Positions 1 to 64,000 of a DNA stretch of 64,000 bases are shown one piece after another. Position 1 is the first letter of the stretch. Each line of letters starts with the position of its first letter. Source of the stretch: an uncultured Pelagibacteraceae bacterium (GTDB lineage Bacteria > Pseudomonadota > Alphaproteobacteria > Pelagibacterales > Pelagibacteraceae); assembly GCA_902581775.1 (NCBI GenBank), contig CACHPJ010000001.1, positions 1-64,000 of the forward strand, given 5' to 3'. The notes beneath the pieces were generated by a model that saw nothing but the letters and a program-made list of their open reading frames with translations, had not been told where the DNA came from and did not search any database. Position numbers and translations under genes: made by a program.

Positions 1-1037
1 CTGGGATGATCTCCACGGTAGGGGATTACGTCAACAAATTTGAAAATGAAATTAAAAATATTACCAAATCTAAATATGTAATTTCGGTTAGTAATGGAAC
101 AATCGGACTTTTTATTTCTTTGAAAGTAACGGGCGTAAAATCAGATGATGAAGTTTTAATACCAGCTGTCTCCTTCGTAGCTACCGCAAACGCTGTGGCT
201 CATTGTAATGCTACTCCCCACTTTGTAGATATTGGAGAAACTGATCTTGGAATTGACCCAATTAGATTGGACGAGTATTTAAAAAGAAATACTTACATAA
301 AAAAAAACAATTGTTTCAATAAAAAAACAAAAAAACCTATCAAAGCTATAATACCTGTTCATGTTTTTGGTCATCCTTGTAACATAAATATGATTATGAA
401 AGTTTGTAAAAAATATAAAATTCGAGTGATCGAAGATGCTGCTGAAGGTATTGGTAGCTATTCACAAAATAAACATGTGGGAACTTTTGGCGATGTGGGA
501 GTATTTAGTTTTAATGGAAATAAAATTGTCACAACTGGTGGAGGAGGAGCAATCGTTACAAATAATGTCTCTATTTATAAAAAAATTAAACATCTTTGCA
601 CAACCGCAAAAATTAATCATCCATGGAGGTATTTACATAATGAAATTGGTTACAATTTTAGACTTCCTGCTCTTAACGCGGCGCTGGGTTATTCTCAATT
701 ACTTAAAATTAATAAATTAAGACAGAAAAAATTCAAACTGTATAAAATTTATAAAAAACTTTTTGCTAAGACAAAAGAAATAGAAATATTAGGATCTCCA
801 AAAAATTGTAAAAGTAACTTTTGGTTACAAACTATTGTTTTGTCTAAGAAAGCCGCGAGTTTAAAAACAAAAATTATTAGGGATTGTCACTCTTCAGGTT
901 TAAAGGTGAGACCTCTTTGGGATCTGATTTCATCTTTTAAAATGTATAGAAAGTGTCCAAAAATGAACTTAAGAAATTCAAAATTAGCATATACTAGAAT
1001 TATAAATTTACCAAGTAGTAGTAATATTTTAAAATGA
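1..1037 (+). CDS. legC: LegC-type DegT/DnrJ/EryC1/StrS aminotransferase, 5' end cut by window
   Basis: PLP-dependent sugar aminotransferase of the DegT/DnrJ/EryC1/StrS family. In the legionaminate pathway it transfers an amino group to C4 of a 4-keto-6-deoxy nucleotide sugar. The first in-window ATG is at 6, but the reading frame is open to base 1 and the text GMISTVGDYVNKFE matches an internal segment of LegC (TGWVSSVG...), so the true start lies upstream. Visible are the VIEDAAEGIG segment (about 141-150 from that ATG) and FSFNGNK with the likely Schiff-base Lys173. Its stop overlaps the next start in ATGA. The downstream neuD/legI/legG/ptmE genes favour LegC over a general sugar aminotransferase. 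Confidence 0.8.
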   Translation, partial: GMISTVGDYVNKFENEIKNITKSKYVISVSNGTIGLFISLKVTGVKSDDEVLIPAVSFVATANAVAHCNATPHFVDIGETDLGIDPIRLDEYLKRNTYIKKNNCFNKKTKKPIKAIIPVHVFGHPCNINMIMKVCKKYKIRVIEDAAEGIGSYSQNKHVGTFGDVGVFSFNGNKIVTTGGGGAIVTNNVSIYKKIKHLCTTAKINHPWRYLHNEIGYNFRLPALNAALGYSQLLKINKLRQKKFKLYKIYKKLFAKTKEIEILGSPKNCKSNFWLQTIVLSKKAASLKTKIIRDCHSSGLKVRPLWDLISSFKMYRKCPKMNLRNSKLAYTRIINLPSSSNILK

Positions 1038-1642
1038 AAAATAAAACAAAAATAATTTTATTCGGCGCTGGTGGTCATGCGGTCTCTGCTATAGATGTTA
1101 TAGAAAAAACAAAAAAATTTAAAATATTGTTCGTTTTGGATAAATTTGATGGAAAAATTGGAAAATATAAAGTTTTCAGACAAAAAAAGCAGCTTAAGTT
1201 TTATAAAAAATATACAAATAAGGCTTTTATATCGATAGGGCAAATAAAAAACCCAAATATAAGACGAAAACTCCACGAAAATTTATTAAAAGAAAAGTTT
1301 ATTTTACCCTCTATTGTCTCACCTTATGCTTACGTAGCCGACTCAACAAAGATTGGTGCAGGTACGATTGTTATGCATCATGCAATTTTAAATGCTAAGA
1401 GCGAAGTTGGTCAAAACTGTATTATTAATACAAGAGCACTAATAGAGCACAGTGTTAAAATTGAAAACAACTGTCACTTATCAACTGGCTGTATAGTAAA
1501 CGGTGATAGTCATATTAAAAATGGAACTTTTCTTGGAAGTGGCTCAATTATAATACAAGGTTTAAAAATAGGTAAAGACGTTATTATAGGAGCCGGTAAA
1601 ATTATAAAGAAAAATGTATCTAACAAAAAAGTTTTTAAATAA
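1034..1642 (+). CDS. neuD: NeuD/PglD-family sugar O/N-acyltransferase (probable LegH role)
   Basis: A 202-residue acetyltransferase with an N-terminal nucleotide-binding-like domain (GAGGHA at 11-16) and a C-terminal left-handed beta-helix made of hexapeptide repeats (about 85-195, with runs such as IGAGTIV and IGKDVIIGAG). Family members acetylate bacillosamine, legionaminate precursors or sialic acid. Between legC and legI the likely job is N-acetylation of the 4-amino sugar (LegH step). The start overlaps the legC stop by 4 bp, and the stop is followed directly by the next ATG, so translation is probably coupled. The family is clear; the exact substrate is inferred from neighbours. Confidence 0.8.
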   Translation: MKNKTKIILFGAGGHAVSAIDVIEKTKKFKILFVLDKFDGKIGKYKVFRQKKQLKFYKKYTNKAFISIGQIKNPNIRRKLHENLLKEKFILPSIVSPYAYVADSTKIGAGTIVMHHAILNAKSEVGQNCIINTRALIEHSVKIENNCHLSTGCIVNGDSHIKNGTFLGSGSIIIQGLKIGKDVIIGAGKIIKKNVSNKKVFK

Positions 1643-2647
1643 ATGAAGAAAATTATTATTATTGCAGAAGCTGGAGTTAATCATTGTGGTAAAATTTCAA
1701 TAGCAAAAAAAATGGTTGATGCAGCAAAAAAATTGAAAGCTAATTATATAAAATTTCAAACTTTTAATCCTGATTTATTATCAACAAAAAGCGCCAAACT
1801 AGCTGAATACCAAAAAAAAAATACAAAATATACCAATCAATATAAAATGCTTAAAAGATTAGCATTAACTAAAAAAGATACTGAAAAAATATACAATTAT
1901 TGTAAAAGAAAAAAAATTGGTTTTCTCTCTACAGCTTTTGATTTAGAAAGTGCAAAATTTTTATTAAAATTTAAAATGGATTATGCGAAAATTCCATCTG
2001 GGGAAATTACAAATTTTCCATTAATAAATTTTTTATCAAAAAAATATAAAAAAATTATTTTATCGACTGGAATGTCTAATATGGCCGAAATTAATTGGGC
2101 TCTTAATATTTTAAAAAAAAATAAAGTAAAAAAAAATAATATCATTTTATTACATTGTACTTCAGCCTATCCAGCGCCAGTTGGAGAACTTAACTTAAAT
2201 AGTATTCAATTTTTAAAAAAAAAATTAAATTTGAAGGTTGGATATTCTGATCATTCGACAAGCACTTTAACACCAATTATTGCTGCTAGCTTAGGCGCTA
2301 TTTTAATTGAAAAACATTTTACACTAAATAAAAAATTTAAAGGGCCGGATCATAAATCCTCTATTAATACCAATGAGTTTACCGAAGTAATTAATGGAAT
2401 TAAATTTATGAAACATGCTGCAGGAAATGAAATTAAGAAGTGCACAATATCAGAGAATAAAAATAAAAATTTAGTAAGAAAGTCTATTTATGCTTTAAAA
2501 GATATTAAAAAAGGTGAAAAGTTTAGTGAAAAAAATCTAGTAACATTAAGACCCGACAAAGGTATTAGCGCCATGTTTTGGAAAAAAGTTATTGGAAAAA
2601 AAGCTAAGAAAAATTTTAAAAAGTTTACTTTGATTAAATATGTATAA
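1643..2647 (+). CDS. legI: N-acetylneuraminate/N,N'-diacetyllegionaminate synthase
   Basis: A 334-residue NeuB-family synthase that condenses a 2-epimerised hexosamine with phosphoenolpyruvate to make a nonulosonic acid. The N-terminal NeuB TIM barrel shows AEAGVNHCG (8-16), KFQTF (37-41), the LAEYQ segment, STGMSNMAE, VGYSDHS and EKHF. A C-terminal antifreeze-like SAF domain begins near residue 280 (KSIYALKDIKKGEKF). Length and domain order are normal for the family. The neighbours LegC, LegG and PtmE point to legionaminate rather than Neu5Ac. The gene starts directly after the neuD stop and overlaps the next gene by 8 bp. Confidence 0.88.
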   Translation: MKKIIIIAEAGVNHCGKISIAKKMVDAAKKLKANYIKFQTFNPDLLSTKSAKLAEYQKKNTKYTNQYKMLKRLALTKKDTEKIYNYCKRKKIGFLSTAFDLESAKFLLKFKMDYAKIPSGEITNFPLINFLSKKYKKIILSTGMSNMAEINWALNILKKNKVKKNNIILLHCTSAYPAPVGELNLNSIQFLKKKLNLKVGYSDHSTSTLTPIIAASLGAILIEKHFTLNKKFKGPDHKSSINTNEFTEVINGIKFMKHAAGNEIKKCTISENKNKNLVRKSIYALKDIKKGEKFSEKNLVTLRPDKGISAMFWKKVIGKKAKKNFKKFTLIKYV

Positions 2648-3761
2648 CATTGGTATTTTTACTTCCTCTAGATCAGACTATGGAATTTTAAGCAATATTA
2701 TAAAAAAATTAAATGAAAATATAAATGTAAGACTCAAGATTTTTGTAGCAGGTTCTCATCTCTCAAAGGTTTATGGTTACACAGTTAATGAAATAAAAAA
2801 AGATATCAATTCAGAATTAATTTATTGTCCTAACATTATTTTTAATAAACATAAAATTGATATGGCCGCATCATCCAATAAACTAATAAGTATCTTTAAA
2901 AAAAAATTAGATCGGAGTAAAATCAAAACAATTATATTTTTGGGCGATAGATATGAGATTTTACCGGCTGCTTTAATTTGTTTACTTAAAGGTGTAAAGA
3001 TTGTGCACATACATGGTGGGGAAATAACAGAGGGAGCTATTGATAATTATATAAGAAATGCGATGTCTATGATTTCAAACTATCATTTTGTTGCAACACC
3101 TAAATCCAAAAAGAGGCTTTTAAATTTTGGTATAGATAAAAAAAGAGTATTTTTAATTGGTGCTCCGGGTTTAGAGGATATTAACAAATATTTATTCAAC
3201 AGGGAATTTCTTGAAAAAAAATTTAATTTTAAATTTTATAAACAAAATATAATGATCTCTTACCATCCTGAAACTTTAGATTTAGAAAATGTGAACAAAA
3301 ATTTAAATATTTTACTTAGTAGTATTAAAAAATTTAAAAAGGTAAGATTAATATTTTCTGCTCCGGGTGCAGATTTAAAAAGTGATTTTATAAAGAGAAA
3401 AATTAAGGATTTTTCTAATAAAAATAAAAATTCTATTTATTTTGACTCCTTTGGACATAAAGATTATTTGTCTTTTCTAAAAATTTGTAATTTATTAGTT
3501 GGAAACTCATCTTCAGGTATTATTGAAGCTCCTTCATTGAATACATTGTCAATTAATTTAGGAATTAGGCAAAGAGGAAGAGAGAAAGCAAAAAGTGTTA
3601 AGGATTTGAGTTTCAGCAAAAATTTGATTGTTAAAACTATTAAAAAAGTTATTAATGGTAAAGAAACAAGAAAAAAAATTAAAAATCCTTACTATGTTTA
3701 TAAAAATCCAAGTTCAAAATTTGTAAAAATTTTATTAAAAAATCTTAAAAAAAGAAACTAA
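2640..3761 (+). CDS. legG: Hydrolysing NDP-N-acetylhexosamine 2-epimerase (LegG/NeuC)
   Basis: A 373-residue hydrolysing 2-epimerase with the two-lobed WecB/NeuC fold. It releases the nucleotide and inverts C2, giving the six-carbon substrate for LegI. Typical signatures are SRSDYG near 10-15, GDRYE, HIHGGE near 120-126, SYHPET and the C-terminal GNSSSGIIEAPSL segment that binds the nucleotide phosphates. Sequence alone cannot separate NeuC (UDP-GlcNAc) from LegG (GDP-diacetylbacillosamine). The adjacent ptmE, which makes GDP-activated glucosamine, supports LegG. It overlaps legI by 8 bp and lies 9 bp before ptmE. Confidence 0.83.
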   Translation: MYNIGIFTSSRSDYGILSNIIKKLNENINVRLKIFVAGSHLSKVYGYTVNEIKKDINSELIYCPNIIFNKHKIDMAASSNKLISIFKKKLDRSKIKTIIFLGDRYEILPAALICLLKGVKIVHIHGGEITEGAIDNYIRNAMSMISNYHFVATPKSKKRLLNFGIDKKRVFLIGAPGLEDINKYLFNREFLEKKFNFKFYKQNIMISYHPETLDLENVNKNLNILLSSIKKFKKVRLIFSAPGADLKSDFIKRKIKDFSNKNKNSIYFDSFGHKDYLSFLKICNLLVGNSSSGIIEAPSLNTLSINLGIRQRGREKAKSVKDLSFSKNLIVKTIKKVINGKETRKKIKNPYYVYKNPSSKFVKILLKNLKKRN

Positions 3762-3770
3762 TTTTAAAAA

Positions 3771-4805
3771 ATGTTTATTAAAAAGGTAAATTTCAACAAA
3801 ACTGTTATTTCACTGGAATCTTTAATCAGAGATTGTGTAAAAAGTCTTAACCATTCTGGCCTACAAATTGTAATCGTGGTTGATAAGAAAAAAAATTTTT
3901 TAGGTACAATTACAGATGGCGATATAAGGAGAGGTTTTTTAAACGGTCTTAATTTAAAATCATCAATAAAAAAAATTTTAAACTATAAATCTGTTACTGC
4001 CAAACCTAATATAGACACTGATAGGGCTGACAGTATATTGAGAAGATTTGATATTACACACCTACCAATATTAAAAAATAGAAAATTGGTAGGACTTTAT
4101 TATAAGGGTAGTGCAAAATCAAAAACTAATAATATAAATAGTAAAGTTATAATTATGGCTGGTGGTTTTGGTAAGAGGTTAGGTAAACTTACAAAAAAAA
4201 CACCCAAGGCTATGCTTAAATTAAATGGAAAGCCGTTATTAGTTCATATAATAGAAAAATTAAAAAAAGAGGGTTTTAAAGAAATTTATATTTCTATTTA
4301 TTATTTAAAAAAAAAGATTAAAGATTATTTTTCTAATGGAAAGAAATTTGGCGTAAAGATCAATTATATTGAAGAAAATTCTCCAATGGGAACAGTAGGC
4401 TGCCTACGCTTGTTAAAAAAAAGATTAGATAGCAGTTTTTTCCTAGTAAATTGTGATGTAATCACAGGTCTTAATTTTCAGGAAATGCTGATTTATCATC
4501 AAAAAAATAAGTCTGAAGCAACTATGGCAGTTAAAAATTTTGAATTTATTAATCCATATGGTGTGATAGCATCAAAAAATAATAGGTTTCAAAACTTTGA
4601 GGAAAAACCAACCACTTTTTTTAACATAAATGCAGGTATTTATTTATTTAATCCAGCAATAATAAAAATAATCAGAAAATATAAAATAAAATCTGTCCCA
4701 ATTTTATTTAATTATCTTAAGTTAAAAAAAAAGAAAATCTTAACCTATCCAATGTACGAAAGTTGGGAGGATTTTGGTCTAGAGATTAAAAAGCTTAAAC
4801 CATAA
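3771..4805 (+). CDS. ptmE: PtmE-like CBS-domain sugar-1-phosphate guanylyltransferase
   Basis: A 344-residue two-part protein. Residues about 1-118 form a CBS-domain pair (GTITDGDIRRGF, then FDITHLPILKNRKLVGL). Residues about 125-344 form a nucleotidyltransferase, with the NTP-binding loop MAGGFGKRLGKLTKKTPKAM (129-148), NCDVITG as the metal site and FEEKP further on. The architecture matches PtmE of Campylobacter jejuni, the glucosamine-1-phosphate guanylyltransferase that opens the GDP-linked legionaminate route. The CBS pair may sense a nucleotide. It follows legG closely and belongs to the same operon. The exact sugar is inferred. Confidence 0.78.
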   Translation: MFIKKVNFNKTVISLESLIRDCVKSLNHSGLQIVIVVDKKKNFLGTITDGDIRRGFLNGLNLKSSIKKILNYKSVTAKPNIDTDRADSILRRFDITHLPILKNRKLVGLYYKGSAKSKTNNINSKVIIMAGGFGKRLGKLTKKTPKAMLKLNGKPLLVHIIEKLKKEGFKEIYISIYYLKKKIKDYFSNGKKFGVKINYIEENSPMGTVGCLRLLKKRLDSSFFLVNCDVITGLNFQEMLIYHQKNKSEATMAVKNFEFINPYGVIASKNNRFQNFEEKPTTFFNINAGIYLFNPAIIKIIRKYKIKSVPILFNYLKLKKKKILTYPMYESWEDFGLEIKKLKP

Positions 4806-4832
4806 TATGCGGAAAGTTTAATTTTCATAGGA

Positions 4833-5597
4833 ATGAGTAATAAAATAAAATATATTAATTGTGGTGCAGTTATTATTGCAAGACTTAAGTCAAAAAGACT
4901 AAAAAAGAAAGCATTGCTTAAAATTAACGAAAATGAAACTATTATTGAATATATAATTTTAAAGTTAAAAAGATTATTCAAAAACCAAGACATAATTTTA
5001 GCCACTTCTCATAAATCTAGTGATAGAAAATTAATTCTTAAAGCAAAGCAAAAAAATATTGGATTTTATCAAGGTGAAGCCATCGATGTTATCAAAAGAA
5101 TATATTTAGCAGCAAAAAAAAAGAATTTTTTAAATGTATTTGTTTGTACAGCTGATAATCCACTGTTTGATTTATCGTTAGCTCAGAGAATGATAAATCA
5201 CCACATAAATAAGAAAAGTGATTTTACCTGTTATAATGGAGCTCCTATAGGAAGTTACGGCTGGGTTTTGAATGTAAAAAAAATCAAAAAAGTATTAGAG
5301 ACAAAAAAAATAAAAGACACTGAGATTTGGGGTAACCTTTTTTTAAAAAATAAAAAAATAAAATCTTCAGTTCTATTGAGACAAAACAAAAGTAATAGCA
5401 GTATATTATCAAAAATAAGATTGACTGTCGACACTATTGAAGATTTGAAACTAGTCAAGCAGGTTTTAAAAATATCTAAAGTAAAATATCCAAGCTTAAA
5501 AAATGTTGAGAAAATTTTATTAGATAACAAATATTTGATAAAAATTAATTCCAAAATCAAACAACGAAAGGCACCTAGGAATATTTTTGTTTATTAA
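4833..5597 (+). CDS. SpsF/acylneuraminate-type cytidylyltransferase, probable CMP-nonulosonate activation
   Basis: A 254-residue nucleotidyltransferase of the SpsF / cytidylyltransf_3 group. It shows IIARLKSKRLKKKALLKI (14-31) for NTP binding, CTADNPLFD as the metal-binding region and IRLTVDTIEDLKLVKQV near the C terminus, as in SpsF. It ends the legionaminate run, where a CMP-legionaminate synthetase (LegF/PtmB) would be expected, so it probably makes the CMP sugar. It does not carry the usual PARGGSKRIPRKN loop of NeuA/LegF. A purine-rich AGGA precedes the ATG. The family is clear and the substrate is uncertain. Confidence 0.68.
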   Translation: MSNKIKYINCGAVIIARLKSKRLKKKALLKINENETIIEYIILKLKRLFKNQDIILATSHKSSDRKLILKAKQKNIGFYQGEAIDVIKRIYLAAKKKNFLNVFVCTADNPLFDLSLAQRMINHHINKKSDFTCYNGAPIGSYGWVLNVKKIKKVLETKKIKDTEIWGNLFLKNKKIKSSVLLRQNKSNSSILSKIRLTVDTIEDLKLVKQVLKISKVKYPSLKNVEKILLDNKYLIKINSKIKQRKAPRNIFVY

Positions 5598-5614
5598 ATA
5601 AGCAAAAAAATTGC

Positions 5615-5643
5615 TTTACTGTTCAATAAATGAACGGTAATAT
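5615..5643 (+). promoter_or_regulatory. Promoter of the MarR/EPS regulator with palindromic operator in the spacer
   Basis: A -35-like TTTACT (5615-5620) and a -10-like TAATAT (5638-5643) lie 17 bp apart. The spacer is almost filled by the inverted repeat GTTCA-ataaa-TGAAC (5621-5635), extended by outer AC/GT matches. The same element at the same spacing precedes the ABC flippase gene (10658-10686). A repressor bound here would block RNA polymerase, so autoregulation by the downstream MarR protein is the natural reading. The promoter and binding protein are inferred. Confidence 0.6.
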
Positions 5644-5653
5644 ATTAAATATT

Positions 5654-5953
5654 ATGAAAGATGATCAAGACCATTTTAATGTTTTAAGGCAAATACATAA
5701 AAAAAAAGAGTCATCCCAAAGGGAATTAGCCAGTGAACTTGGATTTAGTTTAGGAAAGTTAAATTATGTAATGAAAGCTCTACAAGAGAAAGGATTGATA
5801 AAGATTGAAAACTTTAAAAATAATCCAAAAAAAGTAAATTATTTCTACATTCTTACACCAAAAGGAATAGCTACAAAAACTAAACTTACAATCAATTTCA
5901 TGAAAAGAAAAATAAAGGAGTATGAAGAATTAAAAAAAGAAATTGAAAAATGA
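5654..5953 (+). CDS. MarR-family EPS-associated transcriptional regulator
   Basis: A small winged-helix repressor closely resembling the MarR-type EPS-associated regulator family (TIGR04176). Markers are SSQRELASELGFSLGKLNYVMKALQEKGLI for the recognition helices, then NFKNNPKKVNYFYILTPKGI and a C-terminal KRKIKEYEEL helix. I chose the ATG at 5654 (99 residues). The upstream in-frame ATG at 5630 lies inside the operator palindrome and upstream of the expected transcription start, and family members begin close to this point. The mRNA would then have a leader of only a few bases. The stop overlaps the carbamoyltransferase start by 4 bp. It probably controls the polysaccharide genes on either side. 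Confidence 0.82.
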   Translation: MKDDQDHFNVLRQIHKKKESSQRELASELGFSLGKLNYVMKALQEKGLIKIENFKNNPKKVNYFYILTPKGIATKTKLTINFMKRKIKEYEELKKEIEK

Positions 5954-7746
5954 ATATAATTTCAATTGTAGACAGTCATACATCTAGTGCATCTTTAATT
6001 TGTAACGGTTCAGTAGAAGTTTTAGTTAGTGAGGAGAGATTTACCAGAAAAAAAGGTCAAATCAGTTATCCAAAAAAATCTATTGATTATTGTTTAAAAA
6101 TCCTTGGAAAAAGAAAACTTGATCAAGTTTTAGTTAACGGAAAAATAGCAGCAGACCCCTTTACAATAAGGTTAGCTAGATCAAATACTTTCAGTGTCAG
6201 TGATTGGATTAACGAACAATATGAGTATCAAAAACCAATTTTGATAGAGAAAAAAAAAATTTCGAGTATTAAGAGAAAATATTTTTATAAACTACAAAAA
6301 AAAAAGAAATTTCCTCAAACAAACTATCTAAATATAAATACTGTAAACTGGACTTATGATGGTTCTGATTATGATAGAAATTTATTTCGCTCTATTCAGA
6401 TTAAAACATTAAAAAAACATCTTAAAATAGATGATAATAAAATTAAATTTTCTGAACATCACCCATCTCATTCCGCGTACGCATATTTTGCAAGTCCATT
6501 TAGAAAAAAAAAGGCTTTGGTTTTTACGATGGACGCCGTCGGAGAAAAAATTAATGCAACTATATCTATTGTAAAAAATGATAAAATAAGGGAAGTTTTT
6601 AGAACTGGTAATAGTAACCTAGGCAGATTATGGAAGTACATCACTCTTTTATTGAGCATGAAGCCTGATGAACACGAATATAAAGTTATGGGGCTAGCAC
6701 CTTATGCACATGAGAAGTATTCACGAGAAGTTTTAAATTTATTTAAAAAAAATTTTCAAATTACAAAAGGTCATAACTTTATAAATTCTAGCAAAATAAA
6801 AGATATATACTTCTCGTTTCAAAAAATACTTGAACCTTATAGATTCGATAATATAGCTGGAGGCCTTCAGCTTTATACCGAGGAAATAGTTTCTAATTGG
6901 GTAAAATATGCAATAAAAAAATACAAAATCAGTAGAGTAGTTTTTTCTGGGGGTATTTCTATGAATATAAAGCTAAATAAATGCTTATCTGAAATAAGTT
7001 CTCTAAAGGAACTATATGTTGCTGCTAGTGGCGGTGACGAGTCCTTGGCTCTTGGTAATTATTATAATATTTATGGAAATGGCAAAACAAAGCCACTTAA
7101 TAATATTTACTTGGGCCCTGAATATAATGATGATCAAATTTATTCTGCTATAAAAAAAATGAAAAAAAAAACTTATATTGTTAAAAAAAATTTGCCACTT
7201 AAAAAAATTGCTCAATATTTATCCAGAGGTTATATTGGAGCAAGATTTAGTGGAAAGATGGAATTTGGCGCCAGGGCTTTGGGCAATAGAAGTATTGTAG
7301 CAGACCCTTCAAAAATAGAAGTATTAAAAAAAATTAATACTCAAATAAAAAATAGAGATTTCTGGATGCCTTTTACTCCGTCTGTTTTAGACTTTATGGT
7401 AAATAAATATGTTAAAAATCCTAAAAAGATTTTTTCTCCACATATGACTATAGCGTTTGACACTACCGAAAAGGGTAAAGAACATCTTAAAGCTGCAATT
7501 CATCAATATGATTTAACAGCCCGACCTCAAATGCTTAAAAGAAGCTTTAACCCAAAGTATTATGACTTGATAAAAGAATTCCATAGATTAACAGGAGTTG
7601 GGGCTCTGCTGAACACATCATTTAATCTACATGGTTTTCCAATTGTAATGTCACCGAGTGATGCATTACACGTTTTTAATAATTCAGATTTAGATATGTT
7701 AATTTTTGATAATTATTTTATCTTGAGAAATAAAAAACTAATTTAA
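5950..7746 (+). CDS. NodU/CmcH-family O-carbamoyltransferase
   Basis: A 598-residue carbamoyltransferase that transfers the carbamoyl group of carbamoyl phosphate, via carbamoyl-AMP, to a sugar hydroxyl. The N-terminal Kae1-like half carries the metal site EHHPSHSAY (His170, His171, His174) and the phosphate-binding region with FSGGISMNIKLN. The C-terminal carbamoyltransferase domain has the hallmark GKMEFGARALGNRSI segment and ends in LNTSFNLHGFPIV. Length fits the family. It is coupled to the MarR gene by ATGA and converges with the fusion gene, overlapping it by 9 bp. Role as a decorator of the surface glycan is inferred from context. Confidence 0.85.
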   Translation: MNIISIVDSHTSSASLICNGSVEVLVSEERFTRKKGQISYPKKSIDYCLKILGKRKLDQVLVNGKIAADPFTIRLARSNTFSVSDWINEQYEYQKPILIEKKKISSIKRKYFYKLQKKKKFPQTNYLNINTVNWTYDGSDYDRNLFRSIQIKTLKKHLKIDDNKIKFSEHHPSHSAYAYFASPFRKKKALVFTMDAVGEKINATISIVKNDKIREVFRTGNSNLGRLWKYITLLLSMKPDEHEYKVMGLAPYAHEKYSREVLNLFKKNFQITKGHNFINSSKIKDIYFSFQKILEPYRFDNIAGGLQLYTEEIVSNWVKYAIKKYKISRVVFSGGISMNIKLNKCLSEISSLKELYVAASGGDESLALGNYYNIYGNGKTKPLNNIYLGPEYNDDQIYSAIKKMKKKTYIVKKNLPLKKIAQYLSRGYIGARFSGKMEFGARALGNRSIVADPSKIEVLKKINTQIKNRDFWMPFTPSVLDFMVNKYVKNPKKIFSPHMTIAFDTTEKGKEHLKAAIHQYDLTARPQMLKRSFNPKYYDLIKEFHRLTGVGALLNTSFNLHGFPIVMSPSDALHVFNNSDLDMLIFDNYFILRNKKLI

Positions 7747-9768
7747 TCTTTTAAAACCTTCATGGCATTGAGGTATTTTATCTAAAATTTCCAAGTTATT
7801 TCCTTTTTCAAAATCTTTAATACTTTTAAAGATTTTATTTAAATGCCAAAAATATTTATTTAAATTTTTCTTATTATGGTAAATCGATAAAAAAATAAGA
7901 TTTGAAGCTAAAATTGAATTTCTAAGCATGATATAAGTAATGTAAGATTTATATTTTAACCATTTTTTTGAGCTTAAAGTAAAACTTGGAATCGCATTCA
8001 AGCCAAAAATATTAATTTTTAGATTATATTTTTTGGCTAATCTTCTCCATCTTTCTTTAATAATCTTTCCTTGTTTAGAAACAATTTTCCATGTTTGTTT
8101 CTCCTCCATTATTTTTAGAACATTCAATGCTGCGACGTAACCAGTTCTTTCAGTCCAAAAAGTACTACTGATAAAAGTGCTTTGGGCGCTATCCATTATT
8201 CTTTTTTTTCCTAAAACTGCAGTAATCGGGTAACCGTTACCTAAAGCTTTTCCTAAAATGCATATGTCAGGTGTAACCTTATACTTTAAATGAATTCCTC
8301 CAAATGTTTCTCTAAAACCACTAGTGCATTCATCAAAAATTAAAACAATATTTTTTCTTTTACAAAAATTGCTTACTTTTTTTAAAAAATTTCCTTTTGG
8401 TGGAAAATTTCTGTGAACTTCCATTTTTACAATTCCAATATTATTTTTTGTGCAAATTTTGTAGAAGCTTTTAATATCATTATACATGAACGGAAAAACA
8501 GTATTTTTTAATTTTTTTGGAACCCCTTCAATTGGTAAGCCTTTCAAAAGATGTGAGTTTAAATTATCATTAGATTTTAAATTAGCAGATAGGTACCAAT
8601 CGTACCATCCATGATATCCGCAAATAGCAATGTTGTCCTTTTTCGTATAAGCTCTTGCAATACGGATTGCTATTGAGTTAGCTTCTCCACCGGTCTTAGC
8701 AAAACGTACCATATCAAAGTTTTTATGCATTTTGACTAATTTCTCAGCTAAAAAAACTTCTTCAGGACAATTAAGCGAAGACATGTTTCCTTTTTTTACA
8801 GTTTTAATAACTTCTCTATCAACTCTCTGATTACAATAGCCAAGAAGATTAGTACCTACACTCATTGTTGAAAAATCTAAAAACTTCTTTCCTTCTAAAT
8901 CCCAAACATGACACCCTTTAGCTTTTGAAAAATACGTAGGCCACCCACCGGGTAGAAACATTTCAGGTCTTTTTGATAACAACATATTACCGCCAGGAAT
9001 AATATTCTTTGCTCGGCTCCAAAGTTTTTGACCAGCATTTATTTTCCCACCAATATTTCTCATAATATTTCTATCGAGTCTAAAGATTTTTTTATTTTTT
9101 TTAAAGAGTTTTATCACATCATTATTTAAAAAATGTTTTTTTTTAATTTCTTTATAAACATCATTTAAAACTTTTAAATCAGAATTTTCATCTATCGTTA
9201 GTCTTATTCTAGAGTAATTTTTTTTTTGAGAAAAATTATATTTTTTTTTTGCATTTTTAATTATATATGGCGTTACATGCTCTTTATCATATAATTTTTT
9301 AGCTTTTGAAAATGCATTTTTTAATTGATCAAACTTAAAAATTTCTACATCAAAACCATCAGGGTATGTAGGAGGATTGACGTTTGAAATATAGTCATAA
9401 TCATTTTTTTTTATTTTTAAAATCATTTCATCTAAGATTTTATAATCTATAAACGGACAATCACCTGTTATTCTAACTACATAATCAGATTTAAGTTTCT
9501 TCGACACTTTATAATATCTTTCAAGAACGTTTTCACTTGAGCCTCTATAAACTTTAAAACCTTTTTTTCTTAACATATTTACTAAAACATCATCTGATTT
9601 TGAATTTGTCGTAGCCACAACTAGATCATCAAAATTTTTTGATTTAAGAACTCTTTCTAACAAAAAAATAATTGCGGGCCTATTTCCAATTTTCTGAATT
9701 ATCTTATTGGGGAACCTAAGTGACCCCATTCTAGCTTGAATTATAATTGTAACCTTTTTCTTTACCAT
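7738..9768 (-). CDS. Fusion: SpsF-type cytidylyltransferase + class-III (GSA-type) aminotransferase
   Basis: A 676-residue two-domain protein. Residues 1-235 are an SpsF-type nucleotidyltransferase (IIQARMGSLRFPNK 10-22, ITGDCPFID near 100-108, IRLTIDENSDL near 188-198). Residues 245-676 are a class-III PLP aminotransferase close to glutamate-1-semialdehyde aminomutase (IIPGG near 256, KTGGEANSIAIRIAR 358-372, YHGWYDW 385-391, FDECTSGFR 478-486 and the Schiff-base Lys507 in ILGKALGNGYP). In surface clusters such proteins are taken to aminate and activate unusual sugars. It overlaps the aldo/keto reductase by 7 bp, so the two form one transcript. No frame interruption is seen. The substrate is unknown. 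Confidence 0.85.
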   Translation of the reverse strand: MVKKKVTIIIQARMGSLRFPNKIIQKIGNRPAIIFLLERVLKSKNFDDLVVATTNSKSDDVLVNMLRKKGFKVYRGSSENVLERYYKVSKKLKSDYVVRITGDCPFIDYKILDEMILKIKKNDYDYISNVNPPTYPDGFDVEIFKFDQLKNAFSKAKKLYDKEHVTPYIIKNAKKKYNFSQKKNYSRIRLTIDENSDLKVLNDVYKEIKKKHFLNNDVIKLFKKNKKIFRLDRNIMRNIGGKINAGQKLWSRAKNIIPGGNMLLSKRPEMFLPGGWPTYFSKAKGCHVWDLEGKKFLDFSTMSVGTNLLGYCNQRVDREVIKTVKKGNMSSLNCPEEVFLAEKLVKMHKNFDMVRFAKTGGEANSIAIRIARAYTKKDNIAICGYHGWYDWYLSANLKSNDNLNSHLLKGLPIEGVPKKLKNTVFPFMYNDIKSFYKICTKNNIGIVKMEVHRNFPPKGNFLKKVSNFCKRKNIVLIFDECTSGFRETFGGIHLKYKVTPDICILGKALGNGYPITAVLGKKRIMDSAQSTFISSTFWTERTGYVAALNVLKIMEEKQTWKIVSKQGKIIKERWRRLAKKYNLKINIFGLNAIPSFTLSSKKWLKYKSYITYIMLRNSILASNLIFLSIYHNKKNLNKYFWHLNKIFKSIKDFEKGNNLEILDKIPQCHEGFKRLN

Positions 9769-10619
9769 GTTTGCGGATTTATAATTTTTGTATTTCTTAC
9801 TTTTAAACTATTATAATTATATTGTATTTTGGACTTTTTGTAATTTAATATTTTTTTTAATTGATCTATACTATCAAATCCAATTATAACTTTATCAACC
9901 TTTTTTCTAGAGAAAGCAAAATTTAAACAACCATCCAAATTTGATAAATTATTTTTTTTTAACCAGTTAAAAAGGATATTAAAATATTTTTTTTTTGATT
10001 TAAATTTTCTTGGAATATTGTTTTTTTTTTTTAATAAAAGTCCCTGTAAGAAAATCGACCTCCCATGTGTTTCTACATTATTTTTTTTTAAAGTATCTAT
10101 CCATCCAGTATCAATAATTCTTTGATCAAATAAATTTATTGGAAATTGCACAATATCTGGTTTAAATTTTTTAAATAAAATTTTAAGTTCATTTGGAGAA
10201 TAAATTGAGAAACCAATTTTTTTTGTTAATTTCAATTTTTTTAATTTTACTAAATTTTTAAATATTTTTTTACCATTTTTGTTTTTAAGATATAAGGGGT
10301 TATGAATTAGTAAACCATAAAGCTTCTTCTTCTTAAGTTTTTTTAATGAGTTTTGAATTTCAAATTCAAGTTGGTGGAATTTATTATGTCTTTTACCTAG
10401 CATTATTTTATTGATAATTGAAAAGTTGCCAGATAGATTTCCAATTTCTTTTTCACAATTATATTTTATCGCTGTGTCAATTAGATTAATTTTTTTTTTA
10501 ATTAATTTTTGGAGAAGCAAATTAATTTGCCCTTTATTAGAGTGCAGTGTTTTTTTATTAATACCGTATCTTTGAGTTAAATTAGCGGTCCCAAATATAA
10601 TTCTTTTACCCAAATCCAT
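9762..10619 (-). CDS. Aldo/keto reductase
   Basis: A 285-residue NAD(P)H-dependent aldo/keto reductase with a TIM barrel. The catalytic tetrad is visible as Asp48 (LIDTA), Tyr53 (IKY), Lys71 (IINKI) and His106 (LLIHNP); IGFSIYSP and VIIGFDS complete the cofactor site. It is the first gene of a two-gene minus-strand transcript with the SpsF-aminotransferase fusion, and overlaps it. Such SpsF/aminotransferase/AKR trios occur in spore-coat and flagellar-glycan clusters, so reduction of a sugar intermediate is likely. It is transcribed away from the flippase gene, with the shared palindrome between them. The substrate is not determined. Confidence 0.83.
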   Translation of the reverse strand: MDLGKRIIFGTANLTQRYGINKKTLHSNKGQINLLLQKLIKKKINLIDTAIKYNCEKEIGNLSGNFSIINKIMLGKRHNKFHQLEFEIQNSLKKLKKKKLYGLLIHNPLYLKNKNGKKIFKNLVKLKKLKLTKKIGFSIYSPNELKILFKKFKPDIVQFPINLFDQRIIDTGWIDTLKKNNVETHGRSIFLQGLLLKKKNNIPRKFKSKKKYFNILFNWLKKNNLSNLDGCLNFAFSRKKVDKVIIGFDSIDQLKKILNYKKSKIQYNYNSLKVRNTKIINPQTW

Positions 10620-10657
10620 ATTTTAATACTCTTTTAATTTAAAAACCTAAATTTTAC

Positions 10658-10686
10658 TTGACTGTTCAATAATTGAACATTACATA
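10658..10686 (+). promoter_or_regulatory. Promoter of the ABC flippase run with perfect 17-bp palindromic operator
   Basis: A good -35 TTGACT (10658-10663) and a -10-like TACATA (10681-10686) are separated by 17 bp. The 17-mer TGTTCAATAATTGAACA (10663-10679) is a perfect inverted repeat about one central base and fills the spacer. The position and half-sites repeat those at 5615-5643 upstream of the MarR gene. Binding here could also affect the divergent aldo/keto reductase gene, whose start lies about 40 bp away. The sequence is direct observation; the regulator is inferred. Confidence 0.65.
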
Positions 10687-10722
10687 ATTAACTTAAATTA
10701 TCAACCAAATAAAGTGAAATTA

Positions 10723-12477
10723 ATGAGTAATTTAAGATATGTTATTGGAAATATCCTAAAAAATAATATTGCACTTTTTATAGCTCTAATTTTAGCTATG
10801 TTAACGGAAGCATTAATGGCAATATCCTCAGTTGTTACAATAGTGCCTTTCGTTGATATAATTTTAAATTCTCAATCTGATAGTCCAAACCAAATTACAA
10901 AATTTTTTAACAATATTTTAAATTATTTTGGTCTCACTGGAAATTATCTAACTTTCGGATTGCTATTTTTTTTTACCAATCTTTTTAAAGCACTTATTTC
11001 TATTAAAGTTTTAGAAATTATTTTAAAGATAAAATTTCAAATAATAAAATCTTTTAGAATGTCCTTGTTAGACGCAAGCTTTTCATCACAGTGGAAATTT
11101 TTCAATGGTTTAGGAAAAGGCAAATTAATGAATTCTTTAAATGAAGAACTTAATAAGATTTCAGATCTTTTTTCAGAACTTGCAACTACAGCTAGTTATT
11201 CTATTCAAATTCTAGCCTACCTTGTATTACCTTTTCTATTTGATTTTAAAATAACAATTTTAGTATTGATTCTTACTTTGGGTCTATTACTTCCATTTAT
11301 CTTTTTAAATAGAATTCTTTTAAGGCTTGGAAAAAAAAATACCGAAGCTGGAAATTTTGTTATTGGTTTGATTAATGAAAGTATTCAAGCTGCTAAAATA
11401 ATAATAAGTTATAGTAATAAAAAAAGAAATTTAGATAAGATCAAAGAAGCCACTGAAGAGTTTAATACAACCGCGATAAAACAAAGGATACTCCAGTCGC
11501 TTTCTAGCAATGCTTTTAAACCAACAGCGATTTTAATTTTGATTTTAATATTTGGGTACGTAGGTGATATTCAATCAAATCTAACTTATTTAGCTGCAAT
11601 ATTTTGGAGTTTATACTCCGCATTACCTTTATTAGCAATTATACTTAGATCCAATTTAAGATTAGCAACATATTTTCCAAGCTTTGAGCAATATAATGAT
11701 TTAAAGATTAAAGCAGTAAAATTCAAATATAATACTGGAATAAAGAAAATAGAAAACATAGAAAATAAAATTCATTTAAAAAATTTGTCATTTCATTATG
11801 ATAATAAAGTAAATATTTTAGAAAATTTAAACTTAGAAATAAAAAAAAACAAAATCACTTCCATTGTTGGAAAATCAGGATCAGGCAAATCAACCATATC
11901 TGATTTATTATTAGGCCTTCAATCTCCCCAAGAAGGAGAAATATTTTTTGATAATGATAAAATTAATAATATTGATATTGAGTTTTTGAGAAAAAAGATA
12001 AGTTTTGTTCCGCAAGACCCAATATTGTTTTATGACACCATTAGAAATAATCTAATGTGGGCTCAAAATAACACATCTGAAGATGATATTATTAAAAGTT
12101 TAAAATTAGCAAATGCTTATGATTTTATTATGACATTACCAAAAAAACTTGACAGTATAGTTGGAGAAAGAGGAAGTGAGCTGTCAGGTGGTGAAAGACA
12201 AAGAATTGTATTAGCCAGAGCTTTCTTAAGAAAGCCCTTTTTGTTAATTCTCGATGAAGCAACTAGCGGTCTTGATAAGATATCTGAAAATATAATTAGA
12301 GACACTCTTAAAGAGCTTTCGAAAAGTACTACAATTTTAGTTATAGCTCATAAATCCAAAATTATAGAGGCAAGCGATTATATCTATGTAATTAATAATA
12401 AAAAAATTATTGAGGAAGGTAATTTCGAAAATCTAAAGAATAAAGATAAATCATTTTTTAACACTCTCAATTACTAA
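10723..12477 (+). CDS. ABC transporter, fused permease and ATPase (MsbA/PglK-like lipid-linked glycan flippase)
   Basis: An exporter half-transporter of about 584 residues. The N-terminal half (to about 320) has around six hydrophobic segments. The C-terminal half is an ABC ATPase with Walker A GKSGSGKST, Q-loop FVPQDP, signature LSGGERQRI and Walker B LLILDEATSGLD. Proteins of this type in glycan clusters (PglK, MsbA-like) flip lipid-linked oligosaccharides or lipid A across the inner membrane. A GTG at 10714 is in frame, but I prefer the ATG at 10723. It heads the plus-strand run from this promoter through 18119 and ends 2 bp before the next gene. Confidence 0.83.
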   Translation: MSNLRYVIGNILKNNIALFIALILAMLTEALMAISSVVTIVPFVDIILNSQSDSPNQITKFFNNILNYFGLTGNYLTFGLLFFFTNLFKALISIKVLEIILKIKFQIIKSFRMSLLDASFSSQWKFFNGLGKGKLMNSLNEELNKISDLFSELATTASYSIQILAYLVLPFLFDFKITILVLILTLGLLLPFIFLNRILLRLGKKNTEAGNFVIGLINESIQAAKIIISYSNKKRNLDKIKEATEEFNTTAIKQRILQSLSSNAFKPTAILILILIFGYVGDIQSNLTYLAAIFWSLYSALPLLAIILRSNLRLATYFPSFEQYNDLKIKAVKFKYNTGIKKIENIENKIHLKNLSFHYDNKVNILENLNLEIKKNKITSIVGKSGSGKSTISDLLLGLQSPQEGEIFFDNDKINNIDIEFLRKKISFVPQDPILFYDTIRNNLMWAQNNTSEDDIIKSLKLANAYDFIMTLPKKLDSIVGERGSELSGGERQRIVLARAFLRKPFLLILDEATSGLDKISENIIRDTLKELSKSTTILVIAHKSKIIEASDYIYVINNKKIIEEGNFENLKNKDKSFFNTLNY

Positions 12478-12479
12478 TT

Positions 12480-13601
12480 ATGACAAATAATCTGGAAATA
12501 TTACCGCCAAGACCATGTGAATTAATAATTTACACCTCACCAAACTATATTGAGAAATTTCAGAGTCTTTTTAATAGAAAAATTTATTTTATACATCAAT
12601 TATCTCAAAAGTTAAATTTAACTGTATTTATCATAGCCGCAATTTACACTTTGATCTTAGGTGAAAAATTTATACTAAATTATTTTAAAGTTTTATCTTT
12701 TTTTGTTAGACCCAAAGTTATACTTACTACCTTTGATAATTATGATTTTTTTTATCTTCTAAAAGACAAAATAAAAAATGAAAAGATCAAATTCTGCTCA
12801 GTTCAAAATAATTGGTATGGAAGTGAAACATTAATGTCACATTTCAATAAAAAAATGAAATATAAATGTGATCATTTATTTATTTTTGGAGAAGCTTATA
12901 GAAAATTCTATAAAAGATACATCCAGAATTTTGACGAAATAGATATTATAGGTTCTTTTAGATCAAATTTTTCAAAAAAAAAAATTACAAAAGATTTAAA
13001 TAAAGATAGAGTAAATTATATTTCACAATTTAGATTCAATCATCCAGCAATAAATATTCAAGTTAAGATCGTTAAATTTTTAGATAAGTATGCATATCAA
13101 AATAACCTAAAATTATTTTTATATTGTAAATATAACAGCAATATTGGAATGTCCAAAACCCTAGACAGAAAATTGAAAGAAAAAGAATTTTTTAACAAAT
13201 TAAATCTAAAATCTAAATTTAAATTAGTATATAGTGATTACATAAATGGTAATTTTGAAAAATTAATGGACCAGAGCTTAGTTGTGACAAACGATTCCAC
13301 GTTAGGATATGAATTATTTGGAAGGGGAAAAAAAGTAGCTTTTTTCACTATTAGAAGAAGCAAAAGATATAATGTAACTTTTGGGTGGCCAGCTAAATAT
13401 TCTCATGGAAAGTTTTGGACTAATAATTTCTCCGAAACAAAATTTAAAAATATTCTTGACTGGATGAGAAAAATTAAAAAAGAAGAGTGGTTAAGGTATT
13501 CAAAAAAAATAAGAAAAAATCTCATTAGTTCAGATATTGGAAATTTAATTTTAAAGAAAAAAATTGACAACTTAATTAAAAAGGAGAAACAAAATGATTA
13601 A
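12480..13601 (+). CDS. Putative surface-carbohydrate/O-antigen biosynthesis protein (LA_1612-like)
   Basis: A 373-residue protein without a confident enzyme assignment. It resembles the putative surface-carbohydrate proteins seen in Leptospira-type O-antigen clusters, by overall layout and the DSTLGYELFGRGKKVAFF segment followed by GWPAKYSHGKFW. That segment also recalls GT-B type enzymes such as CDP-glycerol glycerophosphotransferases, where a D-S/N-T-x-x-x-E motif binds the nucleotide. No signal peptide is evident; a hydrophobic stretch lies near 50-65. Between a flippase and sugar-nucleotide genes, a glycosyltransferase or ketosugar-transferase role is plausible. It overlaps pseB by 8 bp. 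Confidence 0.5.
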   Translation: MTNNLEILPPRPCELIIYTSPNYIEKFQSLFNRKIYFIHQLSQKLNLTVFIIAAIYTLILGEKFILNYFKVLSFFVRPKVILTTFDNYDFFYLLKDKIKNEKIKFCSVQNNWYGSETLMSHFNKKMKYKCDHLFIFGEAYRKFYKRYIQNFDEIDIIGSFRSNFSKKKITKDLNKDRVNYISQFRFNHPAINIQVKIVKFLDKYAYQNNLKLFLYCKYNSNIGMSKTLDRKLKEKEFFNKLNLKSKFKLVYSDYINGNFEKLMDQSLVVTNDSTLGYELFGRGKKVAFFTIRRSKRYNVTFGWPAKYSHGKFWTNNFSETKFKNILDWMRKIKKEEWLRYSKKIRKNLISSDIGNLILKKKIDNLIKKEKQND

Positions 13602-14589
13602 CAGAAAAACAATATTGATTACAGGTGGAACTGGATCTTTTGGGCAATGTTTTATTAAAAAGATTTTGCAAAAGTACAATCCTAAAAAGATATTAGTTTT
13701 TAGTAGGGATGAACAAAAACATTTTAGATTAAGCAATAAATTAAAAAAATATAAATCTAAAATGAGATATTTTATAGGTGATGTAAGAGATTACGAAAGA
13801 TTATCATTTGCCATGAAAGGAGCTGATATTGTTATTCATGCAGCTGCAATGAAACACGTTCCTATTACTGAATACAATCCATTTGAAGCTGTCAAAACAA
13901 ATATTATTGGTTCTCAAAATGTAATAAACGCTTGTATTTCAAATAAAATAAAAAAAGTTATTGCTTTAAGTACTGACAAAGCTTCCTCTCCAGTCAATCT
14001 TTACGGAGCCACAAAACTAGCTGCAGATAAAATGTTTATCTCAGCCAATAACTATACTGTTAAAAATAATGACCCGATTTTTTCGGTAGTTAGATATGGA
14101 AATGTGATGAGTAGTGAAGGATCAATAATACCTCTTTTACTTAATAGTAAAAATAAATCATCGTTCAATATTACGGATAAAAAGATGACAAGATTTTCTT
14201 TAACACTGGATGAGAGTTGTGAATTTGTGCTTTCATCATTAAAGAATATGATTGGAGGTGAAATTTTTGTTCCCAAAATCCCTTCATACAAACTTTTAGA
14301 TTTAACTAAAGCTATTATTCCTAACGTCAAAATTAAAGAGATTGGCATTCGACCTGGTGAAAAAATTAATGAGGAACTTATATCTGAAAGTGAAGCAATG
14401 AGAACAATAAGTTATAAAAATATTTATATAATATTGCCTGATTCGGAATATCAGTATCAAAGCTCAACTTATCTTAATAAATATAGGGGAGCTAAATTTT
14501 GTAAGAAAGGATTTTGCTATAGAAGTGATGAAAATAAAAGATTTCTCTCTATAAAAGAATTAAGAAAATTGGTTTATAAAAATAAGTAA
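13594..14589 (+). CDS. pseB: UDP-N-acetylglucosamine 4,6-dehydratase (inverting), PseB-type
   Basis: A 331-residue extended SDR that converts UDP-GlcNAc to a 4-keto-6-deoxy sugar with C5 inversion. It carries the NAD(P)-binding TGGTGSFG (10-17), AAAMKHVP (83-90), the catalytic triad region STDKASSPVNLYGATK with Asp128, Lys129, Tyr137 and Lys141, and the C-terminal GIRPGEKINEELIS typical of PseB/FlaA1/CapD short forms. Length is normal. No PseC-type aminotransferase follows it in the window, so its product may feed another sugar such as a FucNAc- or QuiNAc-type residue. An SD-like AAAGGAGA precedes the ATG inside the previous gene. Confidence 0.87.
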   Translation: MINRKTILITGGTGSFGQCFIKKILQKYNPKKILVFSRDEQKHFRLSNKLKKYKSKMRYFIGDVRDYERLSFAMKGADIVIHAAAMKHVPITEYNPFEAVKTNIIGSQNVINACISNKIKKVIALSTDKASSPVNLYGATKLAADKMFISANNYTVKNNDPIFSVVRYGNVMSSEGSIIPLLLNSKNKSSFNITDKKMTRFSLTLDESCEFVLSSLKNMIGGEIFVPKIPSYKLLDLTKAIIPNVKIKEIGIRPGEKINEELISESEAMRTISYKNIYIILPDSEYQYQSSTYLNKYRGAKFCKKGFCYRSDENKRFLSIKELRKLVYKNK

Positions 14590-14598
14590 AAATTATTT

Positions 14599-15657
14599 AT
14601 GAAATACCTTAAAATTTACAAAAGAAAAAAAGTTTTGATTACCGGCAATACTGGTTTCAAAGGAACATGGTTATCAATTTGGCTTGATATGCTCGGGGCA
14701 AAAGTTGTAGGCATTTCAAAATTACCACATACAAAACCTTCAAATTTTTTAGAACACAGATTAGATAAAAAATTTAAAACTTTTTTTTTTGATATAAAAG
14801 ATAAAAAAAAAGTCGAAGAAACAGTAAAAAAAATTAATCCTGACTTTATTTTTCATTTAGCAGCACAGTCTTTAGTTTTAAAGTCCTATGAAAAACCGTT
14901 GGATACTTGGCACACAAATTTAATAGGTACTTTAAATATTCTCAATAGCTTAAAAAAGATCAAAAAAATTTGTTCAGTTGTGCTTATTACCAGTGACAAA
15001 TGTTATAAAAACTTAGAAACAAAAAGAGCATACAAAGAATCTGATAGATTAGGAGGAGATGATCCTTATAGTGCATCTAAAGCCTCGGCCGAGTTATTGA
15101 TAAACTCATATGTAAAATCATTTTATAATAAGAAAAAAAATATTCGCATAAGTTCAGTCAGAGCTGGAAACGTTGTTGGGGGTGGAGATTGGTCAAACTA
15201 CAGACTTTTTCCTGATTGTATAAAATCTATCTTTAAGAAAAAGAAAATTATATTAAGAAATCCTAAATCTACTAGGCCATGGCAACATGTTTTAGAACCA
15301 TTAAATGGATATTTAAAATTAGGGTATCATTTGTACGTAAGCAATAAGTTTCACGGACATTCTTTTAATTTTGGGCCATCATTTAAAAAGAATTATAGAG
15401 TCATTGATGTAATGAATGAAATAAAAAAAAATATTCCAGAAGCAAAATGGAAAGTATTAAAGAATGGCGGTAAAGATGAAAACAAATTACTTAAACTAGA
15501 TAGCAAAAAATCATTAACTCTTCTCAAATGGAAAAATCTACTTAATTTTCAAAACACAATTTACTACACTACAGAATGGTATAAAAATTATCAAAAAAAT
15601 AAAAATATAATAGAGTTTTCCAAAAAACAGATAACAAACTTTACAAAACTTATTTAA
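14599..15657 (+). CDS. rfbG: CDP-glucose 4,6-dehydratase
   Basis: A 352-residue extended SDR that makes CDP-4-keto-6-deoxyglucose, the common precursor of the CDP-3,6-dideoxyhexoses. Motifs are TGNTGFKGTWLSIWL (15-29), LAAQSLVLKSYEKPLDTWHTN (88-108), the TSDKCY triad region (131-136), DDPYSASKASAE with Tyr157 and Lys161, and the C-terminal FNFGP segment. These are specific to RfbG rather than to dTDP- or GDP-dependent dehydratases. It precedes rfbF by 4 bp; in many O-antigen clusters the order is rfbF then rfbG, so the pair is reversed here. Confidence 0.9.
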   Translation: MKYLKIYKRKKVLITGNTGFKGTWLSIWLDMLGAKVVGISKLPHTKPSNFLEHRLDKKFKTFFFDIKDKKKVEETVKKINPDFIFHLAAQSLVLKSYEKPLDTWHTNLIGTLNILNSLKKIKKICSVVLITSDKCYKNLETKRAYKESDRLGGDDPYSASKASAELLINSYVKSFYNKKKNIRISSVRAGNVVGGGDWSNYRLFPDCIKSIFKKKKIILRNPKSTRPWQHVLEPLNGYLKLGYHLYVSNKFHGHSFNFGPSFKKNYRVIDVMNEIKKNIPEAKWKVLKNGGKDENKLLKLDSKKSLTLLKWKNLLNFQNTIYYTTEWYKNYQKNKNIIEFSKKQITNFTKLI

Positions 15658-15661
15658 AAAA

Positions 15662-16348
15662 ATGAAAGTAATAATTTTAGCTGGTGGTTTTGGGACAAGA
15701 ATTTCTGAGTATACAAAAACAATTCCAAAACCGATGATAAAGATCAATGGAAAACCAATTTTGGTACATATTATGAGTCATTATGCCAAATTTGGATATA
15801 AAGATTTTTATGTTGCTCTTGGATATAAAGGAAAAGTGATAAAAAAATTTTTTAAAAAAAAAATTAAAGATTGGAATATTCATCTTGTCGATACAGGAAA
15901 TAAAACTATGACAGGTGGTCGATTAAAAAGATTGAAAAAATTTATAGGTAATGAAACATTCTTTATGACTTACGGTGACGGTGTTTCTAACGTTAACATA
16001 AAAAGCCTTTTAAAATTCCATAAAAAGTATAAAAAATTAGTAACACTTACAGCTGTACAACCCACAGCAAGATTCGGTGCTGTAAAATTTAGCGGTAAAT
16101 TTGTGAAAAGTTTTAAAGAAAAATCCAAAATTGACGAGGGGTGGATCAATGGTGGTTTTTTTGTAATGGAGCCAAATTTTTTAAAATTTATAAAAAGTGA
16201 TAAAACATTTTTAGAGAAGGAACCCCTTGAAAATGCATCAAAAAAGAAAGAGTTAATTGCCTATAAACATAGAGGTTTTTGGCAATGTATGGATACTAAG
16301 CGTGATAAAGATATGCTTGAAAAAACTTTGAAAAAGAAAAAAATTTGA
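15662..16348 (+). CDS. rfbF: Glucose-1-phosphate cytidylyltransferase
   Basis: A 228-residue nucleotidyltransferase that makes CDP-glucose for RfbG. It shows LAGGFGTRISEYTKTIPKPM (6-25), VDTGNKTMTGGRLKRL (78-93), the metal-binding TYGDGVSNVNI and the RfbF-typical WINGGFFVMEP and GFWQCMDTKRD segments. It is somewhat shorter than the usual 255-260 residues, but the conserved blocks from start to end are present. The TGA stop overlaps the TTG start of the next gene by 4 bp. Together with rfbG and the following SDR it forms a CDP-deoxyhexose cassette. Confidence 0.9.
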   Translation: MKVIILAGGFGTRISEYTKTIPKPMIKINGKPILVHIMSHYAKFGYKDFYVALGYKGKVIKKFFKKKIKDWNIHLVDTGNKTMTGGRLKRLKKFIGNETFFMTYGDGVSNVNIKSLLKFHKKYKKLVTLTAVQPTARFGAVKFSGKFVKSFKEKSKIDEGWINGGFFVMEPNFLKFIKSDKTFLEKEPLENASKKKELIAYKHRGFWQCMDTKRDKDMLEKTLKKKKI

Positions 16349-17244
16349 AAAAAAAAATTTTAATAGTTGGAGGGACCGGTTTTATTGGTTTTTATGTTGC
16401 CAAAAAAGCTTTAAAAAAAAACTTTTGTGTTGAGAGTATTTCAACAAAAAAGCCAAAAAAAAAAAGAAGAGTTAAAAAAGTTAAATACTTAATTTGTGAT
16501 ATTTCAAAAAAAGAAAAATTAAATAAATTCGCAAAAAGAAAATACGACTATATCGTTAATTTAGGTGGCTATGTAAATCATAGAGATAGTGATCAAGTTT
16601 TTAAAAGTCATTATTTAGGTTGTAAAAATTTAGTACAAATTTTTTTGAATTCAAAAATAAAGTCATTTGTGCAGTTAGGAAGTGGAGCTGAATATGGTGA
16701 TGTCAAATCACCTATTAGGGAAACAGCTTATTGTAATCCAAAAGCTCCATATGGAAAAGCAAAATTAAAATCTACCCTATATTTGCAAAAAATGTTCAAA
16801 AAAAATAATTTTCCAGTTACAATTCTTAGATTATTTCAAGCGTATGGACCAAAACAAGATTTGAATAGAGTTATACCAATTTCAATAAATTCTTGCATAA
16901 AGAATAAGAGCTTTCCTTGTTCTAACGGAAAACAGTTAAGAGATTTTATCCATGTGAATGATGTTGTAGAAGCAATTTTCAAATCATTCAAAACTAAGAG
17001 TTCGACTGGTGAAATTATAAATATCGGAAGTGGAAAACCTGTTGAAATTAGGAGCCTGATAAAGGAAATTGTTCGTCTTACTGGAGGTGGAAAACCAGAA
17101 TTCGGACAAATCCCTTTAAGAAGAGATGAGACAAAAAAAAATTTTCCAGATATTTCCAAAGCAAAAAAGATATTAAAATGGAAAAATAAAATGAATTTGT
17201 TAATTGGATTAAAAAAAACTATTAAGTCATACAGACAACAATGA
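16345..17244 (+). CDS. NAD-dependent epimerase/reductase, probable CDP-4-keto-6-deoxyhexose reductase
   Basis: A 299-residue extended SDR with the Rossmann motif GGTGFIG (9-15), LGSGAEYG for the catalytic Ser/Thr region, the active-site pair Tyr136 and Lys140 in PYGKAK, and RDFIHVNDV (about 205). The start is a TTG that overlaps the rfbF stop. Directly after rfbG and rfbF, the likely substrate is CDP-4-keto-6-deoxyglucose or a 3,6-dideoxy derivative, as in RfbJ/RfbS-like abequose or paratose synthases. No RfbH-type 3-dehydrase is present, which argues for a 6-deoxy rather than a 3,6-dideoxy product. It overlaps the next gene by 4 bp. Confidence 0.75.
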   Translation: MKKKILIVGGTGFIGFYVAKKALKKNFCVESISTKKPKKKRRVKKVKYLICDISKKEKLNKFAKRKYDYIVNLGGYVNHRDSDQVFKSHYLGCKNLVQIFLNSKIKSFVQLGSGAEYGDVKSPIRETAYCNPKAPYGKAKLKSTLYLQKMFKKNNFPVTILRLFQAYGPKQDLNRVIPISINSCIKNKSFPCSNGKQLRDFIHVNDVVEAIFKSFKTKSSTGEIINIGSGKPVEIRSLIKEIVRLTGGGKPEFGQIPLRRDETKKNFPDISKAKKILKWKNKMNLLIGLKKTIKSYRQQ

Positions 17245-18119
17245 AAAACGAACCTCTAGTTAGTGTGATCATAAATTGTTATAATGGAGAAAGATATCTT
17301 AAAAAAAGTATCGAGAGTGTAATTTCCCAAAAATACAAAAATTGGGAGTTAATTTTTTGGGATAATCAATCTACTGATAATAGTAAAATGATATTTAATT
17401 CTTTTCACGACAATAGGCTAAAATACTTTAAATCTAAAAAATACTTAAAACTTTATGATGCAAGAAATGAGGCAATTAAAGTGAGCAGTGGAGAGTTTAT
17501 ATCATTTTTAGATAGTGATGACTGGTGGACACCGGACAAGTTAATCGAACAAGTGCCTTATTTCCAAAACCCTAAAGTTGGATTAGTATACTCAAATTTT
17601 TACTTTTATTATGAAAAATCAAAAAGACAAAAAAGTTATAAAAAAAAAATTTTTTCTGGGAATATAAAAAAATATCTTTTAAATAACTTTTATATTGGAA
17701 TTTTAACTTCATTGATTAGGAAAGATGCTTATTATTCAGTAAATGGATTCGATAAAAGTTATGATATCATCGGTGACTTCGACCTAAACGTTAAGTTAAG
17801 TGATAACTGGCTTTTTCATGGTATAAATAAATATTTAGCTTTCTACAGAGTCCACGGGCAAAATTTATCTATAAAGAAGAGAGACTTAGAAATTTTAGAA
17901 ATGGAAAAATGGCTTGCTAACAAAAATAACTCAGAAAATATAGATTTAAGCAATATTGAAAATTATATAAATTATCTAAAATTCTTCGATATTCTTCAAA
18001 AAGGCAGAAGGTATGACGCATTTAGAAAAATATTAAAATTAAAAAATAATTTTCTCAAGTTGAAATCTATTCTACTTTTATTGCTTCCTATTTCTTTAAT
18101 AGAAAAAATTAAAAGTTAA
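17241..18119 (+). CDS. Family 2 glycosyltransferase
   Basis: A 292-residue GT-A glycosyltransferase of family GT2. The N terminus VSVIINCYNGERYLKKSIESVISQKYKNWELIFWDNQSTDNS is typical of the nucleotide-binding half, and FLDSDDWWTP (89-98) supplies the metal-binding acidic motif. The GFDKSYDIIGDFDLNVKLSDN segment further on resembles the acceptor/catalytic ED region. It starts in ATGA with the previous gene and is the last plus-strand gene of the run. Activity is likely cytoplasmic, building the lipid-linked repeat unit. Donor and acceptor cannot be told from sequence. Confidence 0.87.
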   Translation: MKNEPLVSVIINCYNGERYLKKSIESVISQKYKNWELIFWDNQSTDNSKMIFNSFHDNRLKYFKSKKYLKLYDARNEAIKVSSGEFISFLDSDDWWTPDKLIEQVPYFQNPKVGLVYSNFYFYYEKSKRQKSYKKKIFSGNIKKYLLNNFYIGILTSLIRKDAYYSVNGFDKSYDIIGDFDLNVKLSDNWLFHGINKYLAFYRVHGQNLSIKKRDLEILEMEKWLANKNNSENIDLSNIENYINYLKFFDILQKGRRYDAFRKILKLKNNFLKLKSILLLLLPISLIEKIKS

Positions 18120-18132
18120 AAAATTTCAAATA

Positions 18133-19455
18133 TTAATTTCTAATTTTTTTTAGATTTTGAGAACTAAGCGCTAATATGAACCAAGCAATAGATCCGCTCC
18201 AAGTACTATAAAGACTACCTGTAGATTTTAAAGGCCAGACCTCTATGAATATTGCTATTAATAAAATTAAAGAGATAAGATTTTTTTTGGTTTTTAAATT
18301 TTTGTACGAACTAAAAAATAATAATATTATAGCTGTAGTAATTAACAAATATCCCAAAATACCGCTATCGTTTAAAATTTCCAAATGATAATTATGTGGA
18401 TGCGATAAACACCATTTATCTTTAATGCTTACTTCATTGTAACAATATCTTCTTGAAGATTTAAAACCATTACCAATTAATTTATTTTCTGAGAAGGATC
18501 TTAAAGTTAGAAGGTAAATATATCCATGAGTACTGGAGTTTGAAGTCTCAGAAAAAAAATTAAATTTTTTAAACTTTTCAGGTATTACTTCATCTTTTTC
18601 AGATTTTTCGAGATAGTTTGACCAATCAAAAATTATGTTACCATAAGTAGAAACTTTACTCGTAACAAAAATTTTTTGATATAAATTTAGATAACTCTGA
18701 TTTATTTTCTCATTAAATTTAAATAAATATCCAAAAATTAATCCAAAGAAAACAAAACATAACATAATATTAATTCTTAAAGATTTGATAAACATAAATA
18801 AAATTAATAGTGAAAAAAGTATAAGTATTAAAGGAACTCTATTTCCCGAAATAATAATTGAAAAAAGCACCAAGGTAGTAAAAAAAATAAAGAAAACATT
18901 ATAATACTTTTTTTCTCTTAAATTGATTAACGAAATTAAAGATAGTAAAAAAAACTCTTGTAAATATCCACCAGCTATTTTTTCAGTTCCAAAAATACCT
19001 GTGTAAAATTCATTATATAATGGGCTCAAACCTATTATATTTTTTCCAAAAAGAAATTGAATAAAAATATCAAGTGCTATTATTGTTGTTAAATAAAAAC
19101 ACACTTTAAAAAGAAGGTTGAGATTAACAAGATTATTTTCACTTAATATTTTTAAAACAATAAATAAAAATAAAAATCTTAAATAAAAAAAACTTTTAAA
19201 ATAAATTTGTGAACCAGGTATTTCATTATTTAATAACGTAGAAAAAATTGTTGAAAAAAAATATAATGCTAAAAGAATTGTGACAGCATCGAACCTAAAT
19301 TTCAAATTATTTTTAAAAATAGTTAAAATTCCAAATATCAATAATAGAAAAAGATTTGTATTTATTATTAAGTTTCCAGTCAAAAAGGATAAAGGAAATA
19401 AAATAAGAAAAAAATTGAAAAAATGCTCAATTTTGTATTTATTATTAGCTAACAT
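18133..19455 (-). CDS. O-antigen ligase/polymerase (WaaL/Wzy-like membrane protein)
   Basis: A 440-residue polytopic inner-membrane protein with about eleven or twelve hydrophobic segments and one large periplasmic loop (roughly residues 250-350). The loop ends in CLSHPHNYHLEILNDSGILGYLL, the signature of the Wzy_C / O-antigen ligase family, where the His is needed for transfer of undecaprenyl-linked glycan. Ligases and polymerases share this motif, so WaaL and Wzy cannot be separated here. It converges with the GT2 gene (13 bp between stops) and starts about 90 bp from tRNA-Val. Confidence 0.8.
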   Translation of the reverse strand: MLANNKYKIEHFFNFFLILFPLSFLTGNLIINTNLFLLLIFGILTIFKNNLKFRFDAVTILLALYFFSTIFSTLLNNEIPGSQIYFKSFFYLRFLFLFIVLKILSENNLVNLNLLFKVCFYLTTIIALDIFIQFLFGKNIIGLSPLYNEFYTGIFGTEKIAGGYLQEFFLLSLISLINLREKKYYNVFFIFFTTLVLFSIIISGNRVPLILILFSLLILFMFIKSLRINIMLCFVFFGLIFGYLFKFNEKINQSYLNLYQKIFVTSKVSTYGNIIFDWSNYLEKSEKDEVIPEKFKKFNFFSETSNSSTHGYIYLLTLRSFSENKLIGNGFKSSRRYCYNEVSIKDKWCLSHPHNYHLEILNDSGILGYLLITTAIILLFFSSYKNLKTKKNLISLILLIAIFIEVWPLKSTGSLYSTWSGSIAWFILALSSQNLKKIRN

Positions 19456-19543
19456 AAATTATTGAATTAAAATTTATTATCATTAGATTAAAAAATATAC
19501 CACATTATAAATAAGATAATATAAGATTAGCGTTAGAGATTTT

Positions 19544-19618
19544 GGGCGTGTAGTTCAGTGGTAGAACGCTACGTTGACATCGTAGAGGTCATAAGTTCAA
19601 TTCTTATCACGCCCACCA
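19544..19618 (+). tRNA. tRNA-Val (GAC)
   Basis: A full cloverleaf can be drawn. The acceptor stem GGGCGTG pairs with CACGCCC (19608-19614), and A then CCA are encoded. The anticodon stem CTACG/CGTAG frames the loop TTGACAT, anticodon GAC at 19576-19578. The T arm has GTTCAAT. It lies alone between the O-antigen ligase gene and the SDR gene, inside the surface-glycan island, 8 bp from the end of the convergent SDR gene. Confidence 0.96.
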
Positions 19619-19626
19619 TTCAGAAT

Positions 19627-20412
19627 TTAAAAAATACTTTTTGATACTCCACCATCAACGGTAATAGCTGAACCATTAATATAGCTGGAATTTTCAGAAC
19701 ACAAAAACAAGACTATTTGAATAAACTCATCAGGATTTGCTACTCTTTTAACTGGGATATTATTAGCAATTTTTTTTAATGTTCTACTAATTTTTTTTTT
19801 ATCTTTTCCAATTAGTGACTTAATTCTATCTGTTAAAACACCTCCAGTCAGAATAGAATTCACAGTAATTCCGTACATACCAATTTCATATGAAAGTGAT
19901 TTTCCAAAAGATATTACTCCTGCTCTTGTAACATTAGAAAGAACTAAAGACGGGCTAGGCTCTTTAGCAGTTGTTGAAGTCAAGTTTATAATTCTACCCC
20001 ATTTATTTTTTTTCATACCTGGAATAACTTTTTGCGACATAAGTATGGAACTCAACAAATTATTATTTAAAGCAAAACTCCAGTCTTTTAATTTTGTTTT
20101 TGTTGCAGTTAATACCTTAGGTCCACCGGAGTTATTAACTAAGATGTCAATATTAGACTTGAAACTTTTTGTTACTTTTTTTTGTAATGCATCAATCTGA
20201 TTTAATTTGGAAAGGTCACATAAAAAATATCTACAATCAACATTTTTTTTTTCTTTCAAAATTTTGTTTCTTGCTGCAACTAAGTTTTTTTTACTTCTAC
20301 TGCTAATTGCAACCTTAGCTCCATTTAGGGCCAACTGTTTCGCTATTTCGTACCCTATCCCTTTCGAGCTTGCAGTAACGAGAGCCAGTTTATTTCTGAA
20401 ATTAAATTTCAT
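19627..20412 (-). CDS. Atypical SDR oxidoreductase lacking the catalytic Tyr-Lys pair
   Basis: A 261-residue classical SDR fold like 3-oxoacyl-ACP reductases: TASSKGIG (13-20) and NNSGG (93-97) bind NAD(P), and the C-terminal INGSAITVDGG closes the fold. Ser146 sits where the catalytic Ser belongs. The expected YxxxK is replaced by SNVTR, with Ser159 and Arg163 at the Tyr and Lys positions. A subgroup of SDRs shares such a change, so it may bind ligand or use other chemistry. The start is 2 bp from the NeuB-like gene stop, suggesting one transcript and a shared function. Confidence 0.75.
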   Translation of the reverse strand: MKFNFRNKLALVTASSKGIGYEIAKQLALNGAKVAISSRSKKNLVAARNKILKEKKNVDCRYFLCDLSKLNQIDALQKKVTKSFKSNIDILVNNSGGPKVLTATKTKLKDWSFALNNNLLSSILMSQKVIPGMKKNKWGRIINLTSTTAKEPSPSLVLSNVTRAGVISFGKSLSYEIGMYGITVNSILTGGVLTDRIKSLIGKDKKKISRTLKKIANNIPVKRVANPDEFIQIVLFLCSENSSYINGSAITVDGGVSKSIF

Positions 20413-20414
20413 TA

Positions 20415-21101
20415 CTAAATCTTTTTTATATTATTAATTATAAATTTTATTTTATTCAATGGTATAGCATGTTTATTATCTGGATATTGTAATTTTTTAT
20501 TTAATTTCAAGTAAAAAAATATTGCTTTTGGGTCATGTTTACAAGCGGCAAGCAAGTTTCCTTTATTTTTATAATGACTCCCAAAACAAACAGGTATATC
20601 TAATTTTCTCATTTTTTCCATTTTCCTAAAATCTTTTTTAATATTATTTTCATTAAAAGATGTATGTATGAGATTAAGCTTTTGCTTTTTAAGTTTTGAG
20701 ATAATTTCAGAAATTTTTTTGTTTGAACTTAATCCAGTTGACAAATAAACTTGTTTCAAATTTAACTTTTGAATTTTTTTAATATATTTGTAATTTTCAA
20801 ATGATTTACTTAATAGTTTTATAAAATCTAAATTTAAACTTTTTAAAAAATTAAAATCTTTCCAATCAAAAATTGCAACACCAACCTCGTCAAAATTATT
20901 TTTAGCTTTTTTAATAAAATTTCTTATATACTTTTTTTCTAATTGGTATTTTTTTAATCTAAAATTTGATTTATTATCTTCAAAAATTTGAATTGTAATT
21001 GCATTTAGACCTTTGTTTTTAAACTTATTAACATATTCATTTAAAATTTCATTTTTGCCAAGATGATTTAAACCAATCTCCCCAATAATTTTTAAACTCA
21101 T
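20415..21101 (-). CDS. Divergent NeuB-like TIM-barrel protein, no SAF domain
   Basis: A 228-residue protein similar to the barrel of N-acetylneuraminate synthases: GEIGLNHLG (7-15) matches the NeuB opening motif and YLSTGLSSNKKISEII matches its STGM region. Other catalytic elements are changed. The VKFQ site reads ITIQ (Lys replaced by Thr) and no EKHFTLD segment is seen; PDNKHA near the C terminus may replace it. The C-terminal SAF domain is absent, whereas LegI at 1643-2647 has all of these. It may be a decayed synthase or a family with a new role. It lies next to the 5S rRNA gene and is followed by the atypical SDR. Confidence 0.65.
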   Translation of the reverse strand: MSLKIIGEIGLNHLGKNEILNEYVNKFKNKGLNAITIQIFEDNKSNFRLKKYQLEKKYIRNFIKKAKNNFDEVGVAIFDWKDFNFLKSLNLDFIKLLSKSFENYKYIKKIQKLNLKQVYLSTGLSSNKKISEIISKLKKQKLNLIHTSFNENNIKKDFRKMEKMRKLDIPVCFGSHYKNKGNLLAACKHDPKAIFFYLKLNKKLQYPDNKHAIPLNKIKFIINNIKKI

Positions 21102-21168
21102 TGTTTTATATTCTGATTAAATCATTAATATCTACAATTTAGTCTTATAATTCAATCTTTAATAACTG

Positions 21169-21197
21169 TTTACAATTAAAAATTAAAATACTATAAG
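21169..21197 (+). promoter_or_regulatory. Probable dedicated promoter of the 5S rRNA gene
   Basis: TTTACA (21169-21174) and TATAAG (21192-21197) lie exactly 17 bp apart. The -10 element ends about five bases before the mature 5S end, so transcription would start almost at the first base of 5S rRNA. No rRNA or tRNA gene lies directly upstream on this strand to supply read-through. This is a sequence match only and transcription was not shown. Confidence 0.5.
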
Positions 21198-21201
21198 TCT
21201 T

Positions 21202-21319
21202 TGCCTGGTGATTATTGCGAAGGGGCCACACCCGATCCCATTTCGAACTCGGAAGTTAAGTCCTTCAGCGCCGATGGTACTTTGTCTTAAGACATGGGAG
21301 AGTAGGTCGTTGCCAGGCT
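21202..21319 (+). rRNA. rrf: 5S ribosomal RNA
   Basis: About 118 nt with closed helix I (GCCTGG at 21203-21208 with CCAGGC at 21313-21318), the conserved ACACCCGATCCCATTTCGAA region and GAACTCGGAAGTTAAG in helices II/III, and GCGCCGATGGTA with TGGGAGAGTAGG at the 3' half. No 16S or 23S gene is in the window. On the 5' side lies the surface-polysaccharide island, and on the 3' side rpmJ starts 15 bp away. This arrangement matches HVR2 of SAR11 genomes. Confidence 0.96.
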
Positions 21320-21333
21320 TTAAATTAAAAATT

Positions 21334-21459
21334 ATGAAAATTGCTAGCTCACTTAAATCATTAAAAAAAAGAGACTTAAACTCTAAGCTTGTCAAAAGAA
21401 GAGGAAAAGTTTTTATAATAAATAAAAAAAATCCTAAATTTAAGGCTCGCCAAGGTTAG
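21334..21459 (+). CDS. rpmJ: 50S ribosomal protein L36
   Basis: A 41-residue basic protein, [14 protein letters not shown], then [24 protein letters not shown], which matches the longer L36 form of alphaproteobacteria ([23 protein letters not shown]) and lacks the zinc-binding cysteines of the short C+ form. It begins 15 bp after 5S rRNA, outside the usual ribosomal-protein operon, and is followed 5 bp later by the oxidase subunit IV gene. The whole protein is visible from ATG to TAG. Confidence 0.93.
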
Positions 21460-21464
21460 CATCT

Positions 21465-21575
21465 ATGAACAACCAAGATCACAAAAATACTTGGGATAAT
21501 TTTACAAAATTTGTTCTGTGGGGCACAGCCATTGTTATAGCTATTTTAGTTATCTTAGCTGTTACCTTACTATAA
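21465..21575 (+). CDS. aa3-type cytochrome c oxidase subunit IV, minimal 36-residue form
   Basis: The 36-residue product MNNQDHKNTWDNFTKFVLWG continues into one hydrophobic helix (TAIVIAILVILAVTLL). It matches the bacterial aa3-type oxidase subunit IV family (H-x-x-T-x-x-x-F-x-K/R-x-x-x-W-G-T followed by one membrane helix). The protein would sit in the inner membrane with the heme-copper oxidase as an accessory subunit. It lies between rpmJ and pntAA, away from the other cox genes. Confidence 0.8.
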   Translation: MNNQDHKNTWDNFTKFVLWGTAIVIAILVILAVTLL

Positions 21576-21587
21576 AAATAAATTGAT

Positions 21588-22661
21588 ATGATTATAGGTT
21601 CAACAAAAGAACAGAAACCAGAAAAAAGAATTTCTATTACCCCAGAAACTTCTAAAAGTTTTAAAAATTTAGGTTTGAGCGTTTGTTTAGAACAGGGTTA
21701 TGGAGAAAATCTTGGTTACAGCGATAATGCCTATAAAGAAAACGGCGTAGAAATATTGGATAACTCAAATGCTGTTATGACAAAATCAAATCTTATTTGT
21801 AAAGTACGTTTACCAAATACATCAGATTTAGAATTATTAAAGTCAGATTCAAATCTAATAATTAGCGAGTTTACTGATGAAAAAAAGATTTTAAAAAAAA
21901 ATATTAATATTTTCTCATTAAATTTTTTGCCAAGAATAACAAGAGCACAATCAATGGATGTTCTTTCTTCACAAGCAAATTTAGCTGGTTATAGAGCAGT
22001 AATAGAGTCGATTTATGAATATGAAAAAGCTGTACCCATGATGATGACTGCCGCTGGAACAGTACCAGCAGCAAAAATTTTAGTAATAGGTGCTGGAGTG
22101 GCTGGTTTGCAGGCAATAGCCACAGCAAAAAGAATTGGAGCTATAGTTTCAGCTACAGATGTTAGATTAACCGCCAAAGAACAAGTCGAGAGCTTAGGTG
22201 GAAAATTTTTAACCGTTGAAGGCTCCGAAAATTTAGAAACCAAAGGTGGTTACGCAAAAGAAGCAAGTCAGGAATTTAAAAAAAAACAAGCTGAAATGTT
22301 AACAACAGCAGCGTCCAAGAGCGATATTATAATATGTACAGCTTTAATACCTGGCAAAAAAGCACCAAGAATAATAACTGAAAATATGATTAAAAATATG
22401 AAACCCGGTTCAGTAATTTTTGATTTAGCAGTTTCACAAGGAGGAAATTCTGCTTATTCTGAAATAGATAAAACTGTATCAATTGACGGTATAAAAATTA
22501 TAGGTTTAAGTAATATTATGAATAAGTTACCGCTAACTGCTTCAAATTTGTACGCAAAAAATATTTTCAGTTTCGTAAGAAATCTATATAGCAGAGAAAA
22601 GAAAACTTTTGTGATAAATATGAAAGATGAAATAATTAAAAATACATTAATAAAGGAATAA
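21588..22661 (+). CDS. pntAA: NAD(P) transhydrogenase subunit alpha part 1
   Basis: The 357-residue NAD(H)-binding dI component of the proton-translocating transhydrogenase, which uses the proton gradient to make NADPH. It begins MIIGSTKEQKPEKRISITPET, as in PntAA and alanine dehydrogenase. The Rossmann loop is ILVIGAGVAGLQAIATAKRIGA (about 164-185), followed by TDVR, and the mobile loop region SQGGNSAYSE is seen. The three-gene split (PntAA, PntAB, PntB) is usual in alphaproteobacteria. It is 4 bp from pntAB. Confidence 0.94.
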   Translation: MIIGSTKEQKPEKRISITPETSKSFKNLGLSVCLEQGYGENLGYSDNAYKENGVEILDNSNAVMTKSNLICKVRLPNTSDLELLKSDSNLIISEFTDEKKILKKNINIFSLNFLPRITRAQSMDVLSSQANLAGYRAVIESIYEYEKAVPMMMTAAGTVPAAKILVIGAGVAGLQAIATAKRIGAIVSATDVRLTAKEQVESLGGKFLTVEGSENLETKGGYAKEASQEFKKKQAEMLTTAASKSDIIICTALIPGKKAPRIITENMIKNMKPGSVIFDLAVSQGGNSAYSEIDKTVSIDGIKIIGLSNIMNKLPLTASNLYAKNIFSFVRNLYSREKKTFVINMKDEIIKNTLIKE

Positions 22662-22665
22662 TGAT

Positions 22666-22974
22666 ATGGAAATTGACCCATTTATTTTTAGATTAAGTAT
22701 ATTTGTACTTGCAATCTTTGTTGGATATTATGTAGTTTGGAGCGTTACACCTTCTCTGCATACACCATTAATGTCTGTTACTAATGCAATATCTTCAGTA
22801 ATTATTGTTGGTGCAATTATTGCAGCATTAGCAGGAACCTCAGAAAATATTTTTGAAACTTCAAAAATTTTTGGTTTCTTTGCAATTATCTTAGCCGCAA
22901 TAAATATTTTTGGTGGATTCTTAGTAACCCAAAGAATGCTTCAAATGTATAAAAAGAAAAAAACCAAGAAATGA
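22666..22974 (+). CDS. pntAB: NAD(P) transhydrogenase subunit alpha part 2
   Basis: A 102-residue membrane protein with about three transmembrane helices (9-27, 42-62, 68-90) that forms part of the proton channel (dII). It contains the family pattern SVTPSLHTPLMSVTNAISSVIIVGA (24-48), with the conserved His and Asn region, and ends in a basic tail. It lies between pntAA and pntB and overlaps pntB by 4 bp, giving the full three-subunit operon. Confidence 0.94.
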   Translation: MEIDPFIFRLSIFVLAIFVGYYVVWSVTPSLHTPLMSVTNAISSVIIVGAIIAALAGTSENIFETSKIFGFFAIILAAINIFGGFLVTQRMLQMYKKKKTKK

Positions 22975-24374
22975 TATCAGCAAATTTATCAGCAGTATTT
23001 TATCTTGCTTCGGGTATACTTTTTATCTTAGCTTTGAGAGGTCTATCATCACCTGAAACTTCAAGACAAGGAAATCTTTTTGGTATACTTGGTATGATAA
23101 TTGCTATCACGGTTACTATTCTCTCAGTAGGCAATTTTTCATCATCTATAATTTATTTATTAGTTTTTTTTGTTGCTGGTGGCGCGATAGGTTCATTCAT
23201 AGCATTTAAAATACCAATGACTGCTATGCCAGAATTAGTTGCTGGTTTTCACAGTTTGGTTGGTCTTGCGGCAGTTTTTGTTGCAATATCAGCTTTTTTA
23301 AATCCTGGTGCTTTCAACCTAGGATCACCTTCAAATATTAAGCTTGCAAGTTTAGTGGAGATGTCAATTGGTGCAGCTATTGGTGCAATTACTTTCACCG
23401 GATCAATAATAGCATTTTTAAAATTAAGAGGGATAATGTCAGGAGCACCGATTACTTTCACTGGTCAGCATTTTATTAATTTAGCTTTAGGTATTTCTAT
23501 AATAGTTTTAATATTTTATCTTTGCAAAACTCAGGTAGATAGTTTCTTTTGGAGCGTAATTTTTATCTCTTTCTTAATAGGAATTTTATTAATTATCCCT
23601 ATTGGTGGAGCAGATATGCCAGTAGTAATCTCTATGTTAAATTCTTATTCGGGATGGGCAGCAGCTGGTATAGGTTTCACACTTGAAAATACTGCACTAA
23701 TTATTACTGGAGCGCTGGTCGGTTCATCAGGAGCAATTCTTTCTTATATTATGTGCAAAGGTATGAACAGATCTTTTGCAAATGTAATACTTGGAGGTTT
23801 TGGTGCAGATAACTCTTCAAATGAAGTTGGTAAGAATAAAGATCAAAAGCCTGTAAAAAATGGGAATGCCGAAGACGCAGCTTTTTTAATGAAAAACGCT
23901 TCTTCAGTTATTATAGTACCCGGATATGGAATGGCTGTAGCGCAAGCACAACACGCTTTAAGAGAGATGGTTGATAAATTAAAAAAAAATGGTGTAACAA
24001 TAAAGTATGCTATACACCCGGTCGCTGGAAGAATGCCAGGTCATATGAATGTTTTATTAGCTGAAGCTAATGTTCCATATGATGAAGTTTTTGAATTGGA
24101 TGATATTAATAATGATTTTGCTAATACTGATGTTGCTTTTGTCATTGGGGCAAATGATGTCACAAATCCTATAGCAAAAACAGATCCAAAAAGTCCTATA
24201 TTTGGGATGCCAGTCTTAGATGTAGAAAAATGTAAATCCGTATTATTTGTAAAGAGAAGTTTATCTCCTGGTTATGCAGGTGTAGATAACGAACTTTTTT
24301 ATAGGGACAATACTTTAATGTTATTTGCGGATGCAAAAAAAATGACTGAGGATATAGTTAAAAATATAGAATAA
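22971..24374 (+). CDS. pntB: NAD(P) transhydrogenase subunit beta
   Basis: A 467-residue protein with about eight or nine N-terminal membrane helices (dII) and a C-terminal NADP(H)-binding domain dIII (about residues 285-467). dIII shows VIIVPGYGMAVAQAQHALREM, HPVAGRMPGHMNVLLAEANVPYDEVFELDDIN, IGANDVTNP, GMPVLDVEKCKSV and VKRSLSPGYAGVDNELF, all standard. The stop overlaps the transaldolase start by 1 bp (TAATG). Confidence 0.95.
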   Translation: MISANLSAVFYLASGILFILALRGLSSPETSRQGNLFGILGMIIAITVTILSVGNFSSSIIYLLVFFVAGGAIGSFIAFKIPMTAMPELVAGFHSLVGLAAVFVAISAFLNPGAFNLGSPSNIKLASLVEMSIGAAIGAITFTGSIIAFLKLRGIMSGAPITFTGQHFINLALGISIIVLIFYLCKTQVDSFFWSVIFISFLIGILLIIPIGGADMPVVISMLNSYSGWAAAGIGFTLENTALIITGALVGSSGAILSYIMCKGMNRSFANVILGGFGADNSSNEVGKNKDQKPVKNGNAEDAAFLMKNASSVIIVPGYGMAVAQAQHALREMVDKLKKNGVTIKYAIHPVAGRMPGHMNVLLAEANVPYDEVFELDDINNDFANTDVAFVIGANDVTNPIAKTDPKSPIFGMPVLDVEKCKSVLFVKRSLSPGYAGVDNELFYRDNTLMLFADAKKMTEDIVKNIE

Positions 24375-25072
24375 TGAAAACAAAAATATTTTGCGATATT
24401 GCCGATTATAAAACTATAAAGTTTTTTAATAATCAAAATATCGTGGATGGTTTTACTACCAACCCAAGTCTAATGAGGTTAGCTGGTGCAAAAAATTATA
24501 AAAATTACTCACTAAAAATATTAAAAGTTTGCAAAAAAAAACCGATTTCATTTGAAGTTTTTGCGGATAATCCTAATGAAATGCTTAAACAAGCTTATAA
24601 AATTAATTCATGGGGAAAAAACGTTTATGTGAAAATCCCAGTAGTAAACTCAAAAGGATTATTTATGGGATCAGTAATTAAAGAATTGAGTAATAAAGGC
24701 ATAAAATTAAATATTACTGCAGTATACACATATGAACAAACTAAAAGAGTTTATAAAAATTTAAATAAAAAAACAAAATCAATTATATCTATATTCGCTG
24801 GAAGAATGGCGGATAAAGGAAAAGATCCTGTACCAATTTTTAAAAAAGGCATCTCCCTTACAAAAAATAATAAAAATATTGAAATACTTTGGGCTAGCAC
24901 AAGAGAGGCTTATAATTATATCCAGGCAAAACAATTAAATTGCAACATCATTACAATGCCTCCAAAAGTTATAAATCAAATAAAAGAATTTGGTAAAAGT
25001 TTTAAATTTATGACTTTAAGTACTGTTAAGGGATTTTTAGCTGATAGCAAGAAATCTAAATTTAACCTTTAA
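24374..25072 (+). CDS. tal: Transaldolase-family protein (TalB/FSA-type short form)
   Basis: A 232-residue class-I aldolase barrel of the short transaldolase / fructose-6-phosphate aldolase group. It has the N-terminal catalytic Asp region (FCDIADY), GFTTNPSLM, the Schiff-base Lys in NVYVKIPV, LNITAVYTYEQ, IFAGRMADKGKDP and WASTREAYN. It probably serves the non-oxidative pentose phosphate pathway with Tkt in the same window. The start overlaps the pntB stop. It converges with typA, overlapping its end by 4 bp. Confidence 0.85.
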   Translation: MKTKIFCDIADYKTIKFFNNQNIVDGFTTNPSLMRLAGAKNYKNYSLKILKVCKKKPISFEVFADNPNEMLKQAYKINSWGKNVYVKIPVVNSKGLFMGSVIKELSNKGIKLNITAVYTYEQTKRVYKNLNKKTKSIISIFAGRMADKGKDPVPIFKKGISLTKNNKNIEILWASTREAYNYIQAKQLNCNIITMPPKVINQIKEFGKSFKFMTLSTVKGFLADSKKSKFNL

Positions 25073-26892
25073 GAAGCTTTTGCTTTAGATTGTCTTTTTC
25101 TTTCGTGAGGATCTAAGACTAATTTTCTAAGTCTACAAGATTTTGGTGTTATTTCTAAAGCCTCATCTGTATTGAGTATGCTTAATTGTTCAGCTATCGC
25201 CATTTTTCTTACGGGAGTTAAAACTACATTTTCATCTGTTCCCTGAGTTCTCATATTTGTTAATTTTTTTCCTTTTAAAACATTTATTTCAAGATCTCCA
25301 CTTTTAGAGGATAAACCAACAATCATACCCTCATATACTGGATCATTATGAGTAACAAACATTTCACCCCTAGCTTGCAAATTAAAGATTGCAAAAGCTA
25401 CAGCCTTACCTTTTTCCATTGAAATTAATGCACCATTTCTTCTTCCCTCCATATCTCCAGTGAAGTTTCCGTATGAATGAAAAATTCTATTAATTACCCC
25501 CGTTCCTTTTGTTAAAGTTAAAAATCGACTTGTGTAACCCATTAATCCTCTTGTAGGAGCATGAAATATTAATCTTTTTTTATCTTTTCCAGTGTCTCTA
25601 AGATCAATCAGTTTTCCTTTTCTTCTATTCATCGAATCAATAACTTTTGATGAAAATTCTTCGTCTAAATCCATTGTTATTTCTTCGAAAGGCTCTAATT
25701 TATTTCCCTTTTCATCTTTTTTAATCAAAACCTTAGGAGGACTAACTGTCATTTCAAACCCTTCACGTCTCATTTGTGTTAAAAGAATTTCTAACATAAG
25801 TTCACCTCTACCATTAATAACAAATGCGTCTTTGTTTTCATTTTCTTCAAAATTAATTCCTACATTATTTTGAGATTCTAAAATTAAACGCTCTCTAATT
25901 TGTGTGCTTGTTAATTTTTTACCTTCAGTACCAGCTAATGGGGAACTATTAACCGTTATAGTTATTGACATAGTAGGAGGATCAATAGGTGTTGCATTGA
26001 TCGGTGTCTCAACTTCTAAATCACAAATCGTATCAGCAACATTTGCTTTTTCTAGTCCAGCAATAATTACTATATCTCCTGCTTCACCTTTTTCAATTGG
26101 AACTTTTTTTGTACCCTCGTATCTAAAAATTTTTGTTAATCTACCTTCATCTATTTTTTCCCCGCTAAGGTTAATAGCTTTAATTTGTTGATTTGCTTTA
26201 GCTGTTCCCTGAGCAATCCTACCTACTAAACTTCTTCCAAGAAAGCTGTCTGCGTAAAGAAGGGTAGACAACATAGCAAAAGGTTTAGTCTTATCCAATG
26301 CAGATGGTTTTACATGATTAATAATTAAATTTAGTAAAGGATGTAAATTTTCTCTAGGACCATCTATTTCTTTAGAGGCCCAGCCCGATCTTCCACTAGC
26401 GTATAAAACTGGAAAGTCTAATTGTTTCTCATTTGCTCCTAAGTTTACAAATAAATCAAATGTTTCATCTAAAACTTCATTGGCTCTTTCATCAGGCTTG
26501 TCTAATTTATTAATTATTACTATAGGCTTTAATCCTTGTTTAAGTGCTTTAGATAAAACAAATTTTGTTTGAGGCATAACCCCTTCTGCGGAGTCTATTA
26601 ATAATAACGCACCATCTGCCATATGTAAAACTCTCTCAACTTCTGCAGCAAAATCTCTATGACCAGGTGTATCTATAATATTTATCCTTGAATTGTTCCA
26701 ATTGATAGAAGTTGGCTTTGCTAAAATTGTAATACCCCTCTCTTTTTCTAATTCTCCAGAGTCCATAACTCTATCTTCAACCACTTCATTTTCTCTAAAT
26801 AATCCACTCTGTTTCATTAAACTATCTATTAAAGTAGTCTTTCCATGATCAACGTGAGCAATGATTGTTATATTTCTGATTGTTTGGTTCAT
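25069..26892 (-). CDS. typA: Ribosome-associated GTPase BipA/TypA
   Basis: A 607-residue translational GTPase, with the G domain at the N terminus (AHVDHGKTTL 12-21, DTPGH near 74, NKLDKPD near 127), then the EF-G-like domains and the BipA-specific C-terminal region (THNDPVYEGMIVG, NMRTQGTDENVVLTP, KSCRLRKLVLDPHERKR). It helps 50S assembly and growth in cold or stress. The start codon is 5 bp after the 3' CCA of tRNA-fMet, so processing of that tRNA would leave a nearly leaderless typA mRNA. No Shine-Dalgarno site fits in between. Confidence 0.95.
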   Translation of the reverse strand: MNQTIRNITIIAHVDHGKTTLIDSLMKQSGLFRENEVVEDRVMDSGELEKERGITILAKPTSINWNNSRINIIDTPGHRDFAAEVERVLHMADGALLLIDSAEGVMPQTKFVLSKALKQGLKPIVIINKLDKPDERANEVLDETFDLFVNLGANEKQLDFPVLYASGRSGWASKEIDGPRENLHPLLNLIINHVKPSALDKTKPFAMLSTLLYADSFLGRSLVGRIAQGTAKANQQIKAINLSGEKIDEGRLTKIFRYEGTKKVPIEKGEAGDIVIIAGLEKANVADTICDLEVETPINATPIDPPTMSITITVNSSPLAGTEGKKLTSTQIRERLILESQNNVGINFEENENKDAFVINGRGELMLEILLTQMRREGFEMTVSPPKVLIKKDEKGNKLEPFEEITMDLDEEFSSKVIDSMNRRKGKLIDLRDTGKDKKRLIFHAPTRGLMGYTSRFLTLTKGTGVINRIFHSYGNFTGDMEGRRNGALISMEKGKAVAFAIFNLQARGEMFVTHNDPVYEGMIVGLSSKSGDLEINVLKGKKLTNMRTQGTDENVVLTPVRKMAIAEQLSILNTDEALEITPKSCRLRKLVLDPHERKRQSKAKAS

Positions 26893-26897
26893 ATATT

Positions 26898-26974
<77 letters not shown>

Positions 26975-26978
26975 ATAT

Positions 26979-27182
26979 TTAAGCCTTCTTCAGATTTATG
27001 GCCTGTAATTTATTTTTTTCTTCTTTTATTTCGAATTTAATTTTTTGATTTTCTTTTAGCACTCTTAATTTAGATTTCTCTAAAGCAGTTATATGCAGAA
27101 AGATATCTTTTTCTGTTTCGTCATCAGTTATGAAACCGTAACCTTTTCTAGAATTAAACCATTTAACTTTACCAGATGGCAT
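26979..27182 (-). CDS. Cold-shock domain protein (CspA family)
   Basis: A 67-residue OB-fold RNA-binding protein starting MPSGKVKWFNSRKGYGFITDD. Both RNA-binding motifs are present: KGYGFI (RNP1, about 13-18) and DIFLH (RNP2). Such proteins melt mRNA structure and act as RNA chaperones. I chose the ATG at 27182, since AGGAG (27187-27191) lies 4 bp before it; the GTG just upstream is too close to that site. It follows rpsU by 21 bp and is followed by tRNA-fMet. Confidence 0.92.
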   Translation of the reverse strand: MPSGKVKWFNSRKGYGFITDDETEKDIFLHITALEKSKLRVLKENQKIKFEIKEEKNKLQAINLKKA

Positions 27183-27203
27183 CACACTCCTATTGATATA
27201 AAA

Positions 27204-27398
27204 CTATATTCTATTTCTTAATTTCTGGAGTTTTTTTACTCTTTTTAAATTTTCAGTTTTTATTCTCTTCTTTTTTTCAGAGGGTTTTTCATAATTACTT
27301 TTCATTTTAATAACTTTAAAAAAACCTTCTTTTTGAAGCTTTCTTTTTAAAACTCTTAAAGCTTGTTCAACATTATTATCCTTGACTTCTATTTTAAT
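27204..27398 (-). CDS. rpsU: 30S ribosomal protein S21, apparent ATT start codon
   Basis: The frame from 27398 encodes a 64-residue S21 of the 30S platform: [20 protein letters not shown], then [22 protein letters not shown] and a basic tail. This aligns with alphaproteobacterial S21 (MVQVLVRDNNVDQALRALKKK...YEKPSEKR). No ATG, GTG or TTG lies near the N terminus. The ATT at 27396-27398 stands 5 bp after a perfect GGAGG (27404-27408), which makes it the best start. AUU starts are known for infC, where IF3 selects against them. The following gene is the cold-shock gene. A base error that hid an ATG is the main alternative. Confidence 0.88.
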
Positions 27399-27403
27399 AA
27401 AAA

Positions 27404-27408
27404 CCTCC
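27404..27408 (-). promoter_or_regulatory. Strong Shine-Dalgarno site that sets the rpsU ATT start
   Basis: GGAGG on the minus strand, followed by five T and then ATT AAA ATA. Spacing of five bases is normal for initiation. Such a full SD core is uncommon at other genes in this window, where most starts have weak or no SD. It points to the ATT at 27398 as the start of S21. Confidence 0.7.
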
Positions 27409-27458
27409 AGTTATTTTATCGGTTGGTACCATCTAAGAAGTGAATTGTCCAGTTTGAA

Positions 27459-27941
27459 TTAAAAAGGTTTTTTTGGCACTTTTTTTTCAAAGTTGTCTCT
27501 GTAATTTTTAAGTTTTTTAGCGATATCCGGATGTTCACTTGCAAGTATAGCAACTGCAAATAGTGCGGAATTTATAGCGCCAGCCTTCCCAATAGCAAGT
27601 GTTGCCACTGGAACGCCAGCAGGCATTTGTACAGTTGATAATAGACTATCAATTCCCTTTAATACACTTTCTATAGGTACACCTAAAACTGGAATAGTAG
27701 TTAATGCTGCAGTAACACCAGCTAGATGTGCCGCTCCACCAGCAGCAGCAATTATTATTTTTGTATTATTTCTTTTGCACTCTTTTAAAAAATTTTCTAA
27801 TCTTTTAGGTGTTCTGTGTGCTGAAATTACTCTGGTATCACAATCTATTTTAAACGATTTAAGAGTATCACTACAATTTTTCATAATCTCCCAGTCTGAT
27901 TTACTACCCATTATTACTGCAACTTTTGGATTTTTACTCAT
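27459..27941 (-). CDS. purE: 5-(carboxyamino)imidazole ribonucleotide mutase
   Basis: A 160-residue class-I PurE that moves the carboxyl group of N5-CAIR to give CAIR in purine synthesis. It shows MGSKSDWEIM (10-19), SAHRTP (about 41-46), AAAGGAAHLAGV and the C-terminal GKAGAINSALFAVAIL. The ATG at 27941 is taken as start. A TTG one codon upstream sits 6 bp after GGAG and could also serve. It overlaps trcR by 8 bp. purK is not next to it in this window. Confidence 0.94.
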   Translation of the reverse strand: MSKNPKVAVIMGSKSDWEIMKNCSDTLKSFKIDCDTRVISAHRTPKRLENFLKECKRNNTKIIIAAAGGAAHLAGVTAALTTIPVLGVPIESVLKGIDSLLSTVQMPAGVPVATLAIGKAGAINSALFAVAILASEHPDIAKKLKNYRDNFEKKVPKKPF

Positions 27942-28539
27942 CAAGATTCTCTCCTTTAGATAAATTTTCTTTTTCTAAATTTTCTTTTTTTATTTTCTCT
28001 TTTTTTTCTCTTTCTACTCTTCTTTTAGCTTTTGCTAAAGACTTCTCAAACTGGTCTTGAGTACACAAAGCTAAAATAACCGGATCTTTTGCTTTTAAGT
28101 TAGAAAAGTTCCAATAACTTCTTTTTCTTATTAATGAAACGGTGCCTTTAGTGCTTCCAACAAGTTTTGATATTTGACTGTCCATCAACTCAGGATAATT
28201 TTTTACTAACCATAATATTGCATCTGGTCTATCCTGTCTTTTTGATAATGGTGTATACTTTGGTTTCTTTCTCTCTTTAACTTCTACAAATTCATTTCTT
28301 TGAGTTAAGTTTAAATCTTTTTCAGGATCCTTTGAGCAATTATTAATCTCATCTCTTGACAATTGTCCCGCTATAATAGGGTTGTACGCTTTTATTCCCT
28401 TTGCAACATCTCCATCAGCTATTCCCTTAACTTCTAATTCATGTAAATTGCAAAATTTTGCTATTTGTTTAAAAGTTAATGTTGTATTTTCAACTAACCA
28501 AACAGCTGTAGCTTTTGGCATAAATGGAACTTCAGACAT
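27934..28539 (-). CDS. trcR: DUF1013 / TrcR-like cell-cycle transcriptional regulator
   Basis: A 201-residue protein with the strongly conserved alphaproteobacterial DUF1013 start MPKATAVWLVENTTLTFKQIAKFC (7-30), HELEVKGIADGDVAKGIKAYNPI and the second helix-turn-helix-like part PDAILWLVKNYPELMDSQISKLVGSTKGTV. The C terminus is a highly charged Lys/Glu helix. In Caulobacter the family is called TrcR and associates with RNA polymerase. It lies between rpmE and purE. Confidence 0.88.
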   Translation of the reverse strand: MSEVPFMPKATAVWLVENTTLTFKQIAKFCNLHELEVKGIADGDVAKGIKAYNPIIAGQLSRDEINNCSKDPEKDLNLTQRNEFVEVKERKKPKYTPLSKRQDRPDAILWLVKNYPELMDSQISKLVGSTKGTVSLIRKRSYWNFSNLKAKDPVILALCTQDQFEKSLAKAKRRVEREKKEKIKKENLEKENLSKGENLDE

Positions 28540-28542
28540 AAT

Positions 28543-28767
28543 TTATTTTTTTTTTCTTAGGTTACTAAATTTTTTATTATATTTACTTACTCTTCCTTTA
28601 TCTAAAATTTTTTGAGCCCCACCAGTCCAAGCTGAATGGGATTTAGGATCAATGTCTAATTTTAATACATCATTTTCTTTACCCCAAGTAGATCTTGTTT
28701 CAAACTCGCTTCCGTCTGTCATAACCACTTTTATTTTGTGATAATTAGGGTGTATATTTTTTTTCAT
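28543..28767 (-). CDS. rpmE: 50S ribosomal protein L31
   Basis: A 74-residue L31 with [28 protein letters not shown] and [25 protein letters not shown], the usual conserved blocks. It has no cysteine, so it is the zinc-free (C-) form and cannot act as a zinc reserve. It lies 3 bp before trcR and 15 bp after suhB in a minus-strand run. Confidence 0.94.
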
Positions 28768-28782
28768 AAAATTTGTTTTATA

Positions 28783-29595
28783 TCAATACTTTATTTTACT
28801 CAATATTTTTTTTGATAAAGAGCTTAAAAGTTCTTCATGTATTTGTGAATTTGTAGCTATAATATTCATTTTATTAGAACTTTTATTGCTCTCTGTAATT
28901 TCATCGACAAAACCTCCAGCTTCTTTAACTATAATAATTCCTGCTGCTATATCCCAATAGTTTAATTCCCACTGCCAATATCCATCAAACCTACCACATG
29001 CAACATTAGCCATATCAAGAGAAGCACTACCAAATTTTCTTATTGGAATATTACATTTTTTAGAAATATCAAAATATTCATCAAAAATTTTATTTTTATT
29101 TTTACTATTAAACTTGGGTCCACCAGTTACTAAAATTGATTCTTCTAACCTCCTCTTATTTGAAACTCTAATTCTTGAATTATTTAGATATGAACCCAGT
29201 CCTTTTTCCGCACAAAAAATTTCATTTTTGATAGGGTCAAATATGATTCCACACATAACTTCTTTTTTATGTTCGTAAGCAATAGAAATTGCAAATTGAG
29301 GTATACCATTTAAAAAATTAGTTGTGCCATCTATAGGATCTACAATCCATTTATCATCCTCACTTTTATTAATTTCTCCTAATTCTTCACTTAACACACT
29401 ATAATCTGGGTAAGATTTTGTTAATTCTTGTATTATAATTTTTTCCGATTTTTTATCTGCAGCACTTAAAAAATCACCTGGACCCTTTTTTGAAACTTGA
29501 AGTTTTTCTAATTCACCAAAATCTCTAATAAGTGATTTTGAAGCTTTCATACATGCCCGATACATAATATTAATTTTTGGGGAATTAAGTCTCAT
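28783..29595 (-). CDS. suhB: Inositol monophosphatase family protein
   Basis: A 270-residue Mg-dependent phosphatase of the IMPase/SuhB family. It carries the metal sites SEELGE (69-74) and DPIDGTTNF (86-94), with WELNYWDIAAGIIIVKEAGG as the second conserved motif. Family members remove phosphate from inositol monophosphate and, in bacteria, SuhB also joins rRNA transcription complexes. It starts next to the efp stop (1-bp overlap) and precedes rpmE. Confidence 0.9.
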   Translation of the reverse strand: MRLNSPKINIMYRACMKASKSLIRDFGELEKLQVSKKGPGDFLSAADKKSEKIIIQELTKSYPDYSVLSEELGEINKSEDDKWIVDPIDGTTNFLNGIPQFAISIAYEHKKEVMCGIIFDPIKNEIFCAEKGLGSYLNNSRIRVSNKRRLEESILVTGGPKFNSKNKNKIFDEYFDISKKCNIPIRKFGSASLDMANVACGRFDGYWQWELNYWDIAAGIIIVKEAGGFVDEITESNKSSNKMNIIATNSQIHEELLSSLSKKILSKIKY

Positions 29596-30158
29596 TAGTT
29601 TGATTTCTTTATGTATTCAAGAGACCGGGTATCTAGTAAAATCTTTTCTCCAGCCTCTATAAATGGAGGCACAGATATATTTAATCCATTATCTAAAGTT
29701 GCCGGCTTATAAGAGGAAGCTGCAGTTTGTCCTTTTACAGCGGCATCTGTTTTTTCTACAATACATTCAATATTGTTCGGCAATTCTAAAGAAATGGGCT
29801 TGTCCTCCATAAAAGTAATCACAACTTCTAAATTTTCTTTTAAAAGTTTATATTTTTCACCTGTCAATTTTTTTGATAATGAAATTTGTTCAAAGCTTTT
29901 ATTGTCCATAAAAAAACAATCATTTTCATCCATATATAAAAAATTAAATTTTTTCTCATCAATTTCAGCTTTTTCAATATTTTCACTTGATCTAAATCTT
30001 TCATTTAATTTAGTACCTCTTAAAATACTTTTTAGTTCAACTTGATTAAACGCTCCTCCTTTGCCAGGTTTGACGTGTTGTGTTTTTAGGACTGTCCAAT
30101 AATCGTCTTTATACTCTATTATCATTCCGACCTTAATTTCGTTTGCACCAATTTTCAT
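29595..30158 (-). CDS. efp: Translation elongation factor P
   Basis: A 187-residue three-domain EF-P that rescues ribosomes stalled at polyproline. The N-terminal KOW-like domain shows the tip loop HVKPGKGGAF with Lys33 as the modified residue, so lysine-type modification is expected rather than the rhamnosyl-Arg type. The C-terminal NISVPPFIEAGEKILLDTRSLEYI is typical of EF-P. No epmA or epmB lies in the window. It overlaps thiE by 4 bp and suhB by 1 bp. Confidence 0.95.
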   Translation of the reverse strand: MKIGANEIKVGMIIEYKDDYWTVLKTQHVKPGKGGAFNQVELKSILRGTKLNERFRSSENIEKAEIDEKKFNFLYMDENDCFFMDNKSFEQISLSKKLTGEKYKLLKENLEVVITFMEDKPISLELPNNIECIVEKTDAAVKGQTAASSYKPATLDNGLNISVPPFIEAGEKILLDTRSLEYIKKSN

Positions 30159-30757
30159 TTTATTTTTTTTATTGCTTCCACAGGTTTTAATGATGGGTTA
30201 TTCCAAATATAAGATGAAATTGCAATATAATTCGCTCCTCTTACTAGTAATTTTTTAAAATTTTTATTATTGACTCCACCAATAGCAACAATTTTTTTTT
30301 TAATATTTTTTTTAGCCCATTTTAACAAATCTAGTTTTGCCTTAATTGCATTAGGTTTTAATTTAGAGTTAAAAAAAGAACCTAATGCAATATAGTTCAC
30401 TCTACTTTTTAAAGCTAACTTACATAATTTTTTAGAATTATGACATGTAGCTCCCAAAATTTTACCTTTCAATAAAATTCTAGCTTTTTCAATTGATCCA
30501 TCAGCTTGACCTAGATGACAGCCATCAGCATTAATTTTTTTTACAATTTTATAATTATCGTTAATAATAAGCTTTACCTTATGTTTTAAAGTGATTTTTT
30601 TTATTTTTTTTGAGATTTTTATGATCTCGTTATCTTTTTTATTTTTTAATCTTAGCTGAAAAAACTTTATTTTTTTGGAGGACAAAACTTCATCTAAATC
30701 ATTATAAAAAGAATTGTAAATTTTATTTGGTGAAATTAAGTAAATAAATTTTTTCAA
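30155..30757 (-). CDS. thiE: Thiamine phosphate synthase
   Basis: A 200-residue TIM barrel that joins HMP-pyrophosphate and thiazole phosphate. Recognisable parts are FFQLRLKNK (33-41), LIINDNYKIVKKINADGCHLGQAD (64-87), LGATCHN, YIALGSFFNSKLKPNA and VAIGGVNNKNF (about 157-167). The barrel is divergent and Lys-rich. Order fba-thiE-efp-suhB is common in alphaproteobacteria. ThiD is also in the window, but no thiC or thiG; no TPP riboswitch fits upstream, because the gap to fba is only 3 bp. Confidence 0.85.
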   Translation of the reverse strand: MKKFIYLISPNKIYNSFYNDLDEVLSSKKIKFFQLRLKNKKDNEIIKISKKIKKITLKHKVKLIINDNYKIVKKINADGCHLGQADGSIEKARILLKGKILGATCHNSKKLCKLALKSRVNYIALGSFFNSKLKPNAIKAKLDLLKWAKKNIKKKIVAIGGVNNKNFKKLLVRGANYIAISSYIWNNPSLKPVEAIKKIK

Positions 30758-30760
30758 ATT

Positions 30761-31771
30761 TTAAGCTACTTGTTCAAGACTATCTGACCACTCGGCTTTA
30801 GATGAAAGACCATTCATTTTAGCCCTATGATTAAAAACTTTTTGAACTTTACTTTTATCATCCATAGATTTTGCCCAGGTTTTAAGCGCAGATTGCTGTA
30901 ATGCTCGACCATATGAAAATGTAAAGTTAAAATCAGTATCATTGATCTTATTAATCTCGTTAAGATTTCTAGTTGCTTCAATTTCACTTTGACCGCCTGA
31001 TAAAAAAGCTACTCCGGGAACTTCTTTAGGCATATTATTTTTTAAACATTTTAATGTTTTTGCAGCTATTTCCTCTGTTGACACTTTAGATTTACAATCT
31101 TTTCCTGGTATAATCATATTAGGCTTTAATACCGTGCCACTCAAATTTACATTATGTAATTGAAGTTCCTTATAACACTCATTGATCACAATACTGGTTA
31201 CATCGTAACATTTATCAATTGTATGATCACCATCCATTAGTACTTCCGGTTCAATAATTGGAACCATTTTTGCCTCTTGAACTATAGACGCATATCTTGC
31301 CAGGGCATGGGCGTTTGATTTAATGGATTGAACAGTTGGATGAGTGTCTGAAATAGAAAATACTGCTCTCCATTTAGCAAATCTCGCTCCTAACTTATAA
31401 TACTCTTCCATTCTAGGTCTTAAATCGTCGAGTCCCTCTGTAATTTTTTCATTTTTTGAACCTGCAAGAATTTTGGCACCTTTATCTACCTTAATACCTG
31501 GTAGTGCACCACTTTTTATAATTAATTCTGGTATTGAAATACCTAAGCTTGAGGTTTGCCTTAAAGTTTCATCAAATAATATTACTCCGCTTATATTGGT
31601 TTTCATCGAGTTTGAAGAAAACAAAGTTTCTCTGAAGTTTAATCTATTTTTTTCTGTGCATTCCACATTGACGCTTTTCAATCTTTTTTCCATTGTACCT
31701 GTACTTTCGTCCGCAGCCAATATCCCTTTGCCTTTAGCAACCATTTTTTTTGCAATACTATTTATATCCAT
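30761..31771 (-). CDS. fba: Class I fructose-bisphosphate aldolase
   Basis: A 336-residue Schiff-base aldolase similar to the eukaryote-type class I enzymes: GKGILAADESTGTMEKRL (14-31), FRETLF, GVILFDETLRQ, KWRAVFSI for one active-site Lys, IIEPEVLMDGDH, LSGTVLKPNMI with the Schiff-base Lys and FLSGGQSE. It splits or forms fructose-1,6-bisphosphate in glycolysis and gluconeogenesis. It stands 3 bp after pgk and before thiE. Confidence 0.93.
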   Translation of the reverse strand: MDINSIAKKMVAKGKGILAADESTGTMEKRLKSVNVECTEKNRLNFRETLFSSNSMKTNISGVILFDETLRQTSSLGISIPELIIKSGALPGIKVDKGAKILAGSKNEKITEGLDDLRPRMEEYYKLGARFAKWRAVFSISDTHPTVQSIKSNAHALARYASIVQEAKMVPIIEPEVLMDGDHTIDKCYDVTSIVINECYKELQLHNVNLSGTVLKPNMIIPGKDCKSKVSTEEIAAKTLKCLKNNMPKEVPGVAFLSGGQSEIEATRNLNEINKINDTDFNFTFSYGRALQQSALKTWAKSMDDKSKVQKVFNHRAKMNGLSSKAEWSDSLEQVA

Positions 31772-31774
31772 AAA

Positions 31775-32965
31775 TTAAATCCTAAGTGCTTTTATAGCAG
31801 GCAGCTCTTTTCCTTCAAGAGATTCCAATAATGCACCTCCTGCTGTTGATAAATGTGTAAAACTATTTTCAAATCCTTGATTCTTTAATGCCGCTATAGT
31901 GTCCCCACCTCCCACTATTGAAATTAAAGATTTAGATTTAGTATTTTTTGCAATATTACTTGCCAAAGATAGCGTACCTTCTTGAAAATTTTTATTTTCA
32001 AAAAATCCAGCAGGTCCATTCCAAAAAACAGTATTTGACTTATCAATTATTTCACCAATTGACTTGATAGAATTTTTTCCTAAATCTAAAATCATTTCTC
32101 TATCTTTAACCTCATGTTGTGACCTATAAACTGGCATCCCATCAGTATTTTCAGAAACATAGTAATCTTTAGGTATAAAAATCTTACAATTATTTTCTTT
32201 TGCTATCAAATTTATTTTTTTTATAATATTTTCAACATTTTTTTCCATTAAAGACATGCCAATTTTGATACCATTGAAATGTAAAAAATTATTCGCCATA
32301 GCACCCACAATTATTAGATTATCAGAGTTTTCTATTAAACTTGATATGATGTTTATCTTTGTTGAAATTTTTGACCCTCCAATAATACATGTGACAGGTT
32401 TTTTTTTATTCTTTTTAATTAGGTCTATTGATTTTATCTCTTTACACAATTGCGGACCACCATAACTTTCTATAAATTTCGTGATTTTGTGAACAGAGGC
32501 TTGTTTTCTATGAGAGCAAGAAAATGCTTCATTAATAAAGACATCTCCTAGTCTAGCTAACTGTTTCGCAAAAATTTCATCGTTATTCTCTTCTTCTTTA
32601 AAAAATCTAATATTTTCTAAAATAAGAACTTCTCCTGGATTTAGTTTATTTGTTAATTTGACAGTTTTTTCGTTAATCTCTTCGTTGTAAAAATAAACTT
32701 TTTCACTAAGATTTTTTTTTAAGTATTCTACTATTGGTCTTAAAGAAAGCCCAGGTACAACCTTTCCTTTGGGTCTTCCTAAATGTGAAATTATTACTAC
32801 CTTAGCTTTTTTTTTTATTAGTTCACCTAGAAAAGGTAAAATAGTTTTTATTCTTACATCATCTTTAATTTCTGAATTAGCTATAGGCACATTCAAATCA
32901 ACGCGAAGCAACAATCTTTTACCATTTATGGGAATTTTGCCTGAAAATATTCTTAAATTAGACAT
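31775..32965 (-). CDS. pgk: Phosphoglycerate kinase
   Basis: A 396-residue two-lobe kinase that interconverts 1,3-bisphosphoglycerate and 3-phosphoglycerate with ADP/ATP. It shows LLRVDLNVPI (18-27), HLGRPKG (60-66), LLENIRFFKEEE, FINEAFSCSHRKQASV, GGSKISTKI (about 197-205), FWNGPAGFFE and SIVGGGDTIAAL. Length is standard. It lies between tkt and fba, with only 8 bp after tkt. A gap gene, common at this place in alphaproteobacteria, is not here. Confidence 0.96.
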   Translation of the reverse strand: MSNLRIFSGKIPINGKRLLLRVDLNVPIANSEIKDDVRIKTILPFLGELIKKKAKVVIISHLGRPKGKVVPGLSLRPIVEYLKKNLSEKVYFYNEEINEKTVKLTNKLNPGEVLILENIRFFKEEENNDEIFAKQLARLGDVFINEAFSCSHRKQASVHKITKFIESYGGPQLCKEIKSIDLIKKNKKKPVTCIIGGSKISTKINIISSLIENSDNLIIVGAMANNFLHFNGIKIGMSLMEKNVENIIKKINLIAKENNCKIFIPKDYYVSENTDGMPVYRSQHEVKDREMILDLGKNSIKSIGEIIDKSNTVFWNGPAGFFENKNFQEGTLSLASNIAKNTKSKSLISIVGGGDTIAALKNQGFENSFTHLSTAGGALLESLEGKELPAIKALRI

Positions 32966-32973
32966 TTACCCTA

Positions 32974-34956
32974 TTATTCTCTCATCTTTTTTTGAATCAA
33001 GGAAACAATATCATTACTCATGAGGTTATAATTTTCAAAAAGTTTTTTGTGTGGTGCGCTTTTTCCAAAAGTTTCGAGGCTTATACTTAAATCTTTTTTT
33101 GAAAGATATTTTTTCCAACTAATTGCAATTCCTGCCTCCAAAGATACTTTTAAACTATCCTCTTCTATAATTTTATTTTTGTATTCAGATTCTTGTGAGT
33201 CAAAAATTTCTTGGCAAGGCATAGATACAACTGTTGAGTCAATATTTAGATTTTTTAGATCTTTTTGTACTTCCAGAGCCAAAGAGACCTCTGAACCGGA
33301 CGCTATCAAAGTAACATTACTAGAGTGTGAGGTAATTTTTACTTGATAGGCACCTTTGGCACATTTATTAGTTTCTGAAAAATTTGGATTTATATAAGGT
33401 AGTTTTTGACGTGAAAGCACTATGGCGCTTGGACCTTTATTATTTTTAATGGCCATCTCCCAACACTCAAGAGTCTCATTTATATCAGCTGGTCTAAAAA
33501 CATTTAAATTTGGTATAGCTCTAAGACTTGTCAATTGTTCAATAGGTTGATGTGTTGGACCATCTTCACCTAAACCAATAGAGTCGTGAGAAAAAATATA
33601 AATCACTCGTAAACCCATTAAAGCTGAAAGTCTTATTGAAGGTCTGCAATAATCAGAAAATATAAGAAAAGTTCCGCCAAAAGGAATTATGTTATGGTAT
33701 AAGGCAAGTCCATTCATTGCAGCGGCCATACAATGTTCTCTAACCCCGTAATGAATGTAATTGCCACTAAAATTTTTTGCTTTAATTATTTTTGATTTTT
33801 CCGTCATTGTATTATTCGAACCACTTAAATCTGCTGAGCCTCCTATGAGATTTGGCATAATTTCAGTTAAACATTCAATAGTTTTCATTGAACATTGTCT
33901 TGTCGCCATTTGAGGTTTTTCCCGAAAATATTTTTCTTTTTCTATAGATATAGTTTTACTCAATTTATCGATAAAAATTTCATTATTCACTTTGTTAAAT
34001 TCATTTTTTAAATTTTGATTTGATGAATTTAAATTTTTTAACCAGTTATTTTCTATAATTGATCCCTTGTTTCCAATTTCTCTCCATGTATTTAAAATCT
34101 CGTCGGGTATATTAAAAGGGGAATGGTTCCATTTTAATTTTTTTCTGGTCAATTTAATCTCTTCATCCCCAAGTGGAGCTCCATGAGAAGAGGATTTTCC
34201 AGACTTATTAGGTGATCCAAATCCAATTACAGTTTTACATGATATTAAACTAGGTTTATTGGACTTAATTGCTTTTTTAATTGCAAGATTTATTTGTTTT
34301 TCATTGTGTCCGTTGATTTCTAAAAAATTCCAACCGTACGACTCAAATCTTTTTTTATAATTATCTGAAACACTCAAAGATGTTGAGCCATCTATAGAAA
34401 TCTTATTATTATCAAAAAATACAATAAGGTTCTTTAATTTAAGATGTCCAGCTAAGCTCATAGCTTCATGGCTTATTCCCTCCATCAAATCTCCATCACT
34501 AGCTATCACATAAGTTTTATGATCAATTATTTTTGATCCGAACTTTTTTCTATAAATCTCCTCTCCAATTGCAATTCCTACTGAATTACCCAATCCTTGG
34601 CCCAATGGACCTGTAGTAGTTTCTATTCCAGAATTTATTTTATATTCTGGATGCCCGGCACATATCGAGTCCAGCTGCCTAAAGTTTTTTAGATCGTCAA
34701 GTTTTACACTTTCATAACCTGTTAGATACAATAGAGAGTAAAGCAACATTGATCCGTGTCCCGCAGACAAAATAAATCTATCTCTATTAATCCACTCCGG
34801 ATTTTTTGGGTTAAACCTGAGGTGGTATTTAAAAAGAACCGTTGCAACGTCAGCCATACCCATAGGCATACCTGGATGTCCAGAGTTAGCTTTCTGTACG
34901 GCATCAATAGACAGAAACCTTATTGCATTTGATAATTGATTAAATTTAACTTTCAC
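32974..34956 (-). CDS. tkt: Transketolase
   Basis: A 660-residue thiamine-diphosphate enzyme of the pentose phosphate pathway. It has [18 protein letters not shown] (26-43), [12 protein letters not shown] (68-79), [14 protein letters not shown], the ThDP motif [21 protein letters not shown]...FFDNNKI, and in the second domain [28 protein letters not shown] with the ThDP Glu, and [18 protein letters not shown]. It is the first gene of the long minus-strand run down to purE and diverges from the DUF4164-like gene. Confidence 0.96.
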
Positions 34957-35020
34957 TATTTGATTACCTATATAGACTTAGAGTCTCTATATCAATAATA
35001 TGATATAAAAAAAAAAATAA

Positions 35021-35344
35021 ATGAGCAACCTGTCATCTAAAGAAAAAAATCTAAACAAACTTATTGATAAATTATCAAATTTGTCATCAAGTTATTCACA
35101 ATCAGGGTATGATGTAGAAAAAATAAAAACTGAAAAAAATCAATTACAAAGAGAAAAAAAAGAAATAGAAATTAAATACGACGATCTTTTGAAAGAGCAT
35201 AAATACATAAAAAATAAAATTTTAAAATTACAAGAAGAGATGAAAAAAAAACAATTACAACAAGAAGAATTTGATCAAGAAATAAATCAACTGAATAAAG
35301 AAACAGAAGAACTTGTAGAGGAAATAGAAAAGTGGCAAATGTAA
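35021..35344 (+). CDS. Coiled-coil protein next to zapA (DUF4164-like)
   Basis: A 107-residue, almost wholly alpha-helical protein with heptad-like Leu spacing (about 8-105) and many Lys/Glu pairs. It has no signal peptide or membrane segment. Alphaproteobacteria often carry a small coiled-coil DUF4164 protein just before zapA, so a part in Z-ring work is plausible. It is divergent from tkt (64-bp gap) and overlaps zapA by 13 bp. The family link rests mainly on position, length and helix pattern. Confidence 0.65.
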   Translation: MSNLSSKEKNLNKLIDKLSNLSSSYSQSGYDVEKIKTEKNQLQREKKEIEIKYDDLLKEHKYIKNKILKLQEEMKKKQLQQEEFDQEINQLNKETEELVEEIEKWQM

Positions 35345-35778
35345 ATATTAAATTCAATAATAAGGACTACCTATTATCATGTGATGATGGCCAAGAAGAG
35401 TCTTTAAAAAAATTGACAGAATTTCTTGATAATAAATATACAGAATTAAAAGGCAAGCTAGGAAATATTGGTGAAAACAAATTACTTTTAATTACTACTA
35501 TTCAACTCATAGATGATTACTTTGATTTAAAAAAAAGAGTTTCATCTCAAAAAAGAAATTTAGATAATCTATCAAAGAAATTTTTAGAATTAAAATCTTT
35601 AGCAATAAAATATAAAGACAATAAAGATAAAGAAATGGAAGAGTTGAATAACGAAATAGAAAGTTTCAAGAAAACTATTGATGAGAATAACAGTCTTTAC
35701 GAGTCTATGTTAGATAGAACTACCAAATCTCTTGAAAAGATTATTGAAAATACTGGTCCGACCTCAAAAATTCAATAG
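35332..35778 (+). CDS. zapA: Cell division protein ZapA
   Basis: A 148-residue ZapA, which cross-links FtsZ filaments in the cytoplasm. The N-terminal globular part, NVNIKFNNKDYLLSCDDGQEESLKKLTEFLDNKY (3-36), is typical, followed by LLLITTIQLIDDYFDLKK and a long C-terminal coiled coil. The start is a GTG inside the end of the preceding gene. The ATG of the fau gene follows the stop directly, so no 6S RNA gene stands between zapA and fau as in many proteobacteria. Confidence 0.87.
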   Translation: MANVNIKFNNKDYLLSCDDGQEESLKKLTEFLDNKYTELKGKLGNIGENKLLLITTIQLIDDYFDLKKRVSSQKRNLDNLSKKFLELKSLAIKYKDNKDKEMEELNNEIESFKKTIDENNSLYESMLDRTTKSLEKIIENTGPTSKIQ

Positions 35779-36333
35779 ATGAAAATAAAAGATAAAATAA
35801 GAAAAAACTATTCTTCATTAAGAAAAAAAAAATATTATGAAATTGCAGATAATTTTTATTTACCACTAATATCCTTAATAAAAAAATTTTCCATAAAAAA
35901 CATAAAACTTGCTTTGTATTATCCATCGAATTACGAAGTAAATACTATTCCATTATTTAAAATTCTTAAAAAGAAAAAAATTAAATTTTCATTACCAACA
36001 ATTATTTCAACTAACAACAAAATGAAATTTATCCAATGGAACTATTTAGATCCCTTAAAAGTGAATAGATTCGGAATGCTAGAACCTAATATTTCATCTA
36101 AAACTATTAAACCTAATATTTTTTTAATTCCTTTGCTAGCATATGATAATCAAAAAAATAGACTGGGTTACGGAAAAGGTTTTTATGATAATTTTTTAAA
36201 CAAATATTTAAAAAAAGATAAAAAGTTAATTACAATTGGTGTTGCTTTTTCATTTCAAAAATACAATAAACTTCCTGTATCCAAGAACGATGTAAAATTA
36301 AATTACATTTTGACTGAAAAAGGAATGGTATAG
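35779..36333 (+). CDS. fau: 5-formyltetrahydrofolate cyclo-ligase
   Basis: A 184-residue enzyme that turns 5-formyl-THF into 5,10-methenyl-THF with ATP. The hallmark NRLGYGKGFYDNFL (about 126-139) is complete, and the N-terminal KIRKNYSSLRKK region and ALYYPSNYEVNTIPL match the family. It follows zapA with no gap and is joined end-to-start with the phosphoesterase gene. zapA-fau neighbourhood is conserved in proteobacteria. Confidence 0.9.
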   Translation: MKIKDKIRKNYSSLRKKKYYEIADNFYLPLISLIKKFSIKNIKLALYYPSNYEVNTIPLFKILKKKKIKFSLPTIISTNNKMKFIQWNYLDPLKVNRFGMLEPNISSKTIKPNIFLIPLLAYDNQKNRLGYGKGFYDNFLNKYLKKDKKLITIGVAFSFQKYNKLPVSKNDVKLNYILTEKGMV

Positions 36334-37140
36334 ATGAAACTTTTAATTCTTGGTGATATTGTGGGCTCATCTGGTAGAAAAGTTCTTAAAGAAAATTTGA
36401 AAAAAATTATTGATGAAAAAAATATAGATTTTACTATTGTTAATGGAGAAAACTCTGCTGATGATGGACGAGGCATAACTAATTTAATTGCTCAAGAATT
36501 TTTTGAGATTGGAGTGGATGTCATTACATCTGGAAATCATATTTATGATAAAAAAGAAACCACAGATTTTATTGAAAAAGAAATTAGGCTTCTAAGGCCG
36601 AATAATTTTATTGAAGGGTCACCAGGCAAAGGTTATGGAGTCTTTCAAAGTAAAAATAAAAGATTTAAAATAGGAGTAATAAATTTAATGGGTAATGTTT
36701 TTATGAAAAAGACCGAAGATTTATTTGATGCAGCAAAAAAATTACAAGAAAAAATAAAATTGAAAGAAAATGTAGATTTTATTGTGGTAGATTTACATGG
36801 AGAAATTACTAGTGAAAAAAATGCAATGGCACATTATTTTGATGGTAAAGCAACCGCAGTTGTAGGTACACATACACATATTCCAACTGCTGATACTAGA
36901 GTTTTAGAAAAAGGCACAGCTTTTCAAACTGATATTGGTATGTGTGGAGATTATAACTCAGTTATAGGAATGGATAAAAAAAATTCAATTTTAAAATTTT
37001 TAAAAGATAAGAATGCAAAAGCTCATTTCCCTTCAGAGGGACAAGCAAGTCTCTCAGGTATAATCGTTGAAGGCGACAATGTAACTGGATTAGCAAAATC
37101 AGTTAAAAGATTTTTATTCGGTGGAGAATTAAAATATTAG
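36334..37140 (+). CDS. YmdB-family metallophosphoesterase (TIGR00282)
   Basis: A 268-residue calcineurin-like phosphoesterase. Metal ligands lie in ILGDIVGSSGR (5-15), VNGENSADDGRGI (36-48), SGNHIYDKKE (66-75) and GTHTHIPTADTRVL (about 178-191), with the family block FQTDIGMCGDYNSVIGM. Bacillus YmdB has 2',3'-cyclic nucleotide phosphodiesterase activity; the proteobacterial role is less clear. It begins right after fau and ends 4 bp before yebC. Confidence 0.9.
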   Translation: MKLLILGDIVGSSGRKVLKENLKKIIDEKNIDFTIVNGENSADDGRGITNLIAQEFFEIGVDVITSGNHIYDKKETTDFIEKEIRLLRPNNFIEGSPGKGYGVFQSKNKRFKIGVINLMGNVFMKKTEDLFDAAKKLQEKIKLKENVDFIVVDLHGEITSEKNAMAHYFDGKATAVVGTHTHIPTADTRVLEKGTAFQTDIGMCGDYNSVIGMDKKNSILKFLKDKNAKAHFPSEGQASLSGIIVEGDNVTGLAKSVKRFLFGGELKY

Positions 37141-37144
37141 ATTT

Positions 37145-37867
37145 ATGGCTGGACATTCTCACTGGGCAGGCATAAAGCATAAAAAGGGTCGTCAGGATAA
37201 AGAACGTTCTAAAATTTTTTCAAAACTTTCAAGGGAAATAACTGTTGCTGCAAAACTTGGAGCCAAAGATCCGGAAACTAATCCAAGGTTGCGAACCGCG
37301 ATTCAAGCAGCGAAACAATCAAACATGCCAAAAGATAATATAGAAAGAGCAATAAACAAGTCTTCAAACAATCAGTCAGAAAATTATCAAAGTTTAAGGT
37401 ACGAGGGTTTTGGGCCTTTTAACGTTGCATTTATAATTGAAGCTTTGACAGATAATAAAAATAGAACAGCTTCAAAATTAAGAACAATTTTTCAAAAAAA
37501 CAATGGAAGACTTGGAGAAAATGGCTCAACCGCCCATCTTTTTTTTTCTTGTGGGGTAATTTTAATAAATAGAAAAGATCTTTTAGAAGAGGAAATATTT
37601 GATATTGCAATTAATTCCGGAGCAAAAGATTGCAATACTTATGATAAATTTTATGAAATTATATGTAAAAAAGACGACTTTTATAAAGTAAAAACTTTAA
37701 TAGAAAAAAAAATAGAAAATATTATTTATACAGGTATTGAATGGAGAGCTAATAATTATTTGAATTTTTCTAGAGAAAAAATAGACATAATTAAAAAAAT
37801 TTTTAATTCTCTTGAGGATGAAGATGACGTACAAAAAGTATTTTTAAATTGTAAAATAGATTTATGA
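37145..37867 (+). CDS. yebC: YebC/PmpR-family DNA-binding regulator
   Basis: A 240-residue YebC protein with the invariant start MAGHSHWAGIKHKKGRQDKERSKIFSKLSREI, then NPRLRTAIQAAKQSNMPKDNIERAI (46-70), GFGPFNVAFIIEALTDNKNRTASKLR and the NGGRLGENGS-like NNGRLGENGSTAHLF. It may act as a transcription factor or in translation of difficult sequences, as reported for some YebC proteins. It overlaps the ruvC-like gene by 4 bp, the usual yebC-ruvC neighbourhood. Confidence 0.95.
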   Translation: MAGHSHWAGIKHKKGRQDKERSKIFSKLSREITVAAKLGAKDPETNPRLRTAIQAAKQSNMPKDNIERAINKSSNNQSENYQSLRYEGFGPFNVAFIIEALTDNKNRTASKLRTIFQKNNGRLGENGSTAHLFFSCGVILINRKDLLEEEIFDIAINSGAKDCNTYDKFYEIICKKDDFYKVKTLIEKKIENIIYTGIEWRANNYLNFSREKIDIIKKIFNSLEDEDDVQKVFLNCKIDL

Positions 37868-38358
37868 TTATAATTGGTATAGATCCTGGTTTAAATGGAG
37901 CAATCGCTGTTCTTGAGAATAATAAAGTTTTAGATATCTTTGATGTCCCTGTTATGCCTGAGGGAAAAAAAAATAAAAGACAACTAAACAGCGCTCAACT
38001 TGCAAAGCTTTTAAAAGATATTATCCATGAAAATGATGATGTTATGGTTGTAGTAGAAAATGTTAGCGCAATGCCAGGTCAGGGAGTTACAAGCATGTTT
38101 AATTTTGGTCAAACGTTTGGTGCTATAAAGGGGATTTGTGCCGCCATGAGTCTACCAATTTTCTTTGTTCGGCCAGCTAAATGGAAGAAACATTTTGACT
38201 TAATAAACTCCTCTAAAGACGCAAGCCGAACAAAGGCTATTGAAATGTATCCATTAATTTCAGATAAATTATCAAAAAAAAAAGATGTAAATAAGTCTGA
38301 TGCTATTCTAATAGCTAGATTTTACAGTGAAACAAGGCTTAATGAGGACCACAAATAA
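37864..38358 (+). CDS. ruvC: RuvC-like Holliday-junction nuclease of the phage/MOC1 type
   Basis: A 164-residue RNase H-fold nuclease. Acidic residues expected for catalysis are Asp7 (GIDPG), Glu65 (VVVENV), Asp141 and Asp146 (KKKDVNKSDAILIARFY). The middle segment AMPGQGVTSMFNFGQTFGAIKGI (69-91) and RPAKWKKHF, then SKDASRTKAIEMYP, match the RuvC group of phages and the chloroplast MOC1 resolvases, not the bacterial RuvC of E. coli type. It sits in the normal ruvC place after yebC, but no ruvA or ruvB follows. It should resolve Holliday junctions. Confidence 0.8.
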   Translation: MIIIGIDPGLNGAIAVLENNKVLDIFDVPVMPEGKKNKRQLNSAQLAKLLKDIIHENDDVMVVVENVSAMPGQGVTSMFNFGQTFGAIKGICAAMSLPIFFVRPAKWKKHFDLINSSKDASRTKAIEMYPLISDKLSKKKDVNKSDAILIARFYSETRLNEDHK

Positions 38359-38424
38359 GTTTATCTTTAAAAAGTTTTTTTAATGGTCTAATTCATGACA
38401 CAATCTAAAAGTAATTAATCATTA

Positions 38425-39105
38425 ATGGAAACTGATATAGCTACACAAGTTGTTGGTTTAGGAGGAGCGAATGATTTCACCTTATGGAATTTGTTTGTTA
38501 GAGCTGATATTGTTGTGAAATCAGTTATAATATTATTAATAGCTGCTTCTATTTGGTCTTGGGCAATAATATTCGATAAGTACAAGATGTTTAAAAGAAT
38601 TAATACTTCAACACTTGAATTCGAAAATAAATTTTGGAAAGCTAAGTCCGCTCAAAGTTTTAGTGATAGTTTGCCTCTTAAATCAATAGACCCGGTTACG
38701 AATATTTTTAAATCTGCAATGAGTGAAGTAATGAAAACTAGATCTAAGTCTTCAGCAATTCAAGCAGCAAGAGTTGAAAGAGTTTTAGAAATAAATACAG
38801 AAAAACAAATTACAAATATTGAAAAAAATTTTACTTTTTTAGCAACTGTAGGTGCAACAGCTCCATTTATTGGATTATTTGGTACAGTATGGGGGATAAT
38901 GAATTCTTTTCAGTCAATAGCAATTTCAAGGAATACTAGTCTTGCAATTGTTGCACCCGGTATAGCAGAAGCATTATTTGCGACTGCCTTAGGATTACTT
39001 GCTGCTATTCCAGCAGTAGTGGCTTATAATAAATTTAATAGTGATAGCAAAAGGTACAGTGCAAGAATAGAAAATTTTTGCAAGAGGTTTCTCTCAATAA
39101 TCTAA
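38425..39105 (+). CDS. tolQ: Tol-Pal system proton channel subunit TolQ
   Basis: A 226-residue inner-membrane protein of the ExbB/TolQ family with three membrane helices (about 30-50, 134-156, 168-190). It has IEKNFTFLATVGATAPFIGLFGTVWGIM (132-159) and APGIAEALFATALGLLAAIPAVVAYN (about 177-202), the pore-lining blocks. With TolR it turns the proton gradient into force on the outer membrane during division. It starts the tolQ-R-A-B-pal run after a 66-bp gap that holds no clear gene. TolR starts 3 bp later. Confidence 0.95.
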   Translation: METDIATQVVGLGGANDFTLWNLFVRADIVVKSVIILLIAASIWSWAIIFDKYKMFKRINTSTLEFENKFWKAKSAQSFSDSLPLKSIDPVTNIFKSAMSEVMKTRSKSSAIQAARVERVLEINTEKQITNIEKNFTFLATVGATAPFIGLFGTVWGIMNSFQSIAISRNTSLAIVAPGIAEALFATALGLLAAIPAVVAYNKFNSDSKRYSARIENFCKRFLSII

Positions 39106-39108
39106 GAT

Positions 39109-39522
39109 ATGGCTTTTAAACTTAATCGCTCAAAAAATGATCCAATGAGTGAAATAAATGTGACTCCATTTGTTGATGTAATGTTGGTACTATTAATTAT
39201 ATTTATGGTAACCGCTCCTCTTTTAACTGTTGGGGTTCAAGTAGATTTACCTGAGTCAGCCGCAGACTCTTTACCTGACGATCAAGAACCTCTTACAATT
39301 ACAATTAATTCTAAGGGAGAGGTATTTATTCAGGAGCATCAAGTAACTTTTAAAAAAATCGTACCTAAGCTGCTAGCGATAGCAAAGAATAGAACGGATA
39401 CTAGAATTTATGTTAGAGGCGATAAAACAATTAATTACGGGAGAGTATTGGAAGTAATGGGAACATTGTCTGGAGCAGGATTTTCAAAAGTCGCTTTAAT
39501 ATCAGAGCCATATAAACAATAA
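39109..39522 (+). CDS. tolR: Tol-Pal system protein TolR
   Basis: A 137-residue ExbD/TolR protein with one N-terminal membrane helix. MSEINVTPFVDVMLVLLIIFMVTAPL (13-38) holds the proton-conducting Asp in PFVDVMLVLLI, and the periplasmic domain ends with YVRGDKTINYGRVLEVMGTLSGAGFSKVALI. It forms the TolQ-TolR motor and starts 3 bp after tolQ. Confidence 0.95.
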   Translation: MAFKLNRSKNDPMSEINVTPFVDVMLVLLIIFMVTAPLLTVGVQVDLPESAADSLPDDQEPLTITINSKGEVFIQEHQVTFKKIVPKLLAIAKNRTDTRIYVRGDKTINYGRVLEVMGTLSGAGFSKVALISEPYKQ

Positions 39523-39532
39523 CAAATGAATT

Positions 39533-40339
39533 ATGACAAAAGGTTTTATATTTTCTGTTTCTTTTCATTTGATAATGATTTTATTAACAGCCTTAACACT
39601 GCCTTTTATGATTAGAGAACCAATAGATTTACCACCGATAGTATCTGTCGAATTAATACAAATTTCAGACAAGACTAATATACCCTATGCGCCAAAAGCA
39701 AGAAAAGTAATAGAAAAAGTTAAAGAAGAAGAAAAAAGAATAGTTTCAGAGCAGGCTCCTCCTGCAGCAAAAGCGAAAGAAAAACCAGATAGAATCCCAT
39801 TACCGAATGATTTAAAAGAAGAAAAAAAAATAGTAAAAAAAAAACAAAATCCTGAGGAAATTAAACCTGAAATAAGACAATCCTCTGAATTTGAAAAAAA
39901 AGAAATAATTGACACCAATGAAATAGCTGCACTTATTGATAAAGCCAAAGAAATTCAGGCAAAAACTGAAAGAGAAGAAAAAAAATTAACACAAAGCTCT
40001 GTTAAAAATTCTTTTGCTTCCGGTCTGTCTTTATCAGAGGAAGATGCGCTTAGAGCTCAGATATTTGGATGCTGGAGTGTACCTTTAGGTCTTCCATTCG
40101 ATGAAGATCTACTGGTAAGAATAAAATTACAATTAAAAAAAGATGGAACAATATTAAAATCTGAAGTTTTAGATCATGAAAGAATGAATAGACCCGGCCA
40201 AAAATTTTATAAAATATTAGCTGAAAGTGCTTTAAGAGCTGTTAGAATATGTCAACCTTTAAAAGTTCCTCCAACAGGTTATGACAAATGGAAAAATATT
40301 CAGCTTAATTTCGATCCAACAGAAATGTTAAAAGGTTAA
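39533..40339 (+). CDS. tolA: Tol-Pal system protein TolA
   Basis: A 268-residue periplasm-spanning protein: one N-terminal helix ([22 protein letters not shown], 4-25), a long charged Lys/Glu/Pro-rich linker (about 50-165), and a C-terminal TolA/TonB-like domain (about 175-265: [35 protein letters not shown]...[14 protein letters not shown]). The linker is short compared with E. coli TolA (421 residues). It links the TolQR motor to Pal/TolB. TolB starts 2 bp later. Confidence 0.9.
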
Positions 40340-40341
40340 AA

Positions 40342-41682
40342 ATGAAAAAAATTATTATTGCTACTCCTATACTTTTATTTTTAAGCATAAACATATGTAA
40401 TGCACTTATTAAAGTTGACATAACAAGAGGAAATTTAGATCCGTTACCAATAGCAGTTTCCCCACTACATGTAGATCCATCTTCTACCGATCATAAAGAT
40501 GTAAAAATCAAACAATTAGGTGAGGATATTTCAAAAATAATAGAAAAAAACTTTAAGTCTACTGGATTATTTAATCCTTTGAAGAAAGATGCTTTTGTTC
40601 AAAAACCAGATATAGCACATTTAAAACCAAGATTTGAGGACTGGAGGTTAATTAAAGCTCAAGCTTTGATAACTGGAAAGATCCTTGTGCAAAATGATAA
40701 ATTAAAAGTGGAATTTAGGCTTTGGGACCTTGCAGCTTCAAAAGAAATGAGAGCTCTAGCTTTTACTACAACACCCTCTAACTGGAGAAGAGTTGCTCAT
40801 ATTATTTCAGATAAAATATACGAAAGATTAACAGGCGAGGAAGGTTACTTCGATACTCGAATTATTTATGTTGCTGAAAGTGGCCCAAAAGACAAAAGAA
40901 AAAAACAGTTGGCAATAATGGACCAAGACGGAGCAAACACTAAGTATTTAACTTTAGGAAATGAATTGGTTTTAACCCCAAGATTTAATCCTGCAAATCA
41001 GTTAGTAACTTATCTGTCTTATTTTAGAAATCTTCCAAGAGTTTACTTATTAGATATTGAAACTGGAATACAAGAAGTTGTTGGTAATTTTCCTGGTATG
41101 ACTTTTGCCCCAAGGTTTTCTCCAGATGGAAAAAAAATAATAATGAGTTTTGCAAAAGATGGGAACTCAGATATTTACACTATGGATTTAGAAAATCGCG
41201 TAGTAGAGAGAATTACAGATCACTCATCAATTGATACCTCTCCTTCTTACTCGCCAGACGGAAAATATATATGTTTTAATTCTGACCGTAGTGGACTTCA
41301 GCAAATTTATGTTATGAAAAGTGATGGTACAAATGTTAAAAGAATTACATTTGGTGATGGATTATATGGAACACCAGTTTGGTCACCTAGAGGCGATTTA
41401 ATCGCTTTTACTAAAGTAAGAAAAGGAAAATTTTATATTGGTGTAATGCGTACTGATGGAACGGGTGAAAGATTATTAACTGAAAATTTTTATCAAGAAG
41501 CCCCGTCTTGGTCTCCAAACGGTCGGGTTCTTGTTTTTTATAGAGAAACTAAATCAGGTTCTCAAGGAGAGGGATTTTCAGCTAAATTGTGGTCTATTGA
41601 TATTACAGGCTATAATGAGAGAAAAATTAAGACTGAGACAGATGCCTCAGACCCATCTTGGTCTTCTATTCTGTCAAAGTAA
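40342..41682 (+). CDS. tolB: Tol-Pal system beta-propeller protein TolB
   Basis: A 446-residue periplasmic protein with a signal peptide ([20 protein letters not shown], cut about residue 21), an N-terminal TolB domain and a C-terminal six-blade propeller with repeats such as [49 protein letters not shown] and [15 protein letters not shown]. TolB binds Pal and helps keep the outer membrane attached. It follows tolA by 2 bp; an 80-bp gap then leads to pal. Confidence 0.95.
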
Positions 41683-41758
41683 GGAAAGTGAGGTATTTAT
41701 TGTGAAATTTTAACTTGAATAATCTTATATAATTTGAAATATTCTAACCATTAACCAT

Positions 41759-41763
41759 AAGGA
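41759..41763 (+). promoter_or_regulatory. Shine-Dalgarno site selecting the pal start
   Basis: AAGGA with 5 bp to the ATG at 41769. The first in-frame ATG (41763) overlaps this site and so is unlikely to be the start. Confidence 0.6.
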
Positions 41764-41768
41764 TGTAT

Positions 41769-42242
41769 ATGAAATTTATCACAAAAATAAAAAACATATT
41801 ATTAGTCATATTTGCTACTTTAGCACTTTCCGCTTGTGCTACTCAAAAAAAGGCTGGTATGGATGGAGACGTTTATACTGGAAAAGAAACTGTTGAGTAT
41901 TTAGCAAGTGGAGTTCCAGATAGAGTTTTTTTCGCAACAAACAAGTCTTCTCTAACTACTGCTGCTAGAGAAACTTTAAGAAAACAATCTACATATTTAA
42001 GAAAGAATCCTAAGCTCAACATTACAATTGAAGGTCATGCAGATGAAAGAGGTACTAGAGAGTACAACTTAGCTTTAGGGGAAAGAAGAGCTAACGCTGC
42101 AAAAGATTATATGATGACTTATGGAGTCTCTGGTAAAAGAATTAGCGTCATTAGTTATGGAAAAGAAAAGCCTGTAAATACGGCTTCAACTCCATTAGCG
42201 TGGTCGCAAAATAGACGATCAGTAACTGTAAAAGTTAAATAA
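41769..42242 (+). CDS. pal: Peptidoglycan-associated lipoprotein Pal
   Basis: A 157-residue outer-membrane lipoprotein. The signal peptide is KFITKIKNILLVIFATLALSACA, with lipobox LSAC giving a lipidated Cys. The OmpA-like peptidoglycan-binding domain carries RVFFATNKSSLTTAARETL and TIEGHADERGTREYNLALGERRANAAKDYM, with the Asp and Arg that hold diaminopimelate. I use the ATG at 41769, not 41763, because of the SD position. A strong terminator follows. Confidence 0.94.
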   Translation: MKFITKIKNILLVIFATLALSACATQKKAGMDGDVYTGKETVEYLASGVPDRVFFATNKSSLTTAARETLRKQSTYLRKNPKLNITIEGHADERGTREYNLALGERRANAAKDYMMTYGVSGKRISVISYGKEKPVNTASTPLAWSQNRRSVTVKVK

Positions 42243-42262
42243 AGCTTAGATTAAAGAATTTT

Positions 42263-42304
42263 AAAGACCCCTGTTAACGAGTTAAACACAGGGGTCTTTT
42301 TTTT
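42263..42304 (+). terminator. Rho-independent terminator after pal
   Basis: A perfect 12-bp stem AAAGACCCCTGT (42263-42274) / ACAGGGGTCTTT (42288-42299), with a 13-base loop, runs into T8. It is the clearest intrinsic terminator in the window. It divides tolQRAB-pal from cpoB, which is normally the next gene of the same run. Confidence 0.92.
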
Positions 42305-42331
42305 GCCATGATATAGAATTAAAAATTTAAT

Positions 42332-43306
42332 ATGCACAATCGTAATTTTTTAAAAATTATTACTTTTATTTTTTTTCTTACTATAAGCTTTAATTTTTTA
42401 TTAAAAGCTGAAGAGGATAAAATTGATGCGATTGCTGATCAAATAAATATTATATCAAAAGATTTAAAAACGCTTGAAAAAGCCGTTTATAAAAAATCTG
42501 ATATAACTGTGTCAAATTCTTCAAACAACTTGAACGAAGATGTTTTAACAAAACATTTATTAAAATTAAATGAAATTGAGGATCAATTTAGAGAATTAAC
42601 TAACCGCTTTGAAGAAATAAATTTTAAATTAGATAAACTTTCTAATAGAGTTACAAAAATTCAGTCTGATACTCAACTTAGATTTACTGACTTAGAAGAT
42701 CTAAATTCTTCAAATATTTCAAAAATTAATAAAAAAAATAATTCCAAAAAAAAATCTACAAAATTACCAGGGAGTGACAAACCTCAGGATTTTGGAGCTG
42801 CACCTGCTTACTCAACAGCAAGTCTTCCAGAAAAACAAGAAACACAATCAATAGATTCAGCTGGAACAGTTATAACTGAACAAGCAGAAAAAGTAGAATC
42901 TCTTTTACCGGAAAAGCCACCAGCTAAACAATATGAATTTGCTGTAAGTTTTATGAAAATAGGAGATTATGAAACCGCAGAATTTGCTTTAAAAGAATTC
43001 ATTGAAAAAAATAAAGATCATGATCTAGCTGGTAATGCTCAATATTGGTATGGAGAAACTTTTAGAATTAGACAACTTTACTCTGATGCCGCAACAGCGT
43101 ATCTTGACGGATACCAAAATTACCCGAAAAGCAAAAAGGCTCCTGACAATCTCCTTAAACTTGGAATTACTTTGGTTCAATTAGGGGAAAAAGATCAAGG
43201 TTGTTCAATGATTTTAGGAGTAAAAAAACAATATCCAAAAGCTAACAAGTCTGTGTTACAAAAAGCACAATATGAAGAGAAAAAATTCAAGTGTGCAAAA
43301 TCATAA
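42332..43306 (+). CDS. cpoB: Tol-Pal-linked TPR protein CpoB (YbgF)
   Basis: A 324-residue periplasmic protein: signal peptide (FLKIITFIFFLTISFNFLLKAEE), a long coiled-coil segment (about 30-130), a polar linker and a C-terminal YbgF/TPR domain (about 205-320; YEFAVSFMKIGDYETAEFALKEFIEKNKDHDLAGNAQYWYGETF). CpoB couples peptidoglycan synthesis to outer-membrane constriction. A terminator lies between it and pal, so it may have its own promoter. tilS overlaps its 3' end by 35 bp. Confidence 0.87.
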   Translation: MHNRNFLKIITFIFFLTISFNFLLKAEEDKIDAIADQINIISKDLKTLEKAVYKKSDITVSNSSNNLNEDVLTKHLLKLNEIEDQFRELTNRFEEINFKLDKLSNRVTKIQSDTQLRFTDLEDLNSSNISKINKKNNSKKKSTKLPGSDKPQDFGAAPAYSTASLPEKQETQSIDSAGTVITEQAEKVESLLPEKPPAKQYEFAVSFMKIGDYETAEFALKEFIEKNKDHDLAGNAQYWYGETFRIRQLYSDAATAYLDGYQNYPKSKKAPDNLLKLGITLVQLGEKDQGCSMILGVKKQYPKANKSVLQKAQYEEKKFKCAKS

Positions 43307-44294
43307 AAACTTTTATTTAAGTAAAAAATTTCAAAAAAGCTATATAGTTTTTAAAAAAATTGTTCAAAAATATATTAAAAAAAAAAATATTTTAGCTGCT
43401 ATTTCAGGCGGACCAGACAGTTTAGCTTTAGCTACACTCTGTAACTTTTATGGTAAAGAAAATAAAAATAAAATATTTTACGTTTTAATTAATCATAATT
43501 TAAGAAAAAATTCCTCAAAAGAGGCAAAAATTGTAAAAAAAATATTTTTAAAAGAAAAAATTAAACTTCAAGTTATAAATAATAAAAAAAAAATTTCTAA
43601 AGACATCCAAAATCAAGCAAGAATAGTAAGATACGATCTATTAAGTACTTTTTGTAAAAAAAACAATGTAAAATTTATTTTGACAGGTCATCATAGCGAT
43701 GATCAAATTGAGACTTTTTTAATTAGACTTTCAAGAGGAAGTGGAATCGATGGTTTATCATCTATGAAATTAGTTACAAAATTAAATAAAAACATTAAGC
43801 TATTAAGGCCATTACTCAGTTTTAGAAAACAAGATTTAGTTGAAATAACTAAAAAAACTTTTGGAAAAAGTTTAAAAGATCCTAGCAATAAAGATAAAAA
43901 ATTTCTTAGAACAAAAATTAGAAATCTTGCTAAAAATTTTGAGAAAAATGGTATACATCATGACCAAATAATTCGCTCAATTAAAAACCTGGCCTCCACA
44001 AAGGAGACTGTTGAAAATTATATTCATAAGATAAGTAAAAAATGTCTATTAAAGAAAAAAAATAAATATTTAATAAATACAAATTTACTTTTTTCAGAAA
44101 CCAATGAAATTCAATTAAAAATCTTAAGTAATTCTATCAAGTCTCTTACCAAATCTTACTATCCACCTCGGTCAAAAAAAATTGTGAAAATGATTGAAAG
44201 ATTTAAAAGAACTTTAGTAAACAAATCTACTTTAGGAGGTTGTTTGATCACAAAAAGAGGTAAAATGATGATTTTAGAAAGGGAATTAAGGTAA
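43272..44294 (+). CDS. tilS: tRNA(Ile)-lysidine synthase
   Basis: A 340-residue N-type ATP pyrophosphatase that makes lysidine at C34 of tRNA-Ile(CAU). The PP-loop is AAISGGPDSLAL (42-53); LINHNLRKNSSKEA and LTGHHSDDQIETFLIRLSRGSGIDGLSSM (about 137-165) and FGKSLKDPSNKDKKFLRTKIRN follow. The start overlaps cpoB by 35 bp, so the first residues may be over-called; no better start is near. The cpoB-tilS-ftsH order is conserved. Confidence 0.9.
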   Translation: MKRKNSSVQNHKNFYLSKKFQKSYIVFKKIVQKYIKKKNILAAISGGPDSLALATLCNFYGKENKNKIFYVLINHNLRKNSSKEAKIVKKIFLKEKIKLQVINNKKKISKDIQNQARIVRYDLLSTFCKKNNVKFILTGHHSDDQIETFLIRLSRGSGIDGLSSMKLVTKLNKNIKLLRPLLSFRKQDLVEITKKTFGKSLKDPSNKDKKFLRTKIRNLAKNFEKNGIHHDQIIRSIKNLASTKETVENYIHKISKKCLLKKKNKYLINTNLLFSETNEIQLKILSNSIKSLTKSYYPPRSKKIVKMIERFKRTLVNKSTLGGCLITKRGKMMILERELR

Positions 44295-44352
44295 AATTGT
44301 AAAAAATGATTAATTATTATAACAATTTAATTATACTGGGTTATTTTTAACA

Positions 44353-44380
44353 CTTGTTTATATAGCAAAAATACCTAAAT
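44353..44380 (+). promoter_or_regulatory. Possible sigma-32 (RpoH) promoter of ftsH
   Basis: CTTG (44353-44356), then 17 bp, then CCTAAAT (44374-44380). This fits an alphaproteobacterial heat-shock pattern of CTTG-N17/18-CYTATNT except for one base. It lies just before the ftsH ATG at 44388, implying an extremely short leader. ftsH is a heat-shock gene in many bacteria and rpoH lies at 50803-51699. In such AT-rich DNA chance matches occur. Confidence 0.35.
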
Positions 44381-44387
44381 TTATAAT

Positions 44388-46286
44388 ATGAATTTAAAAA
44401 ACTTATTTATGTGGATGATAATAATCCTGCTTTCAGTAGGGTTATTTAATATGTTTCAAAATCCCGAAAACGTTAACTCAGCAAAAAGCAAAGTTCCTTT
44501 TTCAAAATTTCTTAAAGAGGTAGATGATGGAAGAGTAATTCAAGTTGAAATACAAGGAAACAATATTAAAGGTAAACTTGCAGATGGATCTAATTTTACA
44601 ACTTATTCACCAAACTATCCTAATCTAGTTGAAAAATTATCTGAAAAGGGAGTGAGCATTATTGCAACTCCACTAGAGGATAAAATGCCTTCACTTTTAG
44701 GAATCTTATTATCTTGGTTCCCAATGCTTTTACTTATTGGAGTTTGGATATTTTTTATGCGCCAAATGCAAGGTGGAAAAGGTGGTGCCATGGGGTTTGG
44801 AAGATCAAAAGCAAAACTTCTAAATGAAGCACAAGGAAAAGTAACTTTCAATGATGTTGCCGGGGTTGAAGAGGCAAAAGAGGAAGTTGAGGAAATAGTT
44901 GAATTTTTAAAAGATCCAAAAAAATTTAGTAGATTAGGTGGAAAAATTCCGAAAGGCGCTCTCTTGATTGGACCTCCTGGAACTGGTAAAACTTTATTAG
45001 CAAAAGCAATCGCTGGGGAAGCTAACGTTCCTTTCTTTTCAATTTCTGGTTCTGATTTCGTAGAAATGTTTGTTGGAGTAGGTGCTTCTAGAGTACGAGA
45101 TATGTTTGAGCAAGGAAAAAAACATTCTCCTTGTATAATTTTCATCGATGAAATTGATGCCGTAGGCAGAAGTAGAGGGGCAGGTCTAGGCGGAGGCAAC
45201 GATGAAAGAGAACAGACTTTGAATCAGCTTTTAGTAGAAATGGATGGTTTTGACACCAATGAAGGAATAATTTTAATTGCAGCTACAAACAGACCAGATG
45301 TTCTTGATCCTGCATTATTAAGGCCAGGAAGATTCGATAGACAAGTTGTTGTTGGTAATCCCGATATTGTTGGAAGAGAAGCTATACTTAAGGTGCACAT
45401 AAAAAAAATTAATACCGGCCCAGATGTTAAGCTAAGAACTATTGCAAGAGGTACTCCAGGATTCTCTGGTGCTGATTTAGCAAACTTGATTAATGAGTCG
45501 GCATTATTAGCTGCTAGAAAAAATAAGAGAGTGGTAACAATGTCTGATGTTGAGGAAGCAAAAGATAAAGTTATGATGGGTGCTGAGAGAAGATCGATGG
45601 TAATGTCTGAAGATGAAAAAAAACTTACAGCATATCACGAAGGTGGCCACGCTATAGTCGCATTAAATGAAAAAGCATCTGATCCAATTCATAAAGCTAC
45701 AATTATACCAAGAGGTAGGGCATTAGGTATGGTCATGAGATTGCCCGAACGAGATCAGCTTTCAGTCACAAGAGAAAAAATGTACTCAGATATTGCTGTT
45801 GCTATGGGTGGAAGAATTGCCGAAGAGTTAATTTTTGGACACGATAAAGTAACTTCTGGTGCATCATCAGATATCGACATGGTAACAAAAATGGCTAAAA
45901 ATATGGTAACAAAATACGGAATGAGTAAAGAATTGGGAACCATAGCTTATGGAGAAAATGAAGAAGAAGTTTTTTTAGGAAGATCAGTCACAAAGCAACA
46001 AAACATGTCAGAGGAAACAGCTAAAAAAGTGGATTCTGAAGTTAAAAAAATAGTCGATAAAGGGTATGAAAGAGCTAAAAAAGTTTTAACTGAAAAGATT
46101 GATGATTTGCACAAGATTGCTAAAGCTTTATTAGTTTATGAAACACTATCTGGCGATGAGATAAGAGATTTAATCTTAAGAGATATTAAACCATCAAGAT
46201 CTTTTAAAGATGACAAAGAGGACGATAATAAAAAAGAGTCTTCGGCACTCGATTCTTTAGGTCTTAAACCCAAACCGGCAATTTAA
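44388..46286 (+). CDS. ftsH: ATP-dependent zinc metalloprotease FtsH
   Basis: A 632-residue inner-membrane AAA+ protease. Two membrane helices (about 5-22 and 102-124) flank a periplasmic domain. The AAA domain has Walker A GPPGTGKT (195-202), [10 protein letters not shown] (251-260) and the second region of homology [20 protein letters not shown]. The zinc site is HEGGH (417-421). FtsH removes damaged membrane proteins and, in many species, RpoH and LpxC. It is followed by folP 11 bp later. Confidence 0.97.
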
Positions 46287-46297
46287 GAAGCATACCA

Positions 46298-47356
46298 ATG
46301 AATAAATATTACACTCGAGCGTGTAATTTTTATTATGGTTATCGCGCAAAGTACCTTATTAAAAAAAAACTAGCATTACCATTATGTGGAAATAAAGAGA
46401 TTGCTTTTGATAAGATTGAATTATTTACAAGAAATTCTAAATTTACAACTTCTAAAAAGATAAAAATAAAAAAAATAAATTTATTAAAATTTAAAGTAAA
46501 AAAAAAAATTAAAGAGGATTTAAAAAAAATTACATTAAAAAGAAAAAACTTTTTATTAAACGTAAATTTTTCTGAACCTTCTATAATGGGTATTTTAAAT
46601 TTAACGCCTGACAGTTTTTCAGATGGTGGCAAATATAATAAAAAAAAAAGTTCTGAGCAACACATAAAGAAAATGATAATTTCAGGCGCCAACATTATAG
46701 ATGTTGGAGGTGAGTCTACAAGACCTGGATCAAAAACAGTTCCAATAAATAAGGAGTGGGATAGGATTAAATACACGATTAAAAATTTTAAAAAAAAATA
46801 TAAAAAAATTTGTCTTTCACTTGATACAAGAAAACCAGAGATCATGATAAAAGGATACAATTATGGTGTAGATTTAATAAATGATATTTCAGGCTTTAAT
46901 TATAATGATCAATCTAAAGATAAACTAATAAATATGAGTATTCCTAAAGTGATTCATCATATACAAGGAACTCCTAATACAATGCAAAAAAATCCAAAAT
47001 ACAAAAATGTTCTTTTAGATATTTATGATTTTTTTGAAAAAAAAATAAATGATTCGAATAACAAAGAATTAGTTTTAGACCCCGGTATTGGTTTTGGAAA
47101 AAATTTGAAACATAATTTGACTTTAATTTCAAAAATTTCTTTGTTTCATAGTCTTGGATTTCCTATTTTAATCGGAACTTCAAGAAAGAGGTTTATAGGA
47201 CAATTAACTAAAAATTATGATAGCAAAACTAGATTAGGAGGAACGCTTGCATCAGTTCTTTTTTTACTTTCACAAGGTGTACAAATGTTTAGAGTACATG
47301 ATGTGCAAGAAATTAAACAAGGTATTTTAGTATTTAAAAAGATTTACAAAGATTAA
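46298..47356 (+). CDS. folP: Dihydropteroate synthase
   Basis: A 352-residue DHPS that joins p-aminobenzoate to the pterin pyrophosphate in folate synthesis. The catalytic barrel begins near residue 93 with IMGILNLTPDSFSDGGKY, then DVGGESTRPGS, DLINDISGF, HHIQGTPNTMQ, DPGIGFGKNLKHN and IGTSRKRFIG. It has an N-terminal extension of about 90 basic residues, longer than the E. coli enzyme but in line with many alphaproteobacterial forms. It lies between ftsH and glmM, the common order. Confidence 0.92.
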   Translation: MNKYYTRACNFYYGYRAKYLIKKKLALPLCGNKEIAFDKIELFTRNSKFTTSKKIKIKKINLLKFKVKKKIKEDLKKITLKRKNFLLNVNFSEPSIMGILNLTPDSFSDGGKYNKKKSSEQHIKKMIISGANIIDVGGESTRPGSKTVPINKEWDRIKYTIKNFKKKYKKICLSLDTRKPEIMIKGYNYGVDLINDISGFNYNDQSKDKLINMSIPKVIHHIQGTPNTMQKNPKYKNVLLDIYDFFEKKINDSNNKELVLDPGIGFGKNLKHNLTLISKISLFHSLGFPILIGTSRKRFIGQLTKNYDSKTRLGGTLASVLFLLSQGVQMFRVHDVQEIKQGILVFKKIYKD

Positions 47357-47366
47357 ACACCTAATA

Positions 47367-48698
47367 ATGAAAAATAAATATTTTGGCACAGATGGAATAA
47401 GAGGCACAGTCAATAAAGGTAATATTACTGGAGAGAAATTTTTTAAGTTTGGTCTTGCGTCTGGTACTTATTTTAAAAATCAAAAAAAAAATAAACAAGT
47501 TGCGATTATTGCTAAGGATACAAGATTATCTGGATACACTCTTGAACCCGCTTTAGTCTCAGGACTTGTTTCTGGTGGAATGCACGTTTTTACGCTGGGT
47601 CCATTACCAACAAATGGACTTGCAATGTTAACTAAATCAATGAAAGCTAATATGGGGATTATGATTACTGCATCACATAATCCTTATTATGATAATGGTT
47701 TAAAATTATTTGGACCTGATGGGATGAAACTATCTGATAAAATTGAGAAAAAAATTGAAAAATTAATAGATGCAAAAAATACAAAACAACTAACAAATCC
47801 AAAACTATTAGGGAGAGTTAAACGATTAGAAGATGGAAATGATAAGTATGTAGAAATATTAAAAAATAATTTTCCAAATAGTTTTAAACTTAAAGGAACA
47901 AAAATTGTCTTAGATTGCGCAAATGGAGCTTGTTATAAAGCTGCCCCAAAATTACTAAAAGAGCTTGGAGCCAAAGTGATATCTCTCGGTGTAAAACCAG
48001 ATGGTCTAAATATTAATGAAAAATGTGGCTCAACTTACCCATCAAAAATTAGATTAGCAGTAAAAAAATTTAAAGCTAACTTAGGTATTTCTTTTGATGG
48101 TGATGCTGACAGAATTATTATGTGTGATGAGAATGGAAAAATTGTAAATGGAGATCAAATTATAGCTATGCTGGCTAGAAGATGGAAATTAAAGGGAATT
48201 TTAAAAGGAGGTGTGGTAGGAACTTTAATGTCTAATTATGGACTAGAAAAATTTTTAATGAAAGAAAAAATTAGATTTTCTAGATCCAAAGTAGGAGATA
48301 GGTATGTTAAAGAAAAGATGAAAAAATTGAATTTTAATTTAGGGGGTGAACAATCTGGCCATATTATTTTAGGAAAATTTGCTACCACTGGTGATGGTTT
48401 GCTTGTAGCGCTTGAGGTTTTATTTTCTTTGAGAAAAGGTAAGAAAGCCAGTGAATTACTAAATGTTTTTAAACCTTTGCCACAAATTTTAGAAAGTATA
48501 ATTGTAAGAGATAAACATATATTAAGTAAACCAAAATGTAAGAATGCAATTAAAATAGCCAACAAAATTATGAGCAACCAGGGAAGAATTTTGGTTAGAA
48601 AATCAGGAACTGAACCAAAAATTAGGATAATGGCCGAGTCATATGATAAAAGTTTAATTTTAAAATGTATAAAAATAATTAAGAGTTCGATAAAATAA
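47367..48698 (+). CDS. glmM: Phosphoglucosamine mutase
   Basis: A 443-residue enzyme that converts GlcN-6-P to GlcN-1-P for peptidoglycan and LPS. It shows YFGTDGIRGTVN (4-15), the phosphoserine loop MITASHNPYYDNG (about 97-109), the metal loop SFDGDADRIIMCD (about 239-251), GGEQSGHI and the phosphate-binding VRKSGTEPKIRIM near the C terminus. Its product could also feed PtmE, which is predicted to use GlcN-1-P. The gene ends directly before thiD. Confidence 0.95.
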   Translation: MKNKYFGTDGIRGTVNKGNITGEKFFKFGLASGTYFKNQKKNKQVAIIAKDTRLSGYTLEPALVSGLVSGGMHVFTLGPLPTNGLAMLTKSMKANMGIMITASHNPYYDNGLKLFGPDGMKLSDKIEKKIEKLIDAKNTKQLTNPKLLGRVKRLEDGNDKYVEILKNNFPNSFKLKGTKIVLDCANGACYKAAPKLLKELGAKVISLGVKPDGLNINEKCGSTYPSKIRLAVKKFKANLGISFDGDADRIIMCDENGKIVNGDQIIAMLARRWKLKGILKGGVVGTLMSNYGLEKFLMKEKIRFSRSKVGDRYVKEKMKKLNFNLGGEQSGHIILGKFATTGDGLLVALEVLFSLRKGKKASELLNVFKPLPQILESIIVRDKHILSKPKCKNAIKIANKIMSNQGRILVRKSGTEPKIRIMAESYDKSLILKCIKIIKSSIK

Positions 48699-49511
48699 TT
48701 GAAACCTAAATCTAAAATTTTAGTAATTGCGGGATCAGACTCATCTGGAGGAGCTGGAATTCAGGCTGATATTAAAACTATTACCGCATTGGGAGGGTAC
48801 GCAATGACAGCGGTTACTGCAATTACAACTCAGAATACTACAGGTGTTAACTCAGTATTGGCAATACCTCCAAAAGAAATAGAAAAACAAATTTTATTTA
48901 CTTGTAAAGATATAAAACCCGAAGCAATTAAAATAGGCATGCTTCACTCATCAGAAGTAATTCTGGCAGTCATAAAGGCTTTAAAAAAAGTTAAAACAAA
49001 AAAAATAATTCTAGATCCCGTTATGATTGCTAAAGGAGGCTTTAAGTTAATAAATGATAAAGCTATAGAAATTTTAAAAGAAAAATTGATAAAAAAAGTC
49101 CACCTGATAACACCCAACATACCTGAAGCAGAAGTTTTAACAAAAACAAAAATAAGAAACCTAGAAGATATGATTAATGCTGCCAATATTTTGCTTAGTT
49201 TAGGGATTAAAAATATCTTGATAAAAGGCGGCCATGGTAAAACAAGCACTATGTACGATGTTTTTCTAAATAAAAAAGAGTTTAATATTTACAAAAATAA
49301 AAGAATTAAAACTAGAAATACTCATGGAACAGGTTGTACTTTATCAAGCGCAATTACAACTTTTTTTGCATGTGGAAAAAATCTAAATAAGTCCTGTGAG
49401 CTTGGAATTAAATATGTTAATCAATCAATAAGATCCAATCTTAACTATGGAAAAGGTCATGGACCAATTAATCACTTAAGCTCAATTAAAATAAATAGGA
49501 AATATAGATAA
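48699..49511 (+). CDS. thiD: Hydroxymethylpyrimidine/phosphomethylpyrimidine kinase
   Basis: A 270-residue ribokinase-like kinase that phosphorylates HMP and HMP-P for ThiE. It has [18 protein letters not shown] (11-28), [40 protein letters not shown] and the C-terminal anion-hole block [13 protein letters not shown]. The start is TTG right after the glmM stop. It overlaps purA by 1 bp. With ThiE it lets a cell that imports the pyrimidine and thiazole parts make thiamine phosphate. Confidence 0.92.
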
Positions 49512-50800
49512 TGAAAAATGTTGTAGTTGTAGGCTCACAGTGGGGTGATGAAGGAAAAGGGAAAATTGTAGATTGGTTATCTAGTGAGGCTGATGTTGTT
49601 GCACGCTTTCAAGGGGGACACAATGCAGGCCACACATTAGTAATAGATAATGTTACATATAAATTAAGATTATTACCTTCAGGCATAGTTAGAAAAAATA
49701 AAATTTCTATTATAGGAAATGGTGTTGTTGTAGACCCTTGGGCACTATTAGAAGAGATAAGTGAAATTAAATCAAAAGGAATAAACGTAGATGAAAAAAA
49801 TTTAATCATTTCAGAGTCAGCTAATTTAATATTACCATTCCACAAAGAGATGGATGAAATAAGAGAAGATTCAGCTGGAAAATCTAAAATTGGGACAACT
49901 AGAAGAGGAATAGGTCCTGCTTACGAGGATAAAATTGGTAGAAGATCTATACGAGTAATGGATTTGGTTTCAGAGAGCAATCTAGACCGAAGACTAGAAA
50001 CTGTTCTTATACATCATAATGCAATTAGAAAAGGCCTTGGAAAAAAAATTTTTAAAAAAGATAAACTTAAGCAAGATCTTTTAAAAATAGCTCCAGAAAT
50101 TTTGAAATATTCTCAACCAGTTTGGAAAAGATTAAGCGAATTTAAATCTCAAAGAAAAAAAATTCTTTTTGAAGGTGCGCAAGGTATTTTATTAGATGTT
50201 GATCATGGCACCTATCCTTTTGTCACATCATCTAATACTGTTGCATCATCTGCTGCTACTGGTACTGGTTGTGGAGTTGACACTATAAATTATGTCCTTG
50301 GAATAACTAAAGCTTATACAACAAGAGTTGGTGAAGGTCCTTTTCCAACAGAATTAAAAGATAAAACTGGCGAACAGCTCGGCAGTAGAGGCAAAGAGTT
50401 TGGAACTGTTACTAGCAGAAAAAGAAGATGTGGTTGGTTTGACGGGGTCCTAGTAAGACAAACCATTAAAATATCAGGGATAAATGGTATTGCCTTAACT
50501 AAGCTTGATGTTTTAGATGAATTAGAGGAAATTAAAATGTGTGTTGCTTATGATCTAGAAGGTAAAGAAATTGATTATTTACCTGCAGCTGTAGAAGATC
50601 AACTAAAAGTAAAACCTATTTATAGATCTTTTGAGGGATGGAGAGCTAAAACAAACGGTATAAAAGATTTTGATAAATTACCAGATAATGCAAAAATTTA
50701 TATTAAGGAACTTGAAAAATTTATAGAGACAAAAGTGTCAAGTATCTCAACAAGTCCTGAGAGAAAAGATACAATACTTATAGAAAATCCTTTTAAATAA
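49511..50800 (+). CDS. purA: Adenylosuccinate synthetase
   Basis: A 429-residue GTP-dependent enzyme making adenylosuccinate from IMP and Asp. It carries [19 protein letters not shown] (4-22), [11 protein letters not shown] (33-43), [40 protein letters not shown] and [11 protein letters not shown]. Length is normal. It is the last plus-strand gene of the run from tolQ and converges with rpoH, with only 2 bp between stops. Confidence 0.97.
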
Positions 50801-50802
50801 TT

Positions 50803-51699
50803 TTATTTAGCTGCAAGCAAGTTTTTAGATTTATTTGCATTAATCATTGATTTTTGAAGTTTTTCAAAAGCTTTAGTTTCTATCTGTCTAATTCTTTCTC
50901 TACTAATTTTGTATTTTTTACTTAAATCCTCTAAAGTTTGAGGGTTTTCATTCAATCTTCTAGCTTCAATTATTTCTTTTTCTCTAGTATTAAGAATTTT
51001 TATTGCGTCTTTAAGTAGATTTTTTTTATTTTCAAGCTCTTGTCTTTGAGAAATTAAAAGTTCCTGATCTAGACTTTCATCTACCAGCCAATCTTGCCAT
51101 TCCTCAGTTTCACCTGATTTAATTGGATCATTAAGTGACTTTTCTTGACCCATCATTCTTCTATTCATATTTACAACTTCTTCAGAACTTACATCTAGTC
51201 TTTTTGAAATTTCATTAACCTGCTCATTTCTTAAATCACCTTCTTGACCAGGAGCAATTTTATTTTTTATTTTTCTTAAATTAAAAAAGAGTTTTTTTTG
51301 AGCTGTAGTAGTTCCCATTTTTACCAGGCTCCAAGATCTTAATACATATTCTTGTATTGCAGCTTTAATCCACCACATTGCGTATGTTGCAAGTCTAAAA
51401 CCTTTATCGGGATCAAACTTTTTAACTGCTTGCATCAATCCAATATTACCCTCAGATATTAATTCATTAATTGGTAATCCATAGCCTCTATAACCCATTG
51501 CAATTTTTGCAACCAACCTTAAATGACTTGTGACCAATTTGTGAGCTGATTTTAAGTTTCCTCTATCTTTCCAATTTTTAGCAAGCATATACTCTTCCTC
51601 TGCGTCTAACATTGGAAACTTTTTTATCTGAGATAAATATAGCGACAAACCACCTGTGTTAGGTGTTGGCAGATTTGACAGTTCATTATTTTTTTTCAT
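50803..51699 (-). CDS. rpoH: RNA polymerase sigma-32 factor
   Basis: A 298-residue heat-shock sigma factor. Region 2 shows LVTSHLRLVAKIAMGYRGYGLPINELISEGNIGLMQAVKKFDPDKGFRLATYAMWWIKAAIQEYVLRSWSLVK; the RpoH box follows as TTAQKKLFFNLRKIKNK; region 4 reads LNTREKEIIEARRLNENPQTLEDLSKKYKISRERIRQIETKAFEKLQ. These are specific for RpoH rather than RpoD. Its likely targets include ftsH in this window. It is transcribed with or just after rluD. Confidence 0.95.
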   Translation of the reverse strand: MKKNNELSNLPTPNTGGLSLYLSQIKKFPMLDAEEEYMLAKNWKDRGNLKSAHKLVTSHLRLVAKIAMGYRGYGLPINELISEGNIGLMQAVKKFDPDKGFRLATYAMWWIKAAIQEYVLRSWSLVKMGTTTAQKKLFFNLRKIKNKIAPGQEGDLRNEQVNEISKRLDVSSEEVVNMNRRMMGQEKSLNDPIKSGETEEWQDWLVDESLDQELLISQRQELENKKNLLKDAIKILNTREKEIIEARRLNENPQTLEDLSKKYKISRERIRQIETKAFEKLQKSMINANKSKNLLAAK

Positions 51700-51723
51700 A
51701 TGAATTATTTATATGTTGTGTAA

Positions 51724-52713
51724 TTAATTTTCAACCACTTGTTTTTCAAGAAAATTCAATAATTTTTTAAAATCCTTTGGAACGGAAGACTCAAAACTAA
51801 TCAATTTTTTATTTGAAGGATTTTTTAAAGTCAAATTTTTGGCATGTAATGCTTGGCCATTTAATTCTTTAATTAAATTTTCAAATTTTTTTTCAATATT
51901 TTTAAAACCTCTTAATTTTTTTCCGTAATACTTATCACCAATTATATAATTTTTTATAAATTGCATATGAACTCTAATCTGGTGAGTTCTACCTGTTTCA
52001 AGATTAAATTCAACTAAACTGACCTTAGGAGTACTTTTGATATTATATACTTTTATAGTTTTATAATTTGTTATAGCTAGTTTCCCTTTTTTTTCACTAA
52101 CAGACATCAATTTTCTATTCTTTTTACTTCGTTGAATGAATGTTTTTATTTTACCTTTTAGGGGTCTAATAACTCCCCATATTAAAGCAAGATATGTTCT
52201 TTTAATTGAATGATCACTAAACTGCTGGCTTAAAAAATTATGAGCAAAATTATTTTTTGCTACAACTAGTAACCCACTTGTATCTTTATCGATTCTATGA
52301 ACTATTCCAGGTCTAATAGGGCCATTTATATTTGATAAATTATTATTATATTTATAAATAAGAGCATTTACTAATGTGTCTTTATAATTTCCTGCACCTG
52401 GATGAACCACCATTCCACTTGGCTTGTTAATTACTAAAATATTATTATCTTCATAAACAATATCTAGCTTAATTTTTTTCGGCTTAACAATTACTTTTTC
52501 TTCCAACTTTATACTAATTTGTATTTGTTGATCTCCTTTAATTTTTTTTGAAGGTGAAGAAATAATTTTATTATCTACCTTAACATTTTGATTTTCAATT
52601 ATTTTTTTTAAATATGTCCTAGAAAAATCAGGTATTTTTTCCGATAATAATATATCAAGCCTTTTACCTTCATCTTTTATGTTGGATAAAAATTTGATTG
52701 TGTTATTTATCAT
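51724..52713 (-). CDS. rluD: RluA-family 23S rRNA pseudouridine synthase (RluD-type)
   Basis: A 329-residue pseudouridine synthase. An N-terminal S4 RNA-binding domain (about 14-70) is followed by the catalytic barrel with NKPSGMVVHPGAG (about 96-108), PGIVHRIDKDTSGLLVVAKN with the catalytic Asp, YLALIWG and LETGRTHQIRVHM. RluD types modify helix 69 of 23S rRNA. It is upstream of rpoH on the minus strand, a pairing common in alphaproteobacteria. Its start faces tRNA-Arg across a 23-bp gap. Confidence 0.92.
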   Translation of the reverse strand: MINNTIKFLSNIKDEGKRLDILLSEKIPDFSRTYLKKIIENQNVKVDNKIISSPSKKIKGDQQIQISIKLEEKVIVKPKKIKLDIVYEDNNILVINKPSGMVVHPGAGNYKDTLVNALIYKYNNNLSNINGPIRPGIVHRIDKDTSGLLVVAKNNFAHNFLSQQFSDHSIKRTYLALIWGVIRPLKGKIKTFIQRSKKNRKLMSVSEKKGKLAITNYKTIKVYNIKSTPKVSLVEFNLETGRTHQIRVHMQFIKNYIIGDKYYGKKLRGFKNIEKKFENLIKELNGQALHAKNLTLKNPSNKKLISFESSVPKDFKKLLNFLEKQVVEN

Positions 52714-52736
52714 TTCTATTTAAATTATATACATTT

Positions 52737-52813
52737 GCGTTCGTAGCTCAACTGGATAGAGCGTCTGACTTCGGATCAGAAGGTTGAGGGTTCAAATCCT
52801 TCCGGGCGCACCA
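52737..52813 (+). tRNA. tRNA-Arg (TCG)
   Basis: A 77-nt cloverleaf. The acceptor stem GCGTTCG pairs with CGGGCGC (two G-U pairs) and CCA is encoded. The anticodon stem TCTGA/TCAGA frames loop CTTCGGA, so the anticodon is TCG at 52771-52773, reading CGN codons. The T arm has GGTTCAAATCC. The 3' end is one base from the stop codon of the convergent GT17 gene. Confidence 0.95.
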
Positions 52814-52814
52814 A

Positions 52815-53630
52815 TTAAAGAATCCATTCTTTAAATTTAGATTTATTTTCAACTATATATTTTGGAAAATCTTCATTTAATTCAACTTTTTCGTATTTGA
52901 TATTTCTATCAAATAGATCTTTTTTATTATTTATTCTTTCTTGTATTTTTCCTTCATCAAAGAAATTATCTTTTTTGAACTCTTGATGTGCAAAAACTTT
53001 AATTTTTTTTGATATTTCCTTTGGTCTTTTTAAAAAGCTGAAGTGCCAACCACCATCATAAATTAACTGGGGAGCCTTTGGTTTATAAAATTGCCAAAAG
53101 GGTCTTTTTTTTGTTTTTATATTTCTAAGCCACTGAGGCGATCTAAGAAATTTTTTTTGACAAATTTTAGTTCCCATCCAGTATTTGTCTGTAAAATTTT
53201 GTAAGTTTAACTTCGATTGAAAATTTTTTTGTAAAAAACAAGCATACTTATTTTTAGTCTTAAAATAGGAAATTTTTTTTGGATCAGGTATTTCATCAAT
53301 ATCGGAAATCATGATTAAATCTTCTTCATTATACTTTGAAAATCCTTTTGATAGAGAATTTCTTTGATGCTGATCCCGAACATGATTAGATCCCCAATTC
53401 TTTTTTAAAGGTTTTGTATCCATAGGTAAGTCGTCTACAATTATATAAGTAATTTTATCCTTAAACTTTTTAAAATTATTATAATCAAAATTTAACTTCT
53501 TTTTATTTCCCGCATGATCTCTTGTAGCTTCAGCTATTATAAATTTTTCGACAATATCTGCTAATGTATTTAATCTTATATCCAAAATTAAATTTTCATC
53601 AAAATACGAAAAACAATCAATTAACTTCAT
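52815..53630 (-). CDS. Glycosyltransferase family 17 protein
   Basis: A 271-residue enzyme like the bacterial GT17 (beta-1,4-N-acetylglucosaminyltransferase III-like) family: LIDCFSYFDENLILDIRLNTLADIVEKFIIAEATRDHAGNKKKLNF (3-48), HQRNSLSKGF, the metal-binding-like MISDIDEIPDP (about 106-116) and GGWHFSFLKRP (about 194-204). It probably adds a sugar to a surface glycan. It ends against tRNA-Arg and lies 2 bp after the ABC-2 permease gene, with which it probably shares a transcript. Confidence 0.83.
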   Translation of the reverse strand: MKLIDCFSYFDENLILDIRLNTLADIVEKFIIAEATRDHAGNKKKLNFDYNNFKKFKDKITYIIVDDLPMDTKPLKKNWGSNHVRDQHQRNSLSKGFSKYNEEDLIMISDIDEIPDPKKISYFKTKNKYACFLQKNFQSKLNLQNFTDKYWMGTKICQKKFLRSPQWLRNIKTKKRPFWQFYKPKAPQLIYDGGWHFSFLKRPKEISKKIKVFAHQEFKKDNFFDEGKIQERINNKKDLFDRNIKYEKVELNEDFPKYIVENKSKFKEWIL

Positions 53631-53632
53631 GT

Positions 53633-54424
53633 TTATTCCCCCATGTTAATAAGCGTGCCTCTTTCCCTTGCACCAGAGTAAGAAATATAAAAGATAGTTA
53701 CTCCAGCAGTAAAATATAAAAGAGAAATGATAACACCTTTAAATATTGTATAGTAATTAATAGCATCATTTATTAAAATATTTCTCATTTCTTCAAAAAT
53801 ATGAACTAAGGGCAAAATTTTAGATATTGTTTGAAGCCAATCTGGTAAAATTTCAATAGGGTAATAAATACACCCTAAAGGAGCTAAAAAGAAAAGACTT
53901 GCCCATGCAATATTTTCAAAAGATGGACCAAATCTTATTAGTCCTGCCGTAACTAATAAACCTAAAGTTACTCCAAATATATATAAACTTAAAAGTAAGA
54001 AAATTAGTGGAATACCTAATTTGAAGACTGAGACCCCAAACAAAGGAATAGCTAAAAAAGCTGCTGGCACCAAACCTATCAATGTCCTGAATATAGCGGT
54101 TAAAGTTAATGCAGTTATAATTTCACTAATTTTTAAAGGGGCTATGAATAAGTTGGTAAAATTTCTGCTCCAAATCTCTTCTAAAAACATCATATTGTAA
54201 CTTATGCTTGATCTAAATAAAAAATCATAGAGTATTGCTGCTGTTAAAATTATGCCGACGGTATTACTGTAATAGCTTGAGCTTAAAGTAAAAAATTTAG
54301 ATATAAATCCCCATAAAAAAATTTGAATTGTAGGCCAATAAATTAGATCGATCAATCTTGGAAAAGAGCTTTTGATTAAATAAAAATGTCTTAAACTCAA
54401 ACCATAAATTTTATGCCATCTCAT
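53633..54424 (-). CDS. ABC-2 type exporter permease
   Basis: A 263-residue inner-membrane protein with about six helices and the ABC-2 layout seen in polysaccharide and drug exporters. It shows LFIAPLKISEIITALTLTAIFRTLIGLVPAA and the C-terminal-half stretch FLAPLGCIYYPIEILPDWLQTISKILPLVHIFEEMRNIL, typical for this group. It pairs with the ATPase gene, which it overlaps by 14 bp. The adjacent GT17 gene suggests glycan or glycolipid export, though the substrate is unknown. Confidence 0.85.
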   Translation of the reverse strand: MRWHKIYGLSLRHFYLIKSSFPRLIDLIYWPTIQIFLWGFISKFFTLSSSYYSNTVGIILTAAILYDFLFRSSISYNMMFLEEIWSRNFTNLFIAPLKISEIITALTLTAIFRTLIGLVPAAFLAIPLFGVSVFKLGIPLIFLLLSLYIFGVTLGLLVTAGLIRFGPSFENIAWASLFFLAPLGCIYYPIEILPDWLQTISKILPLVHIFEEMRNILINDAINYYTIFKGVIISLLYFTAGVTIFYISYSGARERGTLINMGE

Positions 54425-55145
54425 TTTTACTCCTCGCTATTTTTAAAAATGTATCTTCGAGATTGCCTCTACCATGCTTATCAATTAATTCTTTGCAAGT
54501 TCCTCGATCAACTATTTTACCCTCTTTCATCATAATTACGTTATCGCATAGTCTTTCAACTTCTGACATATTGTGAGATGCAAGAAGTATTGTAAGCTCA
54601 TTTTTTTTTTTATAATCTTCTATATAATTTCTGACGAAATCTCCAACATCTGGGTCTAAACTTGCTGTCGGCTCATCTAAAAATAAAAGTTTAGGTTTAT
54701 TTATAAGTGATTTAGCTAAAGAAACTCTATTTTTTTGTCCCGATGATAATTCACCTGTTTTTTTATCTAAATAAGAATTTATATTTAAATTTTCTACAAT
54801 TTCCTCTATCCTCTCTATTAAGTTGACCACTCCATATAATCTACCATAAATTTCAAGATTTTGTCTTACAGTTAATTTTTTTGGCAACTCAACATAGGGC
54901 GAAGCAAAATTAATTTTTTCTAATAAGAAATTTTTGTCTGACTTATTTATATCTTTATTATCTATTAAAATATTTCCACTGGTTGGCTTGATTAATCCAA
55001 GCATCATTCCTATAGATGTAGTCTTACCACAACCATTTGGCCCCAATAAACCCATGGTTTGATTTTTCTGAATTTTAAATGAAATATTTTTAACAGCTTC
55101 TACATTTCTAAAATTTTTTTTCAGATTGTTTACTTCAATTTTCAT
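54411..55145 (-). CDS. ABC exporter ATP-binding protein
   Basis: A 244-residue ABC ATPase of the ABC-2 exporter (CcmA/DrrA-like) class. It has Walker A GLLGPNGCGKTTSIG (about 32-46), signature ELSSGQKNRVSLAKSL (about 138-152), Walker B LLFLDEPTASLDPDVGD and the H-loop ASHNMSEVE. It pairs with the ABC-2 permease and overlaps both neighbours (tsaC by 4 bp, permease by 14 bp). Confidence 0.9.
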   Translation of the reverse strand: MKIEVNNLKKNFRNVEAVKNISFKIQKNQTMGLLGPNGCGKTTSIGMMLGLIKPTSGNILIDNKDINKSDKNFLLEKINFASPYVELPKKLTVRQNLEIYGRLYGVVNLIERIEEIVENLNINSYLDKKTGELSSGQKNRVSLAKSLINKPKLLFLDEPTASLDPDVGDFVRNYIEDYKKKNELTILLASHNMSEVERLCDNVIMMKEGKIVDRGTCKELIDKHGRGNLEDTFLKIARSKNEMA

Positions 55146-56101
55146 TTTTTTCCAGCCGCTCTTTTTAATCTATCGTTTATAGCTACACCAATTCCTTTAT
55201 TAGGTATTTTTGCAACATAAATTTTTTTGTAATTCATTTTTTTTATCTTTCTAAATAATTTGTATAAGTTTCTAGCCGCTTCATATAAATTAGAATTTTC
55301 ACTTAAATTATAGGTATTTATAGATTTCTTATATCTTTTTCCAAATGTTATAAATGCGTGATTTTTACTTACTTTTTTTTTATTAAGTATCATTGGTATA
55401 TTTGGAGAGTAATGTTTTTTAAACATACCGGGAGATTTTATGTTTTTATTAATGTTGCTGTTCATAATTCTTTTTTTTAGAATTTTTTCTATTTTTTCTC
55501 TACTTATAACGCCTGGTCTTAAAATATTAGGTTTTTTGTTTAGATCAAGGACTGTTGACTCAATTCCTATTTTTGATTTACGACCATCTATTATAATTTT
55601 AATATCTTTTCCAAATTCATCTGCAACGTCTGAAGCTGTAACAGGACTTACTGCATTAGCCTTATTAGCACTTGGCATGGCAAGTGGAAAGTCAATTCTT
55701 TTTAATATTTTTCTTGTAATTTTATTATTTGGAAATCTTACCCCTACAGTCTTTAAATTTGCGCATGCTAATTTACTTATTTTAGATGATTTCTTTTTTT
55801 TCATTATAAATGTTATTGGTCCAGGACAAAAATATTTATAAAGTTTTAAAAAAGTTTCATTAATTTCAACATCATTATAAAGTTTTGTGAGGTCATAATA
55901 ATGTATTATTAACGGATTAATCCTTGGTCTTTTTTTGAGATTATAAATTTTTTTTACCGACTTAGAAGAGTATGCATTTCCTGCTAACCCATAAACTGTT
56001 TCAGTAGGAAGACCTACGATATTAGATCTTCTTAAATATTTTAATGTTTTAGAAAGGTTTTTTTTATTAAATTTTAAGATATTTGAATAGATATTTTTCA
56101 T
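55142..56101 (-). CDS. tsaC: Threonylcarbamoyl-AMP synthase (Sua5/TsaC)
   Basis: A 319-residue Sua5 form: the YrdC domain (about 15-200, with GLPTETVYGLAGNAYS, KIYNLKKRPRINPLIIHYYDL, PGPITFIMKKKKSS, VGVRFPNN, MPSANKANAVSPV and GIESTVLDLNKKPNILRPGVIS) plus a C-terminal Sua5 domain (SPGMFKKHYSPNIPMIL onward). It makes threonylcarbamoyl-AMP for the t6A37 base of tRNAs. It diverges from xseB, 12 bp away, and heads the minus-strand unit with the ABC exporter and GT17 genes. Confidence 0.92.
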   Translation of the reverse strand: MKNIYSNILKFNKKNLSKTLKYLRRSNIVGLPTETVYGLAGNAYSSKSVKKIYNLKKRPRINPLIIHYYDLTKLYNDVEINETFLKLYKYFCPGPITFIMKKKKSSKISKLACANLKTVGVRFPNNKITRKILKRIDFPLAMPSANKANAVSPVTASDVADEFGKDIKIIIDGRKSKIGIESTVLDLNKKPNILRPGVISREKIEKILKKRIMNSNINKNIKSPGMFKKHYSPNIPMILNKKKVSKNHAFITFGKRYKKSINTYNLSENSNLYEAARNLYKLFRKIKKMNYKKIYVAKIPNKGIGVAINDRLKRAAGKK

Positions 56102-56113
56102 AATGCTATTATT

Positions 56114-56341
56114 ATGTATTCGATGAAAGGCAAAAATATTCTAGGTGAAATTAAAAGTAAATCTTTAAAAGAGGCCAAAGCTGAAATAAATGAAATTCTG
56201 AATAAACTTGAAAAAAGTAATGCTGATTTAGAGGGTTTTAGTGATGATTATCAAAGATTAATTCGTCTAAATAAACATATATATGACCTCTTTAAAAAGA
56301 AAACTAAAAAAATCTCAAAAATATCCAAAAAAATTAAATGA
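56114..56341 (+). CDS. xseB: Exodeoxyribonuclease VII small subunit
   Basis: A 75-residue helical protein. KSLKEAKAEINEILNKLEKSNADLEGFSDDYQRLIRLNKHIYDLFKKKTKKISKI follows the XseB pattern (E-x-x-x-x-L-E-x-I-V-x-x-L-E-x-G-x-x-x-L-E-x-S-x-x-x-Y-x-x-G-x-x-L). Here the usual Gly in L-E-S-G and Y-x-x-G are replaced, so it is a divergent copy. A second in-frame ATG lies three codons in and is an alternative start. xseB-ispA-dxs is a known operon order; the stop overlaps ispA by 4 bp. Confidence 0.82.
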   Translation: MYSMKGKNILGEIKSKSLKEAKAEINEILNKLEKSNADLEGFSDDYQRLIRLNKHIYDLFKKKTKKISKISKKIK

Positions 56342-57214
56342 TTAAAAAAAGACTAGCTATTAATGCAAAAAAAACAGATAGGTTTTTAAAACTATATTTA
56401 AAAAACCAAAAACAAACTCCACTCTTAAAAGCAATGAAATACGGCGTATTATCAGGTGGAAAAAAAGTTAGATCATCTGTGATATTTAGTACGGGAAAAT
56501 TATTTAATTTAGAAGATAAAAAACTTATCAATATTTGTGGTGCGGTCGAGTCAATTCATTCTTATTCTTTGATACATGATGATTTACCTTGTATGGATGA
56601 CGATAAAATTAGAAGAGGTAAAAGTTCTACACATGTTAAATTTGGAGAAGCGACAGCAATTTTGGCAGGAAACTCTCTTTTGACTTTAGCTTTTGAAATG
56701 ATTACTGATAAAAAGTATTTAGTTTCAGACAAGAATAAAGTGGAACTTGTAAAATCTTTATCACTTTTTTCTGGACATAATGGAATTGCCGGTGGACAAG
56801 AACGAGATCTGAGTTTTGAAAATAAAAAAAAGTCTCTTAAAGAAATAGTTGATATGCAAAAAAAAGAAAACGGGTAAATTATTTAATTTTTGTTGCTTTT
56901 CCGTAGGAGTTGTAGCAAATAAAAATAAAAAAGATAAAAGAGAGCTTGGAATTATAGGTGAAGAAATTGGATTATTATTTCAGCTTGCAGATGATTTCTT
57001 AGACGTTAATAGTTCCAAGAAGATTCTAGGCAAGCAAATTAAAAAAGATGATAAAAAAGGTAAATCAACGTTGATAAATTTAATAGGTCTTAAAAAGGCA
57101 TACAATTATGCAGATAATTTAAAAAAAAAAATATTGAGAAAATTAAAAAAACATGGAAAAAAGGCAGAAGATTTAAATAATACGATAGAATTTATTTTAA
57201 AGAGAAAATATTAA
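56338..57214 (+). CDS. ispA: Farnesyl/geranyl diphosphate synthase, frameshifted at an A8 run
   Basis: Polyprenyl synthase that makes farnesyl-type diphosphates from IPP and DMAPP. The first part (56338-56877) carries [26 protein letters not shown] (first Asp-rich motif) and GGQERDL. The second part, in another frame up to 57214, carries KTGKLFNF and [10 protein letters not shown] (second Asp-rich motif). Frame is lost within A8 at 56858-56865; seven A would give [11 protein letters not shown] and a normal 291-residue enzyme. Both halves are well conserved, so a sequence error or slippage is more likely than decay. It overlaps dxs by 1 bp. Confidence 0.88.
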
Positions 57215-59124
57215 TGAAAAAATTTTTAGATGAAATTAATTATCCTTCAGATTTAAGAAAATTAAGTAAGGATAAATTGAAACAAGTCTCAAAAGAATTA
57301 AGAGAAGAATTAATAGAAGTGGTAGCTGAAACAGGTGGTCACCTTGGAGCTGGTCTAGGAGTAGTAGAACTTACAATTGCTTTACATTACGTTTTTAACA
57401 CTCCAAAAGATAAATTAGTTTGGGATGTGGGGCATCAATGCTACCCGCATAAAATTATTACTGGCAGAAAAAGTAAAATTAGAACTTTAAGACAAGGCGG
57501 AGGAATTTCAGGTTTTACCAAGAGAGAAGAAAGCGAATACGATCCATTCGGAGCAGCACATAGTTCAACGTCTATTTCATCAACACTTGGGATGGCTGTC
57601 GCAAAAAAACTATCTAATGACAAAAACAATGTAATAGCTGTAATTGGAGACGGCGCGATGAGTGCTGGCATGGCTTATGAAGCAATGAATAACGCCGGAG
57701 CTTTAAAAGCTAAATTAATTGTAGTCTTAAATGACAACGACATGTCAATAGCGAGACCAGTTGGTGCTATGAGCAAGTATTTACCAAAACTTCTTTCAGG
57801 AAAAATTTATTTTAGTTTGAGGGAAACTATCAAAATGATTACTTCAGCTTTTTCAAAGAGGTTTAGCCAAAAAGCAGGTAAAGCAGAAGACCTACTAAGA
57901 AGTATAGTTACAGGTGGTACCCTTTTTAGCGAGTTAGGATTTTATTATATAGGTCCTATAGATGGTCACGATGTAGAAAATTTGGTTAAAATTTTGGAAA
58001 ATGTAAAAAATTCAAATCACCAAGGTCCTATATTAATCCATACAGTTACTCAAAAAGGCAAAGGTTATAAACCCGCAGAGGAATCCGGTGATAAATATCA
58101 TGGAGTGTCAAAGTTTAATGTAGTTACTGGAGAACAAAAAAAAACGAAAACAAATAAGCTAGCCTATACAAAAGTTTTTGCTGAAACATTAATAAAACAC
58201 GCAGAAAATGACACTAAAATTGTTGGAATTACAGGAGCAATGCCATCAGGAACGGGTTTAAATTTATTTGAAAAAAAATTTCCTGAAAGGATGTTCGATG
58301 TAGGTATTGCAGAGCAACATGCTGTAACTTTTGCTGCTGGCTTAACAACGGAAGGGTTTAAGCCTTTTGCTGCAATTTATTCTACATTTCTTCAAAGAGC
58401 TTATGACCAGGTAGTTCATGATGTGGCTATTCAATCTCTTCCCGTAAGATTTGCAATTGATAGAGCAGGTTTGGTAGGAGCGGATGGACCGACTCATGCA
58501 GGATCATTTGATATTACTTACTTATCTACTTTACCAAATTTTGTGGTAATGGCCGCTAGTGATGAAGCTGAACTTGTTAGAATGATTAATACTTCGGTAA
58601 ATATAAATGATAGACCATCTGCCTTTAGATACCCACGAGGAAATGGATTGGGAATAGAATTGCCTGATATTGATGAAGTTTTAAAAATTGGAAAAGGTAA
58701 AATTATTAAATTAGGAAAAAAGGCAGCAATAATAAATTTTGGAGCAAGATTAGAAGAATGTAAAAAAGCATCTGATATCCTTTCAAAAAAAGGAATTAAC
58801 ATAACAATTATTGATGCAAGATTTGCAAAACCTTTGGATGAAAAATTAATTATTGAAGTTTCTACTAATCATGAAGCTGTTATTACAATAGAAGAAGGTT
58901 CAATTGGAGGATTTGGCTCTCATGTTATGCAGCTTCTTTCGGATAGAGGAATATTTGATAAAGGATTGAAATTTAGATCAATGATTTTACCTGATATTTT
59001 TCTAAATCAAGATAGTCCAGAGAAAATGTATAAAAAAGCTGGGCTTGATGCTCAAGCTATAGCTAATAAAATAGAAGGGACTTTAAATTCAAATATTGTT
59101 TTAGCTAAAAACAAGGTATTTTAA
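57214..59124 (+). CDS. dxs: 1-deoxy-D-xylulose-5-phosphate synthase
   Basis: A 636-residue ThDP enzyme that starts the MEP isoprenoid route from pyruvate and glyceraldehyde-3-P. It shows [23 protein letters not shown] (36-58), [15 protein letters not shown] (73-87), [10 protein letters not shown], the ThDP motif [20 protein letters not shown]...[20 protein letters not shown], and [17 protein letters not shown] plus [17 protein letters not shown]. It closes the xseB-ispA-dxs run. Stops of dxs and aroC touch on opposite strands. Confidence 0.97.
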
Positions 59125-60207
59125 TTAACCACATTGAGCACGATTCATTAAAAAATGATCTAGTAATACACAAGAAAGCATTGCTTCTCCTATCGGCACG
59201 GCTCTTATTCCAACACAAGGGTCATGCCTACCTTTTACAGATATACTAGTATTCTTGCCTTTCTTATCTATTGTTTTTCTTTTATTCAATATTGAAGAAG
59301 TTGGTTTGACCGCGAATGAAGCAATAATATTTTGTCCAGTAGATATTCCGCCTAAAATACCTCCAGCATTATTCGACTTAAAATTTAATTTTCCAGACTT
59401 TGAAATCATCTCATCAGAATTTTCCTCTCCACTAAGAAAAGCAGCATTCATCCCAGCTCCTATGTTTACACCTTTCACAGCATTTATGCTCATTAAAGCT
59501 GCGGCTATATCTGTGTCTAGCTTAGAATAAATAGGAGCACCTAAACCAACAGGAATTCCTGTAACTCTCAATTCAATTATAGCACCACATGAAGAACCTG
59601 ATTTTCTTACAGCTAATAAATATTTTTCCCATAACTTAACCGATTTCTTATCTGGACAAAAAAATGGGTTTTTTCTAATTTCATTATTGTTCCAATTAAG
59701 TTTATCACACGACATTAAACCTAATTGAGTTACTGCACCTATTACACTAAATTTTTTACCTAAAATTTTTTTTAGAACTATTTTAGCGATAGCTCCGGCC
59801 GCAACTCTACTCGCAGTTTCTCTTGCTGACTGACGTCCACCACCTCTAAAATCTCTTATGCCGTATTTTTTTAAATACGTAAAATCTGCATGTCCAGGTC
59901 TAAATTTATTCTTAATAGACTCATAGTCTCTGCTTCTTTTATCTTCATTATAAATAATTAGAGATATAGGTGTGCCTGTAGATTTGCCATTAAAAACACC
60001 CGATAAGATATTTACTTTATCTGACTCTTTTCTTTGAGTGGTGAACTTAGATTGGCCAGGACGCCTCATGTTCATATCTTTTTGAATTTCAGCCTCTGAT
60101 ATAGATATGTTGGGTGGACAGCCATCAACTACACAACCGATAGCAGAACCATGAGATTCACCCCATGTTGTAAACCTAAAAATTTTACCAAAAGTGTTAA
60201 AAGACAT
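59125..60207 (-). CDS. aroC: Chorismate synthase
   Basis: A 360-residue FMN enzyme that turns EPSP into chorismate. It shows [28 protein letters not shown] (11-38), [16 protein letters not shown] (48-63), [59 protein letters not shown] (102-141) and GGISTGQNI. Length is normal. The start is 34 bp from pdxH, which reads the other way. It converges with dxs. Confidence 0.97.
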
Positions 60208-60241
60208 AGTTATTTAATGTATAAATTATTTTAAAGAAATT

Positions 60242-60874
60242 ATGAATCAAAAAAATGGCAAAAATTCACTTGGTTTGGATAAATGCTTCGAAGAAGCAGA
60301 AAATCCACTTGAATTATTCAAAAAATGGTTTTCTAGAGCAGAACAAACCGAAATAAACGATCCCAATGCCCTAGCCTTAGCTACATCGAATGAGAACAAT
60401 CAACCGAACGTAAGAATGGTTTTATTGAAAGGGTTGAGTGAAAAAGGATTTGTTTTTTATACAAATTTTAATAGTAGAAAAGGATCAGACTTAAAATCTA
60501 ATCAAAAAGCTTCTATGTGTTTCCATTGGAAAAGTTTAAGGAGACAAGTAAGAATTTTGGGTAAGGTTGAAAAAGTAAATGATAAAGAAGCAGATGAATA
60601 CTATAATTCGAGACCTTACAAAAACAAAATTGGAGCATGGGCCTCTTCACAATCTTCAATTTTAGATAAAAGAGAAAATTTTATAAAAAAGATTAAAGAA
60701 TTTGAGTTAAAATATCCTGAAGGAAACACTATTCCAAGGCCACCTCATTGGTCTGGATGGAGATTGGTACCTGAAGAAGTTGAGTTTTGGCTAGATGGAG
60801 AAGGTAGAATTCACGAAAGATTAAATTATAAGATTAATAATGGAAAGTGGTCAAAAAATTTACTTTATCCTTAA
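60242..60874 (+). CDS. pdxH: Pyridoxamine 5'-phosphate oxidase
   Basis: A 210-residue FMN oxidase that makes pyridoxal phosphate from PNP or PMP. Markers are NPLELFKKWFSRA, NALALATSNENNQPNVRMVLLKG (41-63), FYTNFNSRKGSDLKSNQKASMCFHWKSLRRQVRILG, YYNSRPYKNKIGAWASSQSS and the C-terminal WSGWRLVPEEVEFW...RIHERL. It diverges from aroC and its stop overlaps the end of the convergent polyprenyl synthase gene by 4 bp. Confidence 0.96.
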   Translation: MNQKNGKNSLGLDKCFEEAENPLELFKKWFSRAEQTEINDPNALALATSNENNQPNVRMVLLKGLSEKGFVFYTNFNSRKGSDLKSNQKASMCFHWKSLRRQVRILGKVEKVNDKEADEYYNSRPYKNKIGAWASSQSSILDKRENFIKKIKEFELKYPEGNTIPRPPHWSGWRLVPEEVEFWLDGEGRIHERLNYKINNGKWSKNLLYP

Positions 60875-61884
60875 AAAGATCTTCCTAAACTAAAATCAGT
60901 TAAGTTTTGTAAAATTTTTTTTTCTTCACTATTTTCAAAAATACTTAACGAGTCTCTAGATACATTTACAAAATATTCTGCTCTTTTTAAACTTTCCTCC
61001 ACAGCCTTATATTTATTTATCAAGGCAAGAGTTTCACTAAGATCTTCTTCAGTTCTTTTTTCTTTACTCATAACTTCTTTTAGAAAATTTTTTTCCTCAC
61101 TATTAGCTCTTTGAAAGATTAAAATTAGAGGCAATGTTGTTTTACCTTCGTAAAAATCTTTCCCAATCTCTTTACCAAATACAAGCTCTTTAGCATAATA
61201 ATCTAAAGCATCATCGGCAATCTGAAAAGCTAAACCTAAATTTTTTCCATAAGACTCTAAAGCATTTTTTTCTTTAGAACTGCATCCCGCTATACAAGCT
61301 CCAGTTCTAGTCGCGGCAGAAAACAGTGAAGCAGTTTTCATAGTTATAATCTTTATGTAAGTATCTTCTAATAAATCAGCTTCACCTCTATGTTGTAATT
61401 GTAAGACTTCTCCCTGTGCAATTTTTGCTGATGTTGATGACAGTAATTTTAAAATTTCTAAATCCCCGTCATCTACCATAATTTCAAAACATCTGCTTAA
61501 AAAATAATCTCCTACCAAAATAGATGATTGGTTACCCCAAATAGAGTTTGTAGTCTTATGACCTCTTCTTAATCTACTTTCATCTATTACATCGTCGTGT
61601 AGTAATGTTGCAGAATGTATAAGCTCTACACAAGTTGCTAAATTTATATCTCTACTACCTAATTCATAACCAGCCATTTTTGCAGAACCTAGAGTTAAAA
61701 GAGCCCTGAGTCGCTTCCCTCCTGATACAAAATGATGGTCAGACATTTTTTTAATAAGATCAACTTTACTTTGGAGTTTTATATTTATTAACTCTTCAAC
61801 CTTTACTAGTTTTTCATCTAATAAATTTTTAAGTTCTAAGTAGGCAGTATTTGCTGATTTTTTTAAAGGTATAACTCTTCCCAT
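60871..61884 (-). CDS. ispB: Long-chain polyprenyl (octaprenyl-type) diphosphate synthase
   Basis: A 337-residue trans-prenyltransferase that probably makes the ubiquinone side chain. GGKRLRALLTL (56-66), the first Asp-rich motif HSATLLHDDVIDESRLRRGHKTTN (91-114), GEVLQLQHRGE, KTASLFSAATRTGA and the second motif FQIADDALDYYAKE (about 216-229) are present, with the C-terminal GRSF. It is distinct from ispA (short-chain) at 56338. A 145-bp gap separates it from the divergent S49 protease gene. Confidence 0.93.
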   Translation of the reverse strand: MGRVIPLKKSANTAYLELKNLLDEKLVKVEELINIKLQSKVDLIKKMSDHHFVSGGKRLRALLTLGSAKMAGYELGSRDINLATCVELIHSATLLHDDVIDESRLRRGHKTTNSIWGNQSSILVGDYFLSRCFEIMVDDGDLEILKLLSSTSAKIAQGEVLQLQHRGEADLLEDTYIKIITMKTASLFSAATRTGACIAGCSSKEKNALESYGKNLGLAFQIADDALDYYAKELVFGKEIGKDFYEGKTTLPLILIFQRANSEEKNFLKEVMSKEKRTEEDLSETLALINKYKAVEESLKRAEYFVNVSRDSLSIFENSEEKKILQNLTDFSLGRSF

Positions 61885-62029
61885 ATCTTCATTGTTATAA
61901 TTGATTTTATCTATAATAAACTTTTAAATTTTTACCCTGGTGACGCACCTCAAGTTCAACTAGAAGTAGTGCAAATATTGTTTAAAAAATTACATAGCAT
62001 TGATATAAGAATGAAGATATCTATCAAAT

Positions 62030-62842
62030 ATGTTCTCAATTTTTAAAAAAAAAATAATAGTTCCCCACGTTAGGTTAACCGGAGTTATCGGTAATCTTGG
62101 AAGATTTAAACAGGGTATGGACCTCTCAAGCCAACAAGATATTTTAAAAAAAGCTTTTTCACTTAAGAAAGCAAAAAATGTTGCTATTTCTATAAACTCA
62201 CCTGGAGGATCACCGGTTCAATCACATTTGATTTATAGTTATATTAGACAATTAGCTGAAAAAAATAAAAAAAAGGTTATAGTATTTGCTGAAGACGTTG
62301 CTGCATCTGGTGGTTACTTCATAGCATGTGCCGGGGATGAAATTTATGCTAATTCAAGTTCTATCATTGGTTCAATCGGGGTAATTTCTGCTTCATTTGG
62401 TTTTAAAGATTTAATAAAAAAAATTGGAGTAGAGAGGAGAGTTTATACTGCAGGAAAAAACAAAAGCACGCTTGATCCATTCATTGATGAAAAAGAGGAA
62501 GACGTAAGTAGACTTAAAAAGATACAATTAGAATTGCACGCTGATTTTATTAAAATTGTTGAAAAAAGTAGGGGTAAGAAATTAAAGGATCCTGAAAAAA
62601 ATAATTTATTTACTGGAGAATTTTGGACCGGTTCAACTGCACTCAAATTAGGCTTGATCGATGGTATTGGGAATGCTGAACAAGTTCTAAGGGAAAAATT
62701 TGGAGATAAAGTTGTTATTAAAAAATTTGAAAAACAAAAAGGATTTTTAGCAAAAAAATTATCTTCATCTGTAGACAATCAGGTAGAAAATTTAATAAAT
62801 CTTTTAGAAGAGAAAGCTATTTGGCAAAGATTTGGTTTATAA
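62030..62842 (+). CDS. S49-family serine peptidase (SohB/SppA-like)
   Basis: A 270-residue peptidase of the SppA/SohB family. VRLTGVIGN, INSPGGSPVQS (54-64), the nucleophile block FAEDVAASGGYFIACAGDEIYAN (Ser in ASGG, about 93) and the general-base Lys in GKNKSTLDPF (about 142-151) are visible, with GLIDGIGN near 215. The N terminus is basic and lacks a clear membrane helix, so the protein may be peripheral or cytoplasmic. It starts 145 bp from ispB and ends directly before glyQ. Confidence 0.88.
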   Translation: MFSIFKKKIIVPHVRLTGVIGNLGRFKQGMDLSSQQDILKKAFSLKKAKNVAISINSPGGSPVQSHLIYSYIRQLAEKNKKKVIVFAEDVAASGGYFIACAGDEIYANSSSIIGSIGVISASFGFKDLIKKIGVERRVYTAGKNKSTLDPFIDEKEEDVSRLKKIQLELHADFIKIVEKSRGKKLKDPEKNNLFTGEFWTGSTALKLGLIDGIGNAEQVLREKFGDKVVIKKFEKQKGFLAKKLSSSVDNQVENLINLLEEKAIWQRFGL

Positions 62843-63720
62843 ATGCCCCCAAAAAAAAATAAAAAAAAAAGTTACTTTTCTTTTCAAGAAATAATAATGA
62901 ATTTTCAAAAATTTTGGAGCAAGAACGGTTGTGTTATATTGCAACCTTATGATTTAGAAGTAGGAGCAGGTACTTTCCATCCCGCAACAACCTTACGTTC
63001 ATTAGGCCCAAACAAATGGAAGGCTGCTTACGTTCAACCTTCAAGAAGACCGACAGATGGGAGATATGGTGAAAATCCTAATAGACTTCAACATTATTAT
63101 CAATTTCAAGTGATCATAAAACCTTCACCTGATAATATAAAACAAACCTATCTAAAAAGTCTTTCATCTATAGGAATTGATGTAAAAAAACATGACATAA
63201 GATTTGTTGAAGATGATTGGGAGAGCCCCACACTTGGAGCAGCTGGACTCGGCTGGGAGGTTTGGTGTGATGGAATGGAAATAACGCAATTTACTTACTT
63301 CCAACAAATGGCCGGCCAAGAGTGTAAGCCAGTTCCAGTTGAATTGACTTATGGTCTAGAAAGACTGTGTATGTTTGTGCAAGGAAAAAAGAATGTTTTT
63401 GATATTGATTGGAATAACCAAGGAGTAAAATATAAGGAAGTTTTTTTCAAGCTGAAAAGGAATTCTCTGCTTATAATTTTGAACATTCCAATGTTGAAAC
63501 ATTGCTTAAAAATTTTGATTTAGCAGAGCAAGAATGTAAAAATTTACTAAAAAACAATCTCGCTCTTCCTGCTTATGACCAGTGTTTAAAGGCAAGCCAT
63601 ATATTTAATTTATTAGATGCTAGAGGTGTGATAGCAGTTGCTGAAAGAACAGGGTTTATAAATAGAATTAGAGAATTAGCTAAAGGCTCTGGATCAGTGT
63701 GGTTGAATAATCAAAAATAA
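62843..63720 (+). CDS. glyQ: Glycyl-tRNA synthetase alpha subunit, frameshifted at a T7 run
   Basis: Catalytic subunit of the bacterial alpha2-beta2 GlyRS. The first frame carries [73 protein letters not shown] and [35 protein letters not shown], and ends at 63523. The remaining part continues in another frame to 63720 ([27 protein letters not shown]). Frame is lost in T7 at 63441-63447; eight T would give [18 protein letters not shown], like the family, and 292 residues. Both halves are well conserved. Confidence 0.9.
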
Positions 63721-63723
63721 ATT

Positions 63724-64000
63724 ATGTCAGAATTTTTATTTGAACTTTACAGCGAAGAAATACCATCGAATTTACAAATAGCTGCCAGAAAAGAGATAAA
63801 AGAAAAACTTGAAAAATCTCTAAAAGAGTCTGGCGTCGAAATAAAAGAGATTAATGCTTATTCTACTCCTACCAGGCTAACAATTCATATAGAAAATTTA
63901 CCTTTAAAGATTGTAATACCGTCAAAAGAAATTAGAGGCCCAAAGGTTGGAGTAATTGAGGATATTCTCAATAATTTTCTAAGAGCTAACAAATCAAATA
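63724..64000 (+). CDS. glyS: Glycyl-tRNA synthetase beta subunit, 3' end cut by window
   Basis: The first 92 codons of the beta subunit, which binds and helps select tRNA-Gly. It begins MSEFLFELYSEEIPSNLQIAARK and continues with YSTPTRLTIHIENLP and SKEIRGPKVG, all matching the GlyS N terminus (ELxxEEIPA, ATPRRLA, RGPxxxxA). It starts 3 bp after glyQ and continues beyond the window. Confidence 0.94.
   Translation, partial: MSEFLFELYSEEIPSNLQIAARKEIKEKLEKSLKESGVEIKEINAYSTPTRLTIHIENLPLKIVIPSKEIRGPKVGVIEDILNNFLRANKSN

Follow-up and report, generated by a model that had tools for sequence, protein, structure and literature searches.

The inverted repeat GTTCA-N5-TGAAC is very probably the operator of a TIGR04176 autorepressor that gates several surface-glycan promoters, a prediction derived from a 64-kb stretch of DNA of an uncultured Pelagibacteraceae bacterium (the whole analysed stretch, hereafter the window) and from homologous loci. 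Comparison of genomes ties this predicted operator to the TIGR04176 family, shows it to be conserved ahead of the regulator gene throughout the phylum, and finds it restricted to intergenic DNA that carries promoters next to glycan genes. We further infer that the TIGR04176 protein itself binds the site as a dimer, that it represses rather than activates, and that a signal from the glycan pathway releases it. SAR11 bacteria are regarded as poor in transcriptional regulators (PMC13198564), and a predicted operator found phylum-wide, together with named target promoters, makes the anonymous TIGR04176 family a testable local regulon.

Two palindromes and their promoters

A pattern search of the window located GTTCAATAAATGAAC at 5621-5635, ahead of the TIGR04176 'MarR_EPS' gene (operator O1), and GTTCAATAATTGAAC at 10664-10678, ahead of an ABC flippase gene (operator O2), no strand being assigned to either. 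Both lie where a preliminary description of this DNA had put them, and TGTTCAATAATTGAACA (10663-10679) is indeed a perfect 17-bp palindrome, as was stated there. These are the only two exact copies of GTTCA-N5-TGAAC in the window; allowing one mismatch yielded five matches where 2.2 were expected, with nothing remarkable about the three additional ones, and allowing three mismatches yielded 16, against 14.2 in shuffled sequence. The lack of excess at this last setting is what speaks for a mere chance likeness of two AT-rich palindromes in one window, a reading of almost vanishing probability that is refuted by the conservation of exact sites in more than 100 homologous promoters.

The preliminary description had also reported no third copy, which holds for the window but not for the genome: GTTCAAGTATTGAAC occupies an intergenic position 8.5 kb past the window end on the same contig (G000:C1:72561-72575), flanked by a methyltransferase gene and a divergent AT3-SGNH O-acyltransferase gene. 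One-mismatch copies on two other contigs of this genome, C6 and C10, were set aside as they fall within coding sequence.

In both places within the window the operator abuts a -35-like hexamer in the same register, TTTACT at 5615-5620 (+) for the regulator promoter and TTGACT at 10658-10663 (+) for the flippase promoter. The -10 hexamers of both promoters are ambiguous. For the regulator, TAATAT at 5638-5643 (+) stands at a spacing of 17 bp and matches the consensus at 4/6 positions, while TATATT at 5641-5646 is better (5/6) at 20 bp; for the flippase, the -10-like region TACATAAT at 10681-10688 (+) offers TACATA at 17 bp (3/6) or, better, CATAAT at 19 bp (5/6). The earlier claim of identical hexamers and a 17-bp spacer at both sites is therefore sustained for the -35 element and the operator register, but not for the -10 element, and a generic promoter scan of the window called neither operator site.

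Comparison with homologs nevertheless makes the regulator promoter of the window, with O1 inside its spacer, credible. Among the homologs, TTTACT precedes the operator as -35 hexamer more often than any other (31 of 61 promoter-type sites), a 17-bp spacer prevails where the -10 can be scored (37 of 58 promoters), and the logo reads CTTTACT directly before GTTCAWnnnWTGAAC, followed by GnTATA; the TAATAT arrangement itself recurs in one other locus (L048).

Conservation of the predicted operator in the order and beyond

A profile search found TIGR04176 above its cut-off in 101 of the 397 genomes of the window's order. Up to 20 kb was taken around the TIGR04176 genes, of which 101 were located, those of the window and of locus L037 included. 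GTTCA-N5-TGAAC was present within 150 nt upstream of 98 of these 101 homologs, and the reversed control pattern gave no match in the 1.75 Mb of loci, against 193 for the palindrome. Two tandem copies precede 57 homologs; the distance between them nearly always falls within 20-25 bp and is most often 23 bp, close to two helical turns. The first copy of such a pair usually sits between a TTTACT or TTGACT -35 and a TATATT-like -10, and the second past the -10, ahead of the start codon; of the two, the regulator of the window has only the first.

This conservation extends to a sample from outside the order, drawn from further alphaproteobacteria and from the phylum's other classes. Of its 66 stand-alone homologs, 50 carry the palindrome in the 200 nt upstream, against 0.04 expected from shuffled sequence; the remaining 16 lack a perfect site, some of them having near-palindromes. 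The presence of the motif at orthologous promoters, which the preliminary description had named as a point to be checked, is thus borne out in both samples.

The gap between the half-sites depends on the form of the protein. It is 5 in 49 of 51 sites outside the order, but in a family of the same class (f24), whose proteins are fusions of the winged helix-turn-helix domain with a bifunctional ATP sulfurylase/APS kinase, the same half-sites precede 11/11 genes, and each of the 14 copies has a gap of 4. As the gap varies with the protein form, this constitutes the best sequence evidence that the TIGR04176-type domain, and not another protein, reads the palindrome.

The same observation weighs against the site belonging to some other regulator, for instance an SOS repressor of LexA type or one that acts globally, with an incidental link to TIGR04176, which we consider very improbable. 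What recommends this alternative is that the alphaproteobacterial LexA box also contains GTTC/GAAC words seven bases apart. That box is a direct repeat, GTTC-N7-GTTC, whereas the palindrome is inverted and so is no box of this kind; moreover, the targets are glycan genes rather than repair genes, and where genomes of the order have no TIGR04176 gene, the site is all but absent outside coding sequence.

The latter point emerges from a census of all 397 genomes, in which the motif tracks the regulator, as the preliminary description had proposed to examine. The strict form GTTCAANNNTTGAAC was found in 81 of 101 regulator-positive and in 33 of 296 regulator-negative genomes, at 1.60 and 0.12 strict sites per genome, respectively (Fisher p = 4e-38, a value which ignores the shared ancestry of the genomes). 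Within the window's own family the corresponding numbers are 81/101 and 17/243, and the 20 positive genomes without the strict form have looser variants. Part of the association arises because an operator comes with the regulator gene itself. It is more informative that, of 162 strict sites in positive genomes, the regulators' own promoters would account for 92, as counted over the fetched loci, which leaves about 70 elsewhere. Scatter of the motif in genomes without the regulator, which would have spoken against the proposal, is rare, and 17 of the 18 strict sites examined in negative genomes lie inside open reading frames, many of them in one conserved frame.

Within the fetched loci, all 36 further sites, among them the two in the window's own genome that do not serve autoregulation, are intergenic, although intergenic DNA makes up only 10.6% of the sequence by the same gene calls. 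The genes behind them encode nucleotide-sugar dehydratases and epimerases, cytidylyltransferases, class III aminotransferases, NeuB synthase, ABC flippases, methyltransferases and radical-SAM enzymes. The predicted operator offers a simple tag by which co-regulated glycan genes may be recognised in marine genomes that are available only as fragments.

An intergenic position would also suit RNA hairpins, whether attenuators or terminators, or selfish repeats, and the transcript of GTTCAAnnnTTGAAC could form a 6-bp stem. We regard this as extremely improbable: most copies upstream of regulators lie between -35 and -10 and are hence untranscribed, there is no poly-T tract, and the half-site letters are invariant, without co-variation, across genomes of very different G+C content, while the fixed promoter positions of the regulator-upstream copies are unlike those of mobile repeats.

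The regulator, its predicted targets and the proposed repression

The regulator gene (5654-5953, +) encodes a 99-aa protein that matches TIGR04176 with 128.4 bits against a cut-off of 88, over profile positions 2-98 of 105. Its longest open reading frame begins at 5630, overlapping the operator, and 5654 is the likely start. The MarR winged-helix domain is also recognised (PF01047, 25.9 bits against 24.6), with HTH_24 scoring higher (38.1), and a single-sequence model of low confidence (pLDDT 66) shows a helix, a helix-turn-helix, a wing and a long C-terminal helix. A relative from an uncultured Pelagibacteraceae bacterium is 58% identical, in line with the SAR11 assignment; the viral contigs searched contained no relative.

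As expected for a family associated with polysaccharide biosynthesis loci, profile searches found a PseB-type dehydratase, a CDP-sugar dehydratase, an O-antigen ligase domain, a glycosyltransferase and a flippase near the regulator. The carbamoyltransferase gene (NodU-like, Pfam Carbam_trans_N/C; 5950-7746, +) starts 4 nt inside the end of the regulator gene, an overlap which suggests co-transcription. A leftward run follows, with an aldo/keto reductase (Aldo_ket_red; 9762-10619, -) as its first gene and a cytidylyltransferase-aminotransferase fusion (CTP_transf_3 and Aminotran_3; 7738-9768, -) downstream. The ABC-type glycan flippase (MsbA/PglK-like by NCBIfam and Pfam; 10714-12477, +), for which an alternative ATG exists at 10723, heads a rightward O-antigen run that includes PseB-type and CDP-glucose dehydratases.

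We propose that the regulator, which is presumably dimeric, occupies the palindrome in its own promoter, inside the -10/-35 region or immediately behind it, and thereby silences the operon comprising itself and the carbamoyltransferase, resulting in negative autoregulation. The same protein would bind O2 before the flippase, where it may also act in the other direction on the divergent aldo/keto reductase, whose start is 45 nt from O2, and would bind the copy between the methyltransferase and O-acyltransferase genes. Blocked initiation at several promoters would place glycan assembly and export under common gating, until some signal from the glycan pathway releases the protein; plausible guesses for the inducer are a nucleotide sugar and, where the domain is fused, an intermediate of sulfur activation.

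Joint control of the regulator operon and the flippase, as suggested in the preliminary description, recurs in the order: 10 other loci have a homologous ABC flippase as the gene immediately following the regulator, and a flippase homolog in locus L083 has its own operator. Apart from the regulator gene itself, targets mostly have the operator within about 60 nt of the start codon and not in a spacer, which makes the matching layout of the two window promoters a special case.

Repression is favoured over activation on steric grounds, given an operator in the spacer or behind the -10. It is unlikely, though less so than the other alternatives, that the regulator binds the palindrome but activates its targets, or does both, in the manner of MerR acting from the promoter spacer. 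Like the sites of MerR, the operator is placed between -35 and -10, MerR-type activators correct over-long promoter spacers, and the better flippase -10 (CATAAT) implies such a spacer. Across the family, though, spacing is mostly the normal 17 bp, many regulator genes have their second operator in the polymerase-blocking position between -10 and start codon, and the protein is MarR/HTH_24-like, no MerR match being listed for it in NCBIfam or Pfam, so that the regulator does not show the combination typical of MerR-type control, a 19-20 bp spacer with a MerR-family protein.

Autoregulated MarR-type repressors with palindromic operators are well known. MexR of Pseudomonas aeruginosa represses both itself and a transport operon (mexR-mexAB), and it shares with the present system 5-bp half-sites, a 5-bp gap and paired operators in its own promoter. 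Its half-site is GTTGA rather than GTTCA, it controls efflux genes, in contrast with glycan genes at several promoters, and the window protein is short (about 100 aa) and appears to lack the full MarR dimerisation helices. Lrs14/Sta1 and LrpA resemble the regulator in small size and in a weak profile similarity of the DNA-binding region, but it scores far below the cut-offs of these families and has no LrpA-type ligand domain.

NCBIfam describes TIGR04176 (MarR_EPS) as a 'MarR family EPS-associated transcriptional regulator', of which the window protein, set among surface-glycan genes, is a member; what is newly added here are the predicted operator, the promoter layout and the target genes. 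The operator and regulon of the family appear to be the new part: no paper naming TIGR04176, and no operator or regulon for it, was found in a literature search that covered few subscription titles, the product name occurring in one transcriptome paper. Surface glycans of SAR11 are expected to matter for recognition by phages and grazers.

A probable NusG/RfaH-like partner

The preliminary description did not include the further genomic palindrome, the tandem pair, the wider regulon, the phylum-wide conservation or a NusG-like partner of the regulator. Immediately after the regulator, 39 of 98 loci in the order have a gene whose product, about 165 aa long, is probably a divergent NusG/RfaH-like factor, judging from profile comparisons. 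The partner family matched a combined NusG and RfaH-like profile over its full length (probability 88, E 3e-6) and canonical NusG alone weakly (E 0.047); a profile search of the PDB found nothing, and when 10 members were compared with Pfam, a single NusG match appeared, below the threshold. The window locus has no NusG-like gene behind its regulator.

A tentative extension of these observations is that TIGR04176 regulators and the NusG/RfaH-like protein may form a widespread two-stage switch of glycan islands in streamlined marine bacteria, in which the palindrome-binding protein would set promoter firing and the co-transcribed elongation factor read-through of the long operon, with a sulfate-activating enzyme bearing the same DNA-binding domain acting as the sensor in one alphaproteobacterial group; taken jointly, these three proposals are possible but rather doubtful. 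The fused sulfurylase and the NusG-like partner suggest, respectively, what the regulator may sense and what it may work with.

RfaH is recruited by the ops element in the leaders of LPS and capsule operons (PMC6391919, PMC9765446), and the likeness between this system (RfaH/ops, or JUMPstart) and the present one lies in the kind of operons targeted. The two differ in the step controlled: RfaH acts on elongation through a pause site in the leader, whereas the palindrome is predicted to act at initiation. Together, NusG-like neighbours and leaders with ops suggest that operons with a TIGR04176 gene at their head are repeatedly subject to control of elongation as well. Outside the order, the next gene is NusG-like in 6 of 64 cases, and the ops core CGGTAGC is present in 18 of 66 leaders, against 1.33 expected, being located 49-106 nt behind the operator in all 10 leaders that contain both.

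Leader elements and a partner protein

Outside the order Pelagibacterales, the leaders of genes for TIGR04176, the MarR-like EPS-associated winged-helix regulator, carry a CGGTAGC core resembling ops/JUMPstart in 18 of 66 cases against 1.33 expected (e.g., the fetched loci L168, L169, L170, L173, L208, L240, L251, L255 and L260), and this core is located between the operator and the start codon, implying that the operons headed by these genes would also be under elongation control. Within the order, a conserved protein family of about 165 aa, encoded immediately 3' of the regulator gene in 39 loci (among them L039, L040, L041, L051, L058 and L082), scores below Pfam thresholds and is probably a divergent NusG/RfaH-like factor.

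Fused sulfate-activating enzymes

In 11 loci (L213-L220 and L222-L224), a bifunctional ATP sulfurylase/APS kinase bears a TIGR04176-type winged-helix domain at its N-terminus, e.g., at 1-1815 (-) in L213 and 1-1797 (-) in L219. A GTTCA-N4-TGAAC palindrome lies 5' of the fusion gene in all 11, and the fused enzyme may regulate its own gene.

Start codon, upstream element and coding mimics

The longest ORF of the window's regulator begins at ATG 5630, inside the operator (region 5630-5653); automatic annotation may set the regulator start too early. ATG 5654 agrees with homologs. Approximately 50-100 nt 5' of the regulator promoter, a short inverted CACTATAG-like element was observed in several loci (L039, L041, L043, L051, L053 and L055); it may be the terminator of the gene before the regulator.

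GTTCAAGATTTGAAC was found repeatedly within one conserved ORF, mostly of 389 aa, in many genomes of family f2 of the order that lack TIGR04176 (L138, L140-L151), where it is an operator mimic produced by coding sequence.

Follow-up and report, generated by a model that had tools for sequence, protein, structure and literature searches.

The window analysed here, a stretch of 64,000 nucleotides from an uncultured Pelagibacteraceae bacterium, carries beside its 5S rRNA gene a short NeuB-like gene and, directly downstream of it, an SDR gene, both altered at catalytic positions. This raises the question whether the two genes are leftovers of a sugar pathway or a working pair with a task of its own. 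A sequence-only reading had called the NeuB-like protein degenerate, and had proposed that the two genes may form a unit with a function distinct from sialic-acid synthesis.

Position of the pair in a probable SAR11 O-chain island

Both ORFs are intact, as had been claimed for them (Table 1). They lie on the same strand with the NeuB-like gene upstream, and its TAG stop is separated from the ATG of the SDR gene by TA, a gap of 2 bp. The window is very A+T-rich (22–38% G+C per kb); its contig is 161 kb long and belongs to a draft genome of 890 kb. By the records matched, the relatives of the window are Pelagibacteraceae (SAR11). The O-chain island of this group, HVR2, is described as lying between the 23S and 5S rRNA genes (PMC2217521; PMC11898729). 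The window shows the 5S border together with O-chain-type genes; it begins where the contig does, and the 23S edge lies off this contig. The pair stands just inside the 5S border, apparently at one edge of the island, and the gene next inward from the tRNA-Val encodes an O-antigen-ligase-type membrane protein (PF04932, 45.2 bits; cut-off 31.7). No convincing direct repeats, looked for as possible insertion marks, flank the pair.

The nonulosonate genes of the window lie ∼16–20 kb from the pair, and no CMP-transferase was found within 7 kb of it. From their sequences, we read the LegC-type aminotransferase, NeuB, NeuC and the nucleotidyltransferase, the last of which we take to be PtmE-like, as a legionaminic-type pathway. 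By eye, the N-terminal third of the 676-aa protein resembles a SpsF-type cytidylyltransferase, fused to the aminotransferase part.

Table 1. Features of the window, in order of position
Feature	Position	Strand	Remarks
LegC-family aminotransferase	6..1037	+	458.7 bits, cut-off 420; nonulosonate pathway, same island
Ordinary NeuB-type synthase	1643..2647	+	334 aa; TIGR03569 398.0 bits, just below cut-off 399.65
NeuC-type UDP-GlcNAc 2-epimerase	2640..3761	+	351.3 bits, cut-off 235.9
Sugar-1-phosphate nucleotidyltransferase	3771..4805	+	matches under family cut-offs
676-aa protein	7738..9768	-	residues 242–638 resemble a glutamate-semialdehyde-aminomutase-like aminotransferase
tRNA-Val(GAC)	19544..19618	+	8 bp past SDR stop, tail to tail
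SDR gene, GGP/SxxxR (Tyr-less) class	19627..20412	-	261 aa, intact ORF
Short NeuB-like TIM-barrel gene	20415..21101	-	228 aa, intact ORF, without SAF domain
5S rRNA	21204..21318	+	102 bp from NeuB-like start; probable right-hand edge of SAR11 O-chain island (HVR2)
pntA RNA	21461..21522	+	Rfam, 58.1 bits (gathering 54); followed closely by ORF 21588–22661

A conserved subfamily of short NeuBs

The departures from canonical NeuB that had been read from the window protein were borne out. At its N-terminus it retains the opening GEIGLNHLG. The KFQ of synthases is ITIQ here, so that the FQ-site Lys is lost; the EKHF block has become FFYL, and the protein ends with the barrel, without a SAF domain. 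The protein scored 52.1 bits against the NeuB barrel family PF03102 (cut-off 22.1), with no second domain above its own cut-off, and missed the curated synthase models TIGR03569 (57.4 bits; cut-off 399.65) and TIGR03586 (39.8 bits; cut-off 340.25). In NmeNeuB numbering, carried over by alignment, the substitutions are K53 to T36, E234 to F195 and H236 to Y197. Lys53 of NmeNeuB is presumably a PEP contact and His236 a Mn ligand. The key residues reported for NmeNeuB include Glu25, Gln55, Asn74, Thr110, Phe112, Lys129, Asn184, Tyr186, Ser213, His215, Glu234, Phe288 and Arg314 (PMC6795526).

In an AlphaFold2 model of the short NeuB built on profile A3 (mean pLDDT 85.4, pTM 0.86), the NeuB (beta/alpha)8 barrel is intact. 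VIA-align returned PseI 8h2c (Z 26.9), NmeNeuB 1xuu (Z 26.4) and 6ncs (Z 26.3) as tied matches; the model superimposes on the barrel of the NeuB/NnaB, PseI and LegI synthases (1xuu/2wqp, 8h2c, 6ncs) with an rmsd of 1.9–2.0 over 226 residues (1.9 for 1xuu), and KDO8P and DAH7P synthases are the next nearest folds (Z ∼21). The barrel is thus complete, and the losses are confined to the PEP/metal residues and the SAF domain. Short NeuBs have ExGxNHxG, K129, S154, H215 and D247 in common with these synthases but lack K53, E234, H236 and the SAF domain, and have added a PDxxHA motif. Absence of the SAF domain is not exclusive to them, as many full-type NeuBs in related loci are only 268–302 aa long and also lack it.

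We compared 30 distinct short NeuBs (the window protein, 10 from genomes of the genus, 13 from further genome contigs and 6 from viral contigs), the most alike two of which share 63% identity. At the PEP/metal end, K53 is replaced by Thr or Ser in 29 of them and by Glu in one, E234 by a non-polar or aromatic residue (Phe, Leu, Met or Tyr) in all 30 and H236 by Tyr in all 30, whereas each of the 23 full-type NeuBs compared retains all three residues. The sugar-side residues E25, N29, H30, K129, S154, H215 and D247, and also G32, are invariant among the 30. A new His three residues past D247 and a Lys or Arg two residues past the Tyr are each present in 29/30, and the motif gained by the subfamily reads FxYxK...PDxxHA. 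Since some loci were collected by patterns covering the EIGxNHxG and PDxxHA regions, the way of collection partly favours these two motifs; the positions of K53, S154, H215 and H236 were in no pattern used for collecting the 30. In a maximum-likelihood tree, a branch supported at 100/99 has all 30 to one side, and the Acidobacteria member (L044) forms a long branch. As the same substitutions are fixed across at least 30 distinct proteins, they are changes and not losses in one copy. The description as degenerate is therefore not supported, and by its sequence the window protein belongs to a distinct, conserved and re-modelled NeuB subfamily.

Searches reached this family by profiles (A3, A5) only; single-sequence searches with the NeuB-like protein returned nothing in genome contigs, phages or viral contigs. 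The genus profile search matched 14 genomes, namely the window's own, 10 with the short family and 3 with full-type NeuBs only. Class and phylum samples searched by profile gave the own genome alone (1/385 and 1/398), so either the family is rare or this first look was lossy. Members outside Pelagibacter came from a pattern scan of genome contigs, whose 30 loci were divided by HMM comparison into 12 ordinary NeuBs (L051–L062) and 18 of the short family, 5 of the 18 repeating loci already collected. Marine virus AG-345-L05, a candidate known-phage carrier, was rejected, its match being an ordinary NeuB (L123).

Might the pair still be the decaying leftover of a nonulosonate cluster, isolated next to the 5S gene? 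It is short and very A+T-rich, has lost canonical motifs and lies apart from the window's own NeuB cluster, all of which would suit a remnant. However, the ORFs are intact, the substitutions are fixed family-wide, and in 9/9 pairwise comparisons codon position 3 was the most different and position 2 the least, a pattern of purifying selection. Between the window and L034, the nearest locus by SDR identity, differences at codon positions 1/2/3 were 0.33/0.26/0.50 for the SDRs and 0.44/0.28/0.52 for the NeuBs; these values stand in for dN/dS, since, with the nearest relatives at 41% (NeuB) and 57% (SDR) identity, synonymous sites are almost saturated. The same pair also occurs in viruses and several phyla. 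The family-wide fixed residues and the recurrence of the pair refute a remnant as an account of the family, and we regard it as a highly improbable explanation of the locus. Decay and a lack of co-occurrence elsewhere were both looked for, and neither was borne out.

Coupling of the short NeuB to a Tyr-less SDR

The SDR of the window keeps its GxxxGxG-type cofactor loop (TASSKGIG, with conserved G18 and G20) and the catalytic Ser146, and has Ser159 and Arg163 in place of YxxxK, confirming the earlier observation that its catalytic residues have changed. GGP, Ser146, Ser159 and Arg163 are found in all 22 pair SDRs examined, none of which has YxxxK, so the altered residues, as aligned, are not peculiar to the window gene. 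The GGP/SxxxR signature is probably older than the pairing, because half of the outside SDRs compared (7/14) share it. The closest solved sequence relative of the pair SDRs, 1o5i (E 2.4e-54; annotated 3-oxoacyl-ACP reductase, which we take to be TM1169), shares with them N-x-GGP and SNxxR replacing YxxxK, and is not linked here to a NeuB. The SDR model (pTM 0.89) has a Rossmann fold, and its top structural match is AerF (6jh7/6jha/6jhb; Z 34.3, rmsd 2.2, 258 residues, 33% identity), with matches within 1 Z unit counted as tied. AerF likewise lacks YxxxK, with SGVVN in the alignment, and is reported to act in aeruginosin (Choi) synthesis, not in sugar pathways (PMC10143770). BacG, another relative by sequence, is described as reducing dihydro-hydroxyphenylpyruvate epoxide (PMC9147277), which shows that SDRs near the pair class can perform unusual reductions.

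In the SDR tree, 19 short pair SDRs (214–222 aa, one of them truncated where its contig ends) form a single clade (100/100), the window and L034 SDRs (57% identical) a second, and the SDR of L044 a third, among full-length SDRs of the same class. A single origin of the pair SDRs gave AU p = 0.055 with 8 outside SDRs and 0.024 with 14. On this test, more than one GGP/SxxxR line has probably become a partner of the short NeuB, a result that is suggestive and not firm.

How closely are the two genes linked? Across 38 distinct short-NeuB loci, a set mixing loci found via the NeuB and via the SDR, the SDR gene follows immediately in 29 and after one intervening gene in 1, and is absent there in 8. 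The ORFs overlap in 25 of the 29 adjacent pairs, most often by 4 bases. Via the NeuB alone, the SDR was present in 22/30 loci (21 adjacent, 1 next-but-one), and among 23 viral matches it accompanied all 11 short-family loci (10 adjacent, 1 next-but-one), several of these being the same contigs as within the 30. Reciprocally, via the SDR alone, 16 of 18 loci on viral contigs had a GGP SDR with a short NeuB directly upstream, a count that includes near-copies and one upstream gene cut by a contig end. The same search yielded in L105 a YxxxK SDR without a short NeuB and matched in L122 a YxxxK SDR, though the pair is also present there. Within the genus, the short NeuB occurs in 12/169 genomes and the SDR in 8/169, all 8 among the 12 (P = 3.5e-11), a co-occurrence favoured by the use of an SDR profile built from pair SDRs; the genes are adjacent in 7 of these 8 genomes and on separate contigs in one (G223). 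NeuB and SDR distance matrices correlate (r = 0.83, 19 pairs, 0/2000 permutations as high), as plain co-inheritance would also produce. Together, the adjacency, the presence of the short NeuB in 8/8 SDR-carrying genus genomes and the codon-position pattern strongly support the proposed two-gene unit. Other bacteria and marine viral contigs also carry the pair, and the comparison identifies it as a real, conserved unit.

As 8/38 loci have no SDR directly or next-but-one downstream, the short NeuB may also act alone or with another partner. Solitary copies lie beside tRNA-Glu (L022, L027), near tmRNA (L033) and adjoining a methyltransferase (L025); the other SDR-less short NeuBs are a CMP-transferase fusion (L030), a copy next to a CMP-transferase (L043), L038 and L039. 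In L030, a single 483-aa ORF (8844–10295) joins the short NeuB to a CTP_transf_3 domain. The tRNA-Glu sites, 7019–7769 in L022 and 9406–10401 in L027, have similar flanking genes in two genomes, with the inserts on opposite sides of the tRNA and from different subclades; the tmRNA site of L033 is 5457–6693. It looks as though solitary short NeuBs had landed repeatedly at stable-RNA genes.

Surroundings and proposed function of the pair

Within 7 kb of the short NeuB, a CMP-transferase is found in 18/30 loci and a full-type NeuB in 19/30, and in 14 of the 38 distinct loci the CMP-transferase lies immediately upstream. L034 runs NeuB, NeuC, nucleotidyltransferase, an unknown gene, PseF-like CMP-transferase, short NeuB, SDR and aminotransferase; the window likewise has a NeuB, a NeuC and a nucleotidyltransferase, along with an aminotransferase domain related to that of L034. 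In L038, ∼90 bases separate the end of a complete 23S gene from the short NeuB downstream of it, and in L030 the distance is ∼3 kb; 23S-type matches also lie upstream in L026 and L029, so that short NeuBs are found at both island edges. A T4-type major capsid gene is present in one viral record with the pair (G967, 185 kb; L103, L104) and had no match in the other 5 of the 6 viral records, which are mostly much shorter. In this T4-like virus record, a contig of 185,564 bases, the pair (L065) belongs to a stretch of surface-sugar genes. By eye, genes resembling PEP mutase/cytidylyltransferase, phosphonopyruvate decarboxylase and aminotransferase stand beside short NeuBs in a SAR11 genome (L025, 13610–17023) and a viral contig (L066, 8182–10681), neighbourhoods that possibly hint at phosphonate-bearing surface glycans.

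As many pairs sit among nonulosonate genes, their pathway is probably still sialic-acid-like. The suggested function distinct from sialic-acid synthesis thus holds in part: it fits the concerted loss of PEP/metal residues, but the pathway around the enzyme has probably stayed of the same kind. We are fairly confident that the two proteins act in nonulosonate or ulosonate metabolism and, to the same degree, that the short NeuB is catalytic rather than structural; that it is not a PEP synthase also seems likely. Our favoured reading, which we put forward tentatively, is that the two enzymes are transferred together as a cassette and tailor a nonulosonate, a sialic-acid-like sugar (here probably legionaminic-type), for the SAR11 O-chain. 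Because the sugar-side residues are kept and the PEP/metal residues lost, the barrel may still use its former synthase pocket to bind a nonulosonate or the precursor sugar, without condensing it with PEP. It would instead do acid/base work (epimerisation or water elimination) near the acid/keto end, and the NAD(P)H step would fall to the SDR, either as hydride transfer or as conjugate reduction, reactions in which its class would do without the usual Tyr. The product would be an epimer or a deoxy nonulosonate, then activated by a CMP-transferase; the close coupling to CMP-transferases and to a partner of NAD(P)-type fold suggests tailoring before or after activation. A more far-reaching version, in which a re-purposed, PEP-free NeuB barrel and a Tyr-less SDR catalyse a new nonulosonate reaction, as a SAR11/marine-virus cassette for an undescribed surface sugar, is conceivable, and we hold it with some reserve.

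A precedent for nonulosonate tailoring is offered by the aci/ela capsule modules of Acinetobacter, described as SDR-containing add-ons to the CMP-legionaminic pathway with predicted C7/C8 epimers as products (PMC5595891, PMC9676051). Their authors note that biochemistry is still needed for the predicted CMP-legionaminic epimerisation (PMC5595891). The modules resemble the pair by description only, and no NeuB-like partner figures in the descriptions concerned.

Two other functions have to be weighed against tailoring. The short NeuB could be a pseudo-enzyme subunit that pairs with a full-type, often SAF-less NeuB to regulate or cap it, the SDR being a separate tailoring enzyme. The SAF domain of NmeNeuB is reported to cap the partner monomer (PMC6795526), and the frequent full-type neighbours, many of them without the SAF part, would be suitable clients. 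However, 11/30 loci lack a full-type NeuB within 7 kb, and a cap would need neither E25, N29, H30, K129, S154, H215 and D247, invariant in 30/30, nor the newly gained, near-invariant polar residues, which together make this role unlikely. Could the protein instead still be an ulosonate synthase, with H176, D208 and the new H211 as an alternative metal site, condensing an aldehyde with PEP or some other keto-acid donor to give a product that the SDR reduces or oxidises? The retained fold and K129, S154, H215 and D247, the new His that follows the invariant Asp in 29/30, and the fact that KDO8P and DAH7P synthases, the nearest folds beyond NeuB, manage without a SAF domain all speak for it. Against this stand the family-wide replacement of K53 (Thr or Ser in 29/30), E234 and H236, kept in 23/23 full-type NeuBs, and the absence of the SAF-domain Arg314, reported as essential in NmeNeuB (PMC6795526), and we find a surviving synthase rather doubtful.

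The pair is a two-gene unit so far undescribed within the open-access literature searched, and its short NeuB is a variant of the NeuB family; in the main text of PMC11898729, the words sialic, nonulosonic, NeuB, legionaminic and pseudaminic are absent. Overall, given its recurrence across bacteria and marine viruses, the pair probably works as a unit in making or editing an acidic surface sugar. The label 'N-acetylneuraminate synthase' is likely wrong for the short-NeuB subfamily. SAR11 surface polysaccharides vary enormously from cell to cell and are plausible phage receptors, yet few of their sugars are known. A cassette whose non-canonical active site is fixed, and which SAR11 shares with marine viruses, gives two defined enzymes for assays and a way of learning which acidic sugars SAR11 and these viruses make.
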